This document shows positions 1 through 64,000 of a DNA stretch of 64,000 nt, piece after piece. Numbering within the stretch: the stretch's first letter is position 1; each line of letters begins with the position of its first letter. Location: contig NC_013131.1 in the NCBI RefSeq assembly GCF_000024025.1, positions 248,001-312,000 on the forward strand, given 5' to 3'. The translations under genes were made by a program, and so were the position numbers. Origin of the DNA: Catenulispora acidiphila DSM 44928. GTDB lineage: Bacteria; Actinomycetota; Actinomycetes; Streptomycetales; Catenulisporaceae. A model generated the notes under the pieces. It searched no databases. It saw only the letters and a program-made list of their open reading frames with translations, and was not told the DNA's origin.

Positions 1-1495
1 GATCGACGGCATTCTGGCAGCGTGCGGCGGGGTTCCGCTCGCGCTGCGGATCGTGGCCGCCCGGTGTCGTCCCGACAGCGGTCTGACACCGGCGGACCTG
101 GCGGCGCGGTTGGCGCATCCCCGGTCGCGGCTCACCCATCTCGCCGACAATGAGCGGGCTGTCTCCGATGCCTTCGGCGCCTCACTGGACCTGCTTCCTT
201 CCGCACAGCGCCGGCTGTTCTTGCTGCTCGGCCTGCATCCGGCGAAACCGCTGAGCGGCTGGGCGGCCGCCGCGCTCGCCGACATTCCCGCCGAACAAGC
301 CGAGCGCGGGCTGGAGGAACTGGTCGGAGCCAGCCTGCTGGAGCCTCGTGGGCACGGCCGCTTCCGAGTCCACGACCTGCTAGCGGAGTTCGCGGCTTCG
401 GCCGTCCGGCGGGAACTCCCGGCGACGGAGATTTGGGCGGCGACGGGGCGGATGCTGGACGCGTACGCGGTCACCGCCGAGGCGGCCGACCGGCTGCTCA
501 CCCCCTACCGCCACCGTCTTTCAGCGACTGAGGGCGCCGCGACCGGATCACCGCCGCAGACCTTCGAAGACGACGAACATGCGCGGAGTTGGCTTACTGA
601 TCATCTCGATACCCTCAGCGCGCTGTGCGTGCTCGCCGCCACCGACGGCTGGGACGAGCGGTCGTGGCAGCTGGCCTACTCCCTGCGCGGAGTCTTCTTC
701 CTCGGCCGGCACTGGCGGTTGTGGCGTGCCACGCACGAGGCGGCGCTGCCCGCTGCGGTCCGGGCGGGAAACCGCATCGGCACCGGCATGACCTTGGCCA
801 ACCTCGGTTTCGTGCTGGGCGAGACGCACGACTTCGAGGCGGCCATGACCCACTTGGGTGCCGCTGTGGAGGTGTTCCGGGACATCGGCGACAGACACGG
901 CGAGTTCACGGCGCAATCCCACTTGGCCTGGATCCAGCACTGCACCGGTGACTACCGGGAAGCCCTGGCCGGGCAGACGGCCGCGCTGGAGTTCCGGCAG
1001 GCCGTCGGGACGCCGCGAAATGTGGCGATCATCATGCGCGACATGGCCGCGACCGAGCTCGCCCTGGGGAAGCACGGCGAAGCCCGCGACCACCTCCAGA
1101 CCGCGGTTGCGATGTTCACCGAGTTGGGACTGCGCCTGGATCTGACGATGGCGCTCAACGGCCTCGGCGAACTCGCCGTCCACGAGGGCGACACCCTCCA
1201 GGCCGACGTCCACCACTATGCAGCGCTGAACGCCGCCCGGCGCTCGGGCAGCGTCTTCGAGCAGGCCCGTGCGCACGCTGGACTGGGGCGGTGCGCCGTC
1301 CGCCGAGGCCGCCCGGCGCGCGCGCGGCACCAGCTGACCAGAGCGCTGCGACTTTACGACACATTGGGTGCCGGCCATGTCGCGGCCGCCGTGCACGCCG
1401 AACTCGCCGCGTTGGACGGTGCCGGGATCTCCGCAGCGCGTACCCGCACGCCGGGCACGCCCAGTGCGCCGAGCGCTCCGGGACAGACGCGATGA
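1..1495 (+). CDS. NB-ARC/TPR STAND regulator, 5' end outside window
   Basis: The reading frame is open from position 2, so the gene is cut by the left edge; an internal GTG at 53 is not a credible start. The visible part begins in the GLPL region of an NB-ARC domain (CGGVPLALRIVAARC). A winged-helix segment follows (LLPSAQRRLFLLLGLH, then SLLEPRGHGRFRVHDLLAEFA), then about 300 residues of TPR-like helices. It closely resembles the C-terminal two thirds of the XRE-NB-ARC-TPR protein at 4889-7201, which carries the same CAGVPLALRIAAARC and VLHDLVAEYA signatures, so the two look like paralogues. The family (AfsR-like STAND ATPases) acts as nucleotide-dependent cytoplasmic switches. Its TGA overlaps the ATG of the next gene (ATGA at 1492-1495), which implies translational coupling to the TIR protein. 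The missing N-terminus may be an XRE domain, by analogy only. Confidence 0.85.
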   Translation, partial: IDGILAACGGVPLALRIVAARCRPDSGLTPADLAARLAHPRSRLTHLADNERAVSDAFGASLDLLPSAQRRLFLLLGLHPAKPLSGWAAAALADIPAEQAERGLEELVGASLLEPRGHGRFRVHDLLAEFAASAVRRELPATEIWAATGRMLDAYAVTAEAADRLLTPYRHRLSATEGAATGSPPQTFEDDEHARSWLTDHLDTLSALCVLAATDGWDERSWQLAYSLRGVFFLGRHWRLWRATHEAALPAAVRAGNRIGTGMTLANLGFVLGETHDFEAAMTHLGAAVEVFRDIGDRHGEFTAQSHLAWIQHCTGDYREALAGQTAALEFRQAVGTPRNVAIIMRDMAATELALGKHGEARDHLQTAVAMFTELGLRLDLTMALNGLGELAVHEGDTLQADVHHYAALNAARRSGSVFEQARAHAGLGRCAVRRGRPARARHQLTRALRLYDTLGAGHVAAAVHAELAALDGAGISAARTRTPGTPSAPSAPGQTR

Positions 1496-2529
1496 GCCCT
1501 CAGAAAACAGGCGTCCCGCCGGGCGAGTTCGACATCTTCCTCTCCCTCGGCGGCCCCGACCGGGTCGAGGCGAACCTGCTCAAGGAGGCGCTGGTCAAGG
1601 AAGGGCTGACCGTCTTCATCGACGAGGACGACATCAGGCACTTCGACGGCATCACCCGGGAGATAGAACGGTGCCTGCGATCCTCCCGGGCGCTACTCGC
1701 CTACTACTCCAGAGAGTATCCGCTGCGCTCCGCGTGCCAGTTCGAGCTGACCGCGGCTCTGTTGGCGGGACGGAACGAGCAGGACCCGACGCGGCGGATC
1801 ATCGTCGTCAACCCCGAGGCGACCGAGGATCATATCCAGCCCGCCTACATCAGCGACGCGCGGTTCGCGGTGCGCCCCGGCAGCGACCACGAGCGGAAGG
1901 CTCTGGCGGCGCTGATCAAGCAGAAGGTGGACACGCTCGAAGGACCGCTCAGCTCGATCGCCTTCACCCGACGGCCGCGCTGGTTCGCCTTCCGGATCGC
2001 CGGCGCGCCGGGCTTCGTGGGCCGGTACCGCGAGTTGTGGGAGCTGGACAGTCTACTGACCAAGGCCGCACTGCCGCTCACCCAGGACACGCCGTTCGGG
2101 CCGGTCGCGGTGGTCACGGGAGCCGCGCGGGTCGGCAAGAGCAGCCTGGTGGCGGACTATGCGTGGCAGTTCGGCGCGGCTTTCCGCGGCGGTGTCTATT
2201 GGATCGACATGTCCGGCGTCGAGGGGACCGCGGACCAGGTGCTTGCCGCCTACGCTGACCGAGTCCGCTCGAGCGCCGCAATCGCGGGCCTCGATGTCGC
2301 CGGGCTCAGTCGGGAGCGGATGTTCGGCGTGCTCGGCGATCATCTCGCCGCTACTGCGGAGCCCAGCTTGTGGATTGTCGACGGCCTGCCCGCGGGACTG
2401 GGCGAACAGGCTCCGCACCGTATGATCATCCCGGCTGGCGATCGGGTGCAGACCGTCTTCGTCGGGCGGCGCGACCCGTTCGGTGGGGCGATCCGCGCGA
2501 TGGTGCTCGGCGGCTTGAGCCGGGGATGA
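1492..2529 (+). CDS. TIR-NB-ARC protein, N-terminal part of a frameshifted gene
   Basis: The ATG at 1492 overlaps the upstream stop. Residues 13-95 form a TIR domain (FDIFLSLGG, then FIDEDDIRHFDGI, then CQFEL) with a glutamate at about residue 85 in the position of the TIR NAD-hydrolase catalytic Glu. After a linker comes an NB-ARC P-loop, GAARVGKS (about 210-217), a kinase-2 strand (LWIVDGLP) and a sensor strand (TVFVGRRD). The frame then stops at TGA 2527-2529 within the NB-ARC domain. The +1 frame continues the same domain from 2522 (see 2522-4387), so this is the front of one TIR-NB-ARC-TPR gene of roughly 960 codons. TIR-STAND proteins of this type are candidate NAD-cleaving immune or signalling proteins; that role is inferred from the family. 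If the frameshift is real, the product lacks its sensor TPR region. Confidence 0.85.
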   Translation: MSPQKTGVPPGEFDIFLSLGGPDRVEANLLKEALVKEGLTVFIDEDDIRHFDGITREIERCLRSSRALLAYYSREYPLRSACQFELTAALLAGRNEQDPTRRIIVVNPEATEDHIQPAYISDARFAVRPGSDHERKALAALIKQKVDTLEGPLSSIAFTRRPRWFAFRIAGAPGFVGRYRELWELDSLLTKAALPLTQDTPFGPVAVVTGAARVGKSSLVADYAWQFGAAFRGGVYWIDMSGVEGTADQVLAAYADRVRSSAAIAGLDVAGLSRERMFGVLGDHLAATAEPSLWIVDGLPAGLGEQAPHRMIIPAGDRVQTVFVGRRDPFGGAIRAMVLGGLSRG

Positions 2530-2530
2530 T
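2520..2530 (+). other. One-base frameshift inside the TIR-NB-ARC gene
   Basis: Frame 1 reads GGLSRG then TGA. The +1 frame immediately reads DDARELLGSYRKP, which is the expected continuation (LGGLSR-DDARELL) of an NB-ARC domain. Removing one G from the run in cggggatgat (2520-2529) restores a single open frame from 1492 to 4387. The site shows no standard +1 slippery codon. A real G-run indel or a sequencing error is therefore more likely than programmed frameshifting. Confidence 0.8.
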
Positions 2531-4387
2531 GCCCGGGAACTGCTGGGGTCGTACCGCAAACCCGCCGGTGAACGGGAGGAGGCCGCCCGCGACGAGCTTG
2601 TCGACCGCCTCGGCGGACACGCGGGTGCCCTGGTGCTGGCTGGGGGCCGACTCCAGGATCGTCAAGGGCTGCGCTCGCATGCCGAGGTTTTGGCCGACTT
2701 CGATGGTGTCGCCGACATAGACCGGTTCTTCGGCGTACTGGTCCGGGAGAGCATCGGTGAGTTGGACACAGCCCGGACGCTTGTGCTGGCGGTCGCGTCG
2801 GTCTGCGCCGCGGCCGGCATTCCCGCGGGGCTCCTTGTCCGGGCGGTCGCGACGCTCGCCAATGGCGCGATCGACGCGTCGGCAGTGGGCGACGCCTTAC
2901 GGGGTCTGCAGGCGGCCGGTCTGGCCGCCAACGACGACGGCCGGTGGTCGATCTCCGCGGTCGCCCGGGAACTGGCGCGCGAGCAGAACCCGCCGGGACC
3001 ACGGCGGCAGTACCTCCGGACCGTGGTCGCCGACGCGCTCACACCGATGCTCCAGGATGCCGCCACTTCGCTCGGCGACCGGCCTGGCCTGGTGACACAC
3101 GCAGTTCGGCTGTGTGGCGAGGCCGACCGGAGCGAGGATGCCCGCTGGCTTGCGATCTTGCTGGAACGGCTCGCGGAGCATTATGAGGCGCGCGGTGAGG
3201 CCGCTTCGTCGGCGGTCTACCGGGACCGTCTGCTCGACATCCGCGGGGAGAACACCTCGGACCTGTTTTATGCGGCGCGTGCTGCTCAGGCAGCGCGCGA
3301 ATTCGACAAGGCAGCTGGCCTGGCGCAGCGCGCTCTGTCAGGTGCCGGAAGCGACGAGCCCCAGTTTCGCCGTTGTCGGCTGCTGTTGGCCGAGGCGTTG
3401 GACGGCGCATTGCGGTTTCAGGAAGCTGAAACGTACTGGGAGCACGTGGCGGCGTCGGCCGGCGACCGTGACGCCGGGGAGTCAACAGGACGCGCCGCGG
3501 AGTCGGTCGCGTATGCGAGATCGCGGATCCGACGGGGTGAGCTGCGCAGGGCCAAGCAGGCTTTGAAGTTGCTCATCGAGGAGTACGCACGATCGAGCGG
3601 AGACGTGGAGTTCACGACAGCCGATGCAGTTGGTGGTCAGATCCGAGGCGCGCGCATCGAGTACGCGCACGTGTTGGCGCTGATCGGGGATCAGATCGAG
3701 GCGCGCCGCGTGGCGTCGGAGCTGGTGGCCATCTACCGCGAAGCCGGTCTGCTGCGCCACGCCGACATGGTGCGGGCACAAGAGATCCTGGCCGAGGCGA
3801 AACTGGTGCCACACATCAGGGAACTGCGACTAGACGACACTGCCAGGGCACGGGCGGAGCAGGACATGAAGCAGCTCTGGCAGAAGAACCGAGAGGAAGA
3901 CGGGCCGCGTAGCCCGTCCGCGCTATTCGCGGGGGTGGGCTACGGCCACGCTCTGGTCTCACAGGGACGCAAGGAGAAGGCACGCGACATGCTCGTGGGT
4001 TTGCGCGCAGACGCGATCGCAGTCGGTGGGCCGCGTGATCCCGCGTATTTGCGGGCGACATTCCTGCTGGGGCAGGCATACGCCCAGATGAGGTGCTATC
4101 GAAAGGCGTTGAAGATGTTCCGGTACGCCTACGCGAACCAGCAGGAGATTCTCGGCCCGGCGCACCCGTACACATTGGCGAGCGGGTTCGAGCTGGCCGT
4201 CATGTACAAGACGGTGGGTGAGGACACCGAGGCGGCCAAATTGATCCGCGAACAAGACGCGCTGAGCGCCAAGTCGATGGAGTACTCGAACGATCTCCGC
4301 GCCCAGATCAAGGTCGCCGGATCGCTGATCGCGCTGATTCCTTCGCCGCTGTGGCGGTGGATGCGGGGACCTGAGCGGGATTGCTGA
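2522..4387 (+). pseudogene. C-terminal NB-ARC/winged-helix/TPR part of the frameshifted TIR-STAND gene
   Basis: This frame continues the 1492-2529 product. Translation from 2522 completes the NB-ARC domain (the GLPL-like DRLGGHAGALVLAGGRL), followed by a winged-helix region and about 400 residues of TPR-like helical repeats. The repeats end with an array containing GPAHPYTLASGFELAVMY. The first start codon within this fragment is GTG 2633, but it has no convincing ribosome-binding site and would begin in the middle of a domain. The reading frame therefore looks like the back half of one gene, and independent expression is unlikely. The same layout is seen intact in the minus-strand gene at 7268-10165. 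The gene ends 500 bp before the next start. Confidence 0.75.
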
Positions 4388-4861
4388 CCAGCGCCGAGCG
4401 TTTGATAGCCGGTGTATCCGCGATCGCGGACGGCCGGCTCAGCGTGACCGCACGAGGGCCGCATTGCTCGCGGGCGTCAGGTGCCGTCTTGGTGGTCGTG
4501 GCGATGCTGTGCGCGCACTTCAGGCGTCAATCATTTCCTGTCCGGCACGCCGGGACACCAGATCCCCGAGGGTCCTCGACGACTTCACCCGCCGAGGACT
4601 TCCTGGGCGCACCCGAGGTGTGTGACTGCTCTACCGGTCGCAGCACTGACCTTGGCCGTCGATGGGGCCTGAGGCATACTCCGCCAGGGGAGGATCGTCC
4701 GGGGGACCATACATAGCCCACTCCTGCTCTTCAGAAAATCAAACCGCACGTGGATTCGGCGGTCGGAGCCGCCAGGACTCCCGCGAAATACGCTCGCAAA
4801 ACACGTGCGGCGCGAATATTGGTGCAGTGGTGGCACAGCGGTGCGCCACCACTAAGGCACC
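4388..4861. other. Intergenic region before the XRE-STAND gene
   Basis: About 470 bp with no convincing gene; the short frames here lack coding character. A possible promoter is TTGGCC, a 17-base spacer, then CATACT (about 4651-4679), which is a weak match. The right end holds the inverted repeat at 4826-4853. GC content is visibly lower than in the neighbouring genes. Confidence 0.5.
4826..4853. promoter_or_regulatory. 28-bp inverted repeat upstream of XRE-STAND gene
   Basis: AGTGGTGGC and GCCACCACT are perfect 9-bp arms around a 10-bp centre. The repeat ends 35 bp before the preferred ATG (4889). Its position directly ahead of a gene whose product starts with an XRE DNA-binding domain suggests an autoregulatory operator. 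The alternative is an mRNA hairpin in the 5' UTR. Confidence 0.5.
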
Positions 4862-4888
4862 ATGGCGTGGGGATCAGAGAGGGGGGAG

Positions 4889-7201
4889 ATGCGGCCCGAA
4901 TGGGACAGGTACGCCCAACGTCTCAAAGCCTTGCGGAGCGAACAGGGGCTGAGCCAGCGGCGTCTGGCGCGGGCTCTACATGTGGACCATAGCGTGATCT
5001 CGCGTGCGGAGAGTGCCGTCCGTCGTCCCGATCCCGACCTCGCGGCCTCGATCGACCTGCTGCTGAGCACGGGTGGCGAGTTGCAGCGGTTGGCTCGGGA
5101 CGCGGTGCGAAAGCAGGCGTCGGCCGACTCACTATCGACGCGTGGGGGTCCTTCTGGTGCGGTCCCGCGGTTGCGATCGTCTATACCGCCCGACTCCGTG
5201 CACTTCACTGGTAGGAACGCGGAGTTTGACCAGGTGCGATCAGAGCTCGTCGAACGGCCCGACGCGGTCGGCGCCGCGAGCGTCTGCGTGATCAGCGCGC
5301 TGGCCGGTGTGGGCAAGACAGCGCTCGCCATCCACAGCGCGCACCGCCTCGCCGGCCGTTTTCCGGACGGATGTCTGTTCCTCGATCTGCGTGGCTTCAC
5401 TCCCGGACACGCGCCGCTGAGCAGCTTCGAGGCGCTGGGAGCTCTGCTCGCCTTGCTGGATGTCCCGGTCGCCACCATCCACAGCACCGAGCCGGCGCGC
5501 TCGGCGCAGTTCCAGGCGGAGACCGCCGGCGCGCGGCTGCTGCTGGTGCTAGACAACGCCGCTGACGCACATCAGGTACGACTGCTCTTGCCATCGGCGC
5601 CTGGCTGCCGGGTATTGGTGACGAGCCGGAACCGCCTTGTGGCCCTTGACGAGGCCGTGCATCTCGACCTGCGGCCCCTTGCCGAGGTTGATGCCGCCGC
5701 GCTGTTCCGCATGGTGTCGGCCGGCGGTCGTGTCTCGCAGAGCACTGTCGACGGTATCGTCGCGCGCTGTGCCGGCGTCCCATTGGCGTTGCGGATCGCG
5801 GCGGCACGCTGCGCTCCCGGCGGCGCGTTCGATCCGGAACTGCTCGCCGCCGAGCTGTCGCGCGCGGAGGACTTCATCGGGCAGCTGGACGACGGGGAAC
5901 GCAGCGTGCGTGCGGTGTTCGATGCCTCGTTCTCCTTGCTGCCCCGAGAGCTGCGGCAGGTGCTTGCTCTGCTCGGCACCCGTCTGCTGACCGTCTTCGA
6001 CATTTGGGACGTCGCAATGCTCGCCGACCTCCCGCTCCTCGGCGCGGCTGGCGCGTTGGAACGGCTGCACGCGGCGAGTCTGCTTGAAGTGCGCGGCACT
6101 GATCGTTTCGTCCTGCACGATCTGGTCGCCGAGTACGCGATATCCGCCGCCGGACAGACGCTCGGCGCCGAGCAGCTGCGGGCCGCAATCGGACGCTTGC
6201 TCGACGCCTATCTGCGCGTCTGTGACAGGGCCGACTCACAGGTCACGCCGCATCGGCACCGCTTCCCGCTCGCGGTGGCGGCAGCCGGAGCTGTGCCAGA
6301 CCCGGACTTCAGTGACTACTACGAGGCCCTCGACTGGCAGACCAAGCATCTCGACACGGCCGCGGCGCTGTGCGAAACCGCCTACGAGCACGGTTTCGAC
6401 GAACAGTGCTGGCAACTCGCCTACGCGCTGCGCGGGGTCTTCTTCCTCACCAAGCACTGGGAGCAGTGGGATCGTATCCAGCGCATCGCGCTGGCGGCGA
6501 CAAGACGGCTCCAAGACCCGCACGCCGAGTGCGTGACTCTGAACAACCTCGGCCTCATCCTCGGTGAACGGGGCGAGACCGACGCCGCGCACCGCTGCCT
6601 CAACGAGGCCGAAAGCGTGTGCCGCGCCGCCCGTGATCGCTTCGGCGAGAACACCGCACGCGCCCACAGGGCCTGGCTCTTCCACACGGCCGGACGGCAT
6701 GGCGAGTCCCTGACCGAGCACGAGGGCGTCCTCGAGTTCTACACGCAGATCGACAGCCCTCGCAATGTGGCCATCGTGATGCGCGACATGGCCGCATCCG
6801 AAGCCGCTCTAGGCCACACCGACAGTGCCCTCGCGCACTTGCACGCGGCCGAGCAGGCCTTTCGCAAATTGGATCTGACGATGGACCTGGCCATGGCCCT
6901 GAACGACCTCGGCGAGACCTACACAGCGATCATCGACCCGAAACGCGCCGCCGAGTACTTCGAAGCAGCGCTGGCAGCCTGCGCGGAGTCCGGCAGCGAT
7001 CATGAACGGGCTCGAGCGCACGCCGGCCTCGGCGCCCTGGCGGAGTCCGCAGGCCGGCAGAACTGGGCGAACGCACACTACCTTCAGGCCCTGAGGCTGT
7101 TCGATGCGCTCGGCGCTCCGGCGGCGGACGTGGTGCGCGCTCGGCTGCACGCGTCGACTGTCATGTTCCCGACCACCGCTGAGGAGGACGAGAACCGCTG
7201 A
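4889..7201 (+). CDS. XRE-NB-ARC-TPR STAND regulator
   Basis: The start is ATG 4889, directly behind a GA/G-rich Shine-Dalgarno stretch (agaggggggag); an in-frame ATG at 4862 has no such site. Residues 8-55 are an XRE helix-turn-helix (LSQRRLARALHVDHSVISRAE). Residues 105-400 are an NB-ARC ATPase: Walker A AGVGKT at about 139-144, kinase-2 RLLLVLDNAAD, sensor VLVTSRNR and GLPL CAGVPLALRIAAARC. A winged helix and about 300 residues of TPR repeats follow. The product is 770 residues. The layout is that of SARP-less AfsR-like STAND proteins, in which an ATPase switch couples ligand sensing by the TPRs to DNA binding. It is a paralogue of the gene truncated at position 1. It converges on the minus-strand TIR-STAND gene 66 bp downstream. 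The ligand and target genes are unknown. Confidence 0.9.
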   Translation: MRPEWDRYAQRLKALRSEQGLSQRRLARALHVDHSVISRAESAVRRPDPDLAASIDLLLSTGGELQRLARDAVRKQASADSLSTRGGPSGAVPRLRSSIPPDSVHFTGRNAEFDQVRSELVERPDAVGAASVCVISALAGVGKTALAIHSAHRLAGRFPDGCLFLDLRGFTPGHAPLSSFEALGALLALLDVPVATIHSTEPARSAQFQAETAGARLLLVLDNAADAHQVRLLLPSAPGCRVLVTSRNRLVALDEAVHLDLRPLAEVDAAALFRMVSAGGRVSQSTVDGIVARCAGVPLALRIAAARCAPGGAFDPELLAAELSRAEDFIGQLDDGERSVRAVFDASFSLLPRELRQVLALLGTRLLTVFDIWDVAMLADLPLLGAAGALERLHAASLLEVRGTDRFVLHDLVAEYAISAAGQTLGAEQLRAAIGRLLDAYLRVCDRADSQVTPHRHRFPLAVAAAGAVPDPDFSDYYEALDWQTKHLDTAAALCETAYEHGFDEQCWQLAYALRGVFFLTKHWEQWDRIQRIALAATRRLQDPHAECVTLNNLGLILGERGETDAAHRCLNEAESVCRAARDRFGENTARAHRAWLFHTAGRHGESLTEHEGVLEFYTQIDSPRNVAIVMRDMAASEAALGHTDSALAHLHAAEQAFRKLDLTMDLAMALNDLGETYTAIIDPKRAAEYFEAALAACAESGSDHERARAHAGLGALAESAGRQNWANAHYLQALRLFDALGAPAADVVRARLHASTVMFPTTAEEDENR

Positions 7202-7267
7202 TGCCCGCGACGTTCCACCACGCACCGAAAGACGAGGATCTGCGCGGGTCGGTTTCGCATGACGAGT

Positions 7268-10165
7268 TCAGTCGTCGAACGCCAGCCGTTCTGCCCAGTC
7301 GATGAGTCGGTCCACCACGGCCAGGTCCGCTTCGGGGCAACCGAGCACGACCCGCATGCCTTCGGCGGCGTCGCGCAGCACGTTCAGACCGTCATCGATC
7401 TGACTGTCCAGCTGGCCCAGGCAGACGGTCGCGTGGCCGAGACACGTCTCGGCGAAGAGAGTCTCGGGGTGGTCTGTGCCGAACTCCGCGACCAGTGCTC
7501 CGTGCAGGTACGAAGCGAGTTCGAAGTCCTCGACACGCTCGTCGGTCGTTTCGTCGTCGAGTCGGACCGCGACCTCCGTCCAATCACCAGGAGGTTCTTG
7601 AACCGGCTCCGAGAAGACACGGTTCACGGAGTCTGATGGAGGGTTGGCGGTGGATACGTGGACGCTCCGCAGGTTGATGATCAGGTTCCGCAGGGTGCGA
7701 CGGGCGGCAGGAGAGCCGGGATCGGCGTGGGTGACACGCTTGCGATACACGGCGCGGAGTTCAGCAGTCCGGGCCTCAGGGTCCGCGCAAACGGCGGCGA
7801 ACTCGAGAGCGCTGAGAGCGTCGGGGTGAGAAGGTCCGTAGATGGCTCTGCGCACGTCGTAGGCCTCCTGGAACAATGCGCGCGCGGCGGCCGAATTCCC
7901 CGCTCGATAATGGCTGACGGCGAGCGAGCTGATCGCGTCGGCGAGCTGCGGGTCATCAGGCCTCAGATACCGCCGACTCGCCGCAACGACCCTCGTCCTG
8001 AGACGCAACGCCAGACTCTCGTGTCCATCAAGCTCGCGAGCCGTCGCGTACGCGTTCAACGAAGCGAGCGTCGCGGGGTGCGAAGGCCCGCGGCGCTTGA
8101 GATGGGTGGCATAGATCTGCCGGTGGAGTACTCGGGCCTTCGCATAGTCGCCGAGCTCGCCGAATGTGACAGCCACGTTGTTCAGGGCGGTCAGCGTCGC
8201 TTCCTCATCCGCGCCCTCGACGCGCGCGAGCACCTCATAGGCACGCGTCTTGAAGTCCAGTGCGAGCTCGTGCTGACCTAGCAGGCCGTAGGCGACGCCG
8301 AGACCCACCAGCCCTGCCTGCGTGGCGAAATCGTCCTCGCCGAGTGACTCCCGGCACGCCTGATAGAGCCGCTCGAACATCGCCAGCGCGGCCCGCTCGT
8401 CGCCGAGGCCGACCTGGACGCGTCCCGCCTCGTTCAGCAGGCTCTGCTGGGCCACGTCGGTCGCGCCACCGGCGACGGCACGCACGTGCGGCAAATAGTC
8501 CACGATGCCGTCCCGCCCGCGCTCGAGAATCTCCCCGAGCGCCTCGACGGACCTGGCCCGCAGCTGCTCACGGTCGCCGCTGCCGAACCGGTCGCGGAAC
8601 CGCACCGCACGGCTCACCAGTGAATGCACGCTCCACAAGGTCCCGAACGTGCCTACCGTCACCGTGGCCAACGCCAGTGCGGCGCACTCTCGAAGCGCGT
8701 CGTCAACCGTCATCCCCGGACGTGTGCTGTCGAGCCGCCGACTGTCGCCGAGTACGCTGTCGAACATCGCCGCAGGAACGGGTGCGGCCGCAAGAATGCT
8801 TGCCAGCAGCAATACCTCATATGCCGCCGACGAAAGCCTCGCCAGCGACCGCATCATCGCCGCCGCCACACTGCCTTGATGGTCCGTGGCGATCTCGTGC
8901 TCCCGCGCCGCCGCCCACTCGAGTGCGTCGCGATCGGGGTCGGCCAGTTCTGTGCGAACCTGGTCGAGCTCAGCTGTCCCGTTATTGTCCAGTGTTCGGG
9001 CGACCAGCGCGACCGCCATGGCGTGGTGACCGAGATCGGCCGCAAGCCGACGCGCCGAAGCGATCGTCGCCCGATCAGCCCTCGCGCCGGCGCCTCCCAG
9101 CAAAATCCTCACCGCCGCAGACTCGCCGAGTGGCCCCAGCTCGACTGTCTCGCCGACGAATCCACGATGCGCGTGGCGTGATGTGACAAGCGTGCGCCCG
9201 CGAGCCGTCGGAGCGAGGAACTCGCGAACACCGATCGGCCCGACATGATCCGGCAGATCGTCGACGATCCAAAGGTAGTCCTGGTCGGCCCTCTCCAGGT
9301 GGTCCCGAATCACCGACCGCGCCGAGCGATCAGCCGAACGTCCTTCGACCTCGGCCGGCACCCCCGGCAACTCCTCGGCGATCCGTGCCAGCTGCTGTTC
9401 GAGCGCTGTCCTGAGCAAGGCAGGTGAGCTGTTCGCATTTCGGTGACTACCGAATCCCCGCAGAACGAAGACCCCACCAGGATGGTCCGCTGCGAACCAT
9501 CGCGCGTACTGCTCGGCAAGCATCGTCTTGCCCTGGCCACCCATGCCCACGATGCGCGCCAGCCGCTGCCCCGGCTGTGCCGCGTCATCCCGTCCGGCCA
9601 ACGCGTCGTGCAGATCCCACAGCTCTGTCGCACGGCCGTGAAAGGCAGGTTCCGCGACGGTCGGAAACGGATACCAATTCGGCGGCCCAGGCTCAGAGGC
9701 GATCCCGAACGGCCTGTCGTCGATCTCCTCCAATCGCTCTGCGACCACCGCGGCGAGTGCATCCGGGCCGGTGGAACGCGCGGGAAGTCGCTTGTCCTGC
9801 AGCGCCCGCGGCCGAACGGCTTCGTAGGGCAGCTCCCTGACAACGGGGAGGATTCGGCGCACGTCGCCGTCGAGGCGATACGCCGCGGTCATCGCGTGAG
9901 CGAGTTCCAGCCGGCAGTATGCGCTCTCCGGGAACTGGGGCGTATAGAGCGCCACAAAACTGCGAGATCCAGCGAGCGCGGCGAACACTTCCGTGCCGAT
10001 GTCGTCGAAGTCCCGCATGCCGGTCTCGTCGCGGAAGACCTGCAAACGTCGCGCCTCCAAGGCTGCGACGAGTATCAACGCCTCGGCCAAGTTCTTCCAC
10101 GAGTAACTGAAGAAGACGTCGTATACGGCTTCGTTCTCGCCGCCGTCCCGCACCGGCGCTGTCAT
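7268..10165 (-). CDS. TIR-NB-ARC-TPR STAND protein (965 aa)
   Basis: The start is ATG 10165, which overlaps the stop of the upstream XRE gene (ATGA) and so implies coupling; the frame stays open 43 codons further upstream, but those overlap that gene. Residues 14-100 form a TIR domain (YDVFFSYSWKN, then FRDETGMRDFDDI, then YCRLEL) with the putative catalytic Glu at about 87. Residues 165-500 are an NB-ARC domain: P-loop GMGGQGKT (207-214), kinase-2 YLWIVDDLP and sensor TLVTSRHA. Residues 600-965 are TPR repeats of kinesin-light-chain type (GPSHPATLASLNAYA, GPSHPDALSALEFA). It matches the broken gene at 1492-4387 domain for domain. TIR-STAND proteins often act as NADases triggered by ligand binding to the repeats; activity here is inferred. 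It is a candidate antiviral or stress sensor. Confidence 0.9.
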   Translation of the reverse strand: MTAPVRDGGENEAVYDVFFSYSWKNLAEALILVAALEARRLQVFRDETGMRDFDDIGTEVFAALAGSRSFVALYTPQFPESAYCRLELAHAMTAAYRLDGDVRRILPVVRELPYEAVRPRALQDKRLPARSTGPDALAAVVAERLEEIDDRPFGIASEPGPPNWYPFPTVAEPAFHGRATELWDLHDALAGRDDAAQPGQRLARIVGMGGQGKTMLAEQYARWFAADHPGGVFVLRGFGSHRNANSSPALLRTALEQQLARIAEELPGVPAEVEGRSADRSARSVIRDHLERADQDYLWIVDDLPDHVGPIGVREFLAPTARGRTLVTSRHAHRGFVGETVELGPLGESAAVRILLGGAGARADRATIASARRLAADLGHHAMAVALVARTLDNNGTAELDQVRTELADPDRDALEWAAAREHEIATDHQGSVAAAMMRSLARLSSAAYEVLLLASILAAAPVPAAMFDSVLGDSRRLDSTRPGMTVDDALRECAALALATVTVGTFGTLWSVHSLVSRAVRFRDRFGSGDREQLRARSVEALGEILERGRDGIVDYLPHVRAVAGGATDVAQQSLLNEAGRVQVGLGDERAALAMFERLYQACRESLGEDDFATQAGLVGLGVAYGLLGQHELALDFKTRAYEVLARVEGADEEATLTALNNVAVTFGELGDYAKARVLHRQIYATHLKRRGPSHPATLASLNAYATARELDGHESLALRLRTRVVAASRRYLRPDDPQLADAISSLAVSHYRAGNSAAARALFQEAYDVRRAIYGPSHPDALSALEFAAVCADPEARTAELRAVYRKRVTHADPGSPAARRTLRNLIINLRSVHVSTANPPSDSVNRVFSEPVQEPPGDWTEVAVRLDDETTDERVEDFELASYLHGALVAEFGTDHPETLFAETCLGHATVCLGQLDSQIDDGLNVLRDAAEGMRVVLGCPEADLAVVDRLIDWAERLAFDD

Positions 10166-11667
10166 GAGAGCGACGCCTCCTGATCGGCCTCCAGCAGCCG
10201 CTTGAAACGCCGTAGCGGGCCAGAGCGAGGCGTCCGGGTGGGGAGCTCTGCCGCATGCCGAGACGTGTGCCCGAGCCACGTCAACGACCGCCAAGCCAGC
10301 CGCACCTGGTCATCGACAAGCCCGTCGGGAATCTGAGGACGCAGCGGATCCAAGGCACCACTGGGACGACGGCACCGGATCGTGAGATCCTCTCGGCCCC
10401 GTTCGGCCGAGATAGTCTCCGCCCGGGCACGCAGGGCCTCCTCAATGTGGTCGAACCCTGCTTCGATTTGCTTCCGCAACGCCAACGCGGTCGACTTGTA
10501 CTCGCGTTCGCACGACAAGCCGATTTGCCGTTCCGTCCACCAGTCCAGAACAGCCTCATGCGGCCGCGCGTAGACGATCCTGGCCGGCGTGCGGCGTAGC
10601 TGCTCCAACGCACCGTGGTCCGGCGAGCCGTCCGGCGTGAGAAACGAATGGGGACGTGCCGCGAGCACCGCGGGCCAGGGCCTGCCCGCCGCATGCGACC
10701 GGCCCACGTGCTCCGCCACCTCCCGCCACGCCTCGGCCGGACCGCTGAGCCAGTCCCGCCTCGTGGCGACCACCTGCCCGCTCCGGTCGATGACCGTGCC
10801 GGAGTGCACGAGCACGAACTGCCATCCGAGCGCCCCGGCAAGCATCGCGGCAGCCATACTCGAGCTGTACCGGCCGCCGATCAGGACCAGCGGACGCTGA
10901 TCCCGGCAGCTCCAGCCATCGGCCGCGGCTTCGGTGGACCGGCCGCTCACGATGTCCTGCACGAGGATCTGCGCGGGCCACCGGTCGGCGGCAGGACGCC
11001 ATGTCTGCGAACCGGCGTCACCCTGCCAGCTGTACTGCCCGAACCAGCGCAGCGGCTCGGCTACGAACGCGGCCAGTTCCAAACGCACCGCACAGTAATC
11101 CGGGTGGCGCCGCAGCATCGCGGCGCTCGGCGACGGCACGATGCGAGCCATCCCGGCCAGCCGCTCCACGTCAGCCAACGCTGGTACAGCGGCGCCCGGT
11201 ATCAACAGGAACTGCGCCGCGACGTCGGTGGTGAGTGGATAGCTTCCGTGTGACTCCAGTGCCAGCAACCGAACGGCATACCGCGCCCGCATGGTCTCGT
11301 CATGAAGCAGCGCGTGGACCGCGGCTTCGGGCGCGTACATCTGGTCACCGCCGCCACCGGCGCCACTTCGACCTGGATCGACGTCGGACTCGTCGAGCCA
11401 GCCCGCGTCGACGAACGCCTCAATCGGACTGACTCCCGCAAACCGGGCCAAGTCCCGCACCCGATCCGGACCCGGATTGCGCCGTCCGCTGAACCATGAA
11501 CGTACCGTCTCCGCGCTGACCCCGAAGTACCGCGCGACGGCGGCTTGGGTCAGCTCCCTGCCGGTCGACCGTAGATGGCCGTCGGTGATCCGCCGCATCA
11601 TCCGCTCGATCTGGTCCGCGCGCGGTACGGAGCCCGCGGGGCGCTCCTGCGGGTCGAGGCCGGCCAT
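10162..11667 (-). CDS. XRE-family protein (501 aa) coupled to TIR-STAND gene
   Basis: The start is ATG 11667, preceded by a good GGAGGT Shine-Dalgarno; an in-frame start at 11781 has none. Residues about 38-85 form a helix-turn-helix (TQAAVARYFGVSAETVRSWFSGRRNPG). The remaining 400 residues match no family I can name. They include a Rossmann-like stretch, PLVLIGGRYSSSMAAAMLAG, then WQFVLVHSGTVID, followed by a basic helical tail. The stop overlaps the ATG of the TIR-NB-ARC-TPR gene, so the two proteins are probably made together. The protein could be a repressor of the pair or a DNA-bound partner of the sensor. The function of the large C-terminal region is unknown. The 234-bp gap to the oxygenase gene at 11902 is a shared divergent promoter region with a weak TTGGG/CCCAA inverted repeat at 11687-11705. 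Confidence 0.85.
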   Translation of the reverse strand: MAGLDPQERPAGSVPRADQIERMMRRITDGHLRSTGRELTQAAVARYFGVSAETVRSWFSGRRNPGPDRVRDLARFAGVSPIEAFVDAGWLDESDVDPGRSGAGGGGDQMYAPEAAVHALLHDETMRARYAVRLLALESHGSYPLTTDVAAQFLLIPGAAVPALADVERLAGMARIVPSPSAAMLRRHPDYCAVRLELAAFVAEPLRWFGQYSWQGDAGSQTWRPAADRWPAQILVQDIVSGRSTEAAADGWSCRDQRPLVLIGGRYSSSMAAAMLAGALGWQFVLVHSGTVIDRSGQVVATRRDWLSGPAEAWREVAEHVGRSHAAGRPWPAVLAARPHSFLTPDGSPDHGALEQLRRTPARIVYARPHEAVLDWWTERQIGLSCEREYKSTALALRKQIEAGFDHIEEALRARAETISAERGREDLTIRCRRPSGALDPLRPQIPDGLVDDQVRLAWRSLTWLGHTSRHAAELPTRTPRSGPLRRFKRLLEADQEASLS

Positions 11668-11901
11668 GGGACCTCCGGTACAGAAGTTGGGAATCCGGTA
11701 CCCAATCTCGGTCGCCGGATGGTCGCTGGAACATTCCGCGAAGCGAGAATCGGAGCGAGTGAGAATCCTGGTTCGCCTCACGATATCCGGCCACGGGGAC
11801 TGGCTGAAGCGGTAGGAGAGCCGGACGACGGCTCGGCACGGCGCACTGGCGGGTGAGGGGAGCGGCCAGTGCGTCTCCGCTTCGCGAAATCGGGAGAAGA
11901 C

Positions 11902-12978
11902 ATGAAGAACCTGTCTGCGTATGAAGTGTATGAATCGCCGAAGACCAGCGGAGAGTCACGTACCGAAGCCGTTTCGGAGGCCGCCTTCGAATCCGACCCC
12001 GAAGTGAGCGCAATCCTAGTCCTGACCTCCTCCGAAGCCTCGACGCTGGAGCGCGTCGCCGACCTCGTGACCGCGCACGCGCTGTATGCCGCTCACGATT
12101 TCTGTGCCCAGGCCCAGCTGGCCGCCGCCGAACTGCCGTCGCGGGTCGTTGCCCGGTTGCAGGAGTTCGCCTGGGGCGACATGAACGAGGGCCACCTTCT
12201 GATAAAAGGCCTGCCGCAGGTCCGCTCCCTGCCACCGACACCGACGTCCAACGTGCACGCCGTCGCCGCGACGACGCCGATGTCGCGCTACCAGGCCCTC
12301 ATCAATGAGTGCGTGGGGCGCATGATTGCCTACGAGGCCGAGGGGCACGGCCACACCTTCCAGGACATGGTCCCGAGCGCCATGAGCGCGCACTCGCAGA
12401 CCAGTCTCGGCTCGGCGGTTGAGCTCGAACTGCACACCGAGCAGGCCTTCAGTCCGCTGCGTCCGGACTTCGTCAGCCTGGCCTGTCTTCGCGGCGATCC
12501 ACGAGCCCTGACTTACCTGTTCTCGGCCCGGCAACTGGTCGCGACGCTGACGACACAGGAAATCGCCATGCTGCGCGAGCCCATGTGGACCACCACCGTC
12601 GACGAGTCCTTCCTGGCGGAGGGGCGTACGTTCCTGCTCGGCTTCGAGCGCGGTCCGATCCCGATATTGAGCGGTGCCGACGACGATCCGTTCATCGTCT
12701 TCGACCAGGATCTGATGCGGGGGATCTCGGCGCCCGCGCAGGAACTCCAACAGACTGTGATCCGCGCCTACTATGCCGAGCGCGTCAGCCACTGCCTCGC
12801 ACCCGGTGAGATGCTCCTCATCGACAACCGGCGCGCCGTCCACGGCAGGTCGATCTTCGCCCCGCGTTTCGACGGCGCTGACCGGTTCCTTTCCAGAAGC
12901 TTCATCGTGGCCGACGGATCGCGCAGTCGGCACGCGCGTTCTTCCTTCGGCCGCGTCGTCTCTGCGAGGTTCAGCTGA
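11902..12978 (+). CDS. Fe(II)/2-oxoglutarate oxygenase, clavaminate synthase/AsnO/VioC-like
   Basis: The preferred start is ATG 11902, preceded by GGGAGAAG; an in-frame ATG at 11869 would add 11 residues. The facial triad is visible as LHTEQAF (His178, Glu180) and AVHGR (His314), with the 2-oxoglutarate-binding Arg at about 328 (DRFLSRSF). This spacing and the following PLRPDFVSLACLRGDP closely resemble AsnO and VioC, which hydroxylate free L-asparagine and L-arginine at C-beta. The expected reaction is hydroxylation or desaturation of a free amino acid with O2 and 2-oxoglutarate; the substrate cannot be read from sequence. TGATG overlap with the next gene implies coupled translation with an AlaX-like editing protein. 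There is no adjacent NRPS. It is divergent from the XRE/TIR-STAND operon. Confidence 0.85.
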   Translation: MKNLSAYEVYESPKTSGESRTEAVSEAAFESDPEVSAILVLTSSEASTLERVADLVTAHALYAAHDFCAQAQLAAAELPSRVVARLQEFAWGDMNEGHLLIKGLPQVRSLPPTPTSNVHAVAATTPMSRYQALINECVGRMIAYEAEGHGHTFQDMVPSAMSAHSQTSLGSAVELELHTEQAFSPLRPDFVSLACLRGDPRALTYLFSARQLVATLTTQEIAMLREPMWTTTVDESFLAEGRTFLLGFERGPIPILSGADDDPFIVFDQDLMRGISAPAQELQQTVIRAYYAERVSHCLAPGEMLLIDNRRAVHGRSIFAPRFDGADRFLSRSFIVADGSRSRHARSSFGRVVSARFS

Positions 12979-13880
12979 TGAGCGACTCGTTCTGCTCTAC
13001 TGTCGTCACATTTCCTGAGGGCGCGATCGAAGCCTCGTCGACGATCGTTCACATCCAGCGTGTCCTCGGTCTGGACCCGAAGGCGACGCACTGGGCCGTC
13101 TTCACGGAGGCGACACCGTTTCATCCGGTCGACCCCACATGGCCGGACCAACCGGGGGACACCGGGGTGTTGCTGACCGACGTCGGCGAGCTGCCGGTCA
13201 CCGGATGCGTGACCGCTGCGGTCGCCCGGGCGGGAGGCGAGCTTCTCGTGGACGCGGAGATCACTGCGAAGCGCGGCGATCCTGAGTACGCCTGGCTCGT
13301 CTGCCATCTCGTGGCCGACAGGGCTGGGGACCTGCCCGGCCGGCTCGTCGGCACGGCGGCGAAACTGCTGGTTGATCGGAGGCGGCGGCGTCGGCTCAGC
13401 GTCGCGCACACTGCGTGCCACCTGACAGGTCTCGCGCTGAATGTGAACCTTGCCGATCGGTGGCGCAAGCCGATCAGAACCGACGGTCTCGGACGTCCCG
13501 ACTTCGACGGCGTGGCGATCGTGTCGTCCCGGATCGCCGAGGACGGCGCCATGGACACCTACCGGTTGGGCACGTCGTTGCGGAAGGCGGGCTTCGTCAG
13601 CGAGGGGTTCGCGGACGGTGTGTCGGCGCTGCAATCGGCTATCGAAACATCCGTAGCGGAGTGGGTAAGACAGGCTGGACAGATCACCGTTCTGACAAAA
13701 GGGTCGGCACTGCACGACCGTCGCACGTGGGAATGCGTCCTTCAGGAGGGAACCGCGCGCACGTCCTGCGGAGGAACCCATCCGCAGAACACCGGCGAAC
13801 TGGGCTCTGTGACTGTGCGGTGCGCCTTCGACCCGGATACCAAGCTTCTCACCGTCGCTACGACGGTTGTGCCGTCGTGA
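12978..13880 (+). CDS. AlaX-like aminoacyl-tRNA editing-domain protein
   Basis: The ATG at 12978 overlaps the oxygenase stop (TGATG). Residues 35-75 resemble the barrel segment of alanyl-tRNA synthetase editing proteins (FHP, then QPGDTGVLL). The zinc site of the AlaX/ThrRS second additional domain is complete: HTACH (His144, His148) and CGGTH (Cys264, His268). AlaX proteins hydrolyse mischarged tRNA such as Ser-tRNA(Ala) in trans. There is no aminoacylation domain, so this is a freestanding deacylase, 300 residues long. Pairing with a free-amino-acid oxygenase suggests removal of a hydroxylated amino acid from tRNA, or a biosynthetic step on an aminoacyl substrate. Both ideas are inference. 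Its GTGA overlap with the next gene makes a three-gene coupled unit. Confidence 0.8.
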   Translation: MSDSFCSTVVTFPEGAIEASSTIVHIQRVLGLDPKATHWAVFTEATPFHPVDPTWPDQPGDTGVLLTDVGELPVTGCVTAAVARAGGELLVDAEITAKRGDPEYAWLVCHLVADRAGDLPGRLVGTAAKLLVDRRRRRRLSVAHTACHLTGLALNVNLADRWRKPIRTDGLGRPDFDGVAIVSSRIAEDGAMDTYRLGTSLRKAGFVSEGFADGVSALQSAIETSVAEWVRQAGQITVLTKGSALHDRRTWECVLQEGTARTSCGGTHPQNTGELGSVTVRCAFDPDTKLLTVATTVVPS

Positions 13881-14500
13881 ACATCGTATTTCCGCCGGTG
13901 GCGCGTGCGCGTGTGTGCTTGGCTACGTGGCAGCAGTTCTACGAGGATCCGTTCCGTCCGCTTGAGGATTTGCTTGCTGATACGTGCGCCACTCTGCTGT
14001 CGGCCCAGAATCGGGGCGACCGGCCGGCGATGAGGGAGACGGTCGTGGGCTGGCGGGATCGGTTGGAGCGGGCCTTGCAGGAACGCGAGGACGTCATGGC
14101 CGGTCTGGATCCGCTGGTCCGGAAGCATGCGTTCGCGAGCTGGCCCACGGCTTTGACCGTGCTTCGCGTCTCTGCGGCCGCGGCTGACGCGAACCCCAAC
14201 GAGCCCCCCTTCTGGTCGCCGCCGAATGCAGAGTCGGTACTCGTCGACGTTGGTGCGGGAATCACAGCGTTCGAGGTCGGGATCCGCGCGGACAATTGTC
14301 GACGGCGGTCCGCGGCGTTGGCGTGGTGGCGTTGTGCGGCGGCCACCGGGCATGCACGCGCCGCGTTCGAGCTTGGCCAGGAGGCGCGGATACGGTGCGA
14401 TATCGACGGCGCGATGATGTGGTTGCGACAGGCGTCGGACAGCGGGTATGAAGCGGCTGGAAAGCTGATTGCGGCGCTCGGTGGGTCGTCAAGACTCTGA
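13877..14500 (+). CDS. Sel1-repeat protein
   Basis: The GTG at 13877 overlaps the previous stop (GTGA), which fixes the start although the frame is open much further upstream. The product is 207 residues. The N-terminal 130 residues are helical and unrecognised. Residues about 140-200 contain Sel1-like repeats (ALAWWRCAAATGHARAAFELG and MMWLRQASDSGYEAAGKL), helical hairpins that mediate protein contacts. It is the last gene of the oxygenase/AlaX unit and may be an adaptor. Its link to the chemistry of the first two genes is inferred only from the overlaps. Confidence 0.75.
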   Translation: MNIVFPPVARARVCLATWQQFYEDPFRPLEDLLADTCATLLSAQNRGDRPAMRETVVGWRDRLERALQEREDVMAGLDPLVRKHAFASWPTALTVLRVSAAAADANPNEPPFWSPPNAESVLVDVGAGITAFEVGIRADNCRRRSAALAWWRCAAATGHARAAFELGQEARIRCDIDGAMMWLRQASDSGYEAAGKLIAALGGSSRL

Positions 14501-14573
14501 GGACTGCGGTTTACCCGAGGGGATGGATGGGGCCGGAGGTACGGGAATTCAGTATAGGGGAGACCAGCTGTGC

Positions 14574-14593
14574 TTCCGGTTTGCAAACCGGAA
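14574..14593. promoter_or_regulatory. Perfect 20-bp palindrome after the Sel1 gene
   Basis: TTCCGGTTTG is followed directly by its reverse complement. It lies 73 bp after the stop of the Sel1-repeat gene. As RNA it could form an 8-bp stem with a TGCA loop, followed by a T-rich stretch, so it may be a weak terminator. It could equally be a dimeric repressor site. Confidence 0.4.
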
Positions 14594-14899
14594 ACGCGAT
14601 TGTTTCTTTCCCTTCAGCATTGGCCAGCGGCTGATGACTACACCTACGCGAGGGACCGCATTGCGTTTGATGCGACGACATGGACTCGCGCACAGCAGCC
14701 TGCCCCCTAGCCTCGTGCGTTCGCCGAGGAACGTCGAGCGTTGACTTCCGAAGCTTGAACATCAAGAAGCTGCGGTGGCAGGTACAAGGGATCGGCCCCG
14801 TACCGTTCATCTCCTATCCGATGACCCAGGGAATGTCCACTTCACCTTCAGCGCGATCGACGGCGGGACATCTGTCGCTGACGCGGTTAGGGGTCTTCG

Positions 14900-15061
14900 A
14901 TGGTGCTGATGAGTTCCCGCGTCGGGCGACAGGTTGCAAACGATGTGGACTTCGAGCGGTGGCAACGCCAGGCGAGAGAGATCGACTATCGAGCGGTGAG
15001 CGGCGGACACTGGTCGATAGTGGATGAGTCGACGGCCGACATCTCTATGTTCGGGGCCTGA
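14900..15061 (+). CDS. Possible small protein (53 aa), unrecognised
   Basis: ATG 14900 to TGA 15059-15061 gives a 53-residue frame with a natural-looking tail (WQRQAREIDYRAVSGGHWSIVD). A stop codon lies in frame 12 bp upstream, and the Shine-Dalgarno is weak. It resembles nothing I can name and could be the remnant of a longer gene. Confidence 0.2.
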   Translation: MVLMSSRVGRQVANDVDFERWQRQAREIDYRAVSGGHWSIVDESTADISMFGA

Positions 15062-15348
15062 CGAGGAATCGATTTTCCACCGTAGTAGCAGGCTGCGCCT
15101 CGAAGCGCCACGGCGGAGCGGCGTCGGCGGGTCCAGGTGCAAGTTGCCCTCAGGCCAGTGCCGACGCGTAGAGGACCGGGCGGAGTGGCCGTTCCGGAGA
15201 TGGCTGCGGGTCGCCTGTTACCCGTGGCAGTTGCCCTCTATGGGGTGTGTTGGGTGGCCGGGATCAGTGCCGTAGCGCTTGAGGATGTGGGAGCCGGTCC
15301 CCTTGCACCTCCCGACGACCCCACACCCGAATCCGCGCTGCAAAAGCC

Positions 15349-15369
15349 GCTCTTACGTAACGTAAGAGC
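15349..15369. promoter_or_regulatory. 21-bp perfect palindrome beside tRNA-Ser
   Basis: The arms GCTCTTACGT and ACGTAAGAGC match perfectly around a single central A. It lies 22 bp beyond the 3' end of the tRNA gene. The TTACGTaACGTAA core looks like a TetR-type operator. A one-base loop makes it a poor terminator as written. No gene start lies close by, so its target is unclear. Confidence 0.4.
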
Positions 15370-15391
15370 ACAGGTCATAACCTGCTGACAG

Positions 15392-15476
15392 CGGAGGATG
15401 TGGGATTCGAACCCACGGTGGCTCGCGCCACTTTGGTTTTCAAGACCAACGCCTTCGGCCGCTAGGCAAATCCTCC
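15392..15476 (-). tRNA. tRNA-Ser(UGA)
   Basis: Read on the minus strand, a 7-bp acceptor stem (GGAGGAT with ATCCTCC) and discriminator G enclose a D arm (GCCTAGCGGCC). The anticodon arm is TTGGT-CTTGAAA-ACCAA, giving anticodon TGA. A long class II variable arm and a T arm with GGTTCGAATCC follow. The CCA is not encoded. The 3' end points toward the accessory island on the left, the usual geometry for integration at tRNA genes. Confidence 0.95.
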
Positions 15477-15540
15477 TGACGGGCGCGCAGGGCGCTCGTG
15501 AGCAGAAAGTCTCTCACAATCGGGCCGTGGGTCGTGGTGC

Positions 15541-16188
15541 TCAGGCTGCGCCGAACGGAAGCGTGTCCGGGCTCAGTGCGGCTGCGCCGGAGCGGGCGGC
15601 GGTCAGGCGGCGGCGGTGGTGGCGGCGGCACAGGACCTCGTAGCCGATCTCGTCGGCGACGGCGGTGTCGCCGACCACGACCTGCTCGCCTTCCACGACC
15701 ATCTCGCCGCCGAGGGTGCGGGCGTTGTGCGTGGCGCGGGCGCCGCACCAGCACAGTGTCTGGACCTGCAGGACCTCGATGCGGTCGGCGAGTTCGATCA
15801 GGCGCTTGCTGCCTGGGAACAGCCGGGTGCGGAAGTCGGTGGTGATGCCGAAGGCGTAGACGTCGATGCTCAGCTCGTCGACCATGCGCGCCAGCTGTTC
15901 GATGTGGTCCTCGGTGTAGAACTGCGCCTCGTCGGCGACCACGTAGTCCACCTTGCCGCCGGCGGACATCAACTGCACGACGTGGTTGAGCAGATCGGTG
16001 TTCTGGCCGACCTCCACGGCGGCGGCCTTCAGGCCCAGCCGGCTGGAGATCGTGGCGCTGCCGGCGCGGTCGTCGCGGGTGAAGATGAGCCCGGCCCGGC
16101 CGCGGGCGTTGTGGTTGTGGTCGAGTTGCAAGGCGAGGGTCGACTTGCCGCTGTCCATGGTTCCGGTGAAGAAGACGAGCTCGGCCAT
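15541..16188 (-). CDS. tdk: Thymidine kinase
   Basis: This is a type II (TK1-like) thymidine kinase of 215 residues, which phosphorylates thymidine with ATP in pyrimidine salvage. The P-loop is GTMDSGKST (residues 9-17). The DEAQF motif at about 88-92 supplies the catalytic-base and Mg region. The C-terminal lasso zinc site is visible as LCWCGA and LCRRHH. Length matches the family. The start ATG 16188 encodes MAELVFFTG, the normal N-terminus. It is followed 16 bp upstream by a small membrane-protein gene on the same strand that may share its transcript. Confidence 0.95.
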   Translation of the reverse strand: MAELVFFTGTMDSGKSTLALQLDHNHNARGRAGLIFTRDDRAGSATISSRLGLKAAAVEVGQNTDLLNHVVQLMSAGGKVDYVVADEAQFYTEDHIEQLARMVDELSIDVYAFGITTDFRTRLFPGSKRLIELADRIEVLQVQTLCWCGARATHNARTLGGEMVVEGEQVVVGDTAVADEIGYEVLCRRHHRRRLTAARSGAAALSPDTLPFGAA

Positions 16189-16204
16189 GGTCGCAGATTA
16201 TCCC

Positions 16205-16516
16205 CTATGCGCGCGGCAGCCCGCGAACGCTCGTGATTCGCGTACGGATACGCCCGAATGTCGGCTTCAGATACGGCCGCGCGAGCACCGCGGCCGCCGC
16301 CACGAGCGCCACGGCGACGAACAGCAGCCGGTCGCCGACGGTCAGTGAGGCGCGCCAGGCGGTCAGCGAGGCGTTGTGCCGCGAGTTCAGCGCGGTCCAG
16401 ACCGAGACGCCCTCGACGTGCGCGACCAGGCGTATCGCGTGCAGGTAGCTGCCCGCGACACAGCACAGCTCCGCGGCCGCGGCGGCGGCCAGTGCGGTGA
16501 GCGAGCGTCGGATCAT
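16205..16516 (-). CDS. Small membrane protein (103 aa)
   Basis: The start is taken at ATG 16516 (MIRRSLTALAA); the frame extends further but without coding character. Two hydrophobic helices are visible, at about residues 6-24 and 62-82, joined by a short loop, with a basic C-terminus. No family is recognised. It sits upstream of tdk on the same strand. Confidence 0.55.
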   Translation of the reverse strand: MIRRSLTALAAAAAAELCCVAGSYLHAIRLVAHVEGVSVWTALNSRHNASLTAWRASLTVGDRLLFVAVALVAAAAVLARPYLKPTFGRIRTRITSVRGLPRA

Positions 16517-16688
16517 CGCCTCACGATATCCACGGCGGTGCGGGGTGGGGCAAGCGCGTCGGGCGAACGCATCGGTACAGGGCGTGCGGTGCGGCGCGAT
16601 GTAGGGCGATGCGCGGCGATGTCGCACACACGCCTCGGGCGCGGAACCCCGGGCCGGGGACCGCGCCCGAGGAGGCGCCGATGACGGC

Positions 16689-17114
16689 TCAGCCCTGGCG
16701 GCTGATCGTCACCGCGGTGCCGTAGGCACAGATCTCGGTCCAGACGTCGCCCATCTCCGAGGTGTCGAAACGCATGCCGACGATGGCGTTGCCGCCCCGG
16801 TTGATGGCCTCCTGGATCATCCGCTGCATGACGTCGTTGCGGCTGTCCATCAGCGCCTTGGTCATGCCCTTGAGCTCGCCGCCGAACATCGACTTCAGGC
16901 CGGCGCCCATCTGGCTGAAGGCGTTGCGGCTGCGCACGGTGAGGCCGAAGACCTCGCCGTAGACGGCGTCGATGCGGTAGCCCGGGATGTCGTTCGTGGT
17001 GACGCACAGGAAGTTCTGCTGGAACCCCTGCTGCTGCGGCGGCGGAGCGTACTGCCCCTGCTGCGGCGGCGGGCCCTGCTGGTAACCGGGCTGTCCGTAA
17101 GGCTGCTGGCTCAT
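16689..17114 (-). CDS. YbjQ/UPF0145-family protein with Pro/Gln-rich N-terminus
   Basis: Residues 1-33 are a Gln/Pro/Tyr-rich low-complexity segment. Residues about 35-140 are a YbjQ-like domain (TTNDIPGYRIDAVYGEVFG, then NRGGNAIVGMRFDTSE), a small pentamer-forming fold once called heavy-metal-binding. The biochemical role of the family is not settled. The product is 141 residues, and the ATG at 17114 gives the natural MSQQPYGQPGYQQ start. It is divergent from the glycerophosphodiesterase gene across a 185-bp gap. Confidence 0.85.
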   Translation of the reverse strand: MSQQPYGQPGYQQGPPPQQGQYAPPPQQQGFQQNFLCVTTNDIPGYRIDAVYGEVFGLTVRSRNAFSQMGAGLKSMFGGELKGMTKALMDSRNDVMQRMIQEAINRGGNAIVGMRFDTSEMGDVWTEICAYGTAVTISRQG

Positions 17115-17299
17115 GTGTCCCCCTGAGGTGTGGGTGATCGGCGGGTAGTCCGTCGCTACGACGATACGACAAGGGACCCCCTGTCTGGTGGGCCAGTATG
17201 TCCGCTGCTCGAAGGGCTGGTGAAGGCGTTTTGAACACCTGCCCCTTTCTGGACCACTCCGGTGCCCCAGCGCCGGGTTCGTCTGGAAGGATTTGTTGC

Positions 17300-18295
17300 G
17301 TGCACTCCTTGCGCCCCTCCGAGCCCCGTCCGTCCGAACGGCGCCGCTCCGAGCCGGTCTCGCCAGTCCGGCAGCACGCCGCGCTGCGTACCGGCGCCTC
17401 CGGCCCCGGGCTCCCCCGCCGGCCCGCCCTGGAGATCCCCGTCATCGCCCACCGCGGCGCGTCCGATGACGTGCCGGAACACACGCTGGCCGCGTACGAA
17501 GCCGCGCTATTGCAAGGTGCGGACGGCTTGGAGTGCGACGTACGACTCACGGCGGACATGCAGCTGGTGTGCGTGCATGATCGCCGGGTGAACCGCACCT
17601 CCAACGGCCGGGGTGTGGTCTCCACGTTGGAGCTGGCGCAGTTGCGGCAGTTGGACTTCGGCTCCTGGAAGCAGCCGGCGGCCGGCGAGGAGCACGAGTA
17701 CGCCGAGTACCCGGACCTGCGGCGTGAGGGCGCGCACCGGGTGCTGACCCTGGAACGGCTGCTGCAGCTGGTGGTGGAGCATCCGCACCGGGTGGAGATG
17801 GCGATCGAGACCAAGCACCCGACCCGGTACGCCGGCCTGGTCGAGGAGCACCTCGTGGCGTTGCTGGACCGGTTCGGGCTGGCGCATCCGCGGCTGGGGG
17901 AGACCTCGCCGGTGCGGGTCATGTCGTTCTCGGCGATGTCGGTGCGGCGGATCCGTCGGCTCGCGCCGTCGTTGGACACGGTGCTGTTGTTGGACCGCGT
18001 TCCGCTGCGATTGCGGGACGGCTCACTGCCGCGCGGGGTGCGTATCGCCGGACCGGGAATCCATATTCTGCGAATCCATCCGGAATACGTGGAGCGTGTG
18101 CATTCCATGGGAAATCGCGTGCACGTCTGGACAGTGGATCAGCCCTCGGACATCGACCTGTGTGTCGAATTGGGCGTGGACGCGATCATCTCCAACCGCC
18201 CCAAAGCCGTGCTGGCCAGGCTGGGCCGCGACGGCACGGCGGCCGCGGCCGCGGCGCGTCACGGCGTCGTCGAGCTGAACCCCGATTCACCCTGA
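17300..18295 (+). CDS. Glycerophosphodiester phosphodiesterase
   Basis: GTG 17300 is chosen because GGAAGG lies 9 bases upstream; the frame is open back to 17198. The GDPD fold is clear: IAHRGASDD (His51, Arg52), EHTLAAYEAA, LECDV (Glu78, Asp80) and VHD (His93). Metal-dependent hydrolysis of glycerophosphodiesters to glycerol 3-phosphate and an alcohol is expected. The C-terminal GNRVHVWTVDQ and ISNRP motifs are typical of the family. The product is 331 residues. There is a Pro/Arg-rich N-terminal extension but no signal peptide, so it is probably cytoplasmic. Confidence 0.9.
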   Translation: MHSLRPSEPRPSERRRSEPVSPVRQHAALRTGASGPGLPRRPALEIPVIAHRGASDDVPEHTLAAYEAALLQGADGLECDVRLTADMQLVCVHDRRVNRTSNGRGVVSTLELAQLRQLDFGSWKQPAAGEEHEYAEYPDLRREGAHRVLTLERLLQLVVEHPHRVEMAIETKHPTRYAGLVEEHLVALLDRFGLAHPRLGETSPVRVMSFSAMSVRRIRRLAPSLDTVLLLDRVPLRLRDGSLPRGVRIAGPGIHILRIHPEYVERVHSMGNRVHVWTVDQPSDIDLCVELGVDAIISNRPKAVLARLGRDGTAAAAAARHGVVELNPDSP

Positions 18296-18365
18296 CTTTG
18301 TCGTTTTCCGCAAGGACGAACCGGGCATCTACCGCGAGTAGCTCCTCGTCGGCAGGGAGGGAGCC

Positions 18366-19253
18366 GTGGGGGTCGTCATGTCGGTGCAACCGGAGAGTCC
18401 CCGGAAATCAGTGAGTTTGTCCACGACGGTCACACGCGCCCCGGCGCCACGGCCCGCGGACAGCAGAGGCACGGGCGGGACCGAGTTCCCGTACACACCC
18501 GAAAGCGTCGGCACGGCCCGCCACGCGCTGGCCGACGCACTCCAGCGCATGCGCGTGGCACCCCCAGCCGCGGACGACGCGGTCCTGATCCTCTCGGAAC
18601 TGGTGAGCAACGCCCTCCGGCACGCCCTACCGCTGGCCGGCGGCACCATCCGAGTCGCCTGGTGGATGGCCGACGACAAGGTCCTGCGCATAGCCGTGAC
18701 CGACGGCGGCCGCCAACAACCGGGCCAAGCACCACCACTCAAAGCCGCAGAAGCCCCCGACCTGGTGGCACCCGACCTCGACGACATCGACGAATCCGCC
18801 GTGGACGGCCGCGGACTCGGCATCGTGGGCCTCCTGGCCGACGCCTGGGGCGTCGAACCCTGGTACGCCCCCGAAACAGAAGCAACGAGCCCCTATCTAC
18901 ACGCCGCCACCACATCAGCGACGGCATCAGCGGCATCATCGGCGGCGACATCCCGCGCTATTCACCCGGACCCCAGCGCCCCCAAAACAGTCTGGGCAGC
19001 AGTCCGCCTCCACGCCCGCCACGCAGCGCCCCCACCCCCCGACGACCAAGACCGCCGCTGGTGGCGCCGCATGCGCCTGTCCCTCACAGCCCACCTCCCC
19101 GGCACCACCCGCCCCCGCACCCGCGGCACCCGCCTGGGCGGCTCCCGCCTCGGCGAAGCCCGCGGCGGCCCAGACAGCGACGCGGCGGGTTCGGATACCG
19201 CCTGGGTGCCGCGATATCCCGAGGCGCGCGTGGGATGCGCGGCTGCCGGTTGA
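18366..19253 (+). CDS. RsbW-like ATP-binding regulatory protein
   Basis: The start GTG 18366 is 4 bases after an AGGGAGGGAG Shine-Dalgarno; an ATG at 18378 is the alternative. A HATPase_c domain covers residues 45-165: N-box ELVSNALRHA (about 78-87), VTDGG (111-115) and GRGLGIVGLLAD (148-159). This is the actinobacterial family of RsbW-type kinases and anti-sigma-like proteins. The C-terminal 130 residues are Arg/Pro-rich, of low complexity and probably disordered. No partner anti-anti-sigma gene is adjacent, so its target is unknown. Confidence 0.85.
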   Translation: MGVVMSVQPESPRKSVSLSTTVTRAPAPRPADSRGTGGTEFPYTPESVGTARHALADALQRMRVAPPAADDAVLILSELVSNALRHALPLAGGTIRVAWWMADDKVLRIAVTDGGRQQPGQAPPLKAAEAPDLVAPDLDDIDESAVDGRGLGIVGLLADAWGVEPWYAPETEATSPYLHAATTSATASAASSAATSRAIHPDPSAPKTVWAAVRLHARHAAPPPPDDQDRRWWRRMRLSLTAHLPGTTRPRTRGTRLGGSRLGEARGGPDSDAAGSDTAWVPRYPEARVGCAAAG

Positions 19254-19789
19254 GCGACAAGTGAGGATGAAGACGACGTGCGGCGCGCTGCCGCGATGCG
19301 AGGGCTGACTCGCTCGGCGGCGGCGCGGCGCAGCCGAGGCTTTGATCGCTAGTGCTGCCAGTGAAAGTTCCAGCGCGCTGCTGCGAGGCGAGGGCTGACT
19401 CGCTTATCGGCGGCGCGGCCGAGGCTTTGATCGCTAGTGCGGTCAGTGAAAGTTCCAGCGCGCTGTTGCGAGGCGAGGGCTCACTCACCTCGGAAGCAGC
19501 GCGGTGGCTGCGCTGTTCGGGTGAAGGCCTGACAACGCGAGACGCCACTTTCCACGTGCTCCAGATAGCAGTCACATGGAGGGCAGCCGGGAACAACTAG
19601 CTCGGCAGCTCGGCAGCGACTCGATGGCTCGGCACCACGATCGGCCCGGCGGCCTGGCTTGGCTCGCCGAGCGATCGGCTCGGCAGGCGTGCGGTGGCGC
19701 GGTAGTGATGCCGCGCGAGTCCGTACTCAGCAGCTTTCATCAGCGCGGGGTGGCGCGGTCGGTGTTGTCGCCGACCGCGCCGTGGTTCT
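19254..19789. other. Intergenic region containing tandem repeats
   Basis: About 540 bp separate the convergent RsbW-like and trpEG genes. The left half carries the 85-90 bp tandem repeats (19283-19490). The right half is GC-rich with repeated GGCTCGGCAG-like words and no gene. A minus-strand frame across it merely translates the repeats and has no family signature. Confidence 0.5.
19283..19490. repeat. Tandem 85-90 bp direct repeats, about 2.4 copies
   Basis: Units begin with GCGCGCTG at 19283, 19373 and 19458. Each contains GCGAGGGCT(G/C)ACTC and, in the first two, GAGGCTTTGATCGCTAGTGC followed by CAGTGAAAGTTCCA. The third is cut short after the ACTC segment. Spacing is 90 then 85 bp. Copies differ by a few substitutions and one 5-bp difference. 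It looks like a local duplication of non-coding sequence. Confidence 0.75.
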
Positions 19790-21736
19790 TCAACGGGTGA
19801 GGAGGCGGCGGATTTCGCGGCTGAGGATGCCGAGGCCGTCCATGGTCACCACGGATTCGGGGTGGAATTGGAGGCCGGTGAAGGAGGGGCCTCGGAGGGC
19901 GGCTGTCAGGGTGGTGCCGGGTAGGAGGACTGTGTCGAGGACTAGGAATTCTGGCTTGCGGGCCGCGTAGGAGTTGTAGAAGGCGACGCGTTCTGTGGTG
20001 CCGAAGAGGTCCAGCTCTACCTGCGTGCCTTGCATTGGGGTTGGGAGGCGGACCAGTTCCAGGCCGAGGGCGGCGGCTAGTGCCTCGTGGCCTAGGCAGA
20101 GGCCGAGGGTGGGGACGCGGTGGTCGATGAGGAGTTTGGCGAGGGTGCGGACGCTGGTCATGCGGGGCGACGCTGTATCGCGGGGGTCGCCGGGGCCGGG
20201 GCCGAGGAGGACCAGGTCGTAGGTGGTGTGGTCGGGGACTTCGTCGTGGGATACGCGGGTTGTCTCCAGGCCGAGGGCGCGGAGTTCCACGGCCAGCATC
20301 GAGGTGAAGGCGTCCTCGTTGTCGACGATCAGGACCTTGCGACCGGCCAGTTGTGGGTCGACGAGGTCCGCCGGCTCGTGCTCGTTCAGCCAGAAGCCGG
20401 ACAGGGATTCGTTGCGTGCGGACAGGAGGGCTGCGATCTCCGGGTCCTCGGACCACGGTGTGGTGCGGATCGGCGTGGCATCAGGCGCAGACAGGGGTGC
20501 AGGCGTAACAGAAGCAGCGGCGGCATCCGACCCGCCGAGCGGCGCCACCTCCGTCCCGACCGCCAACCCGCCGCGCGCGCCGAACCCCACCCCGAAGGCC
20601 CGCAGCACCCCCGCGGCCTTCGCGTACGTCTCCCGCACCTCCTCGTACGGATCGGACCCGCGCACCAGCGTCGCGCCGACCGGCACGCGCACCGTCCCGT
20701 CGTTCTCCACGTACGCCACGCGCAGCAGCAGCGGCGCGTCCATCGTCGGCGCGCCCGCCTCGTCGCGGCCGATCAGCGCCGCGACGCCCGCGTAGTAGCC
20801 GCGTCCGCCGCGTTCGTGGCGCTTGATCACGCGGAACGCGTTGCGGATCGGGGAGCCGGTGGCGGTGGGGGCGAACATCGTGGTGCGCAGGATCAGGCGC
20901 GGGTCCATCGTCGTGCGCGCCTCGATGTAGTACTCCGTGTGTGCGAGGTTCGCCATCTCCTTCAGGAACGGCCCGCGGACCCGGCCGCCGAGGTCGCCCA
21001 CCTCGGCGAGCATCTTCAGCTCCTCGTCCACCACCATCGCCAGTTCCTCGCGTTCCTTGGCGTCCTGCAGGAACGCCAGTACGCGCTCCCGCGAAGCCGT
21101 CGCCGGCGCCTCGCGCAGCGTCCCGCTGATCGGGTTCATCACCGCGACACCGTCGGCGAGCGACACGTGCCGCTCGGGTGTCGCCCCGACCATGAACCCC
21201 TCGCCGGTGTCGATAAGGAACGTCCAATAAGCGTTCCTCTCCTTCTCCAGCAATGCGCAGAACGCTCCGTACGCCGTCTCCCTTGCGGAATCGCAGTGTC
21301 CGACGAAGGTCCGCCGCAAGACGAAGTTCGACCCCTCGCCCGCACCGATCTCCTCATCCAGCACCCGCTTCACCGAAGCGCCATACGCCTCGTCATCCAC
21401 GTCGAAAGCGCCGTCCCGCAACACCGGTGGAGTAGCCGGCGGCAACTGCGCGATCCCGAACCTGCGTCGCTCCGTGATCCGCATAGCGAGCAGCGGAGCA
21501 TGGTCGTCATGACACTCGTCCCCGCGCTCCGTGAGTTGCCTATAGGGGACGAGTGCTAGGAGCGCATCAGAGTCCTCAGTAGGGAGATCCGCCAGTGCGG
21601 GGAACTGCTCGAAGGCCTGTCCGGTGAGCAGTTCGACCTCCGCCTCGACGCCGCGCCGGATCAGCGCGAAGGGCCCGTCCGGAAGCGACGGCGACGGCGA
21701 CGTCAGGGTGTCCTGGCCTTGGCCTTGGTGTGGCAT
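19790..21736 (-). CDS. trpE: Fused anthranilate synthase (TrpE-TrpG type)
   Basis: One 648-residue chain holds a chorismate-binding TrpE domain (about 1-430: MNPISGTLREAP, TMFAPTATGSPIRNA, GYYAGVAALIG) and a class I glutamine amidotransferase domain (about 455-648: nucleophile in LGLCLGHEA, His/Glu in LQFHPES). It makes anthranilate from chorismate and glutamine, the first committed step to tryptophan. The start ATG 21736 has GAGAGG 8 bases upstream; the frame is open back to 21811. The fused PhzE-like form is unlike separate trpE/trpG, but the Trp-rich leader peptide upstream argues for tryptophan biosynthesis over phenazine biosynthesis. It is not next to other trp genes. Confidence 0.9.
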   Translation of the reverse strand: MPHQGQGQDTLTSPSPSLPDGPFALIRRGVEAEVELLTGQAFEQFPALADLPTEDSDALLALVPYRQLTERGDECHDDHAPLLAMRITERRRFGIAQLPPATPPVLRDGAFDVDDEAYGASVKRVLDEEIGAGEGSNFVLRRTFVGHCDSARETAYGAFCALLEKERNAYWTFLIDTGEGFMVGATPERHVSLADGVAVMNPISGTLREAPATASRERVLAFLQDAKEREELAMVVDEELKMLAEVGDLGGRVRGPFLKEMANLAHTEYYIEARTTMDPRLILRTTMFAPTATGSPIRNAFRVIKRHERGGRGYYAGVAALIGRDEAGAPTMDAPLLLRVAYVENDGTVRVPVGATLVRGSDPYEEVRETYAKAAGVLRAFGVGFGARGGLAVGTEVAPLGGSDAAAASVTPAPLSAPDATPIRTTPWSEDPEIAALLSARNESLSGFWLNEHEPADLVDPQLAGRKVLIVDNEDAFTSMLAVELRALGLETTRVSHDEVPDHTTYDLVLLGPGPGDPRDTASPRMTSVRTLAKLLIDHRVPTLGLCLGHEALAAALGLELVRLPTPMQGTQVELDLFGTTERVAFYNSYAARKPEFLVLDTVLLPGTTLTAALRGPSFTGLQFHPESVVTMDGLGILSREIRRLLTR

Positions 21737-21806
21737 AGCGGTGCCTCTCAGTAGAGGCCGCTCCGTGTGAGGCTCACCGGGTCTTGTCGGAGAAGTTCTC
21801 CGAGAA

Positions 21807-21837
21807 ACCAAAACCGGCCGCCTTGCGAGGCGGCCGG
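21807..21837 (-). terminator. trp attenuator terminator
   Basis: On the minus strand a perfect 10-bp stem (CCGGCCGCCT/AGGCGGCCGG, 21814-21837) with a CGCA loop is followed by TTTTGGTTT. It lies between the Trp-rich leader peptide and the trpE(G) start, the expected place for an attenuator. Confidence 0.9.
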
Positions 21838-21857
21838 TGGGGAGCGTGGGTGCGCTG

Positions 21858-21911
21858 TTACCGGGGTCCGCCTGGGGCGGACCACCACCACTGTTGGGGG
21901 AACGAGCGCAT
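21858..21911 (-). CDS. trpL: trp leader peptide
   Basis: ATG 21911 to TAA encodes 17 residues: Met-Arg-Ser-Phe-Pro-Gln-Gln, three consecutive Trp, then Ser-Ala-Pro-Gly-Gly-Pro-Arg. Three tandem Trp codons immediately before an RNA hairpin (21865-21883) and a terminator are the signature of ribosome-mediated attenuation. Streptomyces trpE and Rhizobium trpE(G) leaders also carry a WWW run. No Shine-Dalgarno is visible. A TACTCT hexamer at 21918-21923 could be a -10 box, making the mRNA leaderless at this ATG. Confidence 0.85.
   Translation of the reverse strand: MRSFPQQWWWSAPGGPR
21865..21883 (-). promoter_or_regulatory. trp leader pause/antiterminator hairpin
   Basis: GGTCCGCC and GGCGGACC are perfect 8-bp arms around a 3-base loop. 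They overlap the last Trp codon and the end of the leader peptide. A ribosome stalled at the Trp codons would keep this hairpin from forming. This helix and the terminator would then control read-through into trpE(G). Confidence 0.7.
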
Positions 21912-22017
21912 GACCGCAGAGTAGCAGGGTGTCACCCGCCGTGTGGGCTCGTCTCACCCTCCGGGCCTACTAGGCTGACTCGGAAGCAAACACCCCAGCA
22001 AGGAAGGGCCGGCACGC

Positions 22018-23001
22018 ATGGGTAAGAAGTCGAGCAGGACCGCGAAGGCCGGGCCCGCGAAGGCTGTGGACGGCGAGATCCCGGTCGTCGGCGCGCGCGA
22101 GGCGTGCCCGTGCGGCTCCGGGCGCCGCTACAAGGCCTGTCACGGACGCGAGGCCGCAGCGGCGGCGCACCAGCAGGCCGCCGAGGTGACCGCCAACAAG
22201 CGGCCCTTCGAGGGGCTGCCGGGCGAGGCCGACATCGTGGCGATGCGCGAGCTGGTCCCGGCCGCCACCGCGCCGCTGAAGCTGGCCGGCGAGCACGCCG
22301 ACCGCACCGTCACCCTGGCCACCGTGCTGCCGATGGCCGCCCCGGCGGTGCACCGCGACACCGGCGAGATCATGCTGGCGCTCCAGACCCTGGCCACCTC
22401 CGGCGACCCGGACCGCGACCTGGCCGACGCCCTGCTGCGCGCCCTGGACAGCGCGCCGGGCACGGTCGTGGACTCCGCTGCACCGGCGGCGGACGGACCG
22501 CGTCTGCGCGACCTGCTGGACACCAGCGGGGACAGCCTGGGCATCACCGTCCACGAGGACTTCTCCTTCTGGATCATCGACGGCGCGGACGTCTCGCCGG
22601 AGGCGCAGCTCTCCCTGGAGCACGCCAACGCCGCCGCGTACCCGACCAAGAAGCTGGAGTCCGTCCCCTCGGCGTACTGGACGCGCATCCGCGAGAAGGG
22701 CCACCTGCGCTGGGTGATGCCGCACGAGGAGGAGAAGCTGATGGACGCGCTGGCGCGCCTGCACGCCGCCAAGCAGTCCAACCTCGGCGAGGGCACCCGC
22801 TACGTCGGTGCCTTCCGCGCCTGCGGCCTGGTCGTCCCCGTCTGGGATCTCCCTAAGGAGATGGAGGCCGCGGAGATCGAGAAGCCGGCAGCGGAGTTCG
22901 CGGAGCGTCTCGCCAAGGCGCTCACCGACGACAGCCCGCTGACGAACGATCAGCGCCGGGCGCGCGCCGGTCTGGTGAGCCGACAGGTGACGCTTCGCTA
23001 A
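22018..23001 (+). CDS. DUF5926 protein with SEC-C-type zinc motif
   Basis: ATG 22018 follows an AAGGAAGGG Shine-Dalgarno. Near the N-terminus is a SEC-C zinc motif, CPCGSGRRYKACHG (Cys30, Cys32, Cys41, His42), after a Lys/Ala-rich tail. The remaining 280 residues match the actinobacterial DUF5926 family (SFWIIDG, RWVMPHEEEKLMDALARLHA), whose function is unknown. The family is often mislabelled as SecA-like because of the zinc motif. The product is 327 residues. It is divergent from trpE(G) and its leader, and a terminator follows at 23080. Confidence 0.85.
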   Translation: MGKKSSRTAKAGPAKAVDGEIPVVGAREACPCGSGRRYKACHGREAAAAAHQQAAEVTANKRPFEGLPGEADIVAMRELVPAATAPLKLAGEHADRTVTLATVLPMAAPAVHRDTGEIMLALQTLATSGDPDRDLADALLRALDSAPGTVVDSAAPAADGPRLRDLLDTSGDSLGITVHEDFSFWIIDGADVSPEAQLSLEHANAAAYPTKKLESVPSAYWTRIREKGHLRWVMPHEEEKLMDALARLHAAKQSNLGEGTRYVGAFRACGLVVPVWDLPKEMEAAEIEKPAAEFAERLAKALTDDSPLTNDQRRARAGLVSRQVTLR

Positions 23002-23079
23002 GGGCTGGGCTGTGTCTAGCTGCACAGTTCGTTAGCTGGAGGTCTGTAGCTCTGTAGGTTGTAGCTCTGTAGCTCTATA

Positions 23080-23107
23080 GCGCGGGAACCCCTAGGGATT
23101 CCCGCGC
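23080..23107 (+). terminator. Rho-independent-like terminator after DUF5926 gene
   Basis: A perfect 9-bp stem (GCGCGGGAA/TTCCCGCGC) with a 10-base loop is followed by TTCTGCTT. It is preceded by a short run of degenerate TGTAGCTC repeats (about 23046-23078). It may also serve the convergent minus-strand gene. Confidence 0.7.
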
Positions 23108-23123
23108 TTCTGCTTGCTAGGCG

Positions 23124-24263
23124 CTACTGATGCCGCCCACGCCGTCGCGTAGCGAAATACAACGCAGTCCCCCCGCCGAGTCCGAGCACTGACAGCAGCG
23201 CCCACCACAGCGAACCGTCACTACCGCCCGACGTCGAACTCTTAGCGGCGTTCTCCGCAGGAAGCACCGGTCCGTTCTCCGGCACAGCCGGTCCCATCTC
23301 GTCCTTAGCGTTACCCCGCACCTGTCCGTTCTGGCCCGCCTGATGCGGGGAGCGCATATAAGCCGCCGGGTCAGGCTCGCCCTTAAGCGTTGACGGCGCT
23401 GCGGGACCCGGAGCCGTCGGGTCACCGACGCCATCGACAGAGCCTCCGGACGAAGACGCGACTGTCACCGCAGTGGTCGGAGTAGGCGCCGGCGTAGTCG
23501 TCCCCGAGTTCTGACACGCCACCTGCACGTCACCCAAGCGCAGCTTCTGCAGCTGTCCGCTATAGAGCTGCTTCCCCTGGCTGTCATAGAAGACCCCACT
23601 GATCGTCAGGTCCATATGCGCACGCGCGGACGTGCCCGCAGCCTGCTGCCCCTGCGTAGCCGTCGTCGTGTACGAGACATCAAGACTCCCGTGATCCACG
23701 CCGGCGACCCCGAGCTGCGCTCCGGTCACCGCCATCGTGGTCTTACCAGCCCCGACGTTCGTCCCGAGCACCGTCACGGAGTTCGGAGCGGTGTGCACAT
23801 ACGTATTCACTCCCTGTCCCGACGGAGTGCACTCGGCATGCGCGTCCACAGAGGAGACCGCATAGAGCTTCTTCCCATGGAGCGTGTACTCGACCGCGGG
23901 CTGTGCGTCGGCCCAGTTCTTCGCCGGGTCCGAGTGAATCTTGGACTGCGTCGGCTGATCCAGGGTGATCCGGTCGAGGACGCCGTTCGGGTCCTGCGCG
24001 CCGTCCGCGGAGCCGTCGCCGGCGTTCTGCGCCAGAGTGCTGGTCGCGTACGAGCCCTGGAAGGCGTTGAGAGACAACGCCGGGACGCTGTCCACCGTCA
24101 CCGTGATCAGCGTGCTGGCGGCCGCGTGGGACGCGGCTGCGGCGGCGGCCGCCGCGGAGGTCGGCAGGCCCGCGCCGACCAGGGCCGCCCCGCCCGCGGC
24201 GACGGCCGGGAGCAGGGCCAGGGCGCGCGGCCGGACCGTGCGTGAAAGTGCCATGCCGGCCAT
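23124..24263 (-). CDS. Secreted, C-terminally membrane-anchored surface protein (SCO1860-like)
   Basis: This 379-residue protein has a signal peptide (residues 1-40, LALLPAVAAGGAALVGAG, then Ala-rich). Its extracellular region contains two cysteines (AEC and VAC) and VTVLGTNVGAG / GSLDVSYTTTATQG segments resembling the SCO1860-family of LAETG-anchored proteins. After a Ser/Thr/Pro linker comes a C-terminal helix (WWALLSVLGLGGGTALYFA) and a basic RRRGR tail. This is the layout of a sortase substrate, yet no LPXTG or LAETG box is visible before the helix. It may therefore be held only by the membrane segment. ATG 24254 is an alternative start. Confidence 0.75.
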   Translation of the reverse strand: MAGMALSRTVRPRALALLPAVAAGGAALVGAGLPTSAAAAAAAASHAAASTLITVTVDSVPALSLNAFQGSYATSTLAQNAGDGSADGAQDPNGVLDRITLDQPTQSKIHSDPAKNWADAQPAVEYTLHGKKLYAVSSVDAHAECTPSGQGVNTYVHTAPNSVTVLGTNVGAGKTTMAVTGAQLGVAGVDHGSLDVSYTTTATQGQQAAGTSARAHMDLTISGVFYDSQGKQLYSGQLQKLRLGDVQVACQNSGTTTPAPTPTTAVTVASSSGGSVDGVGDPTAPGPAAPSTLKGEPDPAAYMRSPHQAGQNGQVRGNAKDEMGPAVPENGPVLPAENAAKSSTSGGSDGSLWWALLSVLGLGGGTALYFATRRRGRHQ

Positions 24264-24435
24264 GAAATCGCACGATCACCGGCGGATCCGGCATTTCGCC
24301 CGCCACCGATTCGCGTCTCGAACAAACTTGTTTTGCGTTAAACCATCGCCGTGGGTACTGTGCTTCCAGCCCGGTCGCTGGTGCATCCCCCGTCGCCAGC
24401 GCCCGGGCGTTTGGGTTCCAGCACGTCAGCGGCTA

Positions 24436-25062
24436 TTACACGGCGGGCTCCGGATCCGGTGCCTGCGCGCCGTCCGCGCTCGGCCGCAGATACGCGTCCA
24501 GCATCTCGCGGAGCTCCTCCAGCAACCGGTCCATCGGCACCGAACCGGCGGCGCGCGCCGAGATCACGAACGACTGCGCCGTCAGCAGCACCGTCCGCGC
24601 CTGCAGAGCGACCGACCCGTGCCGGATCGAGGTGTCTTCGTGCCCTTGCTCCAGCCGCATCGACAGCAGGTCCAGCGCGTAGTGCTGGAGCGGCCCGAAC
24701 TCGCGGGTCATGTAGGGCAGCAGGAACTCGGCGTCGGACTCCAGGATCTTGTGCATCAGCAGGTCGCCGTGGAACGCCCGCACCACCTCGACGGTCCCGG
24801 TGACCAGCAGGTCGCGGGCGCTGCGGCCGCCGCCGGCCAGCTCCTGCAGCCCGGCGTTGCGCCGTACCACCCGGATCAGCTGGCGCCCCAGCACCTCGGT
24901 GAGCAGGGCGTCGATGTCGGGATAGCGCCGGTACAAGGTCATCCGGGACGCGCCCGCCCGCCGTGCCACCTCGGCGAGCGTGGTGTTGCGCAGTCCCAGA
25001 TCCAACAGCGCGCTCTGCGCGGCGTCCAGGATCTTGTCGTCGCTGTGTCGGCTGGCGTCCAT
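24436..25062 (-). CDS. TetR-family transcriptional regulator
   Basis: The 208-residue protein has a TetR helix-turn-helix at residues 28-47 (TTLAEVARRAGASRMTLYRRYP), followed by an all-helical ligand domain with an Asp/Glu-rich tail. It is divergent from the glycosyltransferase gene, only 30 bp away, so it may control that gene or its own promoter. The ligand is unknown. Confidence 0.9.
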   Translation of the reverse strand: MDASRHSDDKILDAAQSALLDLGLRNTTLAEVARRAGASRMTLYRRYPDIDALLTEVLGRQLIRVVRRNAGLQELAGGGRSARDLLVTGTVEVVRAFHGDLLMHKILESDAEFLLPYMTREFGPLQHYALDLLSMRLEQGHEDTSIRHGSVALQARTVLLTAQSFVISARAAGSVPMDRLLEELREMLDAYLRPSADGAQAPDPEPAV

Positions 25063-25092
25063 CGTCCGTCACGCTACCTCTAGGCTCGGGGC

Positions 25093-25794
25093 ATGGAGGC
25101 GGAACCTGTCACGGAGGTCACATCGAGTGACGTCTTCGTCATCATCCCGGCATGGAACGAACAGGAGCGGATCGCCGCCACCGTGCGCGCCGCCGCCGCG
25201 CTGGGACCGGTGCTGGTCATGGACGACGGCTCCCGCGACGCGACCACGCGCATCGCGCGCCGCGCCGGCGCCAGAGTCCTGACCACGCGGAACAACCTCG
25301 GCAAGGGCGCCGCGATGGCCGCCGGCGTCGCCGCGCTCCCGCAGCAGGCGCGCTACGTCCTGTTCCTGGACGCCGACCTCGAAGACACCGCGTCCCAGGC
25401 CGGACCGCTCGTCGACGCCGTCCGCTCCGGCAGCTGCGACATGGCGATCGCGCTCCCGCCGCCGCAGCCCGGCGGCGGCCACGGTCTGGTCGTCGGTCTG
25501 GCCCGGGAGGGAATCAAAAGGCTGACGGGCTTCGACGCCGCCGCTCCGCTGTCCGGGCAGCGCTGCCTGACCCGCGAGGCGGCGGAAGCGGTCCGCTACG
25601 CCGCGCGCTTCGGCGTCGAGGTCGGCCTCACCATCGACCTGCTCCGGGCCGGCTACGAGGTCGCTGAAGTCCCCGCGGACCTCCGGCACCGCGTCACCGG
25701 CGAGGACTGGCGGTCCCAGATCCACCGGGCCCGCCAGTACCGCGACGTCCTGCTGGCGCTCAGATCACGATCCCTGCCGCCCCGGAGTCCGTGA
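25093..25794 (+). CDS. Family 2 glycosyltransferase
   Basis: This is a GT-A fold protein of 233 residues: IPAWNEQ (about 18-24), DDGSRDAT (44-51), NNLGKGAAMAAG and the metal-binding DAD (93-95). It is related to dolichol-phosphate-mannose-synthase-like and SpsA-type enzymes that transfer sugars to lipid or cell-wall acceptors. No membrane helices are seen. Donor and acceptor cannot be assigned. Its 3' end overlaps the convergent rhodanese gene by 35 bp. Confidence 0.85.
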   Translation: MEAEPVTEVTSSDVFVIIPAWNEQERIAATVRAAAALGPVLVMDDGSRDATTRIARRAGARVLTTRNNLGKGAAMAAGVAALPQQARYVLFLDADLEDTASQAGPLVDAVRSGSCDMAIALPPPQPGGGHGLVVGLAREGIKRLTGFDAAAPLSGQRCLTREAAEAVRYAARFGVEVGLTIDLLRAGYEVAEVPADLRHRVTGEDWRSQIHRARQYRDVLLALRSRSLPPRSP

Positions 25795-26083
25795 CGACCG
25801 CCTTGCCCGCGGCCTCCCACGCCTGCATCCCGCCGGTCACGTTGACTGCTTCCACGCCGTTCTGGCTCAGGTACTGCGCCACCTGTGCCGAGCGGCTTCC
25901 GGCGCGGCAGATCACATAGACCGGGCCCTCGGGCGTGCCCAGCTCGTCCTTGCGCGCCGCGAACTCCGACATCGGGATGTGCTGCGCGGTCGGCGCGTGC
26001 CCGGCCGCCCACTCGTCGTCCTCGCGGACGTCGAGCAGCAGGCCGCCCTCGGGCAGTGCGTTCACGTCGGTCGTGGCCAGCAT
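25760..26083 (-). CDS. Rhodanese-like sulfurtransferase
   Basis: ATG 26083 is chosen because TAGGAG lies 5 bases upstream; the frame extends to 26137 without a comparable site. The 107-residue single rhodanese domain has LLLDVREDDEW, the active-site loop CRAGSRS (Cys59) and VTGGMQAW. It would transfer sulfane sulfur to thiol or cyanide acceptors in the cytoplasm. It converges on and overlaps the GT2 gene at its 3' end. Confidence 0.9.
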   Translation of the reverse strand: MLATTDVNALPEGGLLLDVREDDEWAAGHAPTAQHIPMSEFAARKDELGTPEGPVYVICRAGSRSAQVAQYLSQNGVEAVNVTGGMQAWEAAGKAVVTDSGAAGIVI

Positions 26084-26185
26084 GCGTACTCCTAGGTCTG
26101 GCGGTTCCGGGGTCGCCCGGGCATTCGGCTTGGACATCCATCAAAGCATTACGGCGGGACCTCTCGGACCGGCTAGCCTTGGTCC

Positions 26186-27463
26186 ATGATTGACCTGCGA
26201 CTCCTGCGCACAGACCCGGAGCGTGTCCGCGCCTCGCAGCGCGCCCGAGGTGAAGATCCGGCCCTCGTCGACGCGCTGCTGTCCGCGGACGAGGCGCGCC
26301 GCGCTGCCGTCTCCCGCTTCGACACGCTGCGCAACGAGCAGAAGGTGCTCGGCAAGCAGATCCCGAAGGCCGCGGGCGAGGAGAAGGCCGCGCTGCTCGA
26401 GCAGGCCAAGAAGCTCGCCGACGGCGTGAAGGCGGCCGAGGCCGACCAGCACGAGGCCGACGACGTGCTCAAGCAGCTCCAGCTCTCGCTGTCGAACGTG
26501 GTCATCGACGGCGTGCCCGAGGGCGGCGAGGACGACTTCGTCCTGCGCGAGACCGTCGGGACCCCGCGCGACTTCGCCGCCGACGGCTTCGAGCCGCGCG
26601 ACCACGTCGAGCTGGGCAAGCTGCTCGGCGCGATCGACCTGGAGCGCGGCGTGAAGGTCGGCGGCGCGCGGCAGTACTACCTGACCGGCGTCGGCGCGCT
26701 GCTGGAGATCGCGCTGCTGAACATGGCGATGGCGCAGGCGACCACGTACGGCTTCACCCCGATGATCACCCCGTCGCTGGTGAAGCCGGAGGCGATGGCC
26801 GGCACCGGATTCCTGGGCCAGGCCGCCGAGAACGTCTACCACCTGACCGAAGACGACATGTACCTGGTCGGCACCTCGGAGGTGCCGCTGGCGGCGTACC
26901 ACATGGACGAGATCCTGGACGCCGCCAAACTGCCGCTGCGCTACGCCGGCTACTCGTCGTGCTACCGCCGCGAGGCCGGCAGCTACGGCAAGGACACCCG
27001 CGGCATCATCCGGGTGCACCAGTTCGAGAAGGTCGAGATGTTCTCCTACGTCCTGCCCGAGGAGGCCGAGGCCGAGCACCTGCGCCTGCTGGGCTGGGAG
27101 AAGGAGTTCCTCACCGCGCTGGAGATCCCCTTCCGGGTGATCGACGTCGCGGCCGGCGACCTGGGCAGCTCGGCGGCCCGCAAGTACGACTGCGAGGCCT
27201 GGATCCCCACTCAGGGCAAGTACCGCGAGGTCACCTCGACCTCGAACTGCACCGAGTTCCAGGCCCGCCGCCTGCAGATCCGGATGCGTGGCGCCGACGG
27301 CGTGAAGCCGCTGGCGACGCTGAACGGCACGCTGTGCGCGATGACCCGGATGATCGTGGCGATCCTGGAGAACCACCAGAACGCCGACGGCTCGGTGACG
27401 GTTCCGGCGGCGCTGCGGCCCTACCTCGGCGGACGCGAGAAGCTGGAGCCCGTCGCGGGCTGA
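26186..27463 (+). CDS. serS: Seryl-tRNA synthetase
   Basis: This class II synthetase of 425 residues charges tRNA-Ser. The N-terminal tRNA-binding coiled coil is clear (about residues 25-105, Glu/Lys/Ala-rich). The catalytic core contains the motif 2 segment [21 protein letters not shown] and the motif 3 region ([11 protein letters not shown]). The Ser-binding signature [15 protein letters not shown] is present. The start [14 protein letters not shown] is the family N-terminus. A strong terminator follows 10 bp after the stop. Confidence 0.97.
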
Positions 27464-27472
27464 CAGAATACG

Positions 27473-27519
27473 AACGCGGCTGCCAACCGACTTGGATTCG
27501 GTTGGCAGCCGCGTTTTTT
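27473..27519 (+). terminator. Strong rho-independent terminator of serS
   Basis: A perfect 18-bp stem (27473-27490 with 27498-27515) and a 7-base loop are followed by a T run to 27519. It sits between the convergent serS gene and the minus-strand gene at 27522, and should stop serS transcription. Confidence 0.95.
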
Positions 27520-27521
27520 GA

Positions 27522-28583
27522 TCAGCGGCTGTGGGTCGGGCTGGGCGTCGAATGCGGCACGACCGGCGCCTTGCCGAAGTAGTCGTCCGCGTACTTCTGG
27601 AGCGCCGGGGACGCGACCAGCCGGGCCCACTGCTCATCGGTCAGCGCGTTCCCGGAGGGTGCGATTCCCCTTGCCGAGTCATCGGTTCCGTGAGCGTTGA
27701 GCTGGAAGCGTGTCCCGGAACCGTTGGTCAGGACGACGGTCTGCTCCGGGGCGTTGACGCCTTGCGCGGGAGTGTTCCACAGCGCTCCGTGCCAGCCGGC
27801 GGAGACACCGACGGACGTGCACTGATCCTTGTCCTTCAAAGCCGCGGGCATCTTCTCGCAGTCCTCGGAGCCGACCGATCCCACGAACGATTCGGGCGCG
27901 TTCGCGACGGGCGCGGCGGTGACGAAGGCGACCCCGAACGATTCCCGGACGCCGGGCGTGACCAGCGTGTACTGACCGGGCATGTAGACGTTCACCGGGT
28001 CCTCAGGATGGGCCGCCAGGCGCGTCAGCTCGGAGCCGAAGTACTTCGTCAGATCGGCGGACCACTTGTTCGGATCGGTGGTCTCCTCCATCTCGATCGT
28101 TCTCACCCGAGCCTGGTCCAGACGCGGGTCGCGGGTGAGGTCGGGGTTGAACGCCGGGATCAGCCGTGCTTCGGGGAACACCGCGTGCAGTGCCTTCTGC
28201 AGGGCGTCACAGCTCGCCTGGTCGGCCCTCGGATCCGGGGACAGCGGGATGGCCAGCGGGACGTTCCCGTTCTGCACGACGACCCCTGCGCTCACACGGA
28301 CCCACTGCTGGTGCTGACAGTAATCAGGGCTCTGCTGCACCGGCGTCGCCGACGATGTCGTGGGCGGCGCGCCGCCGGTCCCGTGCGGCAGCACATTGAC
28401 CGCGATCCCGGCCGCCGCCAGCGCGGCCACCGCGACGCCGGCGCCCTGGTACCGCCGGACCTTGACCTTGTGCGCGTAGCCGGTCAGGACGTTGGGCACG
28501 ACGTCTCCGGTCAGATCGACATCGTCGAGTGCGGCGCCGAAGAGCTGGTGCATCCTTCCGGTGTCAGGGTTTTCAGTTTCCAT
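27522..28583 (-). CDS. Single-pass membrane protein paired with ECF sigma factor
   Basis: This 353-residue protein has a cytoplasmic N-terminus of about 45 residues and one transmembrane helix (about 47-65, GVAVAALAAAGIAVNVLP). An extracellular domain with scattered cysteines follows (DYCQHQQWV, ASCDALQ, EDCEKM, DQCTSVG). It starts inside the stop region of the sigma gene (11-bp overlap), so the two are translated together. Such partners of SigE-type sigma factors are usually regulators or outputs of the sigma; no classical zinc anti-sigma motif is visible. Confidence 0.75.
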   Translation of the reverse strand: METENPDTGRMHQLFGAALDDVDLTGDVVPNVLTGYAHKVKVRRYQGAGVAVAALAAAGIAVNVLPHGTGGAPPTTSSATPVQQSPDYCQHQQWVRVSAGVVVQNGNVPLAIPLSPDPRADQASCDALQKALHAVFPEARLIPAFNPDLTRDPRLDQARVRTIEMEETTDPNKWSADLTKYFGSELTRLAAHPEDPVNVYMPGQYTLVTPGVRESFGVAFVTAAPVANAPESFVGSVGSEDCEKMPAALKDKDQCTSVGVSAGWHGALWNTPAQGVNAPEQTVVLTNGSGTRFQLNAHGTDDSARGIAPSGNALTDEQWARLVASPALQKYADDYFGKAPVVPHSTPSPTHSR

Positions 28584-29136
28584 ACGAGATCTCCCAGTGC
28601 TCGGAATCAGTGGTGGCGAACCCGTCGCCGAGCAGCGCGCGCAGCCTGGCCAGGGCGCGCGAGGACTGGCTCTTGACGGTGCCGGTCGAGCACCCGAGCG
28701 CGGCGGCCGTCGCCTCCACGCTGAGGTCCTCCCAGTACCGCAGGACGACGACGGCGCGCGCCTTCGGCGGCAGCCGGTCCAGCGCTGCCAGCAGCGACAG
28801 CCGCATGCCCACGGACTGGTCCGGCGCCGCGCCGTCGGCCGGCGACCCGGCAGCTTCGGAAGCCTTGCGCCACAAGGCTTTGCGCTCTCGGTCCGACCTA
28901 CGTGCCGAGGTCCGGAAGGCGTTGATCAGGACCCGGTGGGCGTAGGCGTCCACGTCGTCGGCGCGCCGTACCCGGCGCCAGCTGCGGCACAGGTCGAGCA
29001 GCGCCGTCTGGGTCAGGTCCTGCGCGGATTGGCGGTTGCCGCTCAGCAGGAACGCCGTCCGCATCAGGTGGCGTTGCCGGGCCTGGGCGAACGCGGTGAA
29101 GTCCGCGAGCTCCTCTTGGGTGAGCCTGCCTATCAC
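28573..29136 (-). CDS. ECF sigma factor, SigE family
   Basis: The 187-residue ECF sigma factor has region 2 (FTAFAQARQRHLMRTAFLLSGN, then AQDLTQTALLDLCRSWRRV) and region 4 (LDRLPPKARAVVVLRYWEDLSVEATAAALGCSTGTVKS). It directs RNA polymerase to promoters of a stress or envelope regulon. The downstream membrane partner overlaps its 3' end. It is paralogous to the sigma at 55169-55735, which has the same operon design. Confidence 0.92.
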   Translation of the reverse strand: MIGRLTQEELADFTAFAQARQRHLMRTAFLLSGNRQSAQDLTQTALLDLCRSWRRVRRADDVDAYAHRVLINAFRTSARRSDRERKALWRKASEAAGSPADGAAPDQSVGMRLSLLAALDRLPPKARAVVVLRYWEDLSVEATAAALGCSTGTVKSQSSRALARLRALLGDGFATTDSEHWEISYGN

Positions 29137-29218
29137 CGGATCCCCGCCCTCCGTGGTGTGCTGTGTTTCATGACAGCCGCTTCAGAGTGCGGATGGTCCC
29201 GGAAGGTTGCAAAGATTC

Positions 29219-30541
29219 TCAGACGAGAGCGAGTTCGCCTTCGTCGTCCGGTTCGGCGGCGGGGACGCCGTCCTTGCGCGGCAGCATGACGAAGGCGTAG
29301 ATCGCGGCGACGACGAACAGCAGACCGGTGACCGTGAACAGGGTGTCGATCGGTCCCACGTGCAGCCCGGCCACGTCGGCGTGGAAGTGGAGCATGAGCG
29401 AGCTGATCATCCAGCCGAACAGGATCGTCGAGCCGAGCTGCGTGACGCTGATGGCCGGCGTGATCACCGAGAACACGCGGCCCAGCATCGCTCGCGGCGT
29501 GACCTGGATGAGCAGCGGTTCCATGGCGGTGTTGACCATGGCGATCGGCAGCGAGGCCAGGAAGATGACCGGGATCGCGGCCCAGATCGAGGTCTGCCGG
29601 GAGTAGGCGACGATGAGAACGCCCGCCGTCCCGATCGTCGCCCAGACCGCGTTGACCGTGCCGATCCGCCGCACGACGCGGGTGGACAGCAGCGCGCCGA
29701 TGATGGCTCCGGCGCCGATGGCCATGCCGAGCAGGCCGTAGAGCTTGGGCGCCGCGTGCAGGTTCCGGGTCGCGAAGAAGACGTCGAGCGTGTTCATGGC
29801 CTGGGCGCCGAAGTTGGCGATGCACGCCGAGATGATGAGGACGACCAGGACCCGGGTCTTGGCGAAGAACGCGAGCACGGCCCTGAACTCGGACCAGAAC
29901 CCTGATTCGGCCTTGGCTGCCGGGCTCGGGGCGTTGCCCGGGATCGGAACCGGCCGGATCGCGGTGAAGGACACCACGTAAGACAGAGCATTGATGAGCA
30001 TCGCCCACTGCACGCCGCCGGCGAACAACAGCGGCGCGGCCAGCGGCGGTCCGATCATCCCGGCGAGCGCGGCGGTGGACTGCGTGATGCCCGAGGCCCG
30101 CGCGATCTCGTCGGGACCGCCGACCACGTCGGGGATGACGGCCATGCGCGAGGGACCGAAGAAGGTCCCCGCCGCGTTGATGACGAAGACCACAGCGTAG
30201 ATGATCGCGAGCCAGACGCCGACCGGAAGCTTGCCGGCCGGCAGGAAGGCGAGCGCGGCGAGGCCGCCGACCGCGACGGCCCGGATCGCGTCCATGCGCA
30301 ACATGGTGCGTTTGCGGTTCCATCGATCGGCGAAGACCCCGGCGGCAGGGGCGATGGCCAAGGTCGCTGCCAATCCCGAGAGCAGCACGCCGGAGACCGC
30401 GACCGGTGCCCAGCTTTTGCCGTTCCCCAGCTTTGTGGCTATCCACAGGACCAGCGTCGTATTGAAGACGTAGTCCCCGACCTCGGAAACGGCTTCCCCG
30501 TACCAGAGCCGGGTGAAATCCCGGTTGATGATGGTCCTCAT
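29219..30541 (-). CDS. MFS transporter
   Basis: ATG 30541 is preceded by GGGGGAG with a 4-base gap; the frame is open to 30622. The 440-residue protein has 12 predicted transmembrane helices and a DRWNRKRTMLRMD loop between helices 2 and 3, the MFS signature. It resembles the EntS/MFS_3 group of small-molecule exporters. The substrate is unknown. It is divergent from the CWB2 gene at 30772, with 230 bp between. Confidence 0.85.
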   Translation of the reverse strand: MRTIINRDFTRLWYGEAVSEVGDYVFNTTLVLWIATKLGNGKSWAPVAVSGVLLSGLAATLAIAPAAGVFADRWNRKRTMLRMDAIRAVAVGGLAALAFLPAGKLPVGVWLAIIYAVVFVINAAGTFFGPSRMAVIPDVVGGPDEIARASGITQSTAALAGMIGPPLAAPLLFAGGVQWAMLINALSYVVSFTAIRPVPIPGNAPSPAAKAESGFWSEFRAVLAFFAKTRVLVVLIISACIANFGAQAMNTLDVFFATRNLHAAPKLYGLLGMAIGAGAIIGALLSTRVVRRIGTVNAVWATIGTAGVLIVAYSRQTSIWAAIPVIFLASLPIAMVNTAMEPLLIQVTPRAMLGRVFSVITPAISVTQLGSTILFGWMISSLMLHFHADVAGLHVGPIDTLFTVTGLLFVVAAIYAFVMLPRKDGVPAAEPDDEGELALV

Positions 30542-30771
30542 CAGCTCTCCCCCGTTGACGTGACCTCGTATCCTGTTCACGGTGGCCGACTGAATGCGTG
30601 TTCGGCAATAGCGACGGCACATTTACCCACAGCGTTTTAGCGACGGCCTATACGCTCTCTGGGCTTTGATGGCGGACGCGCTTTCCGCGAGGCTCCTGAC
30701 GACACCGTCCCACCTCGTCTGCTGCCTTCTCCGTCCACTGCGATGGTCAGGGCATAGGGGGCTTTTCGCCA

Positions 30772-32166
30772 ATGAAACGCAGAACATCCAGCCTGCTCAC
30801 CGCCATCGCGCTGGTGTCGGGAGCGGCCGCCTCGACGCTGGCGGTCGCGCCGGCGCAGGCCGCGACCGACTCCGGGACGTGCGCCTCGGGCTCCGAGAAG
30901 CAGGGTCCGATCAGCTTCAACCCGTCTGCCGCGGTGGCTCCCGCGACCATCGGGATCCGCGTCGCCGCCAACACCATCGACGCGGCGAACGGCTGCAAGG
31001 CTGTGTTGGACTTCGGCGACGGCACGTCCACGGCGCTGTCGACCGACGCGGACGTGGCGCACACGTACACCAACCCCGGCGACTACCGGGTCACTTTGAC
31101 GCTGCAGTGGCCGGGCTACTCCCCGGCCGTCGAGAGCGGCCACCTGCTGATCGGGGGCGCTGCCGGGCAGGCGCAGATCACGCGGATCGCCGGCGCGGAC
31201 CGGCTGGACACCGCGGTGCAGATCTCGCAGAAGCAGTGGCTCACGGTCGATCCGAAGAGCAGCTGGGGTCAGGCGCAGACGGCGGTCATCGCGACCTCCG
31301 GTACCTTCCCCGACGCCCTCGCCGGCGGGCCGCTGGCCGCGTACAAGCGCGGTCCGTTGCTGCTGACCCCGCCGAACGCGGGTCTGTACGGCGCGGCCAA
31401 CGACGAGATCAACCGGGTCGTGCCGAAGGGCCGCACCATCTTCATCCTCGGCGGGTACGCCGCGGTGTCGGCCTCGGTCGACCAGCAGCTGATCACCGAG
31501 GGCTACAAGGTCCAGCGCTTCGCCGGCCAGACCCGCTTCGACACCGCGCTGCAGGTCGCGAAGTTCGGCCTGGGCGACCCGGCGAACGTGGTCGTCGCCA
31601 CCGGCACCGACTTCCCGGACGCCCTGTCCGCCGGTCCGCTGGCCGCCGGTCCCCGCGCCACCGAGGTCGCCGGCCAGGCGCCGCAGCCGGCCGCGATCAT
31701 CCTGACCAACGGCGCGAAGTTCTTCGACCCGAGCACCTCGGCGTACGTCAAGGGCAAGCTCGGCACGGCGAACTGCAACGCGGTGACTGCTGTTGGTGGC
31801 GCTGCGGTGCACGCGTTGGGCGCGCTGGCCGGCGGCCTGTGCCACAGCGAGCTGTCCGGCGCCGACCGGTACGCGACCTCCGCGAAGGTGTTCGGCGAGT
31901 TCTCACTGACCTACCTCGTCGGCGTGGCCAGCGGCACGACCTTCGCCGACGCCCTGACCGGCGCCGCGTACGTGGCGAACGTGCAGCAGCCGCTGCTGCT
32001 GACCGACCCGACCCACCTGCCCGACCCCATCGGCGCCTACTTCGACGCCATGGGCAAGCAGGCCGGGATCTCCTACGTCGACGTCTTCGGCGGCCCGAAG
32101 GCGATCACCGACCACGTGTACGGGCAGATCGCGGACGCGGCGCACAGCGGGGAGTACAACCCGTGA
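30772..32166 (+). CDS. Secreted cell-wall-binding (CWB2) protein with PKD-like domain
   Basis: This 464-residue protein has a Sec signal peptide (residues 1-30, ending APAQA). A PKD-like segment (about 74-115, LDFGDGTSTAL, then HTYTNPGDYRVTLTL) is followed by three cell-wall-binding repeat 2 units, marked by RIAGADRLDTAV, RFAGQTRFDTAL and LSGADRYATSA. CWB2 repeats bind anionic wall polymers in Gram-positive bacteria. AGGGGG lies about 9 bases before the ATG. It is convergent with hutI. A second CWB2 protein is encoded at 61443. Confidence 0.9.
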   Translation: MKRRTSSLLTAIALVSGAAASTLAVAPAQAATDSGTCASGSEKQGPISFNPSAAVAPATIGIRVAANTIDAANGCKAVLDFGDGTSTALSTDADVAHTYTNPGDYRVTLTLQWPGYSPAVESGHLLIGGAAGQAQITRIAGADRLDTAVQISQKQWLTVDPKSSWGQAQTAVIATSGTFPDALAGGPLAAYKRGPLLLTPPNAGLYGAANDEINRVVPKGRTIFILGGYAAVSASVDQQLITEGYKVQRFAGQTRFDTALQVAKFGLGDPANVVVATGTDFPDALSAGPLAAGPRATEVAGQAPQPAAIILTNGAKFFDPSTSAYVKGKLGTANCNAVTAVGGAAVHALGALAGGLCHSELSGADRYATSAKVFGEFSLTYLVGVASGTTFADALTGAAYVANVQQPLLLTDPTHLPDPIGAYFDAMGKQAGISYVDVFGGPKAITDHVYGQIADAAHSGEYNP

Positions 32167-32192
32167 TGGGTTGAGGGTTCTATTGCTTCGCG

Positions 32193-33374
32193 CTACCCGG
32201 CGACCGGCGTCCCGTTTTTCCACACCCTGTGGACAAGCGGGACGCCCGGCCGATAGGCGAGGTGGAGATAGCTCGGCGCGTCCAGCACAGCGAAGTCCGC
32301 GCGGGCACCGACGCCCAGGTGGCCGACATCATCGCGGCGCAGTGCCTTTGCCCCACCGACTGTCGCGGCCCACAGCGCCTCGGCCGGCGACATGTGCATG
32401 TCCCTGACCGCCACGGCGATGCAGAACGGCATCGAATTCGTGTAGCAGGACCCTGGGTTGCAGTCAGTGGCGATGGCGACGGTCGCCCCGGCATCCAGCA
32501 GCCGGCGCGCGTCCGGGTACGGCGAGCGCGTCGAGAACTCCACCCCCGGCAGCAGCGTCGCAATAGTCTGTGATCCAGCCAACGCGTCGATGTCCTTGTC
32601 GTCCAGGAACGTGCAGTGATCCGCCGACGCCGCGCCGAACTCGACAGCGAGCTGCACGCCAGGCCCATTGCCGAGCTGGTTGGCATGCAACCGCAGATCC
32701 AGCCCCTTGGCCCGAGCAGCGGTCAGAATCTCGCGCGTCTGCTCCTCATCGAACGCCCCGCGCTCGCAGAACACATCGGCGAAGTCGGCATACGGCGCAC
32801 AGGCATCTAGCATCGGACCCTTGACCAGATCGACGTACTCCCCAGCCCGATCCTTGTACTCGGCCGGCACAACATGCGCACCGAGGTACGTCACCGCCTC
32901 GACCTGCTCACGCGCCAGCCGCAACGCCCGCGCCTCATCCTCAACCGTGAGCCCATACCCCGACTTGCACTCAACGGTCGTCGTCCCCTGCCGCAACATC
33001 TCCCCGACAAGCCGCCGCAGATTACTGCGCAGCACATCATCCGACGCACCACGCGTGGCAGCGACAGTCGTACGAATCCCGCCGGCACTGTACGGCGCCC
33101 CAGTCATCCGCGCAGCAAACTCCTGCGCCCGATCCCCGGCAAACACCAGATGAGCATGGCTGTCAACGAACCCAGGAATCACCGCCCGCCCCCCAAGCTC
33201 CACGCGCTCATCAGCATCCGGAGCCCCCGCCCCCGGACCCGTCCACGCAACCCGCCCATCAACAACGACCATGGCGGCATCGGCAACGGTCGAGTCGGCC
33301 AAGCCACCGGAATCGGCGTGAGTAGTGAGCTCGGCAATGCCGGTGAGGAGAGTACTGGTCACGCTGCTTCCCAT
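32193..33374 (-). CDS. hutI: Imidazolonepropionase
   Basis: This metal-dependent amidohydrolase of 393 residues opens 4-imidazolone-5-propanoate to N-formimidoyl-L-glutamate in histidine breakdown. Visible are the metal-binding HAH ([15 protein letters not shown]), ECKSGYGL and the [30 protein letters not shown] segment. ATG 33374 gives the family length; the frame is open 89 codons further upstream but non-coding in character. It is the last gene of the minus-strand hut set, separated from hutF by 271 bp in which I see no gene, so it may have its own promoter. Confidence 0.93.
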
Positions 33375-33645
33375 GGTGTTGAGGACTTTCGCCCAGTTTG
33401 CCAGTGTTGCCGGCCACGACGGCAAGCCTCGAGTCGAGTCGGCACGCCTGGGCCTCTGAGCTTGTGATTCCCGGCTGCCCTCCACGTGACTGCTATCTGG
33501 AGCACGTGGAAAGTGGTGCCTCGCGTTGTCAGGCCTTCGCCCGAATGGCCCAGCAGCCTGGCCGCTGCCCTCGCTCCGAGTCGCGGAACCCCCGCGCCGC
33601 CGAGCCACCGCCTCGCCGCCGCGCCCCGCCGCCTCGAACACCGCC

Positions 33646-35079
33646 CTACTTGAAGATCGCCCCGATCGTCGCGGCCAGGCGTCCCGGCACGTCGTCGACC
33701 AGCATGTGCTGATGGTCGCGGACCGTGAACTTACCGGCGACCACGACGTGGCGGACGTCGGCGGCGGTGGCGGCGAAGATCACTGATTCGGCGGCGTGGG
33801 CGGGTTGGACGCCGGCTAGGCGGACGGTGTCGAGGGCGATGGTGGTGAAGTCGGCGGGGGTGCCGGGTTGCAGGCGGCCTGTGGTGGGCCAGCCTAGGGA
33901 GGCGTGGCCGTCGGTGGTGGCGGCTTGGAGGAGTTCGGAGGCTAGCCAGTGGCCTCGGCGTTCGGTGCGGAGGCGTTCGTCGAGTTCTACGGCTCGGGCT
34001 TCTTCGAAGAGGTCGATCATGGCGTGGGAGTCGGTGCCCAGGTTGACGGGGGAGCCTGCGAGGTGGACTGCGTGGGCTGGGCCGATGCCGTCGGCCAGGT
34101 CGCGTTCGGTGGTGGGGCACATGCAGACCGCCGTGGCGGAGGTGCCGAGGAGGTCGATGTCCATTTGGGACAGGTGTGTGGCGTGGACGGCGGTGGTGCG
34201 CGGGCCGAGGGCGCCGTGGGCGTGCAGGAGTTCGGTGGGGGTCTTGTGGTGGCGGGCCAGGCAGGCGTCGTTCTCCGCGCGCTGCTCGGACAGGTGGACG
34301 TGCAGGGGCATTTCGTTCTCCGCCGCGAAGGCCACCACCGGGGAGAGCTGATCGACGGGGACGGCGCGGACGCTGTGCACCGCCGCGCCGATGCGTACCG
34401 TGTCAGAGCCCGCATAAGCCTTGCGGAGTGCCTCGACGCGTTCGGCCCAGCGGCCGGCGTCGCCGTCGGAGAAGCGCCGCTGGACGTCGTTCAGTTCGTT
34501 GTCGAAGCCGCCGGACAGGTAGCACGTGTCCAGCAGGGTGATGCGGATGCCCGCGGCCTCGGCGGCCTCGGTCAGGGCGTGGCCCATGGCGTTCGGGTCC
34601 TGATACAGGCCGCCCTTGGGCGAGTGGTGTACGTAGTGGAACTCCCCGACGGCTGTGACGCCGGCCAGTGCCATCTCCGCGAAGACCGCGGTGGCCAGTT
34701 CGCGGTAGGAGTCCGGGTCCAGGTGCGCGGCGGCGGCGTACATGCGTTCGCGCCAGGTCCAGAAGGTGCCGGACTCGATCTGGGTGCGGCCGCGCAGGGC
34801 TCGGTGGAAGGCGTGGGAGTGGACGTTCGCCAGGCCCGGGATGGTCAGGCCGGTCAGTTTCTCGGCGTTCTGGGGGCGGGGTTTCACGCCGCAGGTGACC
34901 GCGGAGATCTGCCCGCCGGCGACCTCGATGAGGACCTTGCTCTTGATCTCGCCGTTGATCCAGGCGAGTTCGCACCAGAACGCGCGCCGGTCGGCGCCGG
35001 CGCTGGCGGCGCCGCCGTTCGGGGAGGGAGTAGTGGCCGGGATCGTGGTCGCGGTCTGCGGGTTCTCGGAGGAAGTCAC
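33646..35079 (-). CDS. hutF: Formimidoylglutamate deiminase
   Basis: This amidohydrolase of 477 residues converts N-formimidoyl-L-glutamate to N-formyl-L-glutamate plus ammonia, the HutF route. Motifs are [14 protein letters not shown] (metal-binding HxH), [14 protein letters not shown] and [18 protein letters not shown] 35079 is preferred, with AGGAG 8 bases upstream and a GTGA overlap with the preceding gene; GTG 35085 is the alternative. HutF implies that a deformylase must follow, and the coupled M20 gene upstream is the candidate. Confidence 0.92.
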
Positions 35080-36329
35080 TGGCACAGCTCCTGCAACACG
35101 TCGGCGAGTGCGGTCACCCCGGCCAGGCAGTCGCGGTCGTCCGCGTGCTCGCCGGGCGCGTGGGACACGCCGGTGGGGTTGCGGACGTACAGCATCGCGG
35201 TCGGTACGGCCGCCGCCAGGATTCCGGCGTCGTGCCCCGCACCAGTCGGCAGCACGGGGACGGCGCCGAACGTTTGACGAAGACTGCCCGCCAGACGGTT
35301 CCTCAAAACGTCGTCGAATTCCACGACCGGCGTGTGCGACTCCCTTTCGGTGCTCAGAACCGTGCCGTCCCGGCCGGCCCGCTCGTCGGCGGCTTTGATG
35401 ATCTCCTCGGTCACGGCTGCCAGGATCTCATCGGCCGGGGCCCGAACGTCCAGCCAGGCGCGCACTCGCGAAGGGATGGCGTTCGTGCCGTTGGGCTCGA
35501 CGACCAGTCGCCCGAACGTCGCAACCGCCCCGCCGAGCTTCGCCTTCTTCCGGGCTGCCAGCACCGCGTTGGCATACGTGAGCATCGGGTCGCGCCGATC
35601 CTCCAGCCGGGTGGTCCCGGCGTGGTTGGCCTCGCCGGCGAACTCGAAGCGCCAGCGGCTGTGCGGCCAGATCGCCGAGGCCACCGCGACCGGCGACTCG
35701 GTGAAGGCCAGCGCCTTGCCCTGCTCGACGTGCAGCTCGACGTAGGCGGCGATGCCTTCCAACCGCTCGTCGTCGCGCCCGAGCGTCGCAGGGTCCTGTC
35801 CCGCCTGCTCCATCGCCGACGCCATCGTGACGCCGTCCAGATCGCACAGACCGCGCGCCTTCTCAGCGGACAGCGCGCCCGTCATCAAGCGAGACCCCGC
35901 GCAGGCAATACCGAATCGCGCGCCTTCCTCGTCCGAGAAACAGGCCACTGCGAAAGGCTTGGCCGGAGTGAATCCGCGAGCACGCAACACGTCGACCGCC
36001 GCGAACGACGACACCACGCCGAGCGGCCCGTCGAAAGCACCGCCGTCGGGCACCGAGTCCAAGTGCGAACCGGTGACGATCGCGCCGGGACCCTTCGGTC
36101 CCCACCACGCCCACAGGTTGCCGTTGCGGTCGGTCTCCACCTCCAAGCCGCGCGCGGCGGCCTCGGAGCGGAACCAGTCGCGGCACGCCAGATCCGCGGT
36201 GTTCCAAGCGAAACGGCGGTAGCCGCCGGTGTCGGAGTTCAGGCCGAGGGGCAGAAGCGAGCGCCACATGTCGCTGTAGGCACTCGCCTCCGCCTCGTCC
36301 ACAGCCCTGTGGACAGAGAACAAGGACAC
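35076..36329 (-). CDS. M20 amidohydrolase (allantoate amidohydrolase-like) in hut operon
   Basis: This 417-residue M20/AllC-like enzyme has GSHLDSVPDGGAFDGPLGV (metal ligands His, Asp), SDEEGARFG (Glu-Glu), ELHVEQG and GAGHDA. Family members hydrolyse allantoate, ureidoglycolate or N-carbamoyl amino acids. In this operon the missing activity is N-formylglutamate deformylase, as no HutG is present. A deformylase role is the simplest inference, and a similar gene order is known in Streptomyces hut loci. GTG 36329 begins 3 bp after the hutU stop, and the 3' end overlaps hutF. Confidence 0.85.
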   Translation of the reverse strand: MSLFSVHRAVDEAEASAYSDMWRSLLPLGLNSDTGGYRRFAWNTADLACRDWFRSEAAARGLEVETDRNGNLWAWWGPKGPGAIVTGSHLDSVPDGGAFDGPLGVVSSFAAVDVLRARGFTPAKPFAVACFSDEEGARFGIACAGSRLMTGALSAEKARGLCDLDGVTMASAMEQAGQDPATLGRDDERLEGIAAYVELHVEQGKALAFTESPVAVASAIWPHSRWRFEFAGEANHAGTTRLEDRRDPMLTYANAVLAARKKAKLGGAVATFGRLVVEPNGTNAIPSRVRAWLDVRAPADEILAAVTEEIIKAADERAGRDGTVLSTERESHTPVVEFDDVLRNRLAGSLRQTFGAVPVLPTGAGHDAGILAAAVPTAMLYVRNPTGVSHAPGEHADDRDCLAGVTALADVLQELCQ

Positions 36330-36331
36330 TG

Positions 36332-38002
36332 TTACGCGTCACCTTCACGCATCGGCACGCGTACACCACGCTCGTCGGCGACCTCGTCGGCACGGTCGTA
36401 CCCGGCGTCCACGTGCCGGATCACCCCCATGCCCGGGTCGTTGGTCAGAACCCTGCGGACCTTCTCCCCGGCCAGCTTCGTGCCGTCGGCGACGGTCACC
36501 TGCCCGGCGTGGATCGAGCGGCCCATGCCGACGCCGCCGCCGTGGTGGATCGACACCCACGAGGCGCCGGAGGCGACGTTCACCATCGCGTTCAGCAGCG
36601 GCCAGTCCGCGATCGCGTCGGAGCCGTCGGCCATCGCCTCGGTCTCGCGGTACGGCGAGGCCACGGACCCGGCGTCCAGGTGGTCGCGCCCGATGACGAT
36701 CGGCGCGGCCAGCGTGCCGTCGGCGACCATGTCGTTGAAACGCGCGCCGGCCTTGTCGCGCTCGCCGTAGCCGAGCCAGCAGATGCGCGCCGGCAGACCC
36801 TGGAAGTGCACGCGCTCGCCGGCCATCTTGATCCAGCGCGCCAGCGACTCGTTCTCCGGGAACAGCTCCAGAATCGCCTTGTCCGTCTTCGCGATGTCGG
36901 ATGCCTCACCCGACAGCGCGGCCCAGCGGAACGGGCCCTTGCCCTCGCAGAACAGGGGACGGATATACGCCGGCACGAAGCCGGGGAAGTCGAAGGCGCG
37001 CGTGTATCCGGCCAGCTGCGCCTCGCCGCGGATGGAGTTGCCGTAGTCGAAGACCTCGGCGCCCTTGTCCTGGAAGCCGACCATCGCCTCGACGTGCTTG
37101 GCCATCGATTCGCGCGCCCGCTGCGTGAACTCGGCCGGCTTGTCCTTCGCGAACTGCTTCATGTCGTGGAAGTCCATGCCCAGCGGCAGGTACGCCAGCG
37201 GGTCGTGCGCCGAGGTCTGGTCGGTGACGATGTCGATCGGCGCGTCCATCGCCAGCAGCCGCGGGACCAGCTCGGCGGCGTTGCCCAGGACGCCGATCGA
37301 CAGCGCCTCGCGCTTGTCGCGGGCCTCAGTGGCCAACTGCAGCGCGTGGTCCAGCGAGTTCGCCTTCACATCCAGGTAGCGGTGCTCGACGCGGCGGTCG
37401 ATGGAGCGCTCGTCGCAGTCGACGCAGATCGCCACGCCGCCGTTCATGGTGACGGCCAGCGGCTGCGCGCCGCCCATGCCGCCCAGACCCGCGGTCAGGG
37501 TGATGGTCCCGGCCAGGGTGTCGTTGAACTTCTTGGCGGCGACTGCGGCGAACGTCTCGTACGTACCCTGCAAGATGCCCTGCGTGCCGATGTAGATCCA
37601 GGAGCCGGCGGTCATCTGCCCGTACATGGTCAGGCCCAAGGCGTCCAGGCGCCGGAACTCCTCCCAGTTCGCCCAGTCGCCGACCAGGTTGGAGTTGGCG
37701 AGCAGAACGCGCGGCGCCCACTCGTGGGTCTGCATGACGCCGACCGGCTTGCCGGACTGCACCAGCATCGTCTCGTCGTTCTTCAGCGTCTGCAGGGTGC
37801 GCACCATCGCGTCGAAGGACGGCCAGTTGCGCGCCGCCTTGCCGGTGCCGCCGTAGACGACCAGTTCGTCGGGGTGCTCGGCGACCTCCGGGTCGAGGTT
37901 GTTCATCAGCATCCGCAGAGCGGCTTCCTGCTGCCAGCCCTGCGCGGTGATGCTCGTGCCGCGGGCGGCGCGGACCGGGCGCGGACCACTGGTCGCGGTC
38001 AT
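36332..38002 (-). CDS. hutU: Urocanate hydratase
   Basis: This 556-residue NAD-dependent urocanase converts urocanate to imidazolonepropionate. Conserved pieces include [14 protein letters not shown], the NAD-binding [16 protein letters not shown], the Cys-containing [20 protein letters not shown] and [21 protein letters not shown] 38002 gives the exact family length; the frame extends to 38053, through the intergenic inverted repeat. It is first in the hutU-M20-hutF chain and divergent from hutH. Confidence 0.96.
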
Positions 38003-38020
38003 TCCTGGACCCCTCTCATT

Positions 38021-38042
38021 CATACGGGCGATCGACCGTATG
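38021..38042. promoter_or_regulatory. Inverted repeat in the hutU/hutH divergent promoter
   Basis: CATACGG and CCGTATG are perfect 7-bp arms around 8 bp. The repeat lies 19 bp upstream of hutU and 51 bp upstream of hutH, flanked by CATTCAT words. The position suits an operator through which one repressor controls both directions. No hut regulator gene is adjacent. Confidence 0.6.
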
Positions 38043-38092
38043 ATCTCATTCATTCAGACGCAGTAGGAACCCCACAAGGGAGCAGGGTGGCA

Positions 38093-39646
38093 ATGAGCCA
38101 GGTAGTGGTGATCGGTGAGGCGGATCTCACTTTCGGTGACGTTGTCGCCGTGGCCCGGGACGGTGCCCGCGTCGAATTGTCCGCGACGTCGCTGAAGGCG
38201 CTGGCCGAGGGGCGCGCCGTGGTGGACCGGCTGGCCGCCGCGCCGACCCCGGCCTACGGCATCTCCACCGGCTTCGGCGCGCTGGCCACCCGGCACATCG
38301 ATCCGGAGATGCGCGCGCAGCTGCAGCGCTCCCTGATCCGCTCGCACGCCGCCGGCATGGGCCCGCTGGTCGAGCCCGAGGTGATCCGCGCGCTCACCCT
38401 CATGCGGCTGAAGACGCTGGCCACCGGGCACACCGGCGTGCGCCCCGTGGTCGCCGAGACCATGGCCGCGCTGCTGAACTCCGGCGTCACCCCGGCCGTG
38501 CGCGAGTACGGCTCGCTGGGCTGTTCCGGCGACCTGGCGCCGCTGTCGCACGTCGCCCTGGTGCTCATGGGCGAGGGCGAGGTTGTCGGGGCGGACGGGG
38601 TTTCTGCGGTCGCCGCAGGACCGGTCCTGGCCGAGCACGGCATCGAGCCGCTGGAGCTGGCGCCCAAGGAGGGCCTGGCGCTGATCAACGGCACCGACGG
38701 CATGCTCGGCATGCTGATCCTGGCTCTTGGCGACCTGACCGAGCTGGTGAAGGTCGCGGACATCTCCGCGGCGATGTCGGTCGAGGCGCTGCTGGGCACG
38801 GACAAGGTGTTCCGCCCCGAACTGCAGGCCATCCGCCCGCATCCGGGTCAGGCCGCTTCCGCCGCGAACCTGGTGAAGGTGCTCGACGGCTCGCCGATCA
38901 TGGAGTCGCACCGCGAGCCCAACGAGTGCACCCGCGTCCAGGACGCCTACTCGCTGCGCTGCGCCCCGCAGGTCGCCGGCGCCACGCGGGACACCATGGC
39001 GCACGCCGCGACGGTCGCCGAGCGCGAACTCGCCTCGATCGTCGACAACCCGGTGGTGCTGCTGGCCGACGGCCGCGTGGAGTCCAACGGCAACTTCCAC
39101 GGCGCCCCGGTCGCGATGGTCCTGGACTTCCTCGCCATCGCCGCCGCCGACCTCGGCTCCATCGCCGAGCGCCGCACCGACCGCATGCTCGACGTCGCGC
39201 GCTCGCACGGCCTGCCGCCGTTCCTCGCCGACGACCCGGGCGTCGACAGCGGCCTGATGATCGCGCAGTACACGCAGGCCGCTTTGGTCAGCGAGAACAA
39301 GCGGCTGGCGGTCCCGGCGTCGGTGGACTCGATCCCGTCCTCGGCGATGCAGGAGGACCACGTCTCCATGGGCTGGTCGGCGGCGCGCAAGCTGCGCACC
39401 GCCGTGGACAACCTGCGGCGCATCCTGGCCGTCGAGCTGGTCGCCGCCGCGCGGGCGCTGGAACTGCGCGCGCCGCTGCAGCCCGCCGCCGGGACCGGCG
39501 CGGCTGTCAGGGCCCTGCGGGAGGCCGGCGTCGGCGGCCCGGGCCCGGACCGCTTCCTGTCGCCGGAGCTGCGCGCCGCCGAGGACGCGCTGAAGTCCGG
39601 CGCGGTGGTCGCGGCCGTCGAGACGGCCGTGGGTCCGCTGAACTGA
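38093..39646 (+). CDS. hutH: Histidine ammonia-lyase
   Basis: This 517-residue enzyme deaminates L-histidine to urocanate. The MIO prosthetic-group loop reads GSLGCSGDLAPLSH, that is Cys144-Ser145-Gly146 where many lyases have Ala-Ser-Gly. The cyclising Ser and Gly are intact. Other family parts are YGISTGFGALA, QDAYSLRCAPQ, VESNGNFHGAP and SSAMQEDHVSMGW. ATG 38093 is chosen; the open frame runs far upstream but only as the antisense of hutU. GTG 38087 is a possible alternative. It is divergent from hutU over a shared operator. Confidence 0.95.
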   Translation: MSQVVVIGEADLTFGDVVAVARDGARVELSATSLKALAEGRAVVDRLAAAPTPAYGISTGFGALATRHIDPEMRAQLQRSLIRSHAAGMGPLVEPEVIRALTLMRLKTLATGHTGVRPVVAETMAALLNSGVTPAVREYGSLGCSGDLAPLSHVALVLMGEGEVVGADGVSAVAAGPVLAEHGIEPLELAPKEGLALINGTDGMLGMLILALGDLTELVKVADISAAMSVEALLGTDKVFRPELQAIRPHPGQAASAANLVKVLDGSPIMESHREPNECTRVQDAYSLRCAPQVAGATRDTMAHAATVAERELASIVDNPVVLLADGRVESNGNFHGAPVAMVLDFLAIAAADLGSIAERRTDRMLDVARSHGLPPFLADDPGVDSGLMIAQYTQAALVSENKRLAVPASVDSIPSSAMQEDHVSMGWSAARKLRTAVDNLRRILAVELVAAARALELRAPLQPAAGTGAAVRALREAGVGGPGPDRFLSPELRAAEDALKSGAVVAAVETAVGPLN

Positions 39647-39730
39647 GGCTTCCGGCCCGCCTCACTCAGACCGGCGCGCGCCCGTGGGTTCCAATCCCGC
39701 TGGCGCGCGTCGCTTTGTGCGGGGCGGTCT

Positions 39731-40462
39731 TTATGAGTTCGCGAGCCGCTGAGCCATCGTTTGCAGAAGCGCGGTGTCGAGCGCGGAGTCGTAGTCGTGG
39801 CCGTCGACGGTGATGACGAGGGTGGAGACCTTGTTGTTCAAGCGGACGAACAGGACGTGCTGGATTCCTTCGCGAGCCGTGCCGTGCCAGGCGAACCCGC
39901 CGGCGGTCCGGGCTGTGACGCCGCTGCACTTCGGATCGGACGCCGCGACACGGGATGCCGCGTAGGCCGCCGAAACGTAGGTGTGGACTTGCTGATCGGC
40001 GTAATCCCGGCCGTTCGTGGACGGGTAGCGCGCGTCCCAGACGTCGTTCTGATCGGTCTCGGGTCCCAGCGAGTTGCCGCAGGTCCCCGCAAGCGGTTCC
40101 TCGATGTGAACCTGCGTGATGTATTGGCGATTCCAGCCGCGGGCGGCCACATCAGGGAGCTGATCCGAACGCAGGAACGCGTTGGTCGTCGACGGCGGGG
40201 CCGAGGGTGTCGGGGACGCGTCATCGGTCGGCGGGGGAGAGCTGTCGGTCGTCGAAGCGGTCGTCGAACCGGAGGCCGACGCGGACTTCGAAGTGGACGT
40301 GGAAGCAGCGCCACTGCTGGTACTGCTGCTCGTGCTCGTGCTGGTGGCGGGCTTCGCCGGCGACGCCGACGAGCTGCTGCTCCCACACGCGCCGAGGGCC
40401 GCGCTCAGCGCTATCGCGCACCCCGCCGCGACGACCGTTCGGATTCTGACTGTCTCAGGCAT
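39731..40462 (-). CDS. Lipoprotein
   Basis: The 243-residue protein has a lipobox at the end of its signal peptide (LGAC, lipidated Cys26). A Ser/Thr-rich low-complexity linker (about 27-95) is followed by a C-terminal domain of about 140 residues with two cysteines (AGTCGN and DPKCSG). This matches the small PknH-sensor-like or periplasmic lipoprotein domains of actinobacteria only in general style. No function can be assigned. Confidence 0.8.
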   Translation of the reverse strand: MPETVRIRTVVAAGCAIALSAALGACGSSSSSASPAKPATSTSTSSSTSSGAASTSTSKSASASGSTTASTTDSSPPPTDDASPTPSAPPSTTNAFLRSDQLPDVAARGWNRQYITQVHIEEPLAGTCGNSLGPETDQNDVWDARYPSTNGRDYADQQVHTYVSAAYAASRVAASDPKCSGVTARTAGGFAWHGTAREGIQHVLFVRLNNKVSTLVITVDGHDYDSALDTALLQTMAQRLANS

Positions 40463-40524
40463 CGAATTCCCCGTTCTGCATTGGAGCCAGGACGGATGGT
40501 GGACGTTTCACCTCGCGCGAGGGT

Positions 40525-40552
40525 TGCCAGCCCGGGCGGGGTAGGGCTGGCA
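40525..40552. other. Hairpin between divergent genes
   Basis: TGCCAGCCC and GGGCTGGCA are perfect 9-bp arms around 10 bp, located between the lipoprotein start (40462) and the plus-strand membrane protein start (40607). No T run follows. It could be an operator or a 5'-UTR structure. Confidence 0.4.
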
Positions 40553-40606
40553 CCACCCGCGGCCTGGGGCGGCCGTCATGGTGCGGCGCCCCATCCGGCG
40601 GAGATC

Positions 40607-41038
40607 ATGATTCCCATGCGGCTGAGATTCTCGGTGTGGACCAGGACCCTGATGGCGTCCCAGACGGCCCGCCACAAGATGGCGATCTGCTTCGTCGGCT
40701 CGGCGATCGTGCTCGTCGGCTGGATGGTCTTCCTGGCCAACACGTTGCACGGGGCGGCGACGGTGAGCCACTGGTCGACCGTGTGGATCGGCCTGGACAC
40801 CATGGAGGCGCTGGCGCTGGCCACGCTCGGCATCCTGCTGGTCCGGCACGACCACCGGGCCCGCACCGCCGCCACGGTCGCCGCGACGCTGTTCGGCATG
40901 GACGCCTGGTTCGACGTGATGCTGTCCCAGGGCGGCGACTTCGCGCAGGCGCTGGTGCTGGCCGTGGTCTTCGAGATACCGCTGGCGGCGGCGTGCGCGG
41001 GGATCGCTCGCCAGACCGCGCGGTGGTACGACGTGTGA
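40607..41038 (+). CDS. Small four-helix membrane protein
   Basis: This 143-residue protein has four hydrophobic helices (about 24-45, 52-75, 85-105 and 112-132) and conserved-looking acidic residues in WIGLDTMEALAL and FGMDAWFDVM. No named family is recognised. GGCGGAG lies just upstream. ATG 40607 and ATG 40616 are both possible starts, with spacing from the Shine-Dalgarno slightly short and slightly long respectively. It is convergent with the MFS gene. Confidence 0.7.
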   Translation: MIPMRLRFSVWTRTLMASQTARHKMAICFVGSAIVLVGWMVFLANTLHGAATVSHWSTVWIGLDTMEALALATLGILLVRHDHRARTAATVAATLFGMDAWFDVMLSQGGDFAQALVLAVVFEIPLAAACAGIARQTARWYDV

Positions 41039-41051
41039 CCCGCCGACCGTG

Positions 41052-42407
41052 TCAGGCCATTGCGACGGCGTCGGCCGCGACATTTGCCTCGACTGCCTGC
41101 TCCACCGCTTGCGCCTGCTTCTGTCCCCGATCCTGCCCCTGTCCCTGCTCCTGCTCCTGCTCCTGCGACGTCTCCCGCTCGCGGCGCCCAGCGGCCTCGG
41201 CCAGCGCCGCCTCGATCCGCGTGTTGCTCGTCAGCCGTGCCGCGACGACCGCCATCACCGCCAGGATCCCGGCTCCGGCGATGAACGGCGCCCGCAGACC
41301 GGCGACGTTCGCCAGCCACCCGCCGAACAACGCGCCGACCGGTCCGGCGCACAAGGCGATCAGCCGTCCCGTCGCGGCGACCCGGCCCATCAGGTGATCC
41401 GGCACGATCGCCTGCCGCACCGCCGGTCCCAGTCCCATCGTGGCGCCCATCGCCGCGCCGAGCACCATCTCGCCGATCCCCGCGGTCCACGCGTTCGGCG
41501 AGAGCCCGATCCCCAACAGCGACACGGCTTCCACGACCGCGGTCAGCGTCAGCGTCCCGCCGGTCCCGAGCTTGCCCGCCAGCCGCGGCGCCACCGCCGA
41601 CCCGCCCAGCGCGCCGATGGCGTTCGCCGTGAGGTAGATGCCGTAAGCGGTGGTCCCGAGGTGCAGCGTCTCCTTCACGTACAGCACCAGTACCGCGCTG
41701 GCTCCCAGGAACGCGAAGTTCCCCACCGCCGGGCGCAACGACAACCCCACCAGCAGCCGGTTCCCGAACAGGAACGCCGCGCCCTCCCGCGCCTCGCGCA
41801 GCAGCGAACCGCGCGGCTTGGCGGGCTTCGGCGCCGACTTGGGCAGCGACCAGATCGTCAGGGAACTGAACAGGAACGACACCGCGTCGCCGAGAATCGG
41901 CACCGCCCGCCCCAGCCCGAACAGCAGCGATCCGACCGGCGGCCCGACAAAACCGCCGAACGCCTGCTGCGCGCCCTGAAGCCGCGAGTTGGCGACCTGC
42001 AACGTGTCCAGGTCGCGGTCCAGGACCTCGGGCAGGAACGCGACCGACGCGGTGTCGAAGAAGACCTGGCCGATCCCCAGCAGGAACACGACCACGAACA
42101 GGAAGTAGATGTCGACGGCGCCGGCGGCGATCAACGCGGTCACCAAGACCAGCAGCGAGAACCGGCACAGGTCGGCGATCACCATCGTGCGCCGCCGATC
42201 CCACCGGTCGACCAGCGCCCCGCCGAGCATGCCGAAGAACAGCCACGGCAACAGCGCGCACGCTTCCATCGCGCCGAGCATGATCGGGTTGCGGGTCAGG
42301 GTCAGCGCGAGCAGCGGTACCGCGGCGAAGTAGACGCCGTCGCCGAGCGCGGAGACCGCGGAGGCGCTCCATATGCGGGAGAAGCGCGAGGGGAGTTTGC
42401 CAGCCAT
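41052..42407 (-). CDS. MFS efflux transporter
   Basis: The 451-residue protein has 12 predicted helices and the MFS loop DRWDRRRTMVIADL. It resembles the MFS_3/tetracycline-type exporters. It carries a Glu/Gln repeat-rich C-terminal tail (EQEQEQGQGQDRGQKQAQ) of probably disordered sequence. The ATG at 42407 overlaps the stop of the ArsR-type regulator (TGATG), so the pair forms a repressor-exporter operon under the palindromes at 42932-42970. Confidence 0.88.
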   Translation of the reverse strand: MAGKLPSRFSRIWSASAVSALGDGVYFAAVPLLALTLTRNPIMLGAMEACALLPWLFFGMLGGALVDRWDRRRTMVIADLCRFSLLVLVTALIAAGAVDIYFLFVVVFLLGIGQVFFDTASVAFLPEVLDRDLDTLQVANSRLQGAQQAFGGFVGPPVGSLLFGLGRAVPILGDAVSFLFSSLTIWSLPKSAPKPAKPRGSLLREAREGAAFLFGNRLLVGLSLRPAVGNFAFLGASAVLVLYVKETLHLGTTAYGIYLTANAIGALGGSAVAPRLAGKLGTGGTLTLTAVVEAVSLLGIGLSPNAWTAGIGEMVLGAAMGATMGLGPAVRQAIVPDHLMGRVAATGRLIALCAGPVGALFGGWLANVAGLRAPFIAGAGILAVMAVVAARLTSNTRIEAALAEAAGRRERETSQEQEQEQGQGQDRGQKQAQAVEQAVEANVAADAVAMA

Positions 42408-42922
42408 CAGACGTCCTTCGGTCGGTAGAACGCAACGAACAGGTCAGCGGCCGGCTGCGTGGGATCGGAGGCGTCGTGCAGTTCCCCGATCAGAGCCTGG
42501 AGCCGCTCGTTGAACTCCACCCACGCCTCGGGGCTGAGGCGTGCGTGCTTCAAGAACACCGTCCGCTGGTCGCTCGGCGGCGCGGCCTCGATGTCGGCCA
42601 ATGCGTGGCGCATCAGCATCTCCGGCTGCCCGGCGCCGGTCTCCGGCAGCTCGATGGTCCGTCCGGTCATCGCGTAGTACTGCTCGGTGACGCCGCCGAC
42701 CTTGCGGGTCTCCACGACCGCCACCAGCCCGGCCTTCGCCAGCACCTTCATGTGGTGGTTGGAGCTGCCCTTGGCGATGCCCAGGCGCTCGGCGACCTGG
42801 GTGATGGTGGCGGGCTTGTCCCGCAGCACGCGCAGGATCCGGTGGCGGGTGTGGCTGGCGACGGCGCGTAGTTGCTCGTCGCTTTGGATGTGGATGGCGT
42901 CTGGCTCTTCGTCGGTGGGCAC
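42407..42922 (-). CDS. ArsR-type winged-helix regulator
   Basis: The 171-residue protein has an ArsR/HTH_20 domain (HTRHRILRVLRDKPATITQVAERLGIAKGSSNHHMKVLAKAGLV). The start is uncertain: GTG 42922 is the first plausible start after the operator palindromes and lacks a clear Shine-Dalgarno. TTG 42937 is the alternative, and upstream frame (to 43195) is non-coding in style. No metal-binding Cys pair is seen, so it probably senses an organic ligand. It is coupled to the MFS exporter. Confidence 0.8.
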   Translation of the reverse strand: MPTDEEPDAIHIQSDEQLRAVASHTRHRILRVLRDKPATITQVAERLGIAKGSSNHHMKVLAKAGLVAVVETRKVGGVTEQYYAMTGRTIELPETGAGQPEMLMRHALADIEAAPPSDQRTVFLKHARLSPEAWVEFNERLQALIGELHDASDPTQPAADLFVAFYRPKDV

Positions 42923-42931
42923 GAGGTCTAT

Positions 42932-42970
42932 GGTCAAGGTTTCTTGACCGTCGGTCAAGAGTTCTTGACC
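42932..42970. promoter_or_regulatory. Two tandem operator palindromes upstream of ArsR-MFS operon
   Basis: GGTCAAG-GTTT-CTTGACC (42932-42949) and GGTCAAG-AGTT-CTTGACC (42953-42970) share identical 7-bp arms. Their centres are 21 bp apart, two helical turns. The location just before the regulator start fits cooperative autorepression. Confidence 0.8.
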
Positions 42971-43016
42971 AACTCCTCGTGCCAGAGCAGCGGTATGAAG
43001 GGATTTAGGCGTTAAC

Positions 43017-43988
43017 TCACTTGCTGACGTAGAAGCCGCGGGTCTCCGCGAGCGCCTCGTACGCCTCCAGCCGCTCCTGCGTCCGCTCCGGGGCGGCGTC
43101 GGCGAGAGCCTGGAGCAGGAGGGCGGCGAAGGCCATCGGTGCGGCGTGCGAGTCGAAGACCGAGCGTGATCCGACGCCGACCGGCAGCAGCACATCCGCC
43201 AAATGAGCGAACGGCACCAGCGGCACGTCCGTGATCACCGCTGTCTTGAGCCCGAGTTCCCGCGCACTCCGTAGGACGACGACGGACTCGGCCGGATAGC
43301 GCGGCAGCACGAAGACGACGAGCCACGTCCCGCCGGCCGCGACGGCCTGCAACAGTGCCTCGTGCGCCAGTGAACCCGGCGTGTGGACCACCCGTACGTC
43401 GGGATGGATACGCGCGGCTCCATACGCGAAGTAGGAGGCGACAGGCGCGGACATCCTTAGGCCGATCACGGAGAGCGGTTCTGAGGCGGCGAGGTCGCTG
43501 CCCAGACGCGACAGGCGCGCCGGGTCGGCGGCGTACTTGTGGAGCGCTTCCAGGTTCGCCTGGTCGCTCTCTAGAGCGGAATGCAGCTCGTTCCCCGCTA
43601 TGCGTTCCCCGTGTATACCCGCCTCAGGGACGCGCAGTGCGATCGGGCGCAGCGCAGCCCGCAGCTCCGGGTAACCCGAGAAGCCCAACGCCGCCGCGAA
43701 CCTGGTCACCGACGGCTGGCTCACGCCGACGCGTTCGGCCAGCTCCATGCTCGACAGAAAGGCGACCTCGGGGAGGTTCTCTAGGAGGTAGTGCGCTATC
43801 CGCCGCTGTGCCGGCGACAGGCGCCGCCCGTCCAGCAGCGCCAGCAGTTCGTCCGCAGGTGGCAGGGTGGAGGAGAGGCGTGAGCCGGCTGACGCGGCGG
43901 AGGCGGCAGCCGGTGTAGCAGGAGTCACAGACGGCGGAGCAGCAATCTCTGCCGATGTAGTAGGAGTCACAGGCTCTGGGGTCGTCAC
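43017..43988 (-). CDS. RpiR/MurR-family regulator with SIS domain
   Basis: GTG 43988 follows GGAGGGAAGG; an ATG at 44024 is weaker. The 323-residue protein has an RpiR helix-turn-helix (about 75-115, SSMELAERVGVSQPSVTRFAAALGFSGYPEL). A SIS sugar-isomerase fold follows (about 160-300, SVIGLRMSAPVASYFAYG, then VVFVLPRYPAES). Such proteins respond to sugar phosphates. An Ala/Pro/Thr-rich N-terminal leader is unusual. It is divergent from the EtfD-like gene, which may or may not be its target. Confidence 0.9.
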   Translation of the reverse strand: MTTPEPVTPTTSAEIAAPPSVTPATPAAASAASAGSRLSSTLPPADELLALLDGRRLSPAQRRIAHYLLENLPEVAFLSSMELAERVGVSQPSVTRFAAALGFSGYPELRAALRPIALRVPEAGIHGERIAGNELHSALESDQANLEALHKYAADPARLSRLGSDLAASEPLSVIGLRMSAPVASYFAYGAARIHPDVRVVHTPGSLAHEALLQAVAAGGTWLVVFVLPRYPAESVVVLRSARELGLKTAVITDVPLVPFAHLADVLLPVGVGSRSVFDSHAAPMAFAALLLQALADAAPERTQERLEAYEALAETRGFYVSK

Positions 43989-44146
43989 AGCCTTCCCTCC
44001 ACCCTGTCGTCCTGTCACCATCACTTGTGGCGCGCCAGAAGTTACTCGTCAGTAGGATAATCTGGGGCCTCGACTACCGTACCCTCCGTACGGACGGTGA
44101 TCGGGATGTGTCCGTCGATACGCACGCGTAGGAGGAGACCGAGGCT

Positions 44147-46393
44147 ATGCAGCTCGCAGCCATCGTCGTCTCGCTGGTGATCTCAGTCATCGGCTTCGGT
44201 CTGCTGGGCCGGACCGCCGTCTATATCTACCAGTTCGTGAAGCTCGGCCAGTCGACCGCGCCGGGGGTGCGCAGCAACGAGCCGTTGGAGCGGACCCGGA
44301 ACCTCTTCCGGGAGTTCCTGGGCCACACCCGGCTGGCGCGCAAGGGCAAGCGCTGGATCGGCGCCATGCACTGGGTGGTCATGGTCGGCTTCGGCCTGCT
44401 GTTCTTCACCCTGGTCACCGCCTACGGCCAGCTGTTCTCGGCGGACTTCGCGATCCCGCTGATCGGGCGCTGGTGGCCCTTCGAGTTCGTCACCGAAGTG
44501 ATCAGCTTCGTGATGATCCTGGCCATCGCCGCGCTGATCGGCATCCGCCTGCGCAACCGCCCCGCCGGTGCCGGCTCCAAGGAGAAGGGCAAGCGCTCGC
44601 GCTTCTTCGGCTCCACGATGTGGCAGGCCTACTTCGTCGAGGGAGTCATCCTCGGCATCGGGCTGTGCATCATGCTGCTGCGCGGCTTCGAGGGCGCACT
44701 CGGCGGCCACCTCTCCTACAGCGCGCACTACCCGGTCAGCTACCCGCTGGTCCACGCCTTCGACGGCATGTCGCGCGGCTCGCTGGAGAACTGGATCTAC
44801 GCGATCGCCGCGGTCAAGATCGTCATCTCCATGGCCTGGGCCATCACCATCGGCTTGAACTCCACGATGAGCGTGGCATGGCACCGGTTCCTGGCGTTCC
44901 CCAACATCTGGTTCAAGAAGAAGGCCGACGGCGGCACCGCGCTCGGCGCGCTGAGCCCGATGGCCTCCGGCGGCGTGCCGATCGACTTCGAGGACCCGGC
45001 CGAGGACGCCAGGTTCGGCGTCGGGGCGGTCGAGGACTTCACGTGGAAGGGCCTGCTGGACTTCTCGACCTGCACCGAGTGCGGCCGCTGCCAGGACCAG
45101 TGCCCGGCGTGGAACACCGACAAGCCGCTGTCCCCGAAGCTGCTGATGCTCGCCCTGCGCGACCACTCCGCGGCCAAGGCGCCGTACCTGTTCGCCGGCG
45201 GCGGCAAGGACCTCGAGGGCAACGAGAAGCTGGCCGAGGAGAAGTGGCTCTCGCTGCCGGACATGGTCCGCGCCGAGGCTGAGCGCCCGCTGATCGGCAC
45301 CGCTGAAGAGAACGGCGTCATCGACCCGGACATTCTGTGGTCCTGCACCACCTGTGGCGCTTGTGTCGAGCAGTGCCCGGTGGACATCGAGCACGTGGAC
45401 CACATCGTCGACATGCGCCGCTACCAGGTGATGATCGAGTCCTCGTTCCCGTCCGAGGCGGGCACGATGCTGAAGAACCTGGAGAAGGCACAGAACCCTT
45501 GGGGTATGCAGCCCAAGAAGCGCACCGAGTGGATCCAGGAGCTGGACTTCGAAGTCCCGGTGTTCGGCGAGACTCTGGAGGACATCTCCGAGGTCGAGTA
45601 CCTCTACTGGGTCGGCTGCGCCGGCTCGCTGGAGGACCGCGCGAAGAAGACCACGAAGGCGTTCGCCGAGCTGCTGCACATCGCCGGTGTGAAGTTCGCG
45701 GTTCTGGGCGGCATGGAGTCCTGCACCGGTGACCCGGCGCGGCGACTGGGCAACGAGTTCCTGTTCCAGATGCTGGGGCAGGGCAACGTCGAGATGCTGA
45801 ACGAGGTCTTCGGCGAAGACACCCCGCGCGAGAAGCGCAAGATCGTCGCGACCTGCCCGCACTGCTTCAACTCGCTGGCCAACGAGTACCCGCAGCTCGG
45901 CGGCGAGTACGACGTCATCCACCACACGCAGCTGCTGGACACCCTGGTCTCCGAGGGCAAGCTGACCCCGGTGACGCCGATCGACCAGAACATCACCTAC
46001 CACGACCCGTGCTACCTGGGCCGCCACAACAAGGTCTACACCCCGCCGCGCGAAATCATCGCCAAGGTGCCCGGCCTGAAGAACACCGAGATGCACCGCT
46101 GCAAGGAGAAGGGCTTCTGCTGCGGCGCCGGCGGCGCGCGCATGTGGATGGAGGAGCGCATCGGCAAGCGGATCAACGTCGAGCGCGTGGACGAGGCACT
46201 GTCCACCAACCCCGACGTGATCTCCACGGCGTGCCCCTACTGCCTGGTCATGCTCGGCGACTCGATCACCGCGCGCAAGCAGGCCGGCGAGGTCCCGGAG
46301 TCGATGGAGGTGGTCGACGTCGCGCAGCTGCTGCTGACGTCGGTGAAGCCCGCGCCGGCCAGCAGCGCGGAACCGGCTGCCGCCAACGCCTGA
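44147..46393 (+). CDS. Membrane Fe-S oxidoreductase, EtfD/HdrD-like
   Basis: This 748-residue protein has about six transmembrane helices in residues 1-255. It contains two 4Fe-4S motifs, CTECGRCQDQCP (from residue 309) and CTTCGACVEQCP (from 400). Two CCG-type domains follow (YWVGCAGS near 489, and CCGAGGARMW at 658), as in heterodisulfide reductase HdrD and GlpC. The layout matches mycobacterial EtfD (Rv0338c), the membrane oxidoreductase that takes electrons from ETF during beta-oxidation and passes them to quinone. That role is inferred by architecture. AGGAGGAG precedes the ATG. The etfBA genes are not in the window. Confidence 0.85.
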   Translation: MQLAAIVVSLVISVIGFGLLGRTAVYIYQFVKLGQSTAPGVRSNEPLERTRNLFREFLGHTRLARKGKRWIGAMHWVVMVGFGLLFFTLVTAYGQLFSADFAIPLIGRWWPFEFVTEVISFVMILAIAALIGIRLRNRPAGAGSKEKGKRSRFFGSTMWQAYFVEGVILGIGLCIMLLRGFEGALGGHLSYSAHYPVSYPLVHAFDGMSRGSLENWIYAIAAVKIVISMAWAITIGLNSTMSVAWHRFLAFPNIWFKKKADGGTALGALSPMASGGVPIDFEDPAEDARFGVGAVEDFTWKGLLDFSTCTECGRCQDQCPAWNTDKPLSPKLLMLALRDHSAAKAPYLFAGGGKDLEGNEKLAEEKWLSLPDMVRAEAERPLIGTAEENGVIDPDILWSCTTCGACVEQCPVDIEHVDHIVDMRRYQVMIESSFPSEAGTMLKNLEKAQNPWGMQPKKRTEWIQELDFEVPVFGETLEDISEVEYLYWVGCAGSLEDRAKKTTKAFAELLHIAGVKFAVLGGMESCTGDPARRLGNEFLFQMLGQGNVEMLNEVFGEDTPREKRKIVATCPHCFNSLANEYPQLGGEYDVIHHTQLLDTLVSEGKLTPVTPIDQNITYHDPCYLGRHNKVYTPPREIIAKVPGLKNTEMHRCKEKGFCCGAGGARMWMEERIGKRINVERVDEALSTNPDVISTACPYCLVMLGDSITARKQAGEVPESMEVVDVAQLLLTSVKPAPASSAEPAAANA

Positions 46394-46504
46394 ATGACAA
46401 ACCGGTAAAGGGCTGACAAAGAACCCCGACCGGCAGACGATCAACAGTTCGACGCTGCTAGCCTCGCCTCCGCAGGGTATGGGATACGCGGAGGTGGGGC
46501 TTCA

Positions 46505-47530
46505 GTGTCTTTCGACGAGCCGGACGGCTACCGGGACGACCTGGGCCGGACGCGTGACGACGGATCGCGGTATCCGGCTTCGGGGTCGCCTGACTCCGAG
46601 TACGGCGACGACGATGATTACGACGATTCCGATCCCGGCGACGAACCGACCGCGCCGCTGCCGACCCGCGGGCGGCCGGTCGTGCCGCCGGAACCGCCGT
46701 CGGAGTGGCGCAAGCGGGGTTCGCGGGTCTGGCGTTTCACCCGCACGCTGCTGATCACGGTGCTGGTCCTGGTCGGGCTGGCGGCGGTCGGGAACGTGCT
46801 GATCAACCGCTACCCGCGCATCAGCAAGCACACGTATACGTACACGAACGTGCAGCGGATGCTGATAGCCGTGGACGGCAACGGCTCGATCAACGTCACC
46901 GGCTCGGACACCGATCAGGTGACCATCAAGGCGACCGACCGGGCGACCCTGCTGGACCCGGTGGAGCGCCAGATCATCAGCGCCGGCGGCTATCTGCTGG
47001 TGAGCGTGCACTGCCCGAACAGCGAGTGCTCCTCGAAGTACACCATCCAGGTCCCGCGCTCGATGTCGGTCGAGGCGATGATGGACCACTCCAGCGACCA
47101 GGCGGACATCAGCGCCACCGGACTGGACGCGGCGGTGCAGCTGTTCACCGGGCGCGGCAACGTCACGGTGAACCATCTGGCCACCACCTCCGACGTGAGC
47201 GTGACGGCCAACGGCCAGGTCGTGGCGAACGACGTGAGCGCGGCGAACCTGGACGTCTTCGCCCCGATCGGGGACAAGATCGACCTGCAGGTGAGCGGCG
47301 ACATCTCGAACATCCAGAACATCCGCGTCACGGCCGGGCAGCCGGCCGAGGTGACGCTGAAGGTGCCGGCCGGCGGGTACCGGTTCGCGTGCGTGCCCGC
47401 CGGGCACTGCACCGGCGCCAACGGGGACATCACGCAGGATGAGGCGAGTCCGGTGCACGAGGATCAGACGTCGACGCACAACATCCAGGTGAACGTGGTA
47501 CAGAACACTGCGAAGATCCAGGCGAACTGA
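46505..47530 (+). CDS. DUF4097-type membrane-anchored beta-helix protein
   Basis: GTG 46505 is placed after GGAGGTGGGG. The 341-residue protein has an Asp/Pro-rich cytoplasmic N-terminus, one transmembrane helix (about 80-98, TLLITVLVLVGLAAVGNVL) and an extracytoplasmic domain. That domain has short repeated strands (VDGNGSINVTGSDTDQVTI, ADISATGLDAAVQLFTGRG) typical of DUF4097/DUF2807 putative adhesin beta-helices. Two Cys pairs may form disulfides. Function is unknown. A terminator follows. Confidence 0.75.
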   Translation: MSFDEPDGYRDDLGRTRDDGSRYPASGSPDSEYGDDDDYDDSDPGDEPTAPLPTRGRPVVPPEPPSEWRKRGSRVWRFTRTLLITVLVLVGLAAVGNVLINRYPRISKHTYTYTNVQRMLIAVDGNGSINVTGSDTDQVTIKATDRATLLDPVERQIISAGGYLLVSVHCPNSECSSKYTIQVPRSMSVEAMMDHSSDQADISATGLDAAVQLFTGRGNVTVNHLATTSDVSVTANGQVVANDVSAANLDVFAPIGDKIDLQVSGDISNIQNIRVTAGQPAEVTLKVPAGGYRFACVPAGHCTGANGDITQDEASPVHEDQTSTHNIQVNVVQNTAKIQAN

Positions 47531-47552
47531 GTTCGCTGCTCAGAACGTCAAG

Positions 47553-47584
47553 GCGCGCCTCCCGGCTACTGGCGGGAGGCGCGC
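47553..47584. terminator. Terminator between convergent genes
   Basis: A perfect 12-bp stem (GCGCGCCTCCCG/CGGGAGGCGCGC) with an 8-base loop is followed on the plus strand by TGGTTTCTT. It lies between the DUF4097 gene and the minus-strand small gene. Confidence 0.8.
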
Positions 47585-47621
47585 TGGTTTCTTCGGGTGC
47601 TGACAGGTCGGGCAGTGGGCG

Positions 47622-47744
47622 CTACCGCTTCCCGTTCCTGTCGCCACCCCTGCCGAGCACACGCTTCGCGTCGGAGAGGTACTGCAGAACGCGTCCGATC
47701 AGGAACGCCGCATATACACCGCCGAAAATGATCAACACTTCCAT
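47622..47744 (-). CDS. Small single-helix membrane protein (40 aa)
   Basis: ATG 47744 follows an excellent GGAGGTGAGGA Shine-Dalgarno. The 40-residue product is a hydrophobic helix (VLIIFGGVYAAFLIGRVLQYL) with a basic tail (RVLGRGGDRNGKR). The start sits 23 bp after the stop of the zinc-ribbon gene on the same strand, so the two probably form a small operon. No family is recognised. Confidence 0.65.
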   Translation of the reverse strand: MEVLIIFGGVYAAFLIGRVLQYLSDAKRVLGRGGDRNGKR

Positions 47745-47766
47745 GGGATCCTCACCTCCCACCGGG

Positions 47767-48096
47767 TCAGGCGGCGAGCCAGAGTCCGTCGGCGCCCGGG
47801 TCCGCCGGCGGCGTCCACGGGCACTGGGGGCAGCGCGAGGGCCAGCAGCGAGCGCACTCGCCGAGGTCCGGGTCCGCGCCGTCGGGCGTCGTCGCCCGCC
47901 GGGCGGCCAGATACGCCGCCCAACTGGCCTGCTGGGTCCGCTCCTGATCGGCGACCCAGGGTTGCACCATCGCAGCACCGAAACACAGGGTGCAGGTGAG
48001 CCGGGCCTTCCCGATCCGGCCCTGCACACACCGCGGGCAGTCCTCAAGGCCCGCGGATGGGGATTGGTCACGGGGCGTGGGGGTAGATGTCTCCAC
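47767..48096 (-). CDS. Zinc-ribbon hypothetical protein
   Basis: GTG 48096 has GGTGGAGAGA 5 bases upstream; the frame is open to GTG 48210, which would add 38 residues. The product carries four CxxC-type pairs, CPRC/CTLC (22-45) and CARC/CPQC near the C-terminus. This suggests two zinc ribbons or a rubredoxin-like pair. The middle is Ala/Asp-rich. No family is recognised. It precedes the 40-residue membrane protein. Confidence 0.65.
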   Translation of the reverse strand: METSTPTPRDQSPSAGLEDCPRCVQGRIGKARLTCTLCFGAAMVQPWVADQERTQQASWAAYLAARRATTPDGADPDLGECARCWPSRCPQCPWTPPADPGADGLWLAA

Positions 48097-48374
48097 GAGG
48101 TCTCTCCACCGTTCTCTTCGAGTGATATCGGCTGGGGGCCTTTCTTCGCCGGGTCGACGCCGCACTACGTCGGCCCGGCTTTCGTTGGTCCAGGCGGGTG
48201 GCTCTTTCACAGAACCCTGTCGCGTACCCCTGTCGTAGTTGTACGATGCTCCTCGTTCAGAACCGTGTCAATTGCCAGCGGCACTTTCTGAATGAATCTG
48301 CAACAGGCACCTGCATGGTGTAGATGCCCACAGAACTTGCGTACGGAACATGACGGACGGGCAAGGAGGCCCAG

Positions 48375-49319
48375 GTGCGAGCCAATCAGCGGAACCAGCC
48401 CGTGACCGGAATCAACGTCCTGCGCTGGGAACTCGGCAGCGAGCTGCGCACCCTCCGCCTCGCCGCGGGCAAGAGCATCGCCGACGCGGCCCGGCACCTG
48501 GAGTGCTCAGACGCGAAGATAAGCCGCATGGAGAACGGCCAGCGCGGCGCCGTGGCACGAGACGTGCGAGACCTGTGCAAACTGTACGGAGTGCCAGCTC
48601 AGAGGCGGGATCAGCTGATCTCGCTGAGCCGGGAGGCTGTCGACGCCGACAAGGGAACGACCCCCATCCCGGCCAAGTACTCGACCTTCATCGCGCTCGA
48701 GTCCCAGGCTCGGAGCCTTCGCAACTACGAGATGACCTTTGTCCCGGGACTGCTTCAGACAGAGCGGTACGCCTGGGAGACGATCACGCGCAACGGGGAC
48801 AGCCGTGATGAGGCCGACGTCGAAAGACTGGTCCAGATCCGTATGGACCGACAGAAAAGGATCTGGAACGACAGCTCGCTCAAAGCCCACTTCGTCATCG
48901 ATGAGAACGTGCTCTGGCGTCCGGCGGGGGTCGATGGGAGGACCCGTGCCATCCGCGAGGAACAGATCGACCGTCTCATCCGCGCGACGGGCCTGGATCA
49001 TGTGACCCTTCAGGTGATCCCTTACGTGGCGGGCTTCTACCAGGGCATGGAGGGCGCCACCATCCATCTCCTGAATCTCGATGACGGTCCCAAGACCGGG
49101 AGCGCCTGCTACATCGAAGGCGTGTTCCGCGAGCTGTTCGTGCGCGGCCACGGCGAGATCGCCGACATCGGCGCGAAATTCGCCGCCATGGCCGACACGG
49201 CACTGAGCGCGCTGGACACCCGAAAATTTCTGATGCGTCTGCTCAAGGGGAATTACGAACACTGGTCCTCCGCGCGGCCACAGGGGTCGTCCGGCTTAGG
49301 GAAGGTAGCAATGTCATGA
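48375..49319 (+). CDS. XRE-family regulator with DUF5753 domain
   Basis: GTG 48375 follows AAGGAGG with a 5-base gap. The 314-residue protein has a Cro/C1-type helix-turn-helix (about 22-75, SIADAARHLECSDAKISRMENGQRG). The DUF5753 C-terminal domain follows (ALESQARSLRNYEMTFVPGLLQTERYA, then HVTLQVIPYVAGFYQGMEG). It is the WhiJ-like regulator type that works with small DUF397 proteins in Streptomyces development. Its stop overlaps the ATG of a DUF397 gene (ATGA). Confidence 0.92.
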   Translation: MRANQRNQPVTGINVLRWELGSELRTLRLAAGKSIADAARHLECSDAKISRMENGQRGAVARDVRDLCKLYGVPAQRRDQLISLSREAVDADKGTTPIPAKYSTFIALESQARSLRNYEMTFVPGLLQTERYAWETITRNGDSRDEADVERLVQIRMDRQKRIWNDSSLKAHFVIDENVLWRPAGVDGRTRAIREEQIDRLIRATGLDHVTLQVIPYVAGFYQGMEGATIHLLNLDDGPKTGSACYIEGVFRELFVRGHGEIADIGAKFAAMADTALSALDTRKFLMRLLKGNYEHWSSARPQGSSGLGKVAMS

Positions 49320-49522
49320 TCGGAAACGACGGCCTGCAATGGCGCAAGGCCGCCGCGAGCAGCGGGAACGGGTCCTGCGTGGAGTTAGCTCCCGGCCTCG
49401 CTGGTTCTGTCTATATGCGGGACTCGAAGGATCCTCAAGGACCTGTACTGACTTTCACCCGTAAGGAGATCGCTGCGTTCTTGGAGGGAGCCCGGGGCGG
49501 AGAGTTCGACGATCTGGCTTGA
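49316..49522 (+). CDS. DUF397 small protein
   Basis: This 68-residue DUF397 protein has the family landmarks WRKAAASSGNGSCVELAP, then VYMRDSKDPQGPVLTFTRKEIAAFLEG. It overlaps the stop of the XRE-DUF5753 gene and is probably translated with it. DUF397 proteins act with adjacent XRE regulators, as partners or antagonists, in a way that is still poorly understood. Confidence 0.9.
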   Translation: MIGNDGLQWRKAAASSGNGSCVELAPGLAGSVYMRDSKDPQGPVLTFTRKEIAAFLEGARGGEFDDLA

Positions 49523-49779
49523 TCGGCGGCGTTGGTGACAAGAGATGTCCACCGACGCCTTTTGACGTGTGTCCACCCGCAGCCGACCCGGTCCAAGGTG
49601 CAGACGAGCGCTCCTTGCCCACAAGGCTGCGGGGCGTTCGCATGATGTCGTGAACTGATGCCCGACTTGCCGCTCCACCTCGGCAAAGTCTTGGTAACGC
49701 GGTACTTGCGAAGATTGCCCCCTCTACCGGCGGGTAAGGGTAAGTCCTGGTACGGCGCGTTTATCGGGAGGGAGCCGCC

Positions 49780-49989
49780 ATGGAGATTGATCGAAGTAAG
49801 GCACGGTGGACCAAGGCCACCGCGTCGAGTGGCAACGGCGCCTGCGTCGAAGCCGCCAGCGTCAAAGAGGACGAGATCCTCGTCCGCAACAGCCGGGATC
49901 CTGAAGGTCCCAAACTGGCCTTCACCAAGGCCGAATGGGTCGCCTTCCTGGCTGGTGTGAAGGCCGGGGAGTTCGACGCGATCGTCTAA
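49780..49989 (+). CDS. Second DUF397 small protein
   Basis: This 69-residue DUF397 protein (WTKATASSGNGACVEAAS, then VRNSRDPEGPKLAFTKAEWVAFLAG) is about 50% identical by eye to the first. It has its own GGGAGGGAG Shine-Dalgarno and lies 257 bp downstream of the first copy, so it probably has its own promoter. I see no other gene in that gap. Confidence 0.9.
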   Translation: MEIDRSKARWTKATASSGNGACVEAASVKEDEILVRNSRDPEGPKLAFTKAEWVAFLAGVKAGEFDAIV

Positions 49990-50051
49990 AACCGTCGCGG
50001 TTGCGGCCATTCCGGCGTCGGGTGTCCTCGCGGGTGCGTAGCATCGAGCGC

Positions 50052-52037
50052 GTGTCATCCGAGAAGCCGCTGGTCTCCGAGTCCGCGTCCGCCGCCACTG
50101 ATGCCGGTGGGCGTGGTCTGCCGACTGCTCATGCCTTTCAGGTGGATCTGCGGGGGATCGTTGATCTGCTGTCGCATCATCTTTATTCGAGTCCGCGGGT
50201 GTTCGTGCGGGAGCTGCTGCAGAACGCGGTGGATGCGATCACCGCTCGGCGGGCGGTTGACGGGGGTGCTCCCGGGGTGGTGCGGATCATCGCCGACGGG
50301 GCGCAGGTGCAGGTCCGGGACAGTGGGATCGGGCTCACTGAGGACGAGGTGCACCGGTTTCTGGCCACGATCGGGCGCAGTTCGAAGCGGGGCGGGGCGG
50401 GTGCCGACGGGTTCGGCGGCGGGGTCGGGGGCGGGTTCGGCGGCGGGTTCGGCGACGCCGAGAGCGTGCTGGAGCTCGGGCGGAGCGACTTCCTGGGACG
50501 CTTCGGTATCGGTTTGCTCGCGTGCTTCGTGGTGGCCGACGAGATCTCCGTGGTGACGAAGTCCGCCGTGGACGCGGAGGCGCCGGCGGTCGAGTGGCGC
50601 GGTGCGTCTGACGGCCATTACGACATCAGAATCCTGGCTCCCGAAGAGACTCCCGCGCAGCCCGGTACGACCGTCACCCTGAAGCCCAGCCGCGGTAAGG
50701 AATTCTGGTTCCAGGCGCCGCGTGTCGTGGAGCTCGCCCGTGACTTCGGCAGCCTTCTGCCTTACGAGACCGTCCTCGAGGACGAAGCCGGCTACACCTA
50801 CCGCATCACCGAGACGCCGCCGGTCTGGGACCGCGAATACCCCTCCCCGGGCACCCGCTTCGAAGCGCTGGCCGCCTACTGCCAGGACACCCTCGGCTTC
50901 GCGCCGCTGGACATCATCGAGCTCAACATCCCGCTGCTGGGGATCAAAGGCGCCGCCTACATCCTCCCCACCGCGGCCACCGCCGCCACCGCGTCGGAGC
51001 AGGGCGGCCACCGCGTCCACATCAAGGGCATGCTGCTCACCGACCAGGCGCGCGGTCTGCTGCCGGACTGGGCCTTCTTCGTACGCTGCGTCATCGACAC
51101 CGACGCGCTGCGTCCCACGGCCTCGCGCGAAGCCCTGTACGAGGACGACCGGCTGGCCGCCGTCCGCGAAGCCCTCGGCAACCGCGTCCGCGACTGGCTC
51201 GCCGGCCTCGCCGCGACCGACCCGCCGCGCCTCAACCGCCTCCTGGCGGTCCACTACCTCGGCGTCAAAGCCCTGGCTCGCTTCGACGACGACCTGTTCG
51301 CCCTCACCCTTCCGTGGCTCCCCTTCGAGACCACGTCCGGCCGTCTGCCGCTGACCGCCTTCGCCGACCAGCACCGCGTCATCCACCTGACGGCCGGCGA
51401 CGAGGAGTTCCAGCAGGTCTCGCAGATCGCCGCGGCGGTCGGGCTCGGCGTGGTCAACGGCGGCTACACCTACGACGCCGACCTGGTCCGCAAGCTCCCG
51501 CGCGCGCTGCCCGGCGTCACCGTCCTGGACCTGGATCCCGAGACGATCGCCGCGCACCTGGACACCGTGGACTCCGTCGAGGAGCTCGCCGCCGGTCCGC
51601 TGCTGGCCACCGCCCGCCGGGTCCTGGACGTCCAGGACTGCGACGTGGCCCTGCGCGCCTACCACCCGGTCACCATCCCCGCGCTGCTCCTCGACGGCCG
51701 CGACGCCCGGCACGAGCGGGCCCGCGCGGACGCCGAGAGCGAGGCCTTGGCCGACGGCGACGACCTGTGGGCCGGTATCCTCGGCGCGCTGCGGACGGTC
51801 GGGCCGCGGGCACGCCTGGTCCTGAACCATCGCAGCCCACTGATCCAAGGCCTGATCGAGCTGGAGGACGCCGAACTGGCCGCCACCGGCATCGAGGCCG
51901 TCTACGGCCAGGCACTCCTGCTGTCCAAGCGGCCGATCCGCTCCAGCGAGTCGGCCCTGCTCAACCGGGCCTTCCTGGGGCTGCTCGGCTACGCGGTCGG
52001 ACAACGGCAGGAGCCTGAGACCGAGGAAGAGGACTGA
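50052..52037 (+). CDS. HSP90-family ATPase
   Basis: GTG 50052 is the likely start; the frame is open to 49935 through the DUF397 gene. The 661-residue protein has a GHKL ATPase domain: N-box RELLQNAVDA (53-62), DSGIG (90-94) and GRFGIGLLACFVVADEISV (about 155-173). A middle and C-terminal region in HSP90 order follows. A Gly-rich insert (about 114-139) sits in the ATP-lid position and is unusual. It is a chaperone-like ATPase, cytoplasmic. The stop is 9 bp before a large TPR gene, so the two probably work together. Classical TPR co-chaperones bind the HSP90 C-terminal EEVD; here the tail is EEED, which is suggestive. Confidence 0.85.
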   Translation: MSSEKPLVSESASAATDAGGRGLPTAHAFQVDLRGIVDLLSHHLYSSPRVFVRELLQNAVDAITARRAVDGGAPGVVRIIADGAQVQVRDSGIGLTEDEVHRFLATIGRSSKRGGAGADGFGGGVGGGFGGGFGDAESVLELGRSDFLGRFGIGLLACFVVADEISVVTKSAVDAEAPAVEWRGASDGHYDIRILAPEETPAQPGTTVTLKPSRGKEFWFQAPRVVELARDFGSLLPYETVLEDEAGYTYRITETPPVWDREYPSPGTRFEALAAYCQDTLGFAPLDIIELNIPLLGIKGAAYILPTAATAATASEQGGHRVHIKGMLLTDQARGLLPDWAFFVRCVIDTDALRPTASREALYEDDRLAAVREALGNRVRDWLAGLAATDPPRLNRLLAVHYLGVKALARFDDDLFALTLPWLPFETTSGRLPLTAFADQHRVIHLTAGDEEFQQVSQIAAAVGLGVVNGGYTYDADLVRKLPRALPGVTVLDLDPETIAAHLDTVDSVEELAAGPLLATARRVLDVQDCDVALRAYHPVTIPALLLDGRDARHERARADAESEALADGDDLWAGILGALRTVGPRARLVLNHRSPLIQGLIELEDAELAATGIEAVYGQALLLSKRPIRSSESALLNRAFLGLLGYAVGQRQEPETEEED

Positions 52038-52046
52038 GTCCGCCCG

Positions 52047-55000
52047 ATGTCGAGCACGCACATGCCCAGCACCAGCGAGCCCGCCTTCCACCAGATGACC
52101 TGGACCCCCGAGGACCTGCGCGCGGCCCTGGAGGCGAACGAGAACGAGCCGCCGGGCCGAGCCCGATCGGTCCGCGCCGAGACGCTGTTGGCCGCCGCCG
52201 ACAAGCTCGGCGACCCCGAGACCCAGATCTGCGCCCTGCACACCGTCATCGAAGCCTACGAGCGCGGCGGGGAGAGCTTCCGCTCGCCGGTGCTCTTCTC
52301 CCGCCTCCTGCGCCTGTGGGACCGCCACGGCAAGACCCTGCGCGACGCGAGCCGTCTGGAATACGAGACGCACTGGGTCTTCAAGTGGATGACCTCCGAC
52401 CTGCTCTCGGTCCCCGAGGTCCCGCTGGCGACGGTCACCGGCTTCGTCGATGAGATGGAGCGCCGCTACCGCCTGGCTGGATACGGCATGCGGGCCGTCC
52501 ACGCGCAGCGCTTCCGCATAGCGGAGCACCTGGGCGACACCGCGCAGGCCGAGGTGCACTTCGGACGCTGGCTGTCGGCCGATCGCGACCTGATGAGCGA
52601 CTGCCGCGCCTGCGAGCACCTGACGCAGGGCGTGTGGCGGGCGGAGAACGGCGACGACCTCGCCGCGATGCGGCTGTGGCGGCCGACCGTCGAGAACGAG
52701 ATCTCGTGTCTGGACGAGCCCGCCAGCACTCTTGCCGCGTCCCTGAAGCCACTGCTGCGTCTGCGCCGCTACGACGAAGCACGCTCGAATCACCTGCGTG
52801 GCTACCGCTTGCTGCGCGGACACGTCGAGCTGCGCACCGCCTTCGGACGCCACATCGAGTTCTGCGTGCTGTCTGGAAACGGCGAACGCGCCCTGGAGAT
52901 CCTCGCCGAGAACCGCCGCCTGTTCGACCCGCCCTACGAGCCGCTGGACTACCTCGAGTTCCTGTCCTGCGTCGCGTTGCTGCTGCGCAGCCGGGTCGAC
53001 GCCGGATCGACCGCGATCGTCGCCGGACCCGAGGGACGGGACTGGCCGGTCGCGGAGTTGCTGGCGCGCGTGCGATCGGAGATCGACGACCTCTCCGGAC
53101 GCTTCGACCGCCGCAACGGCACCAAGGTCGTGAGCGCGCGCGTCGCCGCCACGATGGACCAGACGTGGCTGGTCGCGGAGCTGCCGCTGATCGTCTCGCA
53201 GCGACCGCGACCCCAGCAGTTCCAGAAGCCGGAGCAGGCGCAGCAGCCCGGCCAGGCGCACGAGCCGGATCAGGCGCCGCTGGCTGCCGTGCCCGCCCAG
53301 CGCGAACCCGTCGCCGAGCCGCCCGACCCGGACGCGGACACCGACTTCTACGACCTTCTCGCCGAGGCGCGCCGGCTGTTCAACGTCGCGCACCCCAGCG
53401 CGATGAAGATGTGGGAACGCGTCGCGATCGCGGCCGATCGCCGAGGCATCGTGCTGGACCTTGAGGCGCAGGCCCAACTCGCCGAGGAACGCGCCGCCGA
53501 AGCGCTCGACCGCGAGGACATGGACCGGGCCGTCACGCTGCTCGGCGAGGCTGTCGAGCGCTACAAGGCAGGTGGGCTGGAAGGGCGCGCGGTCGCGGTG
53601 CAGGCGCGCAGGCTGCTGGCCGAGGCGTTGCAGAAGAAGACCTACGAGCCCATTCCGGAGCAGGCACTCGCCGCGCTCTACGCGACAGCTCGAGTCCTGC
53701 AAGCACGCGGACTGGCCGAGCCGGAGGACATCCTCACCGTCCGCCGCGCGCAGGCCTTCGAAGCGCGCAGGACGACCGAGGTCGGCGCCGACACCGACAC
53801 CGGCACCGGCACCGACCGCGACCGCGAATCAGCCTTCGACCACTTCGCAGCAAGCGTCGAAGCGCTCCTCGCCGATGCCATCGAGTTCGACGTCCCGGCC
53901 CGCGCCGCCGCCGCGCACACCATGCGCGCCGAGATCGCCCAGCGGCGCGGTCGGCCGGAGGAATCGGTCCCGGAGCTGCTGGCGGCCATAGCGCTGTACG
54001 ACCGCGCCGGGCGTCCGTGGGCGAATCTGCACCCGAACATGCTCCTCGCGCAGGCGTACCTCGCCTCCGACCGCGACGCAGACGCCGAGCGCGCCGGGCT
54101 GGCCGCCCTGGACATCGCCGAACGCTGGCCCGAGCAGCGGTTCCCGGCCGGATACACCCGCCAGGTGCTGGCCAACGCGACCGGCGGGCAGGGCCGCTAC
54201 ACCGACAGCGCCGAGCACGCGCTGCATGCCGTCGGCTGGGCCGACCGGCACGGCGTCCCGGACCTGGCCGCGAGCGCGCGCCACAGCCTGGCGTTCGCCT
54301 ACGAGCAGCTCGGCCGCGACGCCGACGCCGCCGCGATCCTGGAATCCGCGCTGCCGGAGATGATCCGGCACTTGGACGACCCGACGGTCGTCAACGCCCG
54401 CTGGGCCCTGGCCCGCTGCCTCGGCCGTCTGGAGGACTACCGGGGCGCCGCCGAGCAGTACCTGCTGGCCGCGTCGATCGCCGAGCACTTCCCGCAGCAG
54501 GGCGGCCACGCGATGCTCGCGGCGTCCGCCGGACACGCGCTGCGCGCCGCCGGGCTCGCCGACGAGGCGCGCCGGGCGTTCGACCGCGCCGTGATCCTGC
54601 TGCGCGCGCTGCCGGACCCGATCAACCTCGCCAAGACCCTCAGGGCCCTGGCCTGGGTGACCTTCGGCGAGTCGGAGGAGACCGCGCACGACATCGAGCG
54701 CGAGGACGTCCTGGACCAGGTGCTGCTCCTGTTCGCGGAGGCGGCGCAGGTCCTGGAGACCGCCGAGGCCTCCGGCGCCTATGAGCGCGACGCCCAGGTC
54801 ATCGCCTACGAACTGGCCGAGACCGACGACCAGCTGGCCCGCCTGCACCTGAACGCGGACCTGTCCGACAAGGCGATGCCGTACGCCGAGCGCGCGGCCG
54901 CCGGGTTCCGCGCGCTGCTCCCGCACAGCGCGATGGACTACGACTTCTCCGAGCAGATGGTCGCCTGGCTGCTGGACCGGTACGGCAGCCGCGACGCGGC

Positions 55001-55094
55001 GGTGGAGCGGCTGCGCGAGGCGATCGCCGCGTGCACCGAGGCCGGGGTCGAGGCGGTACGGTGCGTGGCGTTCCTGGAGCAGCTCGGGGACTGA
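52047..55094 (+). CDS. Large TPR protein paired with HSP90-like ATPase
   Basis: The 1015-residue protein is almost entirely helical. It has TPR-like repeats through residues 60-350 and 470-1000, and a Gln/Pro/Glu linker (about 385-425) with a further low-complexity Asp/Thr stretch near 575. There is no signal peptide or membrane segment. The start is ATG 52047, 9 bp after the HSP90 stop. It may be a client adaptor or sensor for the HSP90 protein; that is inferred from gene order and the general TPR-HSP90 relationship. No enzymatic domain is recognised. Confidence 0.8.
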   Translation: MSSTHMPSTSEPAFHQMTWTPEDLRAALEANENEPPGRARSVRAETLLAAADKLGDPETQICALHTVIEAYERGGESFRSPVLFSRLLRLWDRHGKTLRDASRLEYETHWVFKWMTSDLLSVPEVPLATVTGFVDEMERRYRLAGYGMRAVHAQRFRIAEHLGDTAQAEVHFGRWLSADRDLMSDCRACEHLTQGVWRAENGDDLAAMRLWRPTVENEISCLDEPASTLAASLKPLLRLRRYDEARSNHLRGYRLLRGHVELRTAFGRHIEFCVLSGNGERALEILAENRRLFDPPYEPLDYLEFLSCVALLLRSRVDAGSTAIVAGPEGRDWPVAELLARVRSEIDDLSGRFDRRNGTKVVSARVAATMDQTWLVAELPLIVSQRPRPQQFQKPEQAQQPGQAHEPDQAPLAAVPAQREPVAEPPDPDADTDFYDLLAEARRLFNVAHPSAMKMWERVAIAADRRGIVLDLEAQAQLAEERAAEALDREDMDRAVTLLGEAVERYKAGGLEGRAVAVQARRLLAEALQKKTYEPIPEQALAALYATARVLQARGLAEPEDILTVRRAQAFEARRTTEVGADTDTGTGTDRDRESAFDHFAASVEALLADAIEFDVPARAAAAHTMRAEIAQRRGRPEESVPELLAAIALYDRAGRPWANLHPNMLLAQAYLASDRDADAERAGLAALDIAERWPEQRFPAGYTRQVLANATGGQGRYTDSAEHALHAVGWADRHGVPDLAASARHSLAFAYEQLGRDADAAAILESALPEMIRHLDDPTVVNARWALARCLGRLEDYRGAAEQYLLAASIAEHFPQQGGHAMLAASAGHALRAAGLADEARRAFDRAVILLRALPDPINLAKTLRALAWVTFGESEETAHDIEREDVLDQVLLLFAEAAQVLETAEASGAYERDAQVIAYELAETDDQLARLHLNADLSDKAMPYAERAAAGFRALLPHSAMDYDFSEQMVAWLLDRYGSRDAAVERLREAIAACTEAGVEAVRCVAFLEQLGD

Positions 55095-55168
55095 AGCCCT
55101 TCGGCGTGCAACGATCCGGCCGCGGCCGGTCCTCTTCAGCGACATGAACCACGACGCGAGGGGGACGG

Positions 55169-55735
55169 ATGCGGGGTGAGAAGCGTGACCGGGACCGTGA
55201 CAGAGACCGTGATGGGAACGACAGACGCGGAATCGAGGAAGCCGAGTTCCGCGAGTACATGGTCAGCCGGTGGGGTGGTCTGGTCCGGTTCGCCTACGGT
55301 CTGACCGGCGACCGCGGCCACGCCGAGGACCTGGCACAGACCGCGCTGGCGAAGGCGTACGCGTCCTGGTCCAGAGTGCGGCGTGCGGACGACCCGGACG
55401 CCTACGTCCGCAGGATCCTGATCAACGCCAACCACCGCCGCTTCCGCAAACGCCGGGTCGACGAGCACGCCGGTCCCGGCGCCGCGGCGCGCGAGCCTGT
55501 CGTCACCGACGGCACCGCCGCGTTCGACCAGCGCGAGGCACTGGTCGCCGCGCTCATGGAGCTGCCGCCGAAACAGCGCGCGGTGGTCGTGCTCCGCTAC
55601 TGGGACGGCCTGACGGAGACCCAGGCCGCCACGGTGCTCGGCTGCTCGGTCGGCACCGTGAAGAGCCAGGCCTCGCGCGCCCTGGCCAAGCTCCGCACCA
55701 GCACACAGCTTCAGGACGGGAAGGTGATCTCGTGA
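55169..55735 (+). CDS. ECF sigma factor, SigE family
   Basis: This 188-residue ECF sigma factor has region 2 (FREYMVSRWGGLVRFAYGLTGDRGHAEDLAQTAL) and region 4 (LPPKQRAVVVLRYWDGLTETQAATVLGCSVGTVKSQASRAL). The first 20 residues are an unusual RDRDRDRD-type run. GAGGGGGA precedes the ATG. It overlaps its membrane partner (GTGA). It is paralogous to the 28573-29136 sigma. Confidence 0.92.
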   Translation: MRGEKRDRDRDRDRDGNDRRGIEEAEFREYMVSRWGGLVRFAYGLTGDRGHAEDLAQTALAKAYASWSRVRRADDPDAYVRRILINANHRRFRKRRVDEHAGPGAAAREPVVTDGTAAFDQREALVAALMELPPKQRAVVVLRYWDGLTETQAATVLGCSVGTVKSQASRALAKLRTSTQLQDGKVIS

Positions 55736-56865
55736 ACGACGCATATGGCGGACCGGACACCGACGGCGAGGCCCAAGACGGCGAGGGACTGTTCGCCGAC
55801 CTGGGCCACTTCGAGACCGGCGCCATCCCGGTGGACGCGACGGTGCGACAGGGCCGGGCGATCCGCACGCGGCGCCGGGTGATCGGCAGCGGGATGCTGG
55901 CGATCGCGGCGGCGCTGTCGATCGGCGTTCCGGTGGCGATCGCCGGCGGCGGGAGTTCCGCCGCCGGCGCGGCGAGCGGCCCGGACGGCGTGTACGCAGC
56001 CGTCAGCAGCGGGCCCCGTATCACGGTGAACCCGACGCCGCTCGTCCACGGCAAAGGGCAGTTCTCCGGCGCGGTCGACGGCAAGAAGTGGAGCATCGGC
56101 TTCGACAACAAGAACTGCTACGACATCTTGTGGGCCTGTGGTTCCCAGACTCTGGACCCGAGCACCAAGTACGGCACACTCGGCGTCAACGCGACCGTCG
56201 GGAACACCGACGACTACACCCTGTTCACGCAGCGGGACGTGGCGAGCGTCACGGTGGTTCTGCAGGACGGCGAAGTCCTGCACCTGGAGACGGTCCCGGT
56301 CAACGGCACGCCCGTGGTGCTCTTCGCGCTGCCGCCCGGCCTCGGGGTGAGCAAGATCGTGCTCTTCGACGGCAACGGCGCTCAGCTCGGCTTCTCGGCA
56401 CCGTTCACGATCAAGGGGTCCTTCAGCGCTCAAGGCCGGTGGTACAAGCCCGGTGAGACGCCGCCGCCGGCAGCGGGCCCGGTCGAATTGGCGCGCGGCA
56501 CGATGGGCGGCGACCAGATTGTCATGACCGCGTACACCGGCCCGTCGGGACCGTGCATCGTGTCTGTGCTGGGGAGCACCTCGAACGCTGACTGCATCCA
56601 CACCGGAACGATCACCGGGTCCTCGATCGACAGGAACGGCGGAGTCGGAGAAGCGGCCTCGGGCCTCGTCGCCCCGAACATCGCCCGCCTGCAGCTCGAC
56701 TTCGCCGACGGCACCAACGTTCCGGTCCCCGTCAAGAGCCTGGGCGGCTACCGCTTCTTCGCCTACATCGTCCCGTCCGGGAAGCAATCGACCGGCGTCA
56801 CCGCGTTCGACGCCGCCGGCAAAGCCCTCCCCGTCCAGACGAACACCCAGTACAACGCCGGATGA
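55732..56865 (+). CDS. Membrane-anchored partner of ECF sigma factor
   Basis: GTG 55732 overlaps the sigma stop (GTGA). The 377-residue protein has a cytoplasmic N-terminus (about 1-45) and one transmembrane helix (about 50-72, VIGSGMLAIAAALSIGVPVAIA). The extracellular beta-rich domain has Cys pairs (NCYDILWACGS and PCIVSVL/DCIHTG). No zinc anti-sigma motif is seen. Like the 27522-28583 protein, it probably regulates or is controlled by its sigma factor. Confidence 0.75.
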   Translation: MNDAYGGPDTDGEAQDGEGLFADLGHFETGAIPVDATVRQGRAIRTRRRVIGSGMLAIAAALSIGVPVAIAGGGSSAAGAASGPDGVYAAVSSGPRITVNPTPLVHGKGQFSGAVDGKKWSIGFDNKNCYDILWACGSQTLDPSTKYGTLGVNATVGNTDDYTLFTQRDVASVTVVLQDGEVLHLETVPVNGTPVVLFALPPGLGVSKIVLFDGNGAQLGFSAPFTIKGSFSAQGRWYKPGETPPPAAGPVELARGTMGGDQIVMTAYTGPSGPCIVSVLGSTSNADCIHTGTITGSSIDRNGGVGEAASGLVAPNIARLQLDFADGTNVPVPVKSLGGYRFFAYIVPSGKQSTGVTAFDAAGKALPVQTNTQYNAG

Positions 56866-56923
56866 CGTGTACCGAACCGAAATGGCCATCCCCGGCCACG
56901 ACGCGGTAAACTCTTGCCGCAAG

Positions 56924-56953
56924 AGCCCCTGTCGCCGCTTGCGACCAGGGGCT
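56924..56953. terminator. Hairpin between sigma operon and purA
   Basis: AGCCCCTG and CAGGGGCT arms are extended by GTCGC/GCGAC pairing (with one imperfect position) around a 5-base loop, followed by TCGGTCGTTCT. A weak T tract makes it a plausible terminator of the sigma operon. Confidence 0.5.
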
Positions 56954-57035
56954 TCGGTCGTTCTCTACAAGACGCGTCGCCCTAGAGGGACCTACTTGGC
57001 AGCTAGTAGGCGCTAAGCGTTGGAAAGGCATCTCC

Positions 57036-58319
57036 ATGCCCGCTCTCGTGCTCGTCGGCGCCCAGTGGGGCGACGAAGGCAAGGGTAAGGCCACGGACCT
57101 GCTCGGCGGCTCGGTCGACTACGTCGTCCGCTATCAGGGCGGCAACAACGCCGGCCACACGGTCGTCATCGGCGACCAGAAGTACGCCCTTCACCTGCTG
57201 CCCTCCGGCATCCTCTCGCCGGGCTGCGTGCCGGTGATCGGCAACGGCGTGGTCATCGACCCGGCCGTGCTGTTCGCCGAGCTCGACGGGCTCGACCAGC
57301 GCGGGGTGGACACCTCGCGGCTGCTGATCTCGGCCAACGCGCACCTGATCACGCCCTACCACCGGACCATGGACAAGGTCAGCGAGCGGTTCCTGGGCAA
57401 GAACAAGATCGGGACCACCGGCCGGGGCATCGGCCCGACCTACGCGGACAAGATCAACCGGATCGGGGTCCGGGTCCAGGACCTGTTCGACCCCTCGATC
57501 CTGCTGCAGAAGGTCGAGGGCGCGCTGCGCGACCGCAACCAGATGCTGGTCAAGGTGTACAACCGGCGCGCGCTGAGCGCCGAGGCGGTGGTCGAGGAGT
57601 ACCTGGGCTACGCCGAGCGGCTGCGCCCGATGGTCGCCGACACCTCCCTGGTGGTGAACAAGGCGCTGGACGAGGGCAAGGTCGTGCTGCTGGAGGGCGG
57701 CCAGGGCACGCTGCTGGACGTGGACCACGGGACCTATCCCTTCGTCACCTCCTCGAACCCGACCACCGGGGGGGCGTGCACCGGCGCCGGCATCGGCCCG
57801 ACACGCGTCACCCGGAGCATCGGCATCCTGAAGGCGTACGCGACCCGCGTCGGCGCCGGCCCGTTCCCGACCGAGCTGTTCGACGAGAACGGCGAGGCGC
57901 TGCGCCGCATCGGCCACGAGTACGGCGTCACCACCGGCCGGGACCGGCGCTGCGGCTGGTTCGACGCGCCGGTCGCGCGTTACGCCTCCCGGGTGAACGG
58001 CCTGACCGACTTCTTCCTCACCAAGCTCGACGTGCTGACCGGCTTCGAGCGGATCCCGGTCTGCGTGGCCTACGACGTGGACGGCGTCCGGCACGACGAG
58101 ATCCCGATGACCCAGACCGACTTCCACCACGCGACGCCGATCTACGAGGAGTTCCCGGGCTGGACCGAGGACATCTCGGGCTGCAAGTCCTTCGAGGACC
58201 TGCCGGAGAACGCGCAGTCCTATGTGAAGGCGCTGGAGAAGATGTCGGGCGCGCCGATCTCGGCGATCGGCGTCGGCCCGGAGCGCAACGCCACGATCCA
58301 GCTGCGCTCGTTCCTGTAG
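57036..58319 (+). CDS. purA: Adenylosuccinate synthetase
   Basis: This 427-residue enzyme joins IMP and aspartate with GTP to make adenylosuccinate in AMP synthesis. Family motifs are the P-loop [12 protein letters not shown] (about 10-21), [23 protein letters not shown] and [16 protein letters not shown] 57036 is preceded by GGAAAGG. It is a single gene with its own promoter region of about 170 bp. Confidence 0.97.
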
Positions 58320-58372
58320 GACGTGCTCGTTGGCAGTTCTGTAAGGGCCTTCGGACGATTCCTTGACATGTT

Positions 58373-58396
58373 GCGGCCTCCCGAGCGGGAGGCCGC
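58373..58396 (+). promoter_or_regulatory. Hairpin covering the aminotransferase Shine-Dalgarno
   Basis: GCGGCCTCCC and GGGAGGCCGC are perfect 10-bp arms around GAGC. The 3' arm contains GGGAGG, the only good Shine-Dalgarno for ATG 58400. It may act as a translational block or as the purA terminator, though no T run follows. TTGACA lies just upstream at 58363. Confidence 0.65.
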
Positions 58397-58399
58397 ACG

Positions 58400-59788
58400 A
58401 TGTACGTTCTGGTTATGACTGAGATCTCCTCCGACGACCTGAAGGCAGCTGGCGCGCAGGTCTTCGCCGACGACCGCGCCCATGTGTTCCACTCCTGGTC
58501 GGCGCAGGGGGCGATCACTCCGCTCCCGATCGCCGGCGCGGAGGGCTCCTACTTCTGGGACTACGAAGGCAACCGCTACCTGGACTTCTCGTCCCAGTTG
58601 GTGAACACCAACATCGGCCACCAGCACCCCAAGGTGGTCGCGGCGATCCAGGAGCAGGCCGGCAAGCTGTGCACGATCGCGCCGTCGTTCGCCAACGACG
58701 TCCGCGGCGAGGCCGCGCGGCTGATCGCCGAGCTGGCGCCGGGCGACCTGAACTACGTGTTCTTCACCAACGGCGGCGCCGAGGCCGTCGAGAACGCGGT
58801 CCGCATGGCGCGGCTGCACACCGGCCGCACCAAGGTGCTGTCCACCTACCGCAGCTACCACGGCTCCACCTCGACGGCCATCTCCCTCACCGGCGACCCG
58901 CGCCGCTGGGCCAACGACGCCGTCGGCCAGTCCACCGGCGGCGCCGTGCACTTCTTCGGCCCGCACCTGTACCGCTCGCACTTCCACGCCACGACCGAGG
59001 CCGAGGAGTGCGAGCGCGCGCTGCTGCACCTGGAGCAGACCATCCAGTACGAGGGCCCGGCGACGGTCGCGGCGATCATCCTGGAGACCATCGTGGGCAC
59101 GGCCGGCGTGCTGATGCCGCCGGCGGGTTACCTCGCGGGCGTGCGCGCGCTGTGCGACAAGTACGGGATCGTCTACATCGCCGACGAGGTGATGGCCGGC
59201 TTCGCGCGCTCCGGCGCCTGGTTCGCGGTCGACCACTGGGGCGTCACCCCGGACCTGATCACCTTCGCCAAGGGCTCCAACTCCGGCTACGTCCCGGTCG
59301 GCGGTGTGATCATCTCCGAGAAGATCCGCGAGACCTTCAAGGACCGCGTGTACCCCGGCGGCCTGACCTACTCCGGGCACCCGCTGGCGTGCGCGTCCAT
59401 CGTCGCGACGATCAACGCGATGAAGGAGGAGGGCGTCATCGAGAACGCGGCACGGCTCGGCGAGGAGGTCTTCGGTCCGGCGCTGCGCGAGATCGCCGCG
59501 AAGCACGCGAGCGTCGGCGAGGTGCGCGGCGTCGGCGCGTTCTGGGCGCTGGACCTGGTCCGCTCCAAGGAGACGCGCGAGATGCTCGTGCCCTACAACG
59601 CCTCCGGCGCGGACGCGGCGCCGATGAACGAGCTCGCGGCGGCGATGAAGGCGCGCGGCGTGTGGCCGTTCGTCAACTTCAACCGGTTGCACGTGGTGCC
59701 GCCGTGCACCATCTCGGAAGCGGACGCGCGCAAGGGTCTGGCGGCATTGGACGAAGCGCTGGACGTCGTGGACGTGTACGCGAACTGA
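58400..59788 (+). CDS. Class III PLP-dependent aminotransferase
   Basis: The 462-residue enzyme has fold type I class III features: YLDFSSQLVNTNIGHQHPK, FFTNGGAEAVENAVRMAR, YRSYHGST, the PLP aspartate motif IADEVMAGFARSG and the Schiff-base lysine in TFAKGSNSGY. It is closest in style to taurine/beta-alanine/omega-amino acid:pyruvate aminotransferases; the substrate cannot be set. ATG 58400 has GGGAGG 7 bases upstream inside a hairpin; ATG 58415 (MTEISSDD) is the alternative. Confidence 0.88.
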   Translation: MYVLVMTEISSDDLKAAGAQVFADDRAHVFHSWSAQGAITPLPIAGAEGSYFWDYEGNRYLDFSSQLVNTNIGHQHPKVVAAIQEQAGKLCTIAPSFANDVRGEAARLIAELAPGDLNYVFFTNGGAEAVENAVRMARLHTGRTKVLSTYRSYHGSTSTAISLTGDPRRWANDAVGQSTGGAVHFFGPHLYRSHFHATTEAEECERALLHLEQTIQYEGPATVAAIILETIVGTAGVLMPPAGYLAGVRALCDKYGIVYIADEVMAGFARSGAWFAVDHWGVTPDLITFAKGSNSGYVPVGGVIISEKIRETFKDRVYPGGLTYSGHPLACASIVATINAMKEEGVIENAARLGEEVFGPALREIAAKHASVGEVRGVGAFWALDLVRSKETREMLVPYNASGADAAPMNELAAAMKARGVWPFVNFNRLHVVPPCTISEADARKGLAALDEALDVVDVYAN

Positions 59789-59865
59789 CAGCTACTTCAC
59801 CAGGTAAGACTCGCCTGTTCGCGTCCTGAGCTGGATCAAGGAGCGGACACCACTAAAGTTGCCAC

Positions 59866-61344
59866 ATGAGCCACGAGGTGGTGTTCCTCCCCCACATCCT
59901 GGGCCAGACGTGGGCCCAGGCCCTGGCCGCCGCGCGGACCGCGGCTCGCGAGGAGGACCCGAGGATAGTGGCCGCGCGCCTGGAACCGTGGCCCGACCTC
60001 GTGCTCCACGCCGCGCAGATCCTCGGCCAGATCGAGGAGTTCCGCGGACGCGGGCAGCGTGAGTTGGTGCATCCGGTGACCCGTCTGCGGTTCACATTCT
60101 TCGGCGAGGACGGCGTCATCGCGCTGCCGTATTGGTACGACGGTCCGGTGGCGCGCATGGCGGCGACGATGGCGTTCCGCTTCGCGCACGCGGTGGAGTC
60201 CGACACCGGACTGGCCGCGTACGACCCGCAGCTGCGCACGCCGTTGTCCGAGATGGGGCTGGAGAAGTTCGTCGCCGGTTACTTGCGCGGCCGCGAGCGG
60301 GCACTCGGGCAGGCGCAGGCGCGCGGTCCGGTGCCCGTTGGGCACGCGCTGCCGGCTGGGCGCAGCGCGACGCGGCGGGAGTTGGCTGCCGGGCCTTCGG
60401 CGGGGCGTGGTGCGGGGTTTGATGGTGGCGGTTCTGGCGGCCCTGGCGCTCCCGGCGCTTCTGGCGGTGCTGGTGCGCGGCAGGGTGCGGATTCGAGCCG
60501 ACCGCCGAGGGAGGTCGCGCGCTCGCCGCGTGAGCCGAAGGCGGCGCCTCGACAGAACACTGATGTACGCCCCGGACCCGATGCGAGCCGCCCGACCGAT
60601 CCGGCGCGGTTGCGTCCGGCCGGGCCGGTGCGAGGCGCGGACGCCGCCGGCAGGGAAGCGCAGGCGAGGCCGCGCCCGAACTCGGACCAACGGCAGCCGG
60701 CGAATCCGGTGCGGCGGGAGAACAAGGACGCGCGCCAGGCAGCCGACTCGGGCCCGATAGCCGGGTCGGGGGGATGGCTTCGCCGAGGGAAGCCGGCGCG
60801 CGGCGAGCAAGTACCCAGGACCGGAGGAGTTGCCGAGCCGCGCAAGGCGCCTCGGCGCGGCGAGCCTTTAGACGCGGATCCGTCGCAGCGGTCCCGAGGT
60901 CCGCGCGAGCCGAAGGCGCCTCGGCGCGGTGAGCCCATAGACGTGGACCCGTCGCAGCGGTCCCGGCGGCCGCCCGAGGCGAAGTCGCCTCGGCGCGACG
61001 AATCTGGGGAGGCGCAGCGTCCCCGGCGTGATCCGGAGCCCAGGGCGCCCCGTCGCGGCGACCGCCCCGACGCCGAGCAGGCGCAACGCTCCGGCAAGGT
61101 GGTGCCGCCGAAGAAGCTGTCGCGGCGGGAGCGCGCGGAGGCCGAGCGCGCTCAGCGGGCTCAGCAGGCGCGGCAGGCCCAGCAGGCGAAGCGTGGTCCG
61201 GTCCCGCCGCCGGAAACCGGAACCGAGTGGGTGCCGCGCCCGGGCCGTCCCGAACCGCCGGAGCCGCGCCGCGCACCGCCGCCCGAGCGAGACCGCCGAC
61301 AGCCGCCGGAACCGCCGCAGCAGCAACCGAGGAGTCGGCCGTGA
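59866..61344 (+). CDS. Hypothetical protein with disordered repeat tail
   Basis: The N-terminal 140 residues look folded (LRFTFFGEDGVIALPYWYDGPVARMAATMAFRFAHAVE) but match no family I know. The remaining 350 residues are Arg/Pro/Ala/Gly-rich, highly basic and probably disordered, with 23-residue repeats near 330-380. A Glu/Gln/Arg helix (RAEAERAQRAQQARQAQQAK) and a Pro-rich end follow. No signal peptide is seen. A role in nucleic-acid or protein scaffolding is possible but unproven. Confidence 0.65.
   Translation: MSHEVVFLPHILGQTWAQALAAARTAAREEDPRIVAARLEPWPDLVLHAAQILGQIEEFRGRGQRELVHPVTRLRFTFFGEDGVIALPYWYDGPVARMAATMAFRFAHAVESDTGLAAYDPQLRTPLSEMGLEKFVAGYLRGRERALGQAQARGPVPVGHALPAGRSATRRELAAGPSAGRGAGFDGGGSGGPGAPGASGGAGARQGADSSRPPREVARSPREPKAAPRQNTDVRPGPDASRPTDPARLRPAGPVRGADAAGREAQARPRPNSDQRQPANPVRRENKDARQAADSGPIAGSGGWLRRGKPARGEQVPRTGGVAEPRKAPRRGEPLDADPSQRSRGPREPKAPRRGEPIDVDPSQRSRRPPEAKSPRRDESGEAQRPRRDPEPRAPRRGDRPDAEQAQRSGKVVPPKKLSRRERAEAERAQRAQQARQAQQAKRGPVPPPETGTEWVPRPGRPEPPEPRRAPPPERDRRQPPEPPQQQPRSRP
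60849..61010. repeat. Tandem 69-bp (23-residue) coding repeats
   Basis: GCCTCGGCGCGG begins repeats at 60849 and 60918, and GCCTCGGCGCG a third at 60987. Each full unit encodes PRRGEP, then (D/V)DPSQRSR, then (R/P)PREPK- or PPEAK-type residues. The third is partial and diverged. Spacing is exactly 69 bp. Confidence 0.75.
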
Positions 61345-61442
61345 GCTATCGCAGTCGCAGCCGCTTGATGGCCGCAAGAGCGTATCGGCGATCATCTCTT
61401 TAGCGGATCACGGCCTAGATCGCCACGCCTACCTTCGAACGC

Positions 61443-63551
61443 ATGCTCTCGTCAGAATCCCGGCGTCGTCGCCTGCCCACATTCGGCGGCCTCGCCCTCG
61501 CTGCGGTGTCAGCGGGAAGCCTCGTCGGCCTTCCCGCTGCCGCCCACGCCGCGAGCCCCGCAACCGTGGCGCCGGCCGGCGCGGCGTCTGCCAACGCGGC
61601 GCCGACCAACGGGCCGATCGCTTATACGCTGTCGAACCCGACGGCGGGCTTCCTGTGGCACACCGTGAACCCCGACGGCTCGCACGACGCTGTGGTCCCG
61701 GTCGGCGACGCCGGTGCGTACGACGGCCGAGGACCGGGATCGGGGACCAACGACTGGGTCAACCCCGCGGGCAACGCGGTGTACTCGCCAGACGGTTCGC
61801 GGGTGCTGTTCGAGGGTCCCGACGGCTGCGACTACGTGGCGGACGCTGACGGCACCGGCGCTGTCGCCCTCACGACCGTCCCCGCTCCCGAACTGGGCTG
61901 CACCAGGCTGACCTCGAACTCCGATGTGCCGGAGCTTTCGCCGCCGATACCGGTCGCCAGCGCGCGAGGCTTTGTCTGGTCGGCTGACGGCAGGAGCATC
62001 TACTACGACGCCGCGGGCTCGATCGGCAGGATCTCCGCGGACGGCAGGACGCAGACCAAGCTCGCGGTCACCGTGCCGAACGGCTACAAGCTGCTGTCGG
62101 TGGCGCCCAACGGGGCAATGGCGTTCACCGACTCGTCGGCCACGGCCCACATATGGATCCTCGACCCCGGTGCCACTGCCCTTCGCGACCTCACGACAGG
62201 TCGCGACGCCCACTACTCGCCGACGACGGGCCGGCTTCTCGTGCTCGACCAGGTTTTCCCCCCCAGCGGCCAGTCCGCGCTCACGATCTTCGCAGTGGAC
62301 ACCGTGAACGGGTCCCGTACCCAGGTCACGGATCCGACCATCGAGTTCGTCCAGTCGTTCACCTGGTCGCCGGACGGTACCCAGGTCGCGTATTCGGGCG
62401 AGAGCCCCAACGGGGCGGACCGGAGCTCCACAGGCGTCTTCACTCGCAGCCTTGGCGGTGGTCCGCGTAAGGCTGTCGTTCTGAACCCCGGCGTCATTTG
62501 GGTCACCGGCTGGCACAACGGCCCGATCGCACCCGCGCGCGCCGCGGACCGCATCGGCGGCGCGGACCGCATCGCGACCGCCGTGGACGCTTCGCAGTGG
62601 TCGTACATGAACCACGGTGCCGGAGGCCGCCAGGCTTCGGTCGCCGTGATCAGCCGCTCCGACCAGTTCGCGGACGCCCTCGGCGGCAGCGCGCTGGCGG
62701 CCCAGAAGGGCGGGCCGCTGCTGCTGACCGCGACGTCCGGACTGGACCCGCGCGTGCGCGAGGAGCTGAAGCGGGTGCTGGCGCCGGGTTCGGTCGTCTA
62801 CGTCCTCGGCGGCGACGCGGCGCTGAGCCCGGCGGTCGAGCAGCAGATCAAGGCGCTGGGCTTCACCACGCGGCGGCTGGCCGGCACCGACCGCTTCGCG
62901 ACCTCCGTGCTGACCGCGCAGCAGGTCTCGGCGCACCCGCACACCGTCATGGTGGCGACCGGGGTGCAGTACCCCGACGCGCTCACCGCCGGCGCGGCTG
63001 CCGCGCAGGACCCGAACGGCGGCGTGGTCGTGCTGTCCGATGACAAGACGCTGCCGGCCTCGGTCAAGTCCTACCTGTCGGGCGTGAACCCCGCTGCCAC
63101 CAAGGTGTACGGAGTCGGCGGACAGGGCGTCGCCGCGCTGAAGGGTTCCTTTCCGCAATGGACCGGCAAGGTCACGCCGCTCAGCGGCGCGGACCGCTAC
63201 GCCACCGCGGCCGCGGTCGCCTCGAGCCCGCTGTTCGCCGCGAACGGCCCTGTCGGCCGCATCGGCCTGGCGACCGGCGGCGGCTGGGCGGACGCACTGT
63301 CGGGCGGCGCGCTCATCGCCACCCAGCATGGTCCCCTGCTCCTGACGAACCCGGGGTCGGAGTATCTGCCGCCTTCGGAACTCTCGCTGGTGAAGGCGCT
63401 GGCTCCGCATCTGTCAGGCGCCGTGGCCTTCGGTGGACCGCAGGCGCTCGGCAGCGTGGCGACGAACACCTTCGTCAGCGCTCTGGGCGGCGCCAACCAC
63501 TTCTTCACCTATTCGAACCGCCAGAGTCCCGAACTGGGCGGAGCGCGCTAG
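61443..63551 (+). CDS. Secreted beta-propeller/CWB2 surface protein
   Basis: The 702-residue protein has a Sec signal peptide (residues 1-36, ending AAHA). A region of PD40/TolB-like propeller blades follows (about 60-350, YSPDGSRVLFEGPDG, WSADGRSIYYD, WSPDGTQVAYSGESPNG). Three CWB2 wall-binding repeats end it (RIGGADRIATAV, RLAGTDRFATSV, LSGADRYATAA). It should be retained on the cell wall; the propeller may bind ligand. It is the second CWB2 protein in the window. Confidence 0.88.
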   Translation: MLSSESRRRRLPTFGGLALAAVSAGSLVGLPAAAHAASPATVAPAGAASANAAPTNGPIAYTLSNPTAGFLWHTVNPDGSHDAVVPVGDAGAYDGRGPGSGTNDWVNPAGNAVYSPDGSRVLFEGPDGCDYVADADGTGAVALTTVPAPELGCTRLTSNSDVPELSPPIPVASARGFVWSADGRSIYYDAAGSIGRISADGRTQTKLAVTVPNGYKLLSVAPNGAMAFTDSSATAHIWILDPGATALRDLTTGRDAHYSPTTGRLLVLDQVFPPSGQSALTIFAVDTVNGSRTQVTDPTIEFVQSFTWSPDGTQVAYSGESPNGADRSSTGVFTRSLGGGPRKAVVLNPGVIWVTGWHNGPIAPARAADRIGGADRIATAVDASQWSYMNHGAGGRQASVAVISRSDQFADALGGSALAAQKGGPLLLTATSGLDPRVREELKRVLAPGSVVYVLGGDAALSPAVEQQIKALGFTTRRLAGTDRFATSVLTAQQVSAHPHTVMVATGVQYPDALTAGAAAAQDPNGGVVVLSDDKTLPASVKSYLSGVNPAATKVYGVGGQGVAALKGSFPQWTGKVTPLSGADRYATAAAVASSPLFAANGPVGRIGLATGGGWADALSGGALIATQHGPLLLTNPGSEYLPPSELSLVKALAPHLSGAVAFGGPQALGSVATNTFVSALGGANHFFTYSNRQSPELGGAR

Positions 63552-63573
63552 CGTCCCGCATTAAGCTCGCGGG

Positions 63574-64000
63574 GTGATCTCGCGTTCTGAATTCCAGCTG
63601 GTCCTGCTCCGCCGGATGGCTGATTACCAGCCGGGTCTGGTGGAGCAGGCTCGGCAGGGCTTGGGGTTCTCCATCACCGAGATGCGCGAAGTGAACGCGT
63701 GGTGGCAACGCTATCTGCGCGCGCGCTCCGCGCCCCGTGGGCCGGAACGCTTTAGAGCGGTACTCGGGCCGGCGGACAGCGAGCAGGATCTGCGGACCGG
63801 CGACCTGGTCAGCCGGCTGTACCACTGGACGCTGCCGGTGTGGCCGGAGCTGCGTTTCGAGATCGTGGTCGGTCCCGGTGGGCAGGTCTGGCAGGAGTGG
63901 CTGGTGCGGGCGCCTGGGGCGGAGCCGCCTGTTGCTCCGGCGGATCAAACGCTAGAGCCGTGGCAATACGTGGTCGGGGATCTGGAGCGCATGTATCCAC
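63574..64000 (+). CDS. Unrecognised protein, 3' end outside window
   Basis: GTG 63574 opens a frame that reads to the right edge with no stop (142 codons). The coding character is strong (FEIVVGPGGQVWQEWLVRAP, WQYVVGDLERMYP). Trp-rich segments (NAWWQRYLRARS, YHWTLPVWPEL) are notable. No family is recognised. A GC-rich purine stretch precedes the start, but there is no clear Shine-Dalgarno. Confidence 0.6.
   Translation, partial: MISRSEFQLVLLRRMADYQPGLVEQARQGLGFSITEMREVNAWWQRYLRARSAPRGPERFRAVLGPADSEQDLRTGDLVSRLYHWTLPVWPELRFEIVVGPGGQVWQEWLVRAPGAEPPVAPADQTLEPWQYVVGDLERMYP

What the first reader, a model, noticed from the sequence alone, without database searches (positions are those of the whole stretch)
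1..11667. Duplicated TIR-STAND and XRE-STAND cluster, a candidate NLR-like sensing module
Four NB-ARC/TPR genes lie side by side. In copy 1 an NB-ARC-TPR gene (ending 1495) overlaps a TIR-NB-ARC-TPR gene. In copy 2 an XRE-NB-ARC-TPR gene (4889-7201) faces an intact TIR-NB-ARC-TPR gene (7268-10165) that is coupled to a large XRE protein. Both TIR domains keep the putative catalytic Glu. Seen: domains, order and overlaps. Known: TIR and STAND proteins act in bacterial immunity and as regulators. Inferred: paired sensor (TIR) and transcriptional (XRE) STANDs act together, with copy 2 inverted.
Basis: partly seen in the sequence, partly recalled or inferred. Interest (0 to 1): 0.75.

Follow-up and report, generated by a model that had tools for sequence, protein, structure and literature searches.

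The report
TIR-STAND/SIR2 genomic island at tRNA-Ser
In the soil bacterium Catenulispora acidiphila, a cluster of plant-NLR-like TIR and DNA-binding STAND genes is the core of a 23-kilobase foreign island inserted at a transfer-RNA gene, together with a SIR2-like enzyme and membrane proteins; it looks like an acquired NAD-based immune island, though the TIR/XRE pairing itself is not conserved elsewhere and one of the two TIR genes is broken.

Summary
The four NB-ARC/TPR genes are real, and the truncated first one proves to be a second XRE-NB-ARC-TPR gene once its upstream DNA is read. So two XRE-STANDs (A, C) and two TIR-STANDs (B, D) lie side by side. A and C are clear duplicates (about 45% identical; 100/99 support). 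B and D are not shown to be: B's TIR is nearer to lone Streptomyces TIR-STANDs than to D, although sisterhood is not rejected (AU p 0.12). B is broken by a frameshift. "Copy 2 inverted" is wrong: only D is inverted, and it is coupled to E, not to C. None of ten sampled TIR-STAND relatives has an XRE-STAND neighbour.

New here: the cluster sits in a ~23.1-kb island at the 3' end of tRNA-Ser(TGA), bounded by a 51-bp direct repeat and absent from four congeners. The island also carries a membrane/SIR2-like/membrane operon. One Streptomyces carries homologues of that operon with an E homologue next to it, without the STANDs. E is an XRE protein whose C-terminal domain models as a shikimate-kinase-like fold lacking the Walker-A lysine.

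Best reading: an acquired NLR-like, NAD-targeting defence island under XRE control. No activity was tested.

The parts
1..1495 (+). Gene A: XRE-NB-ARC-TPR STAND (792 aa); starts 883 bp before the window (L006 11117-13495)
   Evidence: nearest relative of gene C (45%, 100/99 support)
1492..2529 (+). Gene B, first part: TIR + first half of NB-ARC; ATGA overlap with A; putative catalytic Glu85
2530..4387 (+). Gene B, remainder in another frame: rest of NB-ARC and TPRs; frameshift located between 2516 and 2527
4862..7201 (+). Gene C: XRE-NB-ARC-TPR STAND (779 aa)
7268..10165 (-). Gene D: intact TIR-NB-ARC-TPR STAND (965 aa), putative catalytic Glu87; converges on C, coupled to E
10162..11667 (-). 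Gene E: XRE HTH + C-terminal P-loop-kinase-like domain lacking the Walker-A lysine; first gene of the E-D operon (ATGA overlap)
11869..12978 (+). Island cargo: Fe(II)/2-oxoglutarate oxygenase, TauD/clavaminate synthase/GntD-like (relation to the STANDs unknown)
   Evidence: inside island bounds
12978..13880 (+). Island cargo: weak AlaX/tRNA_SAD-like protein
13880..14500 (+). Island cargo: ORF of unknown function
15365..15415 (.). Right end of the island: copy of a 51-bp direct repeat (44/51 identical, 18-bp exact core) whose other copy lies at genome 240287-240337 (L006 4287-4337), 7.7 kb left of the window
15391..15476 (-). tRNA-Ser(TGA): insertion site of the island at its 3' end

Best explanation
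The cluster is the core of a laterally acquired, ~23-kb defence-type island integrated at tRNA-Ser(TGA) of Catenulispora acidiphila. D is an NLR-like receptor-effector: the TPR region senses an invader- or stress-derived signal, the NB-ARC domain oligomerises on nucleotide exchange, and the clustered TIR domains cleave NAD+, killing or arresting the cell (inferred from family knowledge). A separate operon of membrane protein, SIR2-like protein and membrane protein gives a second, probably NAD-consuming, envelope-linked arm (inferred). A, C and E are DNA-binding controllers: A and C are duplicated AfsR/HaaT-like XRE-STAND switches, and E is an XRE protein with a degenerate P-loop-kinase-like domain, likely to bind a nucleotide or metabolite. 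They would tune expression of the effectors, E by translational coupling directly upstream of D. B is a decaying second TIR-STAND. Shown: domains, gene order, the A/C sister relation, the B frameshift, couplings, island bounds, absence in congeners, and the SIR2/membrane/E set in a Streptomyces. Not shown: any biochemical activity, the trigger, or joint action.
For: TIR, NB-ARC and TPR domains; TIR Glu conserved against plant NLR TIRs. SIR2-like motifs GAGxS, NFDD, H and GYSGSD conserved between the own protein and its G101 homologue; hhalign to SIR2_2-containing proteins probability 73%, E 3.2e-5 over the SIR2 core. Island: 51-bp direct repeat including the tRNA-Ser 3' end, 61.7 bits against at most 31.0 in 100 shuffles; four congeners join the same left flank to the tRNA-Ser/thymidine kinase flank within about 1-3 kb; D, E, SIR2 and close A/C relatives were not found in the nine other Catenulispora genomes searched. 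Homologues of the membrane/SIR2/membrane operon (43-50% identity for the two best) with a divergent E homologue occur as a compact set in one Streptomyces-family genome, G101. E homologues recur beside STAND genes (Actinospica L080, actinomycete MAG L084) or near SIR2 (Acrocarpospora L081). E C-terminal model pTM 0.84, best match shikimate kinase Z 11.5.
Against: No member reaches a cut-off of an NCBIfam defence family, and PADLOC hits are weak and generic. The SIR2 call is below the Pfam cut-off. The SIR2/membrane/E set was seen in only one other genome, and the STANDs are absent there. XRE-STANDs of this type are usually read as transcriptional regulators of metabolism (HaaT/AfsR). The island also carries oxygenase and AlaX-like genes that fit metabolism rather than defence. 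TIR function is assumed from the family. No integrase was found.
Confidence: 0.5

Rival explanations
1. The genes are unrelated cargoes that accumulated at a tRNA-Ser integration hotspot. The TIR-STAND and the SIR2 operon may each act in defence on their own, and the XRE-STANDs are bystanders; there is no joint module.
For: TIR-STAND relatives are lone genes; E and the first membrane protein occur in many unrelated neighbourhoods; no TIR/XRE pairing found elsewhere.
Against: ATGA coupling of A-B and E-D and recurrence of the membrane/SIR2/membrane operon beside E in G101 argue for sub-units that belong together.
Confidence: 0.28
2. The XRE-STANDs are AfsR/HaaT-like regulators of secondary metabolism or development, and the TIR domain acts as a scaffold; the adjacent oxygenase and AlaX-like genes are the target pathway.
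For: Best NCBIfam matches of A and C are HaaT and AfsR; the genome has more than 25 further paralogous NB-ARC genes; an oxygenase of the VioC/GntD/clavaminate-synthase group follows E.
Against: All scores lie far below the equivalog cut-offs; no biosynthetic enzymes besides the oxygenase were recognised; the TIR Glu is conserved in both TIRs; the island includes a SIR2-like gene.
Confidence: 0.17
3. The whole array is a decaying relic: B is already broken, the integrase is gone, and the rest is no longer functional.
For: B frameshift; no integrase found in the island; decayed left repeat.
Against: A, C, D, E and the SIR2 operon are intact long ORFs.
Confidence: 0.05

Closest known systems
Bacterial and plant TIR-NB-ARC-TPR proteins (TNP architecture; PMC9806590)
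   Same: Same order TIR, NB-ARC, TPR; actinobacteria are a main home of such NB-ARC domains according to that paper; TIR Glu kept.
   Different: D is coupled to an XRE/pseudo-kinase protein and sits in an island with SIR2 and XRE-STANDs; its TIR is only 34-39% identical to the lone bacterial relatives compared.
STAND-based multi-gene conflict systems of multicellular bacteria (PMC7159879, PMC8195603)
   Same: STAND NTPases with TPRs, NAD-targeting effectors and accessory regulators clustered in filamentous actinobacteria.
   Different: No effector-associated domains, vWA/MoxR or trypsin components recognised by the family searches here; XRE DNA-binding STANDs are central.
AfsR / HaaT NB-ARC-TPR regulators (NF053617, NF041717)
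   Same: NB-ARC-TPR core of A and C (E down to 6e-87 for HaaT).
   Different: Far below equivalog cut-offs; XRE HTH instead of the SARP-type N-terminus of AfsR; no biosynthetic cluster of that type recognised.
FxSxx-COOH systems (FxsT NF040586, FxsC NF040588)
   Same: D's TPR half resembles FxsT (184 bits) and its TIR resembles FxsC (29 bits).
   Different: Below the cut-offs (300 and 130); no FxsB-type gene recognised in the island.
SIR2 and TIR NADase defence (Thoeris, DSR, short Ago, AVAST)
   Same: TIR and SIR2 effector families, STAND sensor logic.
   Different: No system-level match in PADLOC; no SLOG, Argonaute or Avs component recognised.

Membership tests
TIR-NB-ARC-TPR (TNP-type) STAND | TIR, NB-ARC and TPR domains in this order in one protein | tested here: met
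   D: TIR_2 9.9e-13, AAA_16 over the P-loop (below its own cut-off), TPR_12 2.2e-26; relative L069 hits NB-ARC above its cut-off. B the same but split by a frameshift.
TIR-NB-ARC-TPR (TNP-type) STAND | conserved TIR catalytic glutamate | tested here: met
   D E87 and B E85 align with the Glu of L6 'WCLMEL'
TIR-NB-ARC-TPR (TNP-type) STAND | NADase activity / cell death on activation | not testable with these tools
   needs bench assay
tRNA-integrated genomic island | direct repeats, one overlapping a tRNA 3' end | tested here: met
   51-bp repeat, 44/51 identical, 61.7 bits against 31.0 maximum in 100 shuffles
tRNA-integrated genomic island | sporadic: empty site in close relatives | tested here: met
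   4 congeners have conserved flanks joined within about 1-3 kb
tRNA-integrated genomic island | integrase gene | tested here: not met
   only a Mutator-family transposase identified; no integrase seen in ORF lists and family scans; so filed as an island by bounds and empty sites, not as a self-mobile element
Thoeris | ThsA (SIR2-SLOG) with ThsB TIR | tested here: not met
   SIR2-like protein has no PADLOC hit; D has only a weak ThsB-like hit, E 9e-4
AfsR / HaaT regulators | score above the NCBIfam equivalog cut-off | tested here: not met
   C: 293 of 1125 bits (HaaT), 225 of 1430 (AfsR)
FxSxx-COOH system | FxsT above cut-off, with FxsB radical SAM and FxsA peptide | tested here: not met
   D 184.5 of 300 bits; no radical SAM gene recognised in the island; FxsA peptide not searched systematically
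SIR2-like proteins (second operon) | SIR2 core with NAD-site motifs | tested here: inconclusive
   motifs conserved, hhalign probability 73%, but Pfam SIR2_2 14 of 24.5 bits
P-loop small-molecule kinases (E C-terminal domain) | shikimate/NMP-kinase fold | tested here: inconclusive
   model pTM 0.84, Z 11.5 over 159 residues; predicted model only
P-loop small-molecule kinases (E C-terminal domain) | Walker A GxxxxGK[ST] | tested here: not met
   lysine absent at the aligned glycine-rich loop in all 10 sequences

The most novel reading that the evidence does not exclude
A new composite immune module: XRE-STAND sensors and an XRE/pseudo-kinase regulator control two NAD-targeting arms (a TIR-STAND and a membrane-associated SIR2), carried as an island at tRNA-Ser. 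The SIR2/membrane/XRE set would be a new defence system in its own right, shared between a Streptomyces-family genome and Catenulispora.
Probability: 0.25. Interest if true: 0.75.

Novelty: new variant of a known kind. Interest (0 to 1): 0.52.

Why it matters
TIR-NB-ARC-TPR proteins are the bacterial counterparts of a plant immune-receptor architecture, but few are tied to a defined mobile unit or to regulators. Here an intact one is translationally coupled to a DNA-binding protein with a degenerate kinase-like domain and lies within sharp island boundaries together with a SIR2-like operon. The island can be deleted or moved as one piece, which makes the question of how bacterial NLR-like proteins are kept silent and switched on directly testable. 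The membrane/SIR2/membrane/XRE set is a compact candidate defence system that none of the family libraries used here recognises.

Tried and rejected
Duplicated TIR/XRE pair as the unit: rejected as stated, since B and D are not nearest relatives by identity or in the best tree (not rejected by AU, p 0.117) and no pairing was found elsewhere. Sequencing error as the cause of the B frameshift: unlikely with Sanger-only data of stated error below 1e-5, but not excluded. Known systems (Thoeris, Avs, FxS, AfsR/HaaT): scores below cut-offs. Full-length E model (pTM 0.48): fold matches weak and mixed (GDSL, SDR and HTH folds), so set aside in favour of the C-terminal domain alone. One-protein scan of genome contigs with E, viral contigs with D and plasmids with SIR2 and E: no matches. 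The first membrane protein has lone homologues in other actinomycetes and in Nonomuraea, uninformative for function. More copies of the SIR2 set: none in another 202 genomes near G101, and phylum sampling with E found none.

Full report
What is there. The window lies at bases 248001-312000 of a single 10,467,782-bp contig, the size published for the type strain of Catenulispora acidiphila (PMC3035231). Reading 12 kb upstream completes gene A, which the window cuts: it is a 792-aa XRE-NB-ARC-TPR protein. The order is A (XRE-STAND, +), B (TIR-STAND, +), C (XRE-STAND, +, 4862-7201), D (TIR-STAND, -, 7268-10165), E (XRE protein, -, 10162-11667). A/B and E/D each share an ATGA start-stop overlap, so A-B and E-D are probable operon pairs; C and D converge. 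Immediately left of A, on the other strand, is a further operon with overlapping genes: a 303-aa protein (MEM303), a 619-aa SIR2-like protein and a 535-aa protein (MEM535). MEM303 and MEM535 are called membrane proteins from hydrophobic stretches seen by eye; no transmembrane predictor was run.

Domains. Pfam and NCBIfam give TIR_2, AAA_16/NB-ARC and TPR_12 in the expected places. D's TIR finds flax L6, RUN1 and other TIR structures in the PDB, and D Glu87 and B Glu85 align with the Glu of the L6 'WCLMEL' motif; that this Glu is the catalytic one is established knowledge of TIR NADases. B is not one open frame: its first frame ends at 2527-2529, the continuing frame has a stop at 2516-2518, and the GC3 signal jumps frame between them. 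The genome was sequenced by Sanger only with a stated error below 1 in 100,000, so this is probably a real lesion.

Relationships. C against its own genome finds A at 548 bits and 45% identity; the next paralogue scores 217 bits. In a tree of 30 NB-ARC regions A and C are sisters with 100/99 support. D against its own genome finds B first, but at only 30%. B's TIR is 39-46% identical to ten lone TIR-STANDs from Streptomyces-family genomes and Alphaproteobacteria and only 34% to D. The best tree puts B and D apart, although a tree uniting them is not rejected (p-AU 0.117). The XRE genes are therefore duplicates; a duplication of the pair is not shown. None of the eight loci of the same order with a TIR-STAND relative shows a neighbouring XRE-STAND within about 8 kb, nor do the two alphaproteobacterial plasmid loci.

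The island. In four other Catenulispora genomes the genes left of this region (own genome 214-233 kb) run on, within about 1-3 kb, to the same tRNA-Ser(TGA) and thymidine kinase that lie right of it. A 51-bp direct repeat (44/51 identical, with an 18-bp exact core) stands at genome 240287-240337 and at window 15365-15415; the latter covers the 3' end of tRNA-Ser 15391-15476. The match scores 61.7 bits against at most 31.0 in 100 shuffles. The segment between the repeats is about 23.1 kb and contains a Mutator-family transposase, the SIR2 operon, A to E, an oxygenase related to GntD/clavaminate synthase/VioC, a weak AlaX-like protein and one ORF of unknown function. No integrase was seen. Matches to D, E, SIR2 and close A/C homologues are missing from the nine other Catenulispora genomes searched. 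This is a tRNA-targeted genomic island by repeats and empty sites, lacking its integrase.

A portable subset. One genome of the Streptomyces family (G101) holds homologues of MEM303 (50%), SIR2 (43%) and MEM535 in the same order and orientation, with an E homologue divergently adjacent, and none of the STAND genes (the E homologue appears frameshifted in that assembly). No third copy was found among about 200 further genomes. The SIR2 assignment rests on conserved GAGxS, NFDD, His and GYSGSD motifs and a profile comparison at 73% probability, since Pfam is below cut-off. E homologues are scattered over Streptomycetales and Streptosporangiales. In two loci they stand directly before an XRE-nSTAND1-WD40 gene (the XRE part read by eye) and in one within a few kb of a SIR2_2 gene; elsewhere they stand by a protein kinase and an FHA-like or unnamed gene, or alone.

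Gene E. The full-length model is weak (pTM 0.48), but residues 240-500 alone give pTM 0.84. The closest solved structures are shikimate kinases (Z 11.5, 159 residues, rmsd 3.3 A) followed by adenylate and gluconate kinases. The glycine-rich loop (GGRYSSSMA here, GGRHGTGPA in relatives) aligns where the P-loop would be but lacks the lysine in all ten sequences. E is thus probably an XRE regulator with a catalytically dead kinase-like sensor domain; this is inference from a predicted model.

Mechanism. The best-supported reading is an acquired NLR-like island: D senses through its TPRs, assembles through NB-ARC and cleaves NAD+ through TIR; the SIR2 operon is a second arm; A, C and E regulate; B is decaying. 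Steps shown are sequence, order, ancestry and island structure. All activities are inferred. The main rival is independent cargo at a tRNA hotspot.

Novelty. The parts are of known kinds: TIR-NB-TPR proteins occur in bacteria and fungi, with many related NB-ARC domains in actinobacteria, according to PMC9806590, and STAND conflict systems of multicellular bacteria are described in PMC7159879 and PMC8195603. The combination, the coupling of a TIR-STAND to an XRE/pseudo-kinase, and the SIR2/membrane/E set are not recognised as systems in PADLOC, NCBIfam or PHROGs and were not found in the papers searched. I therefore rate it a new variant of a known kind.

Noticed in passing
window 11869-13880: An Fe(II)/2-oxoglutarate oxygenase (GntD/clavaminate synthase/VioC-like) directly followed by a weak AlaX/tRNA_SAD-like protein, overlapping at the stop codon: possibly an enzyme making a hydroxylated amino acid together with a tRNA-editing or self-protection protein. 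Inside the island.
   Followed up: no
L006 4287-4337 and window 15365-15415: 51-bp direct repeat at the tRNA-Ser 3' end marking both island ends; no integrase found between them.
   Followed up: yes
L095 13400-19457 (G101): Compact membrane/SIR2/membrane operon with divergent XRE-pseudokinase gene, a candidate defence system with no library match; E homologue looks frameshifted in this assembly.
   Followed up: partly
L066 6666-10753, L086 (same contig as L067), L084 1-3843: E homologues next to a Ser/Thr protein kinase and a gene with a weak FHA hit (L084) or an unnamed gene of similar size: another recurrent neighbourhood of this regulator family.
   Followed up: no
L109 9600-18736 (G755): MEM303 homologue within 10 kb of a radical SAM gene, an NB-ARC-TPR gene, a SIR2_2 gene and a further gene of about 700 aa: another NAD/STAND-type neighbourhood.
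   Followed up: no

What the first reader, a model, noticed from the sequence alone, without database searches (positions are those of the whole stretch)
11902..14500. Amino-acid oxygenase fused by overlap to an AlaX-like deacylase and a Sel1 protein
Three genes overlap by one to four bases each: an AsnO/VioC-like oxygenase with a complete HxE-H-R set, an AlaX-like protein with HTACH/CGGTH zinc ligands, and a Sel1 protein. AsnO/VioC enzymes hydroxylate free amino acids, and AlaX hydrolyses mischarged tRNA. An organism that makes a hydroxylated amino acid would need to keep it off tRNA. The pair could be production plus self-protection, a tRNA-linked modification, or a conflict weapon. No NRPS is adjacent. 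The motifs are seen; the linkage is inference.
Basis: partly seen in the sequence, partly recalled or inferred. Interest (0 to 1): 0.75.

Follow-up and report, generated by a model that had tools for sequence, protein, structure and literature searches.

The report
Lysine hydroxylase paired with tRNA-editing protein
A bacterium carries, in one operon, a known enzyme that turns lysine into 3-hydroxylysine and a protein built like the enzymes that strip wrong amino acids off tRNA; relatives of the second protein sit in several unrelated gene clusters that make unusual amino acids, so it probably keeps the unusual amino acid out of the cell's own proteins.

Summary
Three genes overlap (1 and 4 bp). 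The oxygenase is 100% identical to crystallised KDO1 (PDB 6f2a), L-lysine 3-hydroxylase of Catenulispora acidiphila, so its product, (3S)-3-hydroxy-L-lysine, is known. The second protein is a divergent AlaX: a profile of its relatives matches AlaX-M 2e1b (E 2.8e-12), the AlphaFold model (pLDDT 95) matches 2e1b (TM 0.81), and both zinc motifs are present. The 'Sel1' label is weak.

The pairing recurs. Actinacidiphila paucisporea carries the same three-gene operon. A hydrazine-type cluster in Streptosporangiaceae carries a KDO-like oxygenase with this AlaX. Relatives also sit in a diaminopropionate/NRPS cluster (Streptomyces fuscichromogenes) and an NRPS cluster in Azospirillum. The tree needs at least three separate changes of context. 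Elsewhere the family is a lone gene; the host's own lone copy adjoins a D-aminoacyl-tRNA deacylase.

Best reading: production plus self-protection, with the AlaX clearing 3-hydroxylysyl-tRNA(Lys). FthB, the fluorothreonyl-tRNA deacylase, is the functional precedent, but is described as ProXp-ST1-related, so from a different editing family. Against: similar hydroxylases in Microbacteriaceae occur in genomes without this AlaX, other hosts make 3-hydroxylysine without it, and nothing was assayed. New variant of a known kind.

The parts
11902..12978 (+). KDO1, Fe(II)/alpha-ketoglutarate-dependent L-lysine 3-hydroxylase (clavaminate synthase-like family)
   Evidence: 100% identical over 358 aa to PDB 6f2a/6f2b/6f2e/6f6j 'L-lysine 3-hydroxylase'; activity and structure in PMC6224419
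12433..12441 (+). H178-T-E180, two of the three Fe(II) ligands of KDO1
   Evidence: sequence; PMC6224419
12841..12843 (+). H314, third Fe(II) ligand
   Evidence: sequence; PMC6224419
12883..12885 (+). R328, alpha-ketoglutarate carboxylate anchor
   Evidence: sequence; PMC6224419
12978..13880 (+). AlaX-like protein of the 'WPDQ' subfamily, predicted aminoacyl-tRNA deacylase
   Evidence: family profile matches AlaX-M 2e1b at E 2.8e-12; AF2 model pLDDT 95.1, Foldseek to 2e1b TMt 0.81 and AlaRS editing region E 4.1e-13
13113..13154 (+). TPFHPVDPTWPDQP, subfamily motif occupying the position of the Gly-rich FYPxGGGQ motif of canonical AlaX-M/AlaRS
   Evidence: alignments
13407..13421 (+). HTACH, first zinc-ligand pair (H144, H148)
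13767..13781 (+). CGGTH, second zinc-ligand pair (C264, H268), invariant in the 40-row alignment
13877..14500 (+). third operon gene, helical, possibly Sel1/TPR-like; function unknown
   Evidence: 42% identical to the third gene of the A. paucisporea operon; Pfam Sel1 E 0.069 only; low-confidence model

Best explanation
The operon makes (3S)-3-hydroxy-L-lysine from free lysine (shown by others for this exact protein) and protects the cell from it. Inferred steps: the single class II lysyl-tRNA synthetase of the host charges some 3-hydroxylysine onto tRNA(Lys); the AlaX-like protein hydrolyses the resulting 3-hydroxylysyl-tRNA(Lys) with a zinc-centred AlaX-type site, so that the hydroxy amino acid does not enter proteins. 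A plausible basis for discrimination is the hydroxyl on C-beta: AlaX enzymes normally remove serine, which differs from alanine by just that group, and KDO1 puts a hydroxyl on that same carbon. The third gene is an unexplained accessory. What the 3-hydroxylysine is used for (export as an antimetabolite, or feeding a remote assembly line) is not known.
For: Oxygenase identity and product (PMC6224419). AlaX membership by profile and fold with zinc motifs conserved. Overlapping operon, conserved as the same three genes in Actinacidiphila paucisporea (55%, 46% and 42% identity). A KDO-like oxygenase lies with the AlaX in a hydrazine-type cluster of Microbispora, Sphaerisporangium and Streptosporangium. 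About 0.06 oxygenases would be expected within 10 kb of 100 AlaX loci by chance, 7 genomes seen (rough estimate). AlaX relatives also sit in a SbnA/SbnB diaminopropionate NRPS cluster and an Azospirillum NRPS cluster. The tree gives at least three forced changes between lone and cluster contexts. All 14 family genomes searched carry the lone copy; only this genome has the extra one. The lone copy of Catenulispora is divergent from a D-aminoacyl-tRNA deacylase gene. One class II LysRS, no class I. FthB is an established functional precedent (PMC7408626, PMC11295145).
Against: No deacylase activity is known to me for any member of this AlaX subfamily. KDO1-like enzymes (42-46% identity) in five Microbacteriaceae genomes have no member of the subfamily anywhere in the genome, and stand alone in the three neighbourhoods read; a fused KDO copy in one Streptosporangiaceae genome has no AlaX beside it. 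Pseudomonas taiwanensis and E. coli express 3-hydroxylases without this AlaX (PMC12930750, PMC9288024), although the first seems to metabolise the product and the second is whole-cell catalysis. No exporter or product-forming gene is in the operon. Whether LysRS charges 3-hydroxylysine is not known from anything found here.
Confidence: 0.58

Rival explanations
1. The AlaX-like protein is a biosynthetic hydrolase: it acts on a small-molecule ester, carrier-bound or tRNA-bound intermediate of the pathway, not as a guard of translation.
For: In the hydrazine and NRPS clusters it lies inside the operon among tailoring genes; some members are annotated 'metal-dependent hydrolase'. One cluster member has lost a zinc histidine (HTGCE in L090), which allows a changed activity.
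Against: The KDO1 operon has no carrier protein, ligase or aminoacyl-tRNA-dependent transferase beside it. The clusters share no chemistry except unusual amino acids. The whole two-domain AlaX-M architecture is kept, and the lone Catenulispora copy neighbours a D-aminoacyl-tRNA deacylase.
Confidence: 0.17
2. General quality control: the protein clears an ordinary mischarged tRNA (for example Ser- or Gly-tRNA(Ala)), and its place beside oxygenases and clusters is incidental or only serves co-expression.
For: Most members are lone genes in ordinary contexts (IspG, BipA, CynX-type transporter, Yip1-like neighbours).
Against: The host already has AlaRS, a canonical AlaX and the lone subfamily copy; a further copy, in a conserved operon with a lysine hydroxylase, and relatives in several clusters, are not explained. 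P0002 is on its own long branch, away from the lone copy.
Confidence: 0.13
3. Conflict element: the oxygenase and AlaX form a toxin/antitoxin- or weapon-like pair, in keeping with the surrounding TIR, STAND and TPR genes.
For: TIR/TPR and NB-ARC/TPR genes lie upstream, and in A. paucisporea a CHAT-domain gene lies upstream.
Against: The oxygenase has a defined free-amino-acid substrate; no toxin-like domain was found in the operon; such STAND/TPR genes are common in actinomycetes (own knowledge); the hydrazine and NRPS cluster contexts are biosynthetic.
Confidence: 0.05
4. Lysine catabolism or lysine-pool control: hydroxylation is the first step of using lysine, and the AlaX is a safety valve only in some species.
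For: Solo KDO1-like genes in Microbacteriaceae, one next to GntR, amino-acid-type ABC transport and a dehydrogenase-like gene (read from sequence); Pseudomonas appears to metabolise 3-hydroxylysine (PMC12930750).
Against: No catabolic gene was recognised next to the window operon or its A. paucisporea counterpart.
Confidence: 0.07

Closest known systems
KDO1 / CaciKDO, L-lysine 3-hydroxylase of Catenulispora acidiphila (PDB 6f2a; PMC6224419)
   Same: Identical protein; Fe(II)/alpha-KG enzyme on free L-lysine giving (3S)-3-hydroxy-L-lysine.
   Different: Nothing in the protein. The genomic context was not mentioned in the text searched of PMC6224419 (no 'tRNA', 'genomic context' or 'biological role').
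AlaX-M trans-editing enzyme (Pyrococcus horikoshii, PDB 2e1b; P. furiosus 9iuw)
   Same: Two-domain fold, HxxxH and CxGTH zinc motifs, similar order of elements.
   Different: 300 aa instead of 216; the Gly-rich FYPxGGGQ motif is replaced by FHPxDxTWPDQP; 17% identity in the structural alignment; not recognised at cut-off by Pfam or NCBIfam. Substrate unknown.
FthB, fluorothreonyl-tRNA deacylase of Streptomyces cattleya
   Same: Trans-acting tRNA deacylase placed in a cluster that makes an unusual amino acid, protecting the producer (PMC7408626, PMC11295145).
   Different: FthB is described as ProXp-ST1-related, i.e. a different editing family; it acts on a threonine analogue, not a lysine analogue.
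Cupin/MetRS-like hydrazine synthetase clusters (reviewed in PMC11705231)
   Same: The Streptosporangiaceae clusters that hold the KDO-like/AlaX pair have a Lys/Orn N-monooxygenase, a small cupin-like gene, a MetRS-like enzyme and a FAD amino-acid oxidase.
   Different: They add a KDO-like oxygenase, two ATP-grasp genes and the AlaX; the product is unknown. The window operon has none of the hydrazine genes.

Membership tests
L-lysine 3-hydroxylase (KDO1, clavaminate synthase-like family) | Sequence identity with the characterised enzyme | tested here: met
   358/358 residues identical to PDB 6f2a
L-lysine 3-hydroxylase (KDO1, clavaminate synthase-like family) | Fe ligands H178/E180/H314, alpha-KG residues T204/R328, lysine pocket S168/D234/S236/D268/R332 | tested here: met
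   Residues present; also in A. paucisporea and hydrazine-cluster enzymes. They are equally present in homologues without AlaX, so they do not predict pairing.
AlaX / AlaRS editing-domain superfamily | Sequence homology to AlaX by profile | tested here: met
   hmmsearch of 40-row family profile: 2e1b E 2.8e-12, 9iuw E 5e-9; single-sequence phmmer finds nothing
AlaX / AlaRS editing-domain superfamily | Fold | tested here: met
   AF2 pLDDT 95.1, pTM 0.92; Foldseek 2e1b E 2.9e-11, TMt 0.81
AlaX / AlaRS editing-domain superfamily | Zinc ligands HxxxH and CxxxH | tested here: met
   H144/H148/C264/H268, aligned to 2e1b motifs; H144, C264, H268 invariant and H148 at least 90% in 40 members
Canonical AlaXp (Ser/Gly-tRNA(Ala) deacylase) | Gly-rich FYPxGGGQ motif of AlaX-M | tested here: not met
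   Replaced by FHPVDPTWPDQP, whereas the host's canonical AlaX keeps it; P0002 is not filed as canonical AlaXp
Canonical AlaXp (Ser/Gly-tRNA(Ala) deacylase) | Hydrolysis of Ser- or Gly-tRNA(Ala) | not testable with these tools
   Needs a biochemical assay
FthB-type self-protection deacylase (function) | tRNA deacylase gene linked to the gene(s) making the unusual amino acid | tested here: met
   Overlapping operon, recurrence in another genus and in other clusters; 'deacylase' itself rests on fold and motifs
FthB-type self-protection deacylase (function) | Selective hydrolysis of the unusual aminoacyl-tRNA and protection in vivo | not testable with these tools
   Needs assay and deletion
Sel1 repeat proteins | Sel1 repeats above the family cut-off | tested here: not met
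   Pfam Sel1 14.2 vs 30.7 bits, E 0.069; model all-helical but low confidence

The most novel reading that the evidence does not exclude
The 'WPDQ' AlaX subfamily is a general reserve of tRNA deacylases that bacteria have repeatedly recruited into clusters making amino acids with a hetero-atom on C-beta (3-hydroxylysine, 2,3-diaminopropionate and others). Its AlaX-type site would read the beta substituent, regardless of which tRNA carries it, and its presence would mark clusters making translationally toxic amino acids.
Probability: 0.3. Interest if true: 0.78.

Novelty: new variant of a known kind. Interest (0 to 1): 0.62.

Why it matters
KDO1 is a well-used biocatalyst whose role in its own host has no stated explanation in the papers read here. 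The operon offers one and makes it testable. More generally, if an AlaX-fold deacylase guards producers of unusual amino acids, the FthB principle is not a one-off but has evolved in a second editing family. The gene would then be a search handle for clusters making translation-poisoning amino acids, and a tool for making such amino acids in other hosts or keeping them out of proteins in code-expansion work.

Tried and rejected
Single-sequence searches of P0002 against PDB and Pfam at cut-off did not establish AlaX; profile and fold searches did. 'AsnO/VioC-like' was replaced by KDO1. An orthologous operon in other Catenulispora genomes was looked for and not found. The idea that P0002 is a recent duplicate of the host's lone copy was rejected by the tree (its join with A. 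paucisporea involves two long branches, so synteny is the better argument). Conserved pocket residues were considered as a predictor of AlaX pairing and rejected. A CGGTH string near another oxygenase (L065) was a wrong-frame chance match. Two Streptomyces AlaX loci (L198, L199) turned out not to be in recognisable clusters. The tRNA-Ser gene downstream was considered as a link to serine mischarging, with no support. Literature searches for AlaX in biosynthetic clusters found no report in the held library. The McMurry and Chang paper is not held.
Full report
WHAT IS THERE. The window is bases 248001-312000 of a single-contig genome of 10,467,782 bases; the identity of the oxygenase with the KDO1 structure assigned to Catenulispora acidiphila and the genome size (own recollection) point to C. 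acidiphila DSM 44928. On the + strand lie three genes: 11902-12978, 12978-13880 and 13877-14500, overlapping by 1 bp (TGATG) and 4 bp (GTGA). They are separate genes, not a fusion.

GENE 1. The protein is identical over all 358 residues to PDB 6f2a/6f2b/6f2e/6f6j, 'L-lysine 3-hydroxylase'. PMC6224419 reports KDO1 from Catenulispora acidiphila, its Fe ligands (H178, E180, H314), alpha-ketoglutarate residues (T204, R328), lysine pocket (S168, D234, S236, D268, R332) and its product, (3S)-3-hydroxy-L-lysine. All those residues are in the window protein.

GENE 2. Pfam's tRNA_SAD is sub-threshold (17.9 against 24 bits) and single-sequence PDB search finds nothing. A 40-member family profile finds AlaX-M of Pyrococcus (2e1b, E 2.8e-12; 9iuw, E 5e-9) and the editing part of AlaRS, with HTACH and CGGTH aligned to the zinc motifs of AlaX. 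The AlphaFold model has pLDDT 95.1 and pTM 0.92; Foldseek's best solved structures are AlaRS (E 4.1e-13) and AlaX-M 2e1b (E 2.9e-11, TM 0.81 over the target). The protein is therefore a member of the AlaX/AlaRS-editing superfamily. It is not a canonical AlaXp: the Gly-rich FYPxGGGQ segment is replaced by FHPxDxTWPDQP, conserved through the subfamily. The host also has AlaRS, a canonical AlaX (L003) and a second copy of the subfamily.

GENE 3. Sel1 is only a weak suggestion (E 0.069, below cut-off). The model from two sequences is all-helical but poor (pLDDT 58). It is 42% identical to the third gene of the A. paucisporea operon, so it belongs to the operon; its role is unknown.

THE PAIRING RECURS. 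(a) Actinacidiphila paucisporea (L084) has the same three genes in the same order, 55%, 46% and 42% identical. (b) In Microbispora (L044, L132, L156), Sphaerisporangium (L140, L119) and Streptosporangium (L089) a KDO-like oxygenase with an N-terminal extension lies next to or within about 6 kb of an AlaX of this subfamily, in a cluster with two ATP-grasp genes (one with an L-amino-acid-ligase C domain), a Lys/Orn N-monooxygenase, a small cupin-like gene, a FAD amino-acid oxidase, a MetRS-like protein and a transporter. This is the gene kit of cupin/MetRS hydrazine synthesis (PMC11705231); the product is unknown. (c) In Streptomyces fuscichromogenes (L090) the AlaX gene overlaps, on both sides, genes of an NRPS cluster with SbnA and SbnB above their NCBIfam cut-offs, the makers of 2,3-diaminopropionate. 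(d) In Azospirillum argentinense plasmid p5 (L227) it lies between an aminotransferase and an adenylation-domain gene of an NRPS cluster that also has an Asp/Asn-hydroxylase-domain protein. (e) In Sciscionella (L117) it lies about 3 kb from a Lys/Orn N-monooxygenase and an NRPS-like gene; this case is weaker.

IS IT MORE THAN CHANCE? Oxygenases of this family occur at about 64 places in 395 genomes of the class. At an assumed mean genome of 6 Mb, about 0.06 would be expected within 10 kb of 100 AlaX loci; seven genomes were seen. This is a rough estimate, and the seven fall into few lineages. In the class sample the two best oxygenase hits after the query itself are both AlaX-paired.

EVOLUTION. 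In a 111-row tree, cluster copies need four changes of context, at least three forced by well-supported branches. P0002 joins L084 (100/92), far from the host's own lone copy, which belongs to a clade with all other Catenulispora. The P0002-L084 join involves two long branches, but shared three-gene order supports it independently. The AlaX of Sphaerisporangium album falls with the lone copies of its family, so the same hydrazine-type cluster seems to have recruited an AlaX twice. All 14 genomes of the family carry the lone copy; only this genome carries P0002, and no orthologue of KDO1 was found in its genus (best 38% identity). The operon is therefore an accessory, probably horizontally acquired, unit.

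THE LONE COPIES. Most members are single genes beside IspG, BipA, an acyl-CoA dehydrogenase, a CynX-type transporter or a Yip1-like membrane gene. In Catenulispora the lone copy is divergent from a D-aminoacyl-tRNA deacylase gene (Pfam Tyr_Deacylase E 2.3e-45), which hints at tRNA quality control.

HOW IT MOST LIKELY WORKS. Shown: lysine to 3-hydroxylysine (literature, same protein); AlaX fold and metal site (this work, prediction). Inferred: the only LysRS, a class II enzyme, charges some 3-hydroxylysine; the AlaX-like protein removes it from tRNA(Lys). AlaX enzymes natively distinguish serine from alanine, that is, a hydroxyl on C-beta (PMC11295145 for Ser-tRNA(Ala) hydrolysis; a serine complex, 1wnu, is among the structural matches), and KDO1 adds a hydroxyl on C-beta. 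That correspondence is attractive but untested. FthB gives the functional precedent (PMC7408626), but FthB is described as ProXp-ST1-related, so this would be the same strategy in another editing family.

AGAINST. Five Microbacteriaceae genomes have a KDO1-like enzyme (42-46% identity; pocket residues kept in the three checked) and no member of this AlaX subfamily; the enzyme stands alone in the three neighbourhoods read. A second fused KDO copy in one Streptosporangiaceae genome has no AlaX beside it. Pseudomonas taiwanensis grows with KDO1 expressed, though it seems to consume 3-hydroxylysine (PMC12930750), and E. coli whole cells with a lysine 3-hydroxylase make large amounts (PMC9288024). 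So 3-hydroxylysine production does not always need this protein. One cluster member has lost a zinc histidine (L090). No activity of the subfamily is known to me.

VERDICT. The self-protection reading is the best supported (0.58) and much strengthened by recurrence, but enzymatic proof is lacking. New variant of a known kind; interest 0.62.

Noticed in passing
L132:8198-18993 (Microbispora triticiradicis), also L044, L156, L140, L119, L089: Apparently uncharacterised hydrazine-type biosynthetic cluster with a KDO-like oxygenase bearing an N-terminal extension, AlaX, two ATP-grasp genes, Lys/Orn N-monooxygenase, cupin-like gene, FAD oxidase, MetRS-like gene, transporter and, in the Microbispora loci, a SARP-type regulator.
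   Followed up: partly
L090:213-12618 (Streptomyces fuscichromogenes): NRPS cluster with SbnA/SbnB diaminopropionate genes and a LysA-type decarboxylase, with an AlaX gene overlapping both neighbours; this AlaX has HTGCE in place of HTACH, so one zinc ligand is changed.
   Followed up: partly
L227:2353-13961 (Azospirillum argentinense plasmid p5): NRPS cluster on a conjugative plasmid with Asp/Asn-hydroxylase-domain protein, class III aminotransferase with carrier domain, AlaX-family protein, adenylation domain, AurF-like diiron oxygenase.
   Followed up: partly
L036:9414-10280 and L036:10346-10771 (own genome, 1334000-1353500): The lone AlaX-subfamily copy of Catenulispora is divergent from a D-aminoacyl-tRNA deacylase gene; seen in three Catenulispora genomes.
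   Followed up: yes
L240, L243, L244: KDO1-like lysine hydroxylase homologues in Microbacteriaceae stand alone among ordinary genes, in genomes without the AlaX subfamily; in L243 the neighbours include GntR-like and amino-acid-type ABC transport genes, possibly catabolic.
   Followed up: partly
L232:9356-11113: A fused KDO-like oxygenase in a polyketide synthase cluster beside an aminotransferase-like gene, with no AlaX.
   Followed up: no
window 4889-11781: An NB-ARC/TPR regulator, a TIR/TPR protein (FxSxx-type TPR relative) and a long HTH protein lie upstream of the operon; the HTH gene is divergent from KDO1.
   Followed up: no
window 15391-15476 (-): tRNA-Ser (anticodon UGA) about 0.9 kb downstream of the operon.
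   Followed up: no
L225 (Vibrio alginolyticus plasmid pL29) and L229 (Aeromonas caviae): The AlaX 'WPDQ' subfamily also occurs in Gammaproteobacteria; in Aeromonas it is beside an Nramp-like transporter gene and not in a recognisable cluster.
   Followed up: no
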